Source: JAYEMH01 sp034717985 [NCBI: Candidatus Ratteibacteria bacterium] | Lineage (GTDB): Bacteria > CAZDME01 > JAYEMH01 | DNA length: 14,816 nt | Reading direction: 5' to 3' | NCBI GenBank assembly: GCA_034717985.1 | Contig: JAYEMH010000002.1 | Coordinates: 1-14,816, forward strand | In this document: positions 1 to 14,816 of the stretch, one piece after another | How the letters are laid out: the number at the start of each line of letters is the position of its first letter | How positions within the stretch are numbered: position 1 is the first letter of the stretch | The notes under the pieces: model-generated | Databases searched by the model: none | What the model saw: only the letters and a program-made list of their open reading frames with translations | What the model was told of the DNA's origin: nothing | Translations under genes and position numbers: made by a program

Positions 1-126
1 TTGCGTTATACTGCATGGAAAGCAAGCCGTTCTTTGTTACTTCCAGAAGCTTCACTCGCCTCGCGGCGAAGCCGCGGGGAAGTAGTCATGCAACTTGCTT
101 GAGGTCAAACTCGCTGAAAGATTCCG
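1..126. repeat. GC-rich palindrome next to the left direct repeat, no gene seen
   Basis: This edge stretch holds a strong hairpin at 59-79, with stem cctcgcggc, loop gaa and stem gccgcgggg (one G-T pair). It is flanked by short cttc/gaag arms. No U-tract follows on either strand, so it looks more like a dispersed REP-type palindrome than a terminator. It is much more GC-rich than the AT-rich DNA beside it. No intact ORF is visible; a minus-strand frame reads through here only if a TGA at 86-88 is ignored. Confidence 0.45.
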
Positions 127-166
127 CAATTTTTCTCATAAATGACTTATCTATTTCTATCCGCAT
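86..166 (-). pseudogene. Orphan 5' end sharing 13 codons with the giant gene, stopped early
   Basis: The left direct repeat carries the same ATG and first 13 codons (MRIEIDKSFMRKI) as the 2391-residue gene. The reading then diverges to AESFSEFDLKQVA and meets TGA after 26 codons. The frame stays open past that stop to the window edge, giving a peptide-like stretch (LLPRGFAARRVKLLEV...), but part of this is just the GC-rich palindrome. It may be the relic of a second gene that used the same 5' end, or noncoding DNA brought along by the repeat. No ribosome binding site is visible. I treat it as a broken or spurious ORF. Confidence 0.3.
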
Positions 167-361
167 TTCGTAAAAACAAAAATTTTACCACTGAAACACT
201 GAATTTAAGAAGCACAGAATTTTAAAAAAATTTATGCCATAACTCCATGGGTCTATATTTCAAATTCATTTTTCAGCATTTCCGAGCTTCCGTGCTTCAG
301 TGGTTAATTTTCTCTTTTTGTTTTTCGCTTTGCGCTTTTATTTTTTCTCTGTGTTCCCTTT
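127..361. repeat. Left copy of the direct repeat flanking the giant gene
   Basis: This segment matches 7517-7744 in the same orientation at an offset of 7390 bases. The copies are essentially identical to about position 330. Differences seen are one substitution near 314 (tctcttt against tcttttt) and 7 extra bases near 329-337 (a tgcgctt duplication) in this copy. It lies 20 bases beyond the stop codon of the giant gene. It contains the leader and first 13 codons of that gene and a smaller element bounded by inverted ends. Confidence 0.92.
187..304. repeat. Small inverted-repeat-bounded element (copy 1)
   Basis: The ends are accactgaaacac at 187-199 and gtgcttcagtggt at 292-304, an inverted pair with one mismatch, enclosing AT-rich noncoding DNA. 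'accactgaa'-type units are common intergenic repeats in genomes of environmental bacteria (family knowledge, not checked here). An identical copy lies at 7577-7694. No transposase is encoded, so it is MITE-like at most. Confidence 0.55.
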
Positions 362-380
362 GGTTTGTTTTTAGATGTGT

Positions 381-3300
381 TTATGCTCCCGAAAGCTCTC
401 GCAGGGATTCTTTGTATTCTTTGTACTCTTTTTCTATATCCCCGGCTTCCACCGGCGGCAGGTCAATAAACATTTCCCGGACAGTTATTGCCGACTCCAG
501 GGCGTCTGCCAATGAATAGATGTATTTCTCGTCTGCCTCTTTGAAAATGACAATCGGTACATTCCGCTCTTTTGAGAAACGCTTGAGCTGAACCCGGTTT
601 TGAGCTTCAACTGTTCCTTTGATAATACAGAGAATATTTTTCTCTTCTCCTATCAGGGTTTCTATTTCCTCTATTTCAGCAGCCTTATCTTTGAGTCCCA
701 GTTCTTCTTTTGTTTTCTTTGTTATTTTCAACTCCGGGGCAGTTTCCTTTATTAACCCTTCTAAAATCTTGTTATATACCGGGTCTTCGGCATATAAAAT
801 CACCTCTCCTAATAGATTATTCTTTACAATAATTCCTAAACTTTCTTCTAAATCTATAACCCCGCAATTATTTAATAACGGCTCGGCATAAAAAATAAGG
901 GTTTGGGGGACAGCAAATTCATTTTTATTTTCCGCCACGGCCTTTTCTAACGCCTCAAGGTTCTTATCATATTTTTCTTTTACCGGCTTTTCCAATCTTA
1001 ATGCCTTTACGGCCGCCTTAAAAGAACAGAAAGCAGCAATCCCTGCTTTATAATTTGCCAATGATATAGCGGCTCCATATTTCATTGCCTCGGCAAAAGG
1101 TCCGACGGCATCATGGGTAAAATCAGCCGGGTGGGAAATGAAACCATGGATAAATGATTTATCTGTTTCGCCCCGGCGGATGTATTCTTCCAACAAATGG
1201 GCAAGCTCATGAATTATCACATCGGTTCCCTCATTATTAAACGAATTAAATTTAAGTTCTTTATTAAGAAACATAGTCATTTTCCCTTGGTATGTTCTAA
1301 ATCCTCCGTTAAATGTAACATTTTCAACTAAAAGAATTTGCTCTATACCAAACTGTTCCGCTATAGCCGAGGCAAAATTTACCAACTCCCATTCCAAAAA
1401 GGAATATTTATCTTCCGGCACAATAATCCTTTCTGGATATCGTAGGCTATTATGCGCTCTGGTTATGTCCTCAGCGGCGGCAATTTTTCCCCGGCTATAA
1501 GGAACTTCACTTAAACTTAATTTTTCGCTTATGTCTAATCCTGACTTCTCTAACATTTCCGCCTGCTTTCTGGCTAAATCTGCATTTACCTCCTCTTGAA
1601 TAGCCAGGCGGCGAAGTAAAAGGCTAACCTTTGAATTTGGCTTGGTCCGGTCGGCAGCCGTCTCTAAAAGAAGCAGGACTTTTAAAATTTTTCTCTCTTT
1701 ATCTAATTTCCCCGGTTCAGTCAAAAGCTCTTTAAGCTCTTCTTCGCTAATCCCGGCGTACTGCTCTTTATTAATTTTATTGGCCAGACCAACTAAGGCT
1801 TCATCATTCAAATCAATAGATTCCCAGTAACTGCCGTTGGTTTCCCAGTCTAAAGGTAAGCCCTCAAACACAAACTGGGGGCTGGTCTGGGTTAAGGTCT
1901 TATAAACAATGGCTTTATAAAACTCAATGGCAGTATATTTTTGAATTACCGGTAAATATTCATTTTCATATTCAAAGGCGCTGCGGCCGCGTATTAAGGC
2001 TAAGGGAATTTGAATAATCAGTCCCAATTCTTTAATATGCTTATGTAAAGAGGCCGGAATAAATTTTAAATACTCCTCTTTAATCACACCAACCCTAAGT
2101 CCGGCCTTATCTATTATCTGTAGAGGCATATCTTTTGCCCCAATTATTTTCATTTTGCCAAAATTAGTCTCTTTATCATCCGGCTTTGAAGCAATAAAAT
2201 CGGTTTGGCTCAATAGTTCTTTTTCTACCACTAAGGGCTGTTTGTTTCCTTGATAATCAATAAAATAAATCCGGAAATTCTCATCCTGAGCCAGGCCGGC
2301 AAAAGTCTTATATGCCCTTTTGGAAAGAATAGCTTCAAGTTCGGGAATAGTATTATCAACTTTGGTAATCCGTTTAATGCTAACTCCTTGTTTTACCCTC
2401 TTATCGTTAATTTTGCGTATACCGATAAGTTTAACTGTCCGGGTTTTACCGGCGCTGTCTTTATTGACCCTGAAACTAAACATATAAGCCCGGTCCTGGT
2501 TTTTGCTAATTATCTCCAGCCGGTCAACCCCTTCAAACATAGTATATTTACCGGTGCCAAAAAATCCGGCAAAGTCTATCTGTTCGCCTTTATCCTTAGT
2601 TGATTTAGAAATAATCAAAGCTGCTTCTTTCAGAGCGCCGGTACCGTTATCCATTGCTTCTTCCACATATTCTTCCTCCCCCCGCTCATTTTTCTGAAGA
2701 TAAAAATCAATTATTAATTCACCTTTCCGTCCGGACGGAATGGCATCTTTTGAATTCTGGACAATTTCCCGGCTATGGGCGCCGGACTCGGCCTGAACGG
2801 TTATATCTTTCAATATTTTCTGCTCTAAAACATTCGACCTTTCAGGAAGATTGTTAATATTCTGAAGAAGATAATCCATATCCATCACTACATCTTCGTC
2901 TCCATCTTTGGCTCTCTGTTTTTCTAATTGCTCCATTTGAGAAATCTCTATGCCGGCATCAGGCAACAGAATATCCTCGCCCGTAGGAATAAAACGCTTT
3001 CTCATTCTTATCGGCTCTACTTCATTAGTGAGAAAAATCACAAATGGCCGCGCCTCGGCTAAATTATGAGATTCAGACGGTTCATTCAGATAATCGGTGA
3101 GCGTATTTAAGTCAATATCAGCAAAGGCCCGGCTTAATTTGCCTAAAAATACCTTTTTTGCTTCCGGTTTTGCTTTTAAAATTTTTCGCGCTTGTGTTTT
3201 TAACAAAGCTGTATGCCTGGCCGGCTCCCGGGCGGTAAAATAAGAGAGAAATTCAACTATCTTTCTAATCTCTGCCCGGCCAATTTGCTGATAAGAGGCC

Positions 3301-6300
3301 TCTTTAAGATTCTCAATCAGTTCACCAATGAGAGAGATAAGGTCAATTTGTTCCGGTGTGTTTATATCCCAATTATTGGCTAAAACTTCAAAAAAGACCG
3401 CATCAATAGTATCTATATTTAGGACAGGATTTTTACTTAACTCAAAGAGCTTGCTAAAAAGAGAGGTATAAAAACCTTTTTGAATATTATATTCCTCTTG
3501 TGAAAGTAAATCTCTTTTTGAGGCAATGTATTCCGGAAGAAGAAGTATGATTTTTTCCATCCGGATCCTAAAAATATCAAAAGGCAAAGAAGTTTCCAAG
3601 TCTAATGGTTTATCCTTTAGGACATCATGGAATCTGTTAATAATCTCCTGCTCCTCATCTTCATATAATTTGGTAATCTCCCCTTCAATTATTCGCTTTA
3701 TCTCTCCCTTATATTCTTCCGGAATTAGTTTAAGAAATGGCTGATAGGCGCTTCTTGCTTGTTGAATAAACTCATTTTTTCTGGAAACAATACTTTTCTC
3801 CCATAATTTAATGGCTTTTTTCTCATCCTTGGTTTCGGCAATTTGAGGACGCGTTCCTGAAGAAACAAAAATCGGCTCTTCAGGCTTCTCCGGGTCAAGA
3901 TAAATCACATCACCATTTTTGGGATTGACAAAAACAAAATACTTGCCGTCAAAAGAAACACTGTTATAATCTTCGGAGCTGATTAAAAGAGGCCTATCAT
4001 GTTCCTCATCCGGGACATAATGACTGTCAAGGTACCAGCTTTTTAGGTTTTCAGAAATCCAAAGATAAAAATGAGTATGGAGTTTATTATCTGTAATACC
4101 TTTCCTGTCCAACAGAAATCCCCCCGTCTGGATATAAATATATCCTTTCTTTCTATCATCATAACGCAATCTTCCAAACCCGCGCCGATCAACAATTATC
4201 TCCCCCTGATAAGAAATCCTTCTCCCTGTTTCGGGAATTATGGCCTGGGGATGGGCCGGGTCGGAGTTGTCAATAAAAAGATTGAAATAAGGGTGTTTAT
4301 AGGCCCCTTTTCTATCAAGCCGCTGGAGAGGGTCCCTGTCAATCTGGATAAAAATAACCCCTGGTGTTACCTTCGTACCAGATGTTTTTGCAGAAACTAT
4401 ATATCCCCCACCGCCAGCATAAGACCATTCTTCGCAAAAATCATAATCAAAAGGAACGGAAGAATCCATAGTTACTTCACCTTCCTTACTCAATTTATAA
4501 TTTTTGTATCCTTCTGTTCTCACCTTATAATACATTTTACTTCCCTTCCACTCTGTAGTTACATCCTTTATCTCTTCTCCCCCAAAATCAGCTTGGCTAA
4601 GAAATTTCCCTGTTTTATGAAAATAGATAAGGTTTTGACCATTTACATCAACAATTGCCGTATAGGTGCCGCTGGAATCAGTGTGCAGTTGTTGTCTGTC
4701 GGTTATTACAATACGATTTTTTCGCGTCAAATCATACAAAGTCATTTGTCCGCTCTTTTTATCCCGAATAAAGGCCAAATTAGCAAAAGGATTAAGGGCA
4801 TATTCTATATCCTCGTTTCCTAAACCAAAAAGGCTAATTATTTCATTGGTGTCTTCCGTTTTTACAATAACAAAAATTTGCTCGCCTGAGGCCAATTTTT
4901 TAATATAAGTCAAATATTTTCCGTCCCGGCTGAACTGCAGGTCAAAATAAGTATTTTTTCTTAATTTCGGTGAAAGCACACCCACTGGTTCCGTGGAAAA
5001 ACCGGATTGTAAATTATAATGTTTTCCGGTCTCTAAATCCCAAACCGAACTTTTAATTTCGCCTTGCCAATCAACAGTATAAACAAATCGTTTGTTGGGA
5101 GAAAAGACTAAATTTTCTATCTCAGAAATCATAATTAAACCCTGAGATTCGCCCTCTAATTTATATAATCCCCATACTTCTTCAAACTCTACTTTGTAAT
5201 ACCCATTAATTAACGGCACTATACTTTTAACATCCTTAAACATTCTCATCCCTGTTCCCACTTCTACCAAATCCCCGTTCTCCAAAAGAACATACTTTTG
5301 ATTGGCATCCGCAGGAACCTTTCCTGCTCCATCCTGAGTCAGAAACGGGGAATTGATAAGAAATTTATTAATCGCCTCAGCATCAATCTCACCGGCGCTT
5401 TTTGCAGTTTCGCTTATAGAAGCCAGGAGCAAATTTTCTCTGGGTTTAGTTACCTCATAAGAGGTAACTACCTCTTCGGCGGTAATAATATTAACCATTT
5501 GTAAAAGGGCGGCTAATTCCTTCTCTTCCTCTTCTCTTAATCCTTTAGCCCTTTTACCGGTAAGTTTCAGCAACCGCTGACTTCCCGATAAGTTTTCGGG
5601 CAGGGCAATAAATCCATCAGTTTTGATCATTGGCAGACGCTCTTTTTCTGCCCAGGTATGCCAGTCCCGATGAAATCTTGAAATACCCTCAAAGGTATCT
5701 TCTTTAAAAGGAATAAGAACCAGGGGCAGGTGTTTCTCTCCGCCCAAAGTTACACCTCTAACCACCTTACCCCCGATTTCCTTAAGCCCTATTGCTCCCT
5801 GCCAATTAAAAAGATTTTTATTTACAAAAAGCGGCTTTTTATTTTCCGGAATAGCTATTTTTTTAAATTCTTCTTCCTGCGGAAGAAAGACAATTTCCTC
5901 TTCCTTAAGTTCGCTTATAATCCCGGAGAGGAGTTTCTGAATATTTACCCGGAGGCCTCTAATCATATAGGCATAATTCTCATTTTCCTGAATTAAACCT
6001 TCTATACCTATCACCAGGGTATTAATGTATTTCACCTTTTCCAGATTGGACAATTTGGGATGGTCAATGATTTTGGCAATACTATGCTCTACGGCTAATT
6101 GAAAATTGGATTTTTCACCGGGCTTAAGCTCAAACGGAATAATAATCGTATCCCTGGATTCCGGAACATCCAGGAGAGAGCCGAATTCAAGCATCAGCCC
6201 GCCTTTGACTGCCGCCTCCGGCACAATATCCCCAGGTATATCAACGGTTACTACCACTTCACTGTTTCGGGAAAAAGAAATTTTATCCGGAAGAGAAGCA

Positions 6301-7556
6301 TCCTGCACTACCTTAACCTTAGCTAACTCCTTCTCGGCCGCTTTACCGCTTAAAGGCTCCGGATGCTCAATAACCCCGGGTACAAACATCCCGGAGATAA
6401 TCTCGGCATTCATACCCCGGCCATTATCAATTACCTTTATGGTTTGCTCAGTTAGTTCAACCTGGACAAATCGGCCCTTGCTTTCTGCCGGAATAGCCGA
6501 CATATCGGAAGAAACAATACTTTTTTTCTCTTCGAATCCATTCACCTTTTCTTTTTCCCGGCCGCCCACTTGAGTAGTAATTTCTGCCTCGGTAACATAA
6601 GGAAACCGTTTGTGAATACCCGAGATAATACCTTCTTGAGAATTGCGATGTTTCCGGTCTAAGTCCTTATCGGTTAGGGGAATCTTCTTTTCAGTACTTA
6701 CCTTCAGTATTGTTCCCTGCTTTATTGCCTGGCCGGCCGCTTTCTGAAAATCTTGAAGAGAAATTTTTCTAATCCGAATATAATTTTGTCCCTGACTGTC
6801 TTTAAGTATGGTCAGTTGATACGGCGTCCCTTCTTTTGCTCTGGAAAAAACATCTATTCTATCTCCTCCGCCGGGCTTTAACCAGCTGAGAATTTGCTTA
6901 ACCCCTTTGCCGAATTGTTTAATATTCAGGCCTAAAGCGTCTAAACTATTGGAAACTGCTTCATAAACGCCTTGTGCCTGCGGATTCTCATTTTGGTGGG
7001 TGATGTCGGTTCGTAAAGGAGGGTCTTGCTGAGGATAAGTGCGGCCGTTAATAAGGTCAATAATTTCTTTGTGATAATTGCCTTCAGCTAAGTTTTTATA
7101 AATCTCTCCATATATCCTATCTTTAGACAGGCCTGCTTTAATACCCAGGACAGAAACAACTTTTGTTAACTTCTCTTGCGATAAACTCTGCCCGGCCAGA
7201 ATTGTTTGCGCCCAGACAAAATGCTCTAAATCAACCCCGGAAAAATCTTGATTAGATCCTGAATATTCAAAGGACTGTTGAGTTTCTCTGGCCGTCTTTG
7301 CCTCATCTTCAACTCCTAATACTATATGAAGCTCTTGAAGAATTGCCGGCTCTTCTTTTACCGGCGTAGCCCGTAAAAAAGATTTTTCTCTTTGCCGGCC
7401 GGCCCAGCCAGTATCTACCCAAACCACATTAAATAAAAACGCCCCTATAATAGCTATAGAAGTTATCTTCAGGAGCCTCTTCCGTATATCGTATTTCGTA
7501 TTTCGCATCTCGCTATCAATTTTTCTCATAAATGACTTATCTATTTCTATCCGCAT
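381..7556 (-). CDS. Giant exported composite protein: two GHKL ATPase-like modules, beta-propeller-like centre, HELAH peptidase motif
   Basis: The protein has 2391 residues and no function I can name. The N-terminus is basic, then hydrophobic at 31-47, ending GWA at 50-52, like a signal peptide. Module 1 carries an N-box (YEAVSNSLDA, 198-207), a lid-like FGKGVKQ (215-221), GT (281-282) and DNGRGM (377-382), an order unlike normal GHKL domains. The region at about 745-1237 has propeller-like repeats (SPNKRF, SRDGKY, SFDGKY). About 1240-1560 looks helical. Module 2 has the usual order: REIVQNSKDA (1596-1605), DNGTG (1636-1640), FFGTGK (1665-1670). HELAH (2116-2120), with E2156 downstream, suggests a zinc peptidase. 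The last 150 residues look Rossmann-like. The first ATG has no clear Shine-Dalgarno sequence; ATG at 7508, or a CTG after GGAAGAGG (residue 29), are alternative starts. An upstream riboswitch and flanking repeats suggest a regulated, mobile or recently duplicated unit. Confidence 0.93.
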   Translation of the reverse strand: MRIEIDKSFMRKIDSEMRNTKYDIRKRLLKITSIAIIGAFLFNVVWVDTGWAGRQREKSFLRATPVKEEPAILQELHIVLGVEDEAKTARETQQSFEYSGSNQDFSGVDLEHFVWAQTILAGQSLSQEKLTKVVSVLGIKAGLSKDRIYGEIYKNLAEGNYHKEIIDLINGRTYPQQDPPLRTDITHQNENPQAQGVYEAVSNSLDALGLNIKQFGKGVKQILSWLKPGGGDRIDVFSRAKEGTPYQLTILKDSQGQNYIRIRKISLQDFQKAAGQAIKQGTILKVSTEKKIPLTDKDLDRKHRNSQEGIISGIHKRFPYVTEAEITTQVGGREKEKVNGFEEKKSIVSSDMSAIPAESKGRFVQVELTEQTIKVIDNGRGMNAEIISGMFVPGVIEHPEPLSGKAAEKELAKVKVVQDASLPDKISFSRNSEVVVTVDIPGDIVPEAAVKGGLMLEFGSLLDVPESRDTIIIPFELKPGEKSNFQLAVEHSIAKIIDHPKLSNLEKVKYINTLVIGIEGLIQENENYAYMIRGLRVNIQKLLSGIISELKEEEIVFLPQEEEFKKIAIPENKKPLFVNKNLFNWQGAIGLKEIGGKVVRGVTLGGEKHLPLVLIPFKEDTFEGISRFHRDWHTWAEKERLPMIKTDGFIALPENLSGSQRLLKLTGKRAKGLREEEEKELAALLQMVNIITAEEVVTSYEVTKPRENLLLASISETAKSAGEIDAEAINKFLINSPFLTQDGAGKVPADANQKYVLLENGDLVEVGTGMRMFKDVKSIVPLINGYYKVEFEEVWGLYKLEGESQGLIMISEIENLVFSPNKRFVYTVDWQGEIKSSVWDLETGKHYNLQSGFSTEPVGVLSPKLRKNTYFDLQFSRDGKYLTYIKKLASGEQIFVIVKTEDTNEIISLFGLGNEDIEYALNPFANLAFIRDKKSGQMTLYDLTRKNRIVITDRQQLHTDSSGTYTAIVDVNGQNLIYFHKTGKFLSQADFGGEEIKDVTTEWKGSKMYYKVRTEGYKNYKLSKEGEVTMDSSVPFDYDFCEEWSYAGGGGYIVSAKTSGTKVTPGVIFIQIDRDPLQRLDRKGAYKHPYFNLFIDNSDPAHPQAIIPETGRRISYQGEIIVDRRGFGRLRYDDRKKGYIYIQTGGFLLDRKGITDNKLHTHFYLWISENLKSWYLDSHYVPDEEHDRPLLISSEDYNSVSFDGKYFVFVNPKNGDVIYLDPEKPEEPIFVSSGTRPQIAETKDEKKAIKLWEKSIVSRKNEFIQQARSAYQPFLKLIPEEYKGEIKRIIEGEITKLYEDEEQEIINRFHDVLKDKPLDLETSLPFDIFRIRMEKIILLLPEYIASKRDLLSQEEYNIQKGFYTSLFSKLFELSKNPVLNIDTIDAVFFEVLANNWDINTPEQIDLISLIGELIENLKEASYQQIGRAEIRKIVEFLSYFTAREPARHTALLKTQARKILKAKPEAKKVFLGKLSRAFADIDLNTLTDYLNEPSESHNLAEARPFVIFLTNEVEPIRMRKRFIPTGEDILLPDAGIEISQMEQLEKQRAKDGDEDVVMDMDYLLQNINNLPERSNVLEQKILKDITVQAESGAHSREIVQNSKDAIPSGRKGELIIDFYLQKNERGEEEYVEEAMDNGTGALKEAALIISKSTKDKGEQIDFAGFFGTGKYTMFEGVDRLEIISKNQDRAYMFSFRVNKDSAGKTRTVKLIGIRKINDKRVKQGVSIKRITKVDNTIPELEAILSKRAYKTFAGLAQDENFRIYFIDYQGNKQPLVVEKELLSQTDFIASKPDDKETNFGKMKIIGAKDMPLQIIDKAGLRVGVIKEEYLKFIPASLHKHIKELGLIIQIPLALIRGRSAFEYENEYLPVIQKYTAIEFYKAIVYKTLTQTSPQFVFEGLPLDWETNGSYWESIDLNDEALVGLANKINKEQYAGISEEELKELLTEPGKLDKERKILKVLLLLETAADRTKPNSKVSLLLRRLAIQEEVNADLARKQAEMLEKSGLDISEKLSLSEVPYSRGKIAAAEDITRAHNSLRYPERIIVPEDKYSFLEWELVNFASAIAEQFGIEQILLVENVTFNGGFRTYQGKMTMFLNKELKFNSFNNEGTDVIIHELAHLLEEYIRRGETDKSFIHGFISHPADFTHDAVGPFAEAMKYGAAISLANYKAGIAAFCSFKAAVKALRLEKPVKEKYDKNLEALEKAVAENKNEFAVPQTLIFYAEPLLNNCGVIDLEESLGIIVKNNLLGEVILYAEDPVYNKILEGLIKETAPELKITKKTKEELGLKDKAAEIEEIETLIGEEKNILCIIKGTVEAQNRVQLKRFSKERNVPIVIFKEADEKYIYSLADALESAITVREMFIDLPPVEAGDIEKEYKEYKESLRELSGA

Positions 7557-7744
7557 TTCGTAAAAACAAAAATTTTACCACTGAAACACTGAATTTAAGA
7601 AGCACAGAATTTTAAAAAAATTTATGCCATAACTCCATGGGTCTATATTTCAAATTCATTTTTCAGCATTTCCGAGCTTCCGTGCTTCAGTGGTTAATTT
7701 TCTTTTTTTGTTTTTCGCTTTTATTTTTTCTCTGTGTTCCCTTG
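7517..7744. repeat. Right copy of the direct repeat; contains the giant gene's start
   Basis: This copy covers the first 13 codons of the giant gene (7518-7556) and about 190 bases of its leader. It is the partner of 127-361. The match begins at caatttttctc and runs through gtgttccctt, with one 7-base length difference. Because coding sequence is included, the repeat is not purely intergenic. Confidence 0.92.
7577..7694. repeat. Small inverted-repeat-bounded element (copy 2)
   Basis: This is the same element as 187-304, with inverted ends accactgaaacac and gtgcttcagtggt. It sits inside the leader of the giant gene, so the transcript from the riboswitch promoter would have to cross it. The ends could pair in the RNA into a long imperfect stem. 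Confidence 0.55.
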
Positions 7745-7890
7745 TGAGCTCTGTGGTTATTTTTTTCCTCATCCCCCTTTTCGCGCCTGCCCCGCAGGCT
7801 TGTCCTTCGGGGTCTTCCTTCTCCCGCCTATTATTCGTGAGAATCTGTGTCCATCTGTGGTTCAATTTCTTTTCCTGTGGTTATTTTGCT
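7745..7890. repeat. Degenerate 'tctgtggtt' type intergenic repeat
   Basis: The segment contains repeated ctgtggtt units (near 7750, 7855, 7875) and the phrase gaatctgtgtccatctgtgg. In other frames this translates to HRWTQ-like peptides, a known artefact of dispersed environmental-genome repeats. The 69-codon minus-strand frame across it (7656-7865) is low-complexity, very basic and starts within the repeat motif, so I do not call it a gene. It forms part of the long leader between riboswitch and giant gene. Confidence 0.5.
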
Positions 7891-7933
7891 TTTTCTTTCC
7901 CCTTTTTCCTTATTTTTTTGTTTTTCTATCAGA

Positions 7934-7953
7934 GGGACGGGCGTGCCCGTCCC
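7934..7953. repeat. Perfect GC-rich palindrome
   Basis: gggacgggc and gcccgtccc are separated by two bases. This is a REP-like palindrome in the giant gene's leader. There is no U-tract on the minus strand after it, so terminator function is unlikely. Confidence 0.6.
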
Positions 7954-7976
7954 CTACATATTTTTTGATTCTTTTT

Positions 7977-7994
7977 AAATCCTGTAAATCCTGT
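7977..7994. repeat. Two tandem aaatcctgt units
   Basis: The 9-base unit aaatcctgt occurs twice in direct succession. This phrase is another common short intergenic repeat. It lies immediately beyond the U-tract of the riboswitch terminator. Confidence 0.6.
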
Positions 7995-7999
7995 CAGAA

Positions 8000-8041
8000 A
8001 AATAAACAGGCTGAGCCACCTATATCCTAGGCAACTCAGCC
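8000..8041 (-). terminator. Riboswitch expression platform: intrinsic terminator
   Basis: On the minus strand the arms GGCTGAG (8035-8041) and CTCAGCC (8009-8015) pair. The stem continues inward through TGCCTA/TAGGTG with two G-T pairs, and the RNA then reads TGTTTATTTTT. The loop-proximal stem uses the bases CTAGGA (8025-8030) that also form the 3' strand of aptamer stem P1. Aptamer and terminator are therefore mutually exclusive, as expected if ligand binding allows read-through into the giant gene. Confidence 0.7.
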
Positions 8042-8155
8042 ATCTTAATTGCTCAAGACCTGTAGTTTTGCCGTGAACCACGTAGGATTCACGGCCCTGC
8101 ACCCAAGGTGATGCAGGGCGTCCTTATGTTTCCATAAGTTTACCTTTATCTAGAA
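8025..8155 (-). ncRNA. Variant cyclic di-GMP-I (GEMM) riboswitch aptamer
   Basis: Read on the minus strand, the landmarks come in GEMM order. P1 5' strand is TTCTAG (8150-8155). AAAGGTAAAC (8138-8147) corresponds to the canonical CAAAGGCAAAC. A hairpin CTTATG-GAAA-CATAAG (8123-8138) carries the GNRA loop. GGACG (8119-8123) and CAAAACTACAGG (8059-8070) together match the canonical GGACGCAAA core. A short TCTT/AAGA stem is followed by ATGGCTGAGTTGCC, like the canonical ATGGCNGGGTTGCC. P1 3' strand is CTAGGA (8025-8030), pairing with TTCTAG over six base pairs. The core is interrupted by 48 bases. The class assignment is by eye against the known family and has not been scored by a covariance model. 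It precedes the giant gene by about 450 bases. Confidence 0.65.
8071..8118 (-). other. Two-hairpin insert splitting the GEMM core
   Basis: This stretch is made of two hairpins with no bases to spare. CCCTGC...GCAGGG (8095-8118) has a bulge. CCGTGAA...TTCACGG (8071-8094) has a one-base bulge and loop TACGT. Deleting exactly these 48 bases restores GGACG-CAAAACTACAGG. The insert could be a peripheral extension that stacks on the junction, or a second sensing or protein-binding element. Confidence 0.6.
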
Positions 8156-8175
8156 CCGAATATTAAATCATATAA

Positions 8176-8204
8176 AGTATACCACATAATACCCGCTAAA
8201 GCAA
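8176..8204 (-). promoter_or_regulatory. Sigma70-type promoter of the riboswitch leader
   Basis: Minus strand -35 TTGCTT (8199-8204), a 17-base spacer, then -10 TATACT (8176-8181). The start should fall near 8169, about 15 bases before aptamer stem P1. Spacing and hexamers are close to consensus, which supports a transcribed leader rather than read-through from the toxin gene. Confidence 0.7.
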
Positions 8205-8261
8205 AAAAATCTCCAATATTGGTTCCGGTGGCGCTGTCGGAGGAGAGAATTGAGTTTTGTA

Positions 8262-8744
8262 TTATGTGTAATGCTGAAAAAAATGTTCGGGCGTAAAGGC
8301 AGTGATGAACCGCGAAGCAATCTTGAGAAACTCGCTGTCACGAGAAATAAAAACGGTAGGTTTTAAGGTAATAGCTAATCCCAATAATATTGCATCAAAA
8401 GGGTCTAATTTGTTCTGCGCCTGCAATTTATTTGCCTCAAGCAGGCCTATTTCGTCAGGAATAACAACCTCGAGAATACTTGTAATTTCATTAATAGAAT
8501 TTTCAATTTGGTGTTCACTGTATCCTTTTTTCCGTCGCAAGAGATATCTGATTTCTAAAAGGGTGGTTAGGCAAGTTAAACCTTTAAATTTCTCACTTTC
8601 AATAAGGGTGATTATGTTATATGGTGTTTCCCAAAGTTTCCTTTTGGTCGATGTTTCAACCTCTTGGGTAAGCCAGTTAACAACCACATCAGTATCAAGA
8701 ATGATGGCCTCGATATTCTCTGGATTACGATTTGACTTTGCCAT
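8262..8744 (-). CDS. PIN-domain RNase toxin (VapC-type)
   Basis: 160 residues. The acidic residues of PIN nucleases are in place: D17 and D19 in LDTDVVVNW, E64 in TTLLEIRYL, D114/D117 in DPFDAILLG and D136 in SRDSEFL. In this family they bind Mg2+/Mn2+ and the enzyme cuts RNA, often tRNA, when not neutralised by its antitoxin. The target here cannot be told from sequence. It starts 20 bases inside the preceding small gene, with AGAGG about 8 bases before its ATG, so the two are translationally coupled. The N-terminal extension before the first strand is slightly longer than usual. The gene appears intact. Confidence 0.85.
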   Translation of the reverse strand: MAKSNRNPENIEAIILDTDVVVNWLTQEVETSTKRKLWETPYNIITLIESEKFKGLTCLTTLLEIRYLLRRKKGYSEHQIENSINEITSILEVVIPDEIGLLEANKLQAQNKLDPFDAILLGLAITLKPTVFISRDSEFLKIASRFITAFTPEHFFQHYT

Positions 8745-8907
8745 AGAGAGTACCTCTTAGTTCTTTAATAAAATGGGTGCTGGTTTTCCCTTCAGGGATA
8801 ATACCTCTGAATTTACCTAATAATTTATCAGCAATGTTTGTCTTCTTTGGTTTAGGTTTTATTTTAATTAGTTCTAATGCTTCAATTGCTTGTTGTAAAG
8901 TTGACAT
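8725..8907 (-). CDS. Small VapB-like antitoxin
   Basis: 60 residues from the ATG at 8907, which is preceded by a strong AGGAGG at a proper distance. A GTG nine bases further upstream overlaps that site and is unlikely. The N-terminal half is a helical, lysine-rich segment. The C-terminal half (GKFRGIIPEGKTSTHFIKELRG) resembles the toxin-wrapping tail of VapB proteins, with the F-G-I-P and F-I-x-E-x-R pattern. No obvious DNA-binding motif is recognised, so the call rests mainly on size, overlap with the PIN gene and that tail. It should neutralise the PIN toxin and may repress its own promoter. Confidence 0.7.
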   Translation of the reverse strand: MSTLQQAIEALELIKIKPKPKKTNIADKLLGKFRGIIPEGKTSTHFIKELRGTLYGKVKS

Positions 8908-8927
8908 TATTATCACCTCCTAAAAAA

Positions 8928-8956
8928 ATGATAGCATAAGTATTAAGGAAAAGCAA
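8928..8956 (-). promoter_or_regulatory. Promoter of the VapB/VapC-type pair
   Basis: Minus strand -35 TTGCTT (8951-8956), 17-base spacer, -10 TATCAT (8928-8933). Initiation about 7 bases later falls at or just before the AGGAGG ribosome binding site, giving a leader of about 15 bases. Confidence 0.5.
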
Positions 8957-9025
8957 GAAATATACCTATTTAGTAATGTCAAGATAATTGAGGGATGCTA
9001 TCTTTTTCAGCAGACCCTGCTTAAA

Positions 9026-9108
9026 CCAGTTGTGTCAAAAATGTGCGCATCTCTGAAACATACATCTCAAATTAGTCAAGACTATTTTTAGACACATCTA
9101 ATTCTGGT
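9026..9108. repeat. Imperfect inverted repeat between the two toxin modules
   Basis: ccagttgtgtcaaaaatg near 9026-9043 is mirrored by atttttagacacatctaattctgg near 9084-9107, with a gap of a few bases in the right arm. The ends are about 80 bases apart and enclose no ORF. It could be the remnant of a small mobile element or a paired RNA structure. The rest of 8957-9140 shows nothing else I can support. Confidence 0.35.
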
Positions 9109-9140
9109 CAGAATATAAGAAAGGAAGGGTTTAACGGAGT

Positions 9141-9443
9141 TTACTGTTCTAACTTTTTCAATCTATGGAACAATTCGTCATATACTTCGTAATCTCTTCG
9201 AATGCCAACCTTAATCACTAAAACCAAGATTTTATCTTTTACTATTCTATAAATAACTCTATACTCCCCTATCTTTAACTTCTGATAATTCTTGTATAAT
9301 CCTCTCAGCGGTTCTCCGTATTGTTCCGGATTTTTAGAAAGCTTTTTCCTGATGACTTGTATAATCTTCTTCTTTTGATGAGCGTCTAATTTCTTAAAAT
9401 CTTTTTCTATAACTAAACGATGGATTTTAACTTTCCATATCAT
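9141..9443 (-). CDS. RelE/ParE-family toxin
   Basis: 100 residues from the ATG at 9443 (MIWKVKIHR...), the usual opening of RelE-like toxins. A longer start at 9476 would add a lysine-rich tail and overlap the antitoxin. The sequence shows the family pattern: an N-terminal strand, a lysine-rich helical pair (KDFKKLDAHQKKKIIQVIRKKL), then PLRGLYKNYQKLKIGEYRVIYRIV and KVGIRRDYEVY. RelE proteins cut mRNA in the ribosome, while ParE relatives poison gyrase; the R-rich C-terminal half favours RelE but does not prove it. It begins 4 bases after the stop of the Phd-like gene, a classic antitoxin-first operon. Confidence 0.85.
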   Translation of the reverse strand: MIWKVKIHRLVIEKDFKKLDAHQKKKIIQVIRKKLSKNPEQYGEPLRGLYKNYQKLKIGEYRVIYRIVKDKILVLVIKVGIRRDYEVYDELFHRLKKLEQ

Positions 9444-9447
9444 TTTC

Positions 9448-9723
9448 TTAAATTTCTTCTTCGGCCTTTTCGGCATCTATATAGTCTGCCAGGTTAGAAT
9501 TTCTCTCTCTTTCCTTAGCCAGATAACCTAAGGCAAAATCTTCCAGGAATTCCAAGGCTTTTTCCATCTGGTTGTATTTTTCAATATCCAAAAGCACAGC
9601 CATCAATTTATTTCTCTTCCCGATTAAAACCTTATGATCTTTTGCTGTCTTTAGAATTTCATCTATCTTTGTCCTTAATTCAGACACCCCGACCAGGGTT
9701 GTCTTTTTATCAAAAGTATACAT
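9448..9723 (-). CDS. Phd/YefM-family antitoxin
   Basis: 91 residues from the ATG at 9723, chosen because GGAGGTG lies at ideal distance just before it; the ATG at 9738 precedes that site. The Phd/YefM signature is visible: VGVSELRTKIDEILKTA, then VLIGKRNKLMAVLLDIEKYNQM, the DNA-binding fold. The acidic C-terminal tail (EKAEEEI) would be the disordered toxin-binding part. It should neutralise the RelE-like protein encoded 4 bases downstream and repress its own promoter. AT-rich near-repeats of atttaaa upstream are plausible operator sites. Confidence 0.85.
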   Translation of the reverse strand: MYTFDKKTTLVGVSELRTKIDEILKTAKDHKVLIGKRNKLMAVLLDIEKYNQMEKALEFLEDFALGYLAKERERNSNLADYIDAEKAEEEI

Positions 9724-9742
9724 CTCTTTCACCTCCATTTAA

Positions 9743-9771
9743 AATATACCACATATCAACTTAAATGTCAA
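9743..9771 (-). promoter_or_regulatory. Consensus promoter of the Phd/RelE pair
   Basis: Minus strand -35 TTGACA (9766-9771), 17-base spacer, -10 TATATT (9743-9748). Expected start near 9736, which coincides with the first base of the GGAGGT site at 9731-9736. Related atttaaa-tata sequences at about 9737-9748 and 9782-9795 could be repressor half-sites. Confidence 0.65.
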
Positions 9772-9887
9772 GTCAATTATCATTTAAATATACACTTTAA
9801 ACGGCATTTGAAAAATAGCAAAAAAATCCCTCAGAAAATATTTGAATCCCTTGGAATTTAAGTCAGTGGCAAGAGATAATTAGCTTT

Positions 9888-9920
9888 ACCCCGTTAGAGA
9901 ACAAAATTCTCTAACGGGGT
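9888..9920. terminator. Perfect palindrome directly after the small partner gene, terminator-like
   Basis: accccgttagagaa and ttctctaacggggt form a perfect 14-bp stem around loop caaaa, starting at the stop codon of the gene on the minus strand. The minus-strand tail is TAAAGCTAATT, not a U-tract, so it is a poor intrinsic terminator; it may instead be a dispersed palindromic element or protect the 3' end. The rest of 9772-9887 shows no gene. Confidence 0.5.
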
Positions 9921-10166
9921 TTATCTCAAAACGTTCAATATCTTTTGCTTCTCAGCTTTATTAAAGTCCTTTCCATAAAACCTTAAGAAAATTTCCTTTC
10001 TCATCGTCTGAGATGTTATTCCTGGATTATGATTAGCTATCGCATTCTTTACGATTTGTTTAGCCGTATCAAACATAGAACAACCCATAAGCAATCTTTC
10101 TTCCTTGCTTTTTGCCATAATAAGTTGATAAAATTTGGAATTCATTGCCGGGCTAGTATCAATCAT
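9921..10166 (-). CDS. Small conserved partner of the nucleotidyltransferase
   Basis: 81 residues, no named function. It has a mainly helical composition with the block RLLMGCSMFDTAKQIVKNAI (25-44) and a C-terminal FLRFYGKDF. I recall similar small proteins beside nucleotidyltransferase genes in other bacteria, but cannot verify this here. Its ATG lies inside the last codons of the preceding gene (8-base overlap), so the two products are likely made together and may bind each other. There is no HEPN R-x4-6-H motif, so it is not a standard HEPN/MNT toxin. A role as antitoxin, toxin or adaptor is open. Confidence 0.75.
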   Translation of the reverse strand: MIDTSPAMNSKFYQLIMAKSKEERLLMGCSMFDTAKQIVKNAIANHNPGITSQTMRKEIFLRFYGKDFNKAEKQKILNVLR

Positions 10167-10707
10167 TTTTCACTTCCTTATATATCTGGCTTAAATCTAA
10201 CTTTCCTATCCAGACTTTAATATAGTCCATATCAAGACCCTTTACCGTCCCTAATAAGTTTCGCACGTCGTTTAATTGCATTTCTGAATGGCTGCTTTTA
10301 GCCCAATTTAACTTTGCTAAAATTAAATCTTCGGCTGAAATAAACCACATTGGATTGGTTTCTATTAAAATTTTTTTTCTTCGAAGGAAAGCAGTGTTTT
10401 GAAACTCTGTTCCTTTTCGAATAATAAAGTCTATTTTAATCACATATTGATTATGGATCAGATTAAATATACCTTGCTGCAAAATTTCTTTTTTAATCAT
10501 TTCCTTGTCTATGTAAAAATCGCTTTGAAAAAGGTCAACGAATTTATTGACATCTGGATATGCCAATTCTATGACAATATCTATATCCCTGGTCATGCGT
10601 GGCACCGTATAATAATTTGCCGCAATAGAACCTGAAATCATATAGGTGATATTCGCCTTATTTAAACGCTGGGTAATTATCCTCAGCACTTCAAGTTCTT
10701 CAGTCAC
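10159..10707 (-). CDS. MNT/AbiEii-like nucleotidyltransferase
   Basis: 182 residues. The core of the polymerase-beta nucleotidyltransferase fold is present: G26-S27 (MISGSIAANYY), D41 and D43 (TRDIDIV) and the third acidic residue D93 (IKIDFII), which together bind the metal and NTP. The C-terminal half (AEDLILAKLNWAKSSHSEMQLNDVRNLL) matches the helical tail of AbiEii/DUF6036-like proteins. Members with known roles transfer nucleotides to tRNA or proteins, some as toxins in type IV or MNT-type systems. The substrate is unknown here. It follows the dCMP deaminase gene by 25 bases and may be read from the same operon. Confidence 0.8.
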   Translation of the reverse strand: MTEELEVLRIITQRLNKANITYMISGSIAANYYTVPRMTRDIDIVIELAYPDVNKFVDLFQSDFYIDKEMIKKEILQQGIFNLIHNQYVIKIDFIIRKGTEFQNTAFLRRKKILIETNPMWFISAEDLILAKLNWAKSSHSEMQLNDVRNLLGTVKGLDMDYIKVWIGKLDLSQIYKEVKND

Positions 10708-10732
10708 GTTTTATTTACCTTAAATTTCGCCT

Positions 10733-11221
10733 TTAAAATTTATTTTTAGAAAAGAAACTAATCAACTTTACCTCAACCTTGGCTTTTTTAAGGAAGGAAA
10801 TGCCGTTTTGGGGGCGATTTTCTTTAATACAAACGATTCGGTTTATCCCGGCAGAAACGGCCATTTTAGCGCAAAGGATACAGATTAGCCCATTAACGTA
10901 AAGAGTGGCTCCTTCCGAGGCAATGCCGAACTTAGCACATTGGAAGATAGCTGAAGCCTCGGCATGGGTACAATTCCCCACTTCATAGCGAGTGCCGCTT
11001 TTAACCCCCTGGGCTTCTCTTTCACAATAATTCAAATCAATGCAGTGCTCTCCTCCGGGAATACAGGTTCCGTTATACCCGGTGGCGATAACCCTTTTAC
11101 CCCGGACGATTACCGCCCCGACTTTTTTGCGCAGACAGGTGCTGCGTTTAGCCACAAAATTGGCTAACTCTAAGAAATAATCATCCCAGGACGGTCTCTT
11201 CGGCCTTTTTTTTAAACCCAT
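10733..11221 (-). CDS. dCMP deaminase (ComEB-type)
   Basis: 162 residues. It converts dCMP to dUMP in the cytosol, feeding thymidylate synthesis. The zinc site is H86-A-E88 (CTHAEASAI), with E88 as proton shuttle, and C114-x-x-C117 (ICILCAKM). The usual proline before the first of these cysteines is isoleucine here, a mild deviation. The opening RPSWDDYFLELA and the TGYNGTCIPGGEHC block, with extra cysteine/histidine residues, match the bacterial dCMP deaminase family and its second zinc site. It begins 16 bases after glyA, in the last housekeeping position of the operon. GlyA supplies the methylene-THF that thymidylate synthase would use with the dUMP, so the pair make functional sense. Confidence 0.9.
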   Translation of the reverse strand: MGLKKRPKRPSWDDYFLELANFVAKRSTCLRKKVGAVIVRGKRVIATGYNGTCIPGGEHCIDLNYCEREAQGVKSGTRYEVGNCTHAEASAIFQCAKFGIASEGATLYVNGLICILCAKMAVSAGINRIVCIKENRPQNGISFLKKAKVEVKLISFFSKNKF

Positions 11222-11237
11222 AATATTTCTCTAACCG

Positions 11238-12491
11238 CTATTTTAGCCGTTCGGCATATAGAGGAAACTTTTGGCAGAGTTTTTCAACCTCACCTTTTAT
11301 CTGCCCGATTAAAGCCTCATTGTGCAAATCTTTAAGGACCGCCCCAATCCAATCGCCAATCCGGCGCATTTCTTTCTCTTTCATCCCCCGGATGGTCAAG
11401 GCCGGGGTGCCAATTCGCAAACCGCTGGTAACAAAAGGACTGCGGGTTTCAAAGGGAATGGTATTCTTATTAACAATAATGCCTGCCCGGTCTAAAGCCG
11501 CTTCGGCATCTTTCCCGGTCAGGTCTTGAGGGGTCAAATCAATTAGAAAGAGGTGATTATCCGTTCCTCCGGAGACGACTCTAAAGCCATTTCTTTTCAT
11601 TTGGCCGGCTAAACTGGCCGCATTTTTCAGGATTTGCTGCTGATATTCTTTGAACTCCGGACTGAGGGCTTCCTGGAAAGCAACCGCTTTGGCCGCAATG
11701 GTATGCATCAAAGGTCCCCCCTGAATTCCCGGGAAAATCATCTTATCAATTGCTTTCGCGTATTTCTCCCGGCATAAAATCATTCCTCCCCGCGGCCCGC
11801 GCAGGGTTTTATGGGTCGTGGTTGTAACAAATTCGGCATAAGGCACCGGATTGGGATGTAATCCGGCGGCAATCAACCCGGCGATATGGGCAATATCAGC
11901 CATTACCACCGCGCCAACCAAATCGGCAATTTTTCGAAAGGCCTTAAAATCCAAGATTCGGGAATAGGCGCTGGCGCCAACCACAATCATTTTCGGCTGA
12001 TGCTCTAAAGCCAGGCGGCCTAAACTATCAAAATCAATCTGCTCGGTTTTTTTATCCACTCCATAGGAAATAAATTTGTAGAATTTTCCCGAAAAATTCA
12101 CCGGACTGCCGTGGGTAAGATGTCCCCCGTGGGATAAATCCATTCCCAGAACCGTATCGCCAAACTTAAGAACGGAAAAATAAACGGCCATATTGGCCTG
12201 TGAACCGCTATGAGGCTGAACATTAGCGTGCTCGGCGCCAAAAAGTTTCCTGGCTCTTTCGATGGCTAATTCTTCGGCGCGGTCGACAAATTCACAGCCG
12301 CCGTAATATCGCCGGCGGGGATAACCCTCGGCATACTTATTGGTCATTACTGACCCCTGGGCTTCCAACACCGCCTCGCTGGCAAAGTTCTCCGAGGCAA
12401 TTAATTCAAGTTTATTTGCCTCTCTTTCTGTTTCTTCTTTTATGGCCCGGAAAATCTCCGGATCTACTTTTATAAGATTCCTATGATTCAT
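11238..12491 (-). CDS. glyA: Serine hydroxymethyltransferase
   Basis: 417 residues, full family length. This PLP enzyme interconverts serine and glycine with transfer of a one-carbon unit to tetrahydrofolate. Visible signatures are [10 protein letters not shown] and [15 protein letters not shown] near the N-terminus, the cofactor-binding [12 protein letters not shown], and the Schiff-base lysine K228 in [14 protein letters not shown]. The C-terminal [20 protein letters not shown] is also typical. The ATG is preceded by GGGAG at a suitable distance. Its place after rpiB and before dCMP deaminase links it to nucleotide synthesis; purD and purE lie further up the same strand. Nothing unusual is seen. 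Confidence 0.97.
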
Positions 12492-12532
12492 CTTTTCGTC
12501 TCCCTTTTCCCTTCTCCCCTTGTTTCTTTGTA

Positions 12533-12985
12533 TTATTTAAAATATTTCTTCTCTATTGCTTTTACCTGATTTATCCGCCGCCGATGCCTTCCGCCCTCAA
12601 ACTTGGTTTCTAACCATACCGTTAGCATTTTTCGGGCAGTTTTCTCGGATATCGCTTCATCGAACACTAAAATGTTGGCATCATTGTGCTGGCGGCTCAA
12701 TCGGGCTGTTCTCAGGTTATGACAGAGGGCGGCGCGTATTCCTTTTACTTTATTGGCCGCAATCGAAAATCCAATCCCTGAACCGCAGATAAGAACCCCG
12801 CGAAAACATCGTCCCGTTTGAACGGACAGCGCGACCTGGAGGCCAATCTCCGGATAATCGGCTGATGAGACCGACGGACAGCCAAAATCAACAAAAGGAA
12901 TTTGCCGTCGGGCTAAATCCCTCTTCAGGTTTTCCTTAAGTTTAAAACCGCGGTGGTCGGCTCCGATGGCCACTTTTTTTTTCAC
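12533..12985 (-). CDS. rpiB: Ribose-5-phosphate isomerase B
   Basis: 150 residues. It interconverts ribose 5-phosphate and ribulose 5-phosphate. Family marks are GADHRGF (8-14), the catalytic cysteine C67 in CGSGIG, H100 in [10 protein letters not shown] for ring opening, and the phosphate-binding FEGGRHRRR near the end. It uses a GTG start that overlaps the TGA of the ywlE-like gene by 4 bases, so it is translationally coupled. The start is followed at once by nine A residues (12974-12982), a slippery run. RpiB supplies ribose phosphate for the PRPP used by the pur genes upstream. Confidence 0.95.
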
Positions 12986-13482
12986 AGTTTTTTCACCTTT
13001 TTTAAAACACCCGGTAAACAGTTTTTAATTTTCTCTTTGGTTTTAATATAGTAGGATAATGGCTTTCCGATTGGATCCGGAAGATCCAGAAAACTTTCTT
13101 CCGGCAGAAATTCATTAATCAGGAATACCTTCCTGCTTATGGCCGGGCTTTTTTCTATCAAATTAGCGCGGTGCCTTTTCTCCATGACGATAATAAGCTC
13201 AGCCTGATTCAATAAATCCGAACTGAGTTTTTGCGACCGATAATGCCGGACATCTATCCCCTCCTGGCCAAGGACCTTGATGGTTCCCCGGACAGGTTTT
13301 AATCCTAAGCGGACAGCCGTTCCGGCCGAGGCAACTTTAATCTTCCCGTCAAGGCCATCTTCTTCCAGTATTTTTTGAAAGAGGTTATGGGCCATAACAC
13401 TCCGGCAGCTGTTTCCGGTACAGACAAATAAAACCAATTTACCATCAGTTTTTTTATGCAAGGGCTTCTCTAACTTTCTCAA
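12982..13482 (-). CDS. ywlE: Low-molecular-weight protein phosphatase (YwlE-like)
   Basis: 166 residues. The phosphate loop is C21-TGNSC-R27-S28 and the general acid is D136 in LPDPIGKP; both define the LMW phosphatase family, in which the cysteine attacks the phosphoprotein. In Bacillus YwlE a threonine at the loop position held here by S25 allows phosphoarginine as substrate, whereas tyrosine phosphatases have a bulky residue. Arsenate reductases also carry serine, so specificity is open. The TTG start at 13482 overlaps the end of tsaC by 29 bases; TTG codons at residues 8 or 15 would suit the typical short N-terminus better. Neighbour order matches ywlC-ywlE-ywlF-glyA of Bacillus. Confidence 0.85.
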   Translation of the reverse strand: MRKLEKPLHKKTDGKLVLFVCTGNSCRSVMAHNLFQKILEEDGLDGKIKVASAGTAVRLGLKPVRGTIKVLGQEGIDVRHYRSQKLSSDLLNQAELIIVMEKRHRANLIEKSPAISRKVFLINEFLPEESFLDLPDPIGKPLSYYIKTKEKIKNCLPGVLKKVKKL

Positions 13483-14062
13483 GCTTGATTTTTCCCGGCC
13501 TCAGGATTCGCCATCTTTTTCCGCTTAAATCAATTACCGTCGAGGGTAAGGCCGCCCGGGTTCTGCCTCCGTCAACAATTGCCTCTATCCGGCCGTCAAA
13601 ATTTCTCCTCACTTCATCAGCCGTCACCGGGTCTTTTCTTCCGGAAAGATTTGCGCTGGTTACTACCAGCGGCCTGTTTATCTTTTTTAAAATTGCCAGG
13701 CTGATTTTATGAGCCGGAATTCGAATCCCGATTTTTCCCCGCTTCTTCTTCAGAATCAGGGTAATCGGCCCGGGACAAAACTGTTTTAATAAAATCTGCG
13801 CTTCATCCGGAACGGCCGGAATTAAATCGGCTATTTTTTTTACCGAGGCTACCTGAACGGTTAAGGCTTTTCCCTGCGGCCGTTTTTTTAAACGATATAT
13901 TTTTCTGACCGCCCGGCGGTTTTCCGCCAGCGCCGCCAGACCATAGACGGTTTCGGTGGGAAAAGCAGCCAGTCCCCCTTTTTCCAAAACCCTGACAATT
14001 TCTTCTATTTTTCCCGGCTCGGGCCGGGCCGGATTTATCTTAAGCCATCTGGTTTCTGGCAT
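13454..14062 (-). CDS. tsaC: Threonylcarbamoyl-AMP synthase (TsaC/YrdC-Sua5 family)
   Basis: 202 residues, the YrdC domain only, without the C-terminal Sua5 domain. It makes threonylcarbamoyl-AMP from threonine, bicarbonate and ATP, the first step of t6A formation at position 37 of ANN-decoding tRNAs. Signatures are GGLAAFPTETVYGLAA (29-44), RPQGKALTVQV, CPGPITLIL, IGIRIPAH and PLVVTSANLSGR. Its ATG shares one base with the TGA of purE (TGATG), and its 3' end overlaps the phosphatase gene. The basic KKRPQGK segment and the RIPAH strand would hold ATP and bicarbonate/threonine. Intact, nothing odd. Confidence 0.93.
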   Translation of the reverse strand: MPETRWLKINPARPEPGKIEEIVRVLEKGGLAAFPTETVYGLAALAENRRAVRKIYRLKKRPQGKALTVQVASVKKIADLIPAVPDEAQILLKQFCPGPITLILKKKRGKIGIRIPAHKISLAILKKINRPLVVTSANLSGRKDPVTADEVRRNFDGRIEAIVDGGRTRAALPSTVIDLSGKRWRILRPGKIKLEKVREALA

Positions 14063-14553
14063 CAGAGCAATTGCTTATTGCTTTCTTTAACCTTTTTGGC
14101 TAAATCATTTTTATACGATTGAAGTTTTAGCCGGATTTTTTTATTTTCCAGGGCAAGAATTTGCGCCGCGGCAATCCCCGCATTTACGGCGCCGGATTTT
14201 CCTGCCGCCATCACCGAAACAGGTACTCCCCGGGGCATCTGCCACATAGAGACAAAGGCATCTATTCCCTTAAACATTTTTGCGGCCAGCGGCACGCCAA
14301 TAACCGGAAGACTTGTTTCAGAAGCTATTACCCCGGGTAAATGGGCGGCGCGGCCGGCCCCGGCAATAATCACCTTGAATCCTTTGTGCCCGGCCGTCCG
14401 GGCAAATCTCATTGTTTCCCTGGGACTGCGGTGGGCAGAGAGTATAAACATCTTGTAGTCAATATGAAACTCTTCTAAGATTCCCCCCACCTCCTGCATA
14501 ACCGGTATATCCGAATGACTGCCCATTACCACGGCCACTTGAGGCTTTTTCAT
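14062..14553 (-). CDS. purE: N5-carboxyaminoimidazole ribonucleotide mutase
   Basis: 163 residues, class I PurE length. It moves the carboxyl group of N5-CAIR to give CAIR in purine synthesis, working as an octamer in the cytosol and normally with PurK, which is not in this window. Active-site marks are MGSHSDIPVM (10-19), SAHRSP with H41 (39-44) and AGAGRAAHLPG (64-74). The start follows GGAGAAG at a normal distance. It lies 21 bases after purD and runs into tsaC, forming the upstream end of the operon seen here. Confidence 0.96.
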   Translation of the reverse strand: MKKPQVAVVMGSHSDIPVMQEVGGILEEFHIDYKMFILSAHRSPRETMRFARTAGHKGFKVIIAGAGRAAHLPGVIASETSLPVIGVPLAAKMFKGIDAFVSMWQMPRGVPVSVMAAGKSGAVNAGIAAAQILALENKKIRLKLQSYKNDLAKKVKESNKQLL

Positions 14554-14574
14554 TTTCTTCTCCGTGTTCTGGTT

Positions 14575-14816
14575 TTATGTTTTTATTGCTTTTTGCCCGA
14601 TATCCCGACGGAACTGCATTCCCTCAAAACGAACACAATCAACCGCCTGATAAACCTTTTTTATGGCCGCTTCAATATTGCTGTCCCATGCGGTTATTCC
14701 TAAAACTCTTCCTCCCCCGGTAACCAATTTTGAATTCGGGCCGCTTTCTAATTTGGTCCCGGCCTGAAAAACCATTACCTGCTTTTGCCCGGTTAACTGC
14801 TCCAGTCCCTCAATAA
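14575..14816 (-). CDS. purD: Phosphoribosylamine-glycine ligase, C-terminal end (cut by window)
   Basis: Only the last 80 or so residues are present; the frame is open to the window edge. The visible part is the GARS C-terminal domain: VFQAGTKL, VTGGGRVLGITAW and FEGMQFRRDIGQKA, which match PurD proteins well. PurD joins glycine to phosphoribosylamine with ATP, an early step of purine synthesis, and the glycine can come from GlyA of the same operon. In many PurD proteins the motif is VFHAGT; here it is VFQAGT. The internal ATG at 14775 is not a real start. Confidence 0.92.
   Translation of the reverse strand, partial: IEGLEQLTGQKQVMVFQAGTKLESGPNSKLVTGGGRVLGITAWDSNIEAAIKKVYQAVDCVRFEGMQFRRDIGQKAIKT

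What the first reader, a model, noticed from the sequence alone, without database searches (positions are those of the whole stretch)
8000..8204. Promoter, GEMM aptamer and terminator form a complete riboswitch ahead of the giant gene
The sequence shows, in order, a -35/-10 pair with 17-base spacing, a P1 stem, a GAAA-capped hairpin, GEMM core words, and a terminator whose stem re-uses the P1 3' strand. Established: c-di-GMP-I riboswitches control secretion, adhesion and motility genes, and P1/terminator competition is their usual logic. Inference: the 2391-residue protein is switched on by c-di-GMP.
Basis: partly seen in the sequence, partly recalled or inferred. Interest (0 to 1): 0.75.

Follow-up and report, generated by a model that had tools for sequence, protein, structure and literature searches.

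The report
Four-way-junction c-di-GMP riboswitch in Omnitrophota
The window holds a c-di-GMP-type riboswitch whose sensor carries two extra side hairpins next to the ligand pocket, and the same two-armed design recurs in dozens of related uncultured bacteria, so it looks like a structural variant of a known RNA switch and not a broken copy.

Summary
On the minus strand, 8155-8025 folds as a GEMM-I (c-di-GMP-I) aptamer followed by a 14-bp terminator (8041-8009) that re-uses the 3' strands of P3 and P1: an ON switch by layout. The -35 box is poor; the -10 position is supported by relatives. Rfam sees it weakly (RF03167, 32.3 bits, gathering 59); a 48-nt insert (8119-8072) between C44 and G45 is the likely cause.

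That insert is the real finding: two abutting hairpins that make a four-way junction beside the pocket. The same architecture was found in 66 elements from 48 Omnitrophota genomes (a lower bound). Stems covary, arm loops are not conserved, the core is kept (of 60: GNRA loop 60, A47 60, G20 57). A model whose training rows exclude the window scores it 91.1 bits. In 24 evenly drawn genomes 10 of 73 GEMM elements are two-armed. Five more were read in a deltaproteobacterial group.

Control of the 2391-residue gene is unproven: its ATG lies 468 nt downstream (median 82.5 in 62 elements), and 0 of 8 loci of relatives has a GEMM upstream. Ligand and switching are inferred. New variant of a known kind.

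The parts
8199..8204 (-). TTGCTT, candidate -35 box (3 of 6 to consensus)
   Evidence: read; not listed by the promoter scan
8176..8181 (-). TATACT, candidate (extended) -10 box, 28 nt upstream of the aptamer match
   Evidence: -10-like boxes enriched at this distance in relatives, 79 of 137 against 26-37 in control stretches
8150..8155 (-). P1 5' strand UUCUAG
8142..8144 (-). positions 20-22 (G, G, U); G21 and U22 pair with C46 and G45
   Evidence: helix 2 is 100% paired
8123..8138 (-). P2 with GAAA tetraloop
   Evidence: GNRA in 60 of 60 two-armed elements of A2
8120..8122 (-). GAC linker (42-44)
   Evidence: GAC or GGC in 58 of 60
8094..8119 (-). extra arm A, hairpin GCCCUGCA...UGCAGGGC
8072..8093 (-). 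extra arm B, hairpin CGUGAA...UUCACG, abutting arm A and G45
8069..8071 (-). G45, C46, A47 of the pocket
   Evidence: A47 in 60 of 60 two-armed elements of A2
8033..8067 (-). P3
8025..8030 (-). P1 3' strand CUAGGA
7998..8041 (-). intrinsic terminator (stem 8041-8009, U-rich tail) sharing the P3 and P1 3' strands
381..7556 (-). 2391-residue ORF, first long ORF downstream on this strand; presumed target
   Evidence: link unproven

Best explanation
This is a GEMM-I (c-di-GMP-I) riboswitch of a structural subtype in which two short hairpins are built into the GAC/AAA internal loop between the GNRA-capped P2 helix and the ligand pocket, making a four-way junction. P2 and the two-pair core helix probably stack on each other so that the GNRA loop can still dock on P3, while arms A and B form a side arm that protrudes. 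c-di-GMP binding stabilises P1 and P3; their 3' strands are then not available for the terminator, and transcription reads through (ON switch). Without ligand the more stable terminator forms. Shown: anatomy, recurrence, covariation, core conservation, mutually exclusive pairing. Inferred: ligand, switching direction, stacking and docking, the role of the side arm (most likely to preorganise the junction or to tune folding time), and control of the downstream giant gene.
For: R2, whose rows exclude the window, 91.1 bits. 66 elements in 48 Omnitrophota genomes, besides the window, with the same GAC-armA-armB-GCAAA order. Arms 99% and 98% paired, every one of 10 counted pairs with double changes. 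58 of 60 inserts fold alone as two abutting hairpins against 89 of 3000 shuffles. In six similar elements aligned by MAFFT, RNAalifold finds both arms unprompted, with compensatory changes. Core kept: GNRA 60/60, A47 60/60, G20 57/60, linkers AAA 56/60 and GAC/GGC 58/60. Terminator state -68.2 and forced aptamer state -58.8 kcal/mol; of five transcript ends folded, 8023 and 8015 give P3, and 8010, 8005, 7999 the terminator.
Against: No binding or expression data. No Rfam match at gathering. Only 9 of 67 two-armed elements have a terminator that clearly overlaps the aptamer 3' strand, so ON logic is not general in the class. The terminator state is 9.4 kcal/mol better, so the switch must be kinetic. 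P1 pairs only 73-74% of cells across the class. On the six-element alignment two measures do not clear the shuffles (pairs with double change 10 of 500, further pair types 73 of 500), and RNAalifold there pairs columns 10-13 with 128-131 in place of the core helix. Across unlike elements, pairing in the arms could partly reflect independent gain of palindromes. The target gene starts 468 nt downstream.
Confidence: 0.8

Rival explanations
1. The insert is a palindromic mobile-type repeat that landed in an ordinary GEMM riboswitch and is neutral or has broken it.
For: 12 of 60 two-armed elements carry a CCGCC...GGCGG arm, and in the loci of those 12 the same palindrome recurs outside the aptamer (6 seen, 0.2 in shuffles). 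Other GEMMs of the phylum carry extra hairpins in P2 (by eye).
Against: Same site, two arms, no linker in 67 elements; pocket and GNRA loop conserved; compensatory changes among similar elements. In the other 47 loci of A2 two-armed elements CCGCC palindromes are near chance (8 against 6.2). Four words taken from the window's own arms occur once each in the window.
Confidence: 0.12
2. The side arm is a second regulatory input (a protein, RNA or second ligand binds it), so the element is a two-input switch.
For: Recurrent two-arm geometry; arms sit beside the pocket.
Against: Arm loop sequences and lengths are not conserved, and loops A and B have no run of 5 or more Watson-Crick pairs in 60 of 60, which speaks against a common specific partner.
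Confidence: 0.08
3. The aptamer is real but senses another cyclic dinucleotide.
For: The best Rfam model was the GGC variant; the base equivalent to G20 is called a selectivity factor (PMC9262584, passage).
Against: The window has G at 20 and A at 47, which I recall as the canonical set (alignment); the G of the GGC consensus at that place is absent.
Confidence: 0.1
4. The riboswitch does not control the giant ORF but a transcript that ends in the 450-nt spacer, or a lost gene.
For: 468 nt from aptamer to ATG, the largest gap among the 62 two-armed elements with a called ORF; no GEMM upstream of giant-gene relatives in 8 of 8 loci.
Against: The only listed ORF between on this strand is a 69-residue TTG frame; same strand; promoter-like sites in between are no more than in shuffles.
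Confidence: 0.3

Closest known systems
c-di-GMP-I (GEMM-I) riboswitch, Rfam RF01051
   Same: GNRA-capped P2, P3, pocket words GGNAAA and GCAAA; terminator competition
   Different: 48 extra nt forming two hairpins between C44 and G45; the Rfam consensus reads GACGCAAA unbroken there
c-di-GMP-I-GGC, Rfam RF03167
   Same: best-scoring Rfam model (32.3 bits)
   Different: window has A where that consensus has G (position 47); below gathering score
c-AMP-GMP (GEMM-Ib) variant
   Same: same fold (recalled)
   Different: window has G20; the variant has A20 (recalled; the G20 equivalent as selectivity factor is from a passage of PMC9262584)

Membership tests
c-di-GMP-I riboswitch (RF01051 clan) | P2 hairpin with GNRA tetraloop | tested here: met
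   GAAA at 8132-8129
c-di-GMP-I riboswitch (RF01051 clan) | pocket bases G20 and A47 | tested here: met
   8144 G and 8069 A in the alignments; numbering recalled from the Vc2 literature
c-di-GMP-I riboswitch (RF01051 clan) | P1 and P3 helices | tested here: met
   window; across the class P1 is only 73-74% paired
c-di-GMP-I riboswitch (RF01051 clan) | score above Rfam gathering threshold | tested here: not met
   no match at gathering; RF03167 32.3 against 59 bits, RF01051 score hidden by clan competition. A scoring rule, not a physical feature; the insert is the likely cause
c-di-GMP-I riboswitch (RF01051 clan) | binds c-di-GMP and changes expression | not testable with these tools
   needs bench work
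c-di-GMP-I-GGC (RF03167) | G at position 47 (GCGAA in the consensus) | tested here: not met
   window reads GCAAA
two-armed GEMM-I subtype described here | two abutting hairpins between C44 and G45 with the core kept | tested here: met
   R2, rows without the window, 91.1 bits over all 126 positions

The most novel reading that the evidence does not exclude
Omnitrophota have evolved a distinct four-way-junction architecture of the c-di-GMP-I aptamer whose side arm is a working part: it sets the folding time or affinity of the pocket, or receives a second input, so that one phylum runs many c-di-GMP switches with individually tuned side arms, some of them assembled from dispersed palindromes.
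Probability: 0.35. Interest if true: 0.8.

Novelty: new variant of a known kind. Interest (0 to 1): 0.6.

Why it matters
It shows that a well-studied riboswitch core tolerates, and in one phylum often carries, a four-way junction beside its ligand pocket. About one in seven GEMM elements in an even draw of Omnitrophota genomes has it (10 of 73), and 6 of those 10 fall under the RF01051 cut-off or are missed, so c-di-GMP regulons of this phylum are undercounted. It gives a natural set of arm variants for testing how peripheral helices tune a riboswitch.

Tried and rejected
Close relatives of the giant protein in genome contigs: none; a second scan with the glyA product gave entry points. The own genome is not held. 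GGC and c-AMP-GMP subclasses were considered and dropped because of A47 and G20. Pairing between arm loops: none. Dispersed repeats of the window's spacer in the loci: of eight words tried seven were absent and one (ACCACAGAG) was below chance, 8 against 15.9. Alignment A8 was not used, because its L332 row was taken on the wrong strand. A claim that one-arm inserts never occur was dropped: in 150 aligned Omnitrophota rows the junction is 3-4 nt (83 rows) or 28-75 nt (67 rows; some of the 83 repeat a place), but L342 from the deltaproteobacterial group seems, by eye, to have a single hairpin, and L266 (Omnitrophota) is a divergent element with one hairpin near the site. The 75 rows of A2 were picked for length and model score, so 60 of 75 is no frequency; the frequency comes from the 24-genome draw, where every match over 100 nt was read, but not every shorter one. 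Of the downstream proteins I scanned 60 of 61 two-armed (one spurious ORF left out; the window's was not in the 61) and 70 of 73 others (two repeats of an ORF and L094 left out); each was cut at 400 residues.

Full report
Where it is. The window codes for purE, yrdC/sua5-like, low-molecular-weight phosphatase, rpiB, glyA and dCMP deaminase (purE and yrdC named by eye). Matches to all six lie in loci L037 and L031, and to all but the deaminase in L056 and L041; L037, L031 and L041 are titled Omnitrophota, and L056 bears a genus name that I recall as Omnitrophota. I therefore take the window as Omnitrophota; this is an inference, since no genome is held for it.

The observation. On the minus strand one reads a -10-like box TATACT (8181-8176) 17 nt after TTGCTT, P1 (8155-8150 with 8030-8025), a GAAA-capped P2 (8138-8123), GGUAAA, GCAAAAC, P3 (8067-8033) and a terminator (8041-8009 and U-rich tail). 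The terminator stem contains the 3' strands of P3 and P1, so aptamer and terminator exclude each other. Of five transcript ends folded, 8023 and 8015 give the aptamer's P3, and 8010, 8005 and 7999 the terminator; over 8169-7999 the best fold has -68.2 and the forced aptamer state -58.8 kcal/mol. This is the layout of an ON switch with a kinetic decision.

Rfam. No family reaches gathering. In E-value mode RF03167 matches 8153-8026 with 32.3 bits, E 7.6e-6, full length. The G of its consensus at position 47 is absent: the window has GCAAA.

The insert. Between C44 (8120) and G45 (8071) lie 48 nt, which fold as two hairpins. In five genomes reached through glyA loci titled or recalled as Omnitrophota, four GEMM elements had two hairpins at the same place, by eye (L088, L100, L102, and L093/L097 which are one element). 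I built model R1 from three of these and the window. It ranked the left-out L100 next, though only just above an ordinary GEMM (54.9 against 54.2 bits). Over 384 genomes of the phylum, 322 had an R1 match at E up to 0.5, but R1 also matches ordinary GEMMs, and the list of matches was cut. I took the listed matches of 105 nt or more; of 75 aligned matches 60 are two-armed, the window included. Seven more came from the even draw. Together: 66 elements in 48 genomes, besides the window (counted by hand from handles and the locus list); a lower bound.

Is it structure? On A2 arms A and B are 99% and 98% paired, and each of the 10 counted pairs has changes on both sides; 0 of 500 shuffles reach the totals, and slid versions fall to 30-45% paired. 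That alignment was fitted to the structure, so I tested in two other ways. Each insert folded alone gave two abutting hairpins (ends and joint within one unpaired base) in 58 of 60, against 89 of 3000 dinucleotide shuffles; median z -4.65, weakest -0.77. And six similar elements aligned by MAFFT gave both arms in RNAalifold without guidance, with double changes in one pair of arm A and two pairs of arm B. Against it: with six rows, double-change pairs (10 of 500) and pair types (73 of 500) are reached by some shuffles, and RNAalifold put columns 10-13 with 128-131 in place of the core helix. A model from 56 two-armed relatives (R2) scores the window at 91.1 bits; its rows exclude the window but were aligned by R1, which includes it. 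It gives ordinary GEMMs of the phylum 57-63 bits in four tried.

Is the aptamer alive? Among the 60: P2 loop GNRA 60, A47 60, G20 57 (A in 2, C in 1), 5' linker AAA 56, P2-arm linker GAC 47 or GGC 11. The arm loops have no common sequence that I see and no A-B complementarity (0 of 60 with 5 or more pairs; permuted mean 0.08). I read this as a structural side arm, with P2-P3 docking kept. That P2 stacks on the core and A on B is inference.

How common? In 24 genomes taken as every sixth handle of an even draw of 145, RF01051 gave 75 rows, of which three pairs are halves of one element; R1 added one. Of 73 elements 10 are two-armed, in 6 genomes, 5 of them in one genome. Among those read none is clearly one-armed; L266 is divergent, with one hairpin near the site; others have extra hairpins inside P2 or P3. 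Six of the 10 are under the RF01051 cut-off or missed.

Elsewhere. Of the R1 matches listed for 50 genomes reached through other loci, only two reach 100 nt; both were read and have no arms. In the phylum of G414 (the genome of L043, titled delta proteobacterium), R1 gave 102 matches in 247 genomes and R2 a cut list in 297; of the long ones read, five are two-armed by eye: L323, L326, L332, L336, L341, with the core pair swapped to C21-G46. L342 seems one-armed. The five share stem words, so one lineage is likely. In the phylum of G415, 198 genomes gave 72 matches, none over 100 nt. In the phylum of G410, 199 genomes gave no listed match over 112 nt; the list was cut, and the five of 112 nt have a long P3 and no arms.

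Origin of arms. 12 of 60 elements have a CCGCC...GGCGG arm, and this palindrome is dispersed in the same 12 loci (6 seen, 0.2 in shuffles) but near chance in the other 47 (8 and 6.2). Some arms may thus come from a repeat family. This concerns origin; the fixed site, paired arms and kept core argue against mere damage.

Target and platform. Downstream genes of two-armed elements resemble those of other GEMMs in the phylum: response regulators 6 of 60 and prepilin-type N-terminal motifs 6 of 60, against 3 and 5 of 70. A terminator that overlaps the aptamer 3' strand is found in 9 of 67 two-armed and 8 of 80 other elements; further down in 43 and 48; none in 15 and 24. The giant ORF starts 468 nt after the match. 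It has relatives in 11 of 193 genomes at E up to 1e-10. Eight loci hold the N-terminal side with 1500 bases upstream of the match, about 1.2 kb before a start like the window's; 0 of 8 has a GEMM. Their own starts were not mapped. Control of the giant gene therefore rests on position alone.

Literature. Searches of the open library for riboswitch with Omnitrophota (0 papers), c-di-GMP riboswitch with four-way junction and insertion (2 papers, seen as listings), and wider terms listed nothing that names this architecture; a search on giant genes in Omnitrophota gave 5 papers, seen as listings. Passages were read in PMC9262584, PMC6274999, PMC9481103 and PMC7266159. Four papers that I looked up by DOI, recalled as key structure and variant papers, are not held, so absence from print is not established.

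Noticed in passing
L088, L134, L139, L143, L174, L182 downstream of the aptamer: By eye, a second copy of the P3 3' strand lies in or beside the 5' arm of the terminator; such a duplicated strand would suit an OFF switch by strand competition.
   Followed up: partly
L092, L096, L098, L099, L214, L260: Other Omnitrophota GEMMs have extra hairpins inside P2, by eye, another kind of elaboration.
   Followed up: no
window 381-7556 (-): Giant 2391-residue protein with a weak HATPase match (1597-1717, under the cut-off), a HELAH motif at residue 2116 and Omnitrophota relatives in open frames of up to 5601 residues.
   Followed up: partly
window 8262-8744, 9141-9738, 9921-10707 (-): PIN-domain gene, ParE/Phd-YefM pair and an Rv0078B-like antitoxin (weak) beside an ORF without Pfam match that looks like a nucleotidyltransferase by eye: toxin-antitoxin type genes between the metabolic genes and the riboswitch.
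   Followed up: no
window 7560-7998: Spacer with repeat-like words (ACAGGATTTACAGGATT, GGGACGGGCACGCCCGTCCC, CACAGATGGACACAGAT) that may have pushed the gene away from its switch; the words were not found in the fetched loci.
   Followed up: partly
L123 (same place as L260): A GEMM with G47 (GGC type) in Omnitrophota genome G114; six rows of A3 have A at position 20.
   Followed up: no
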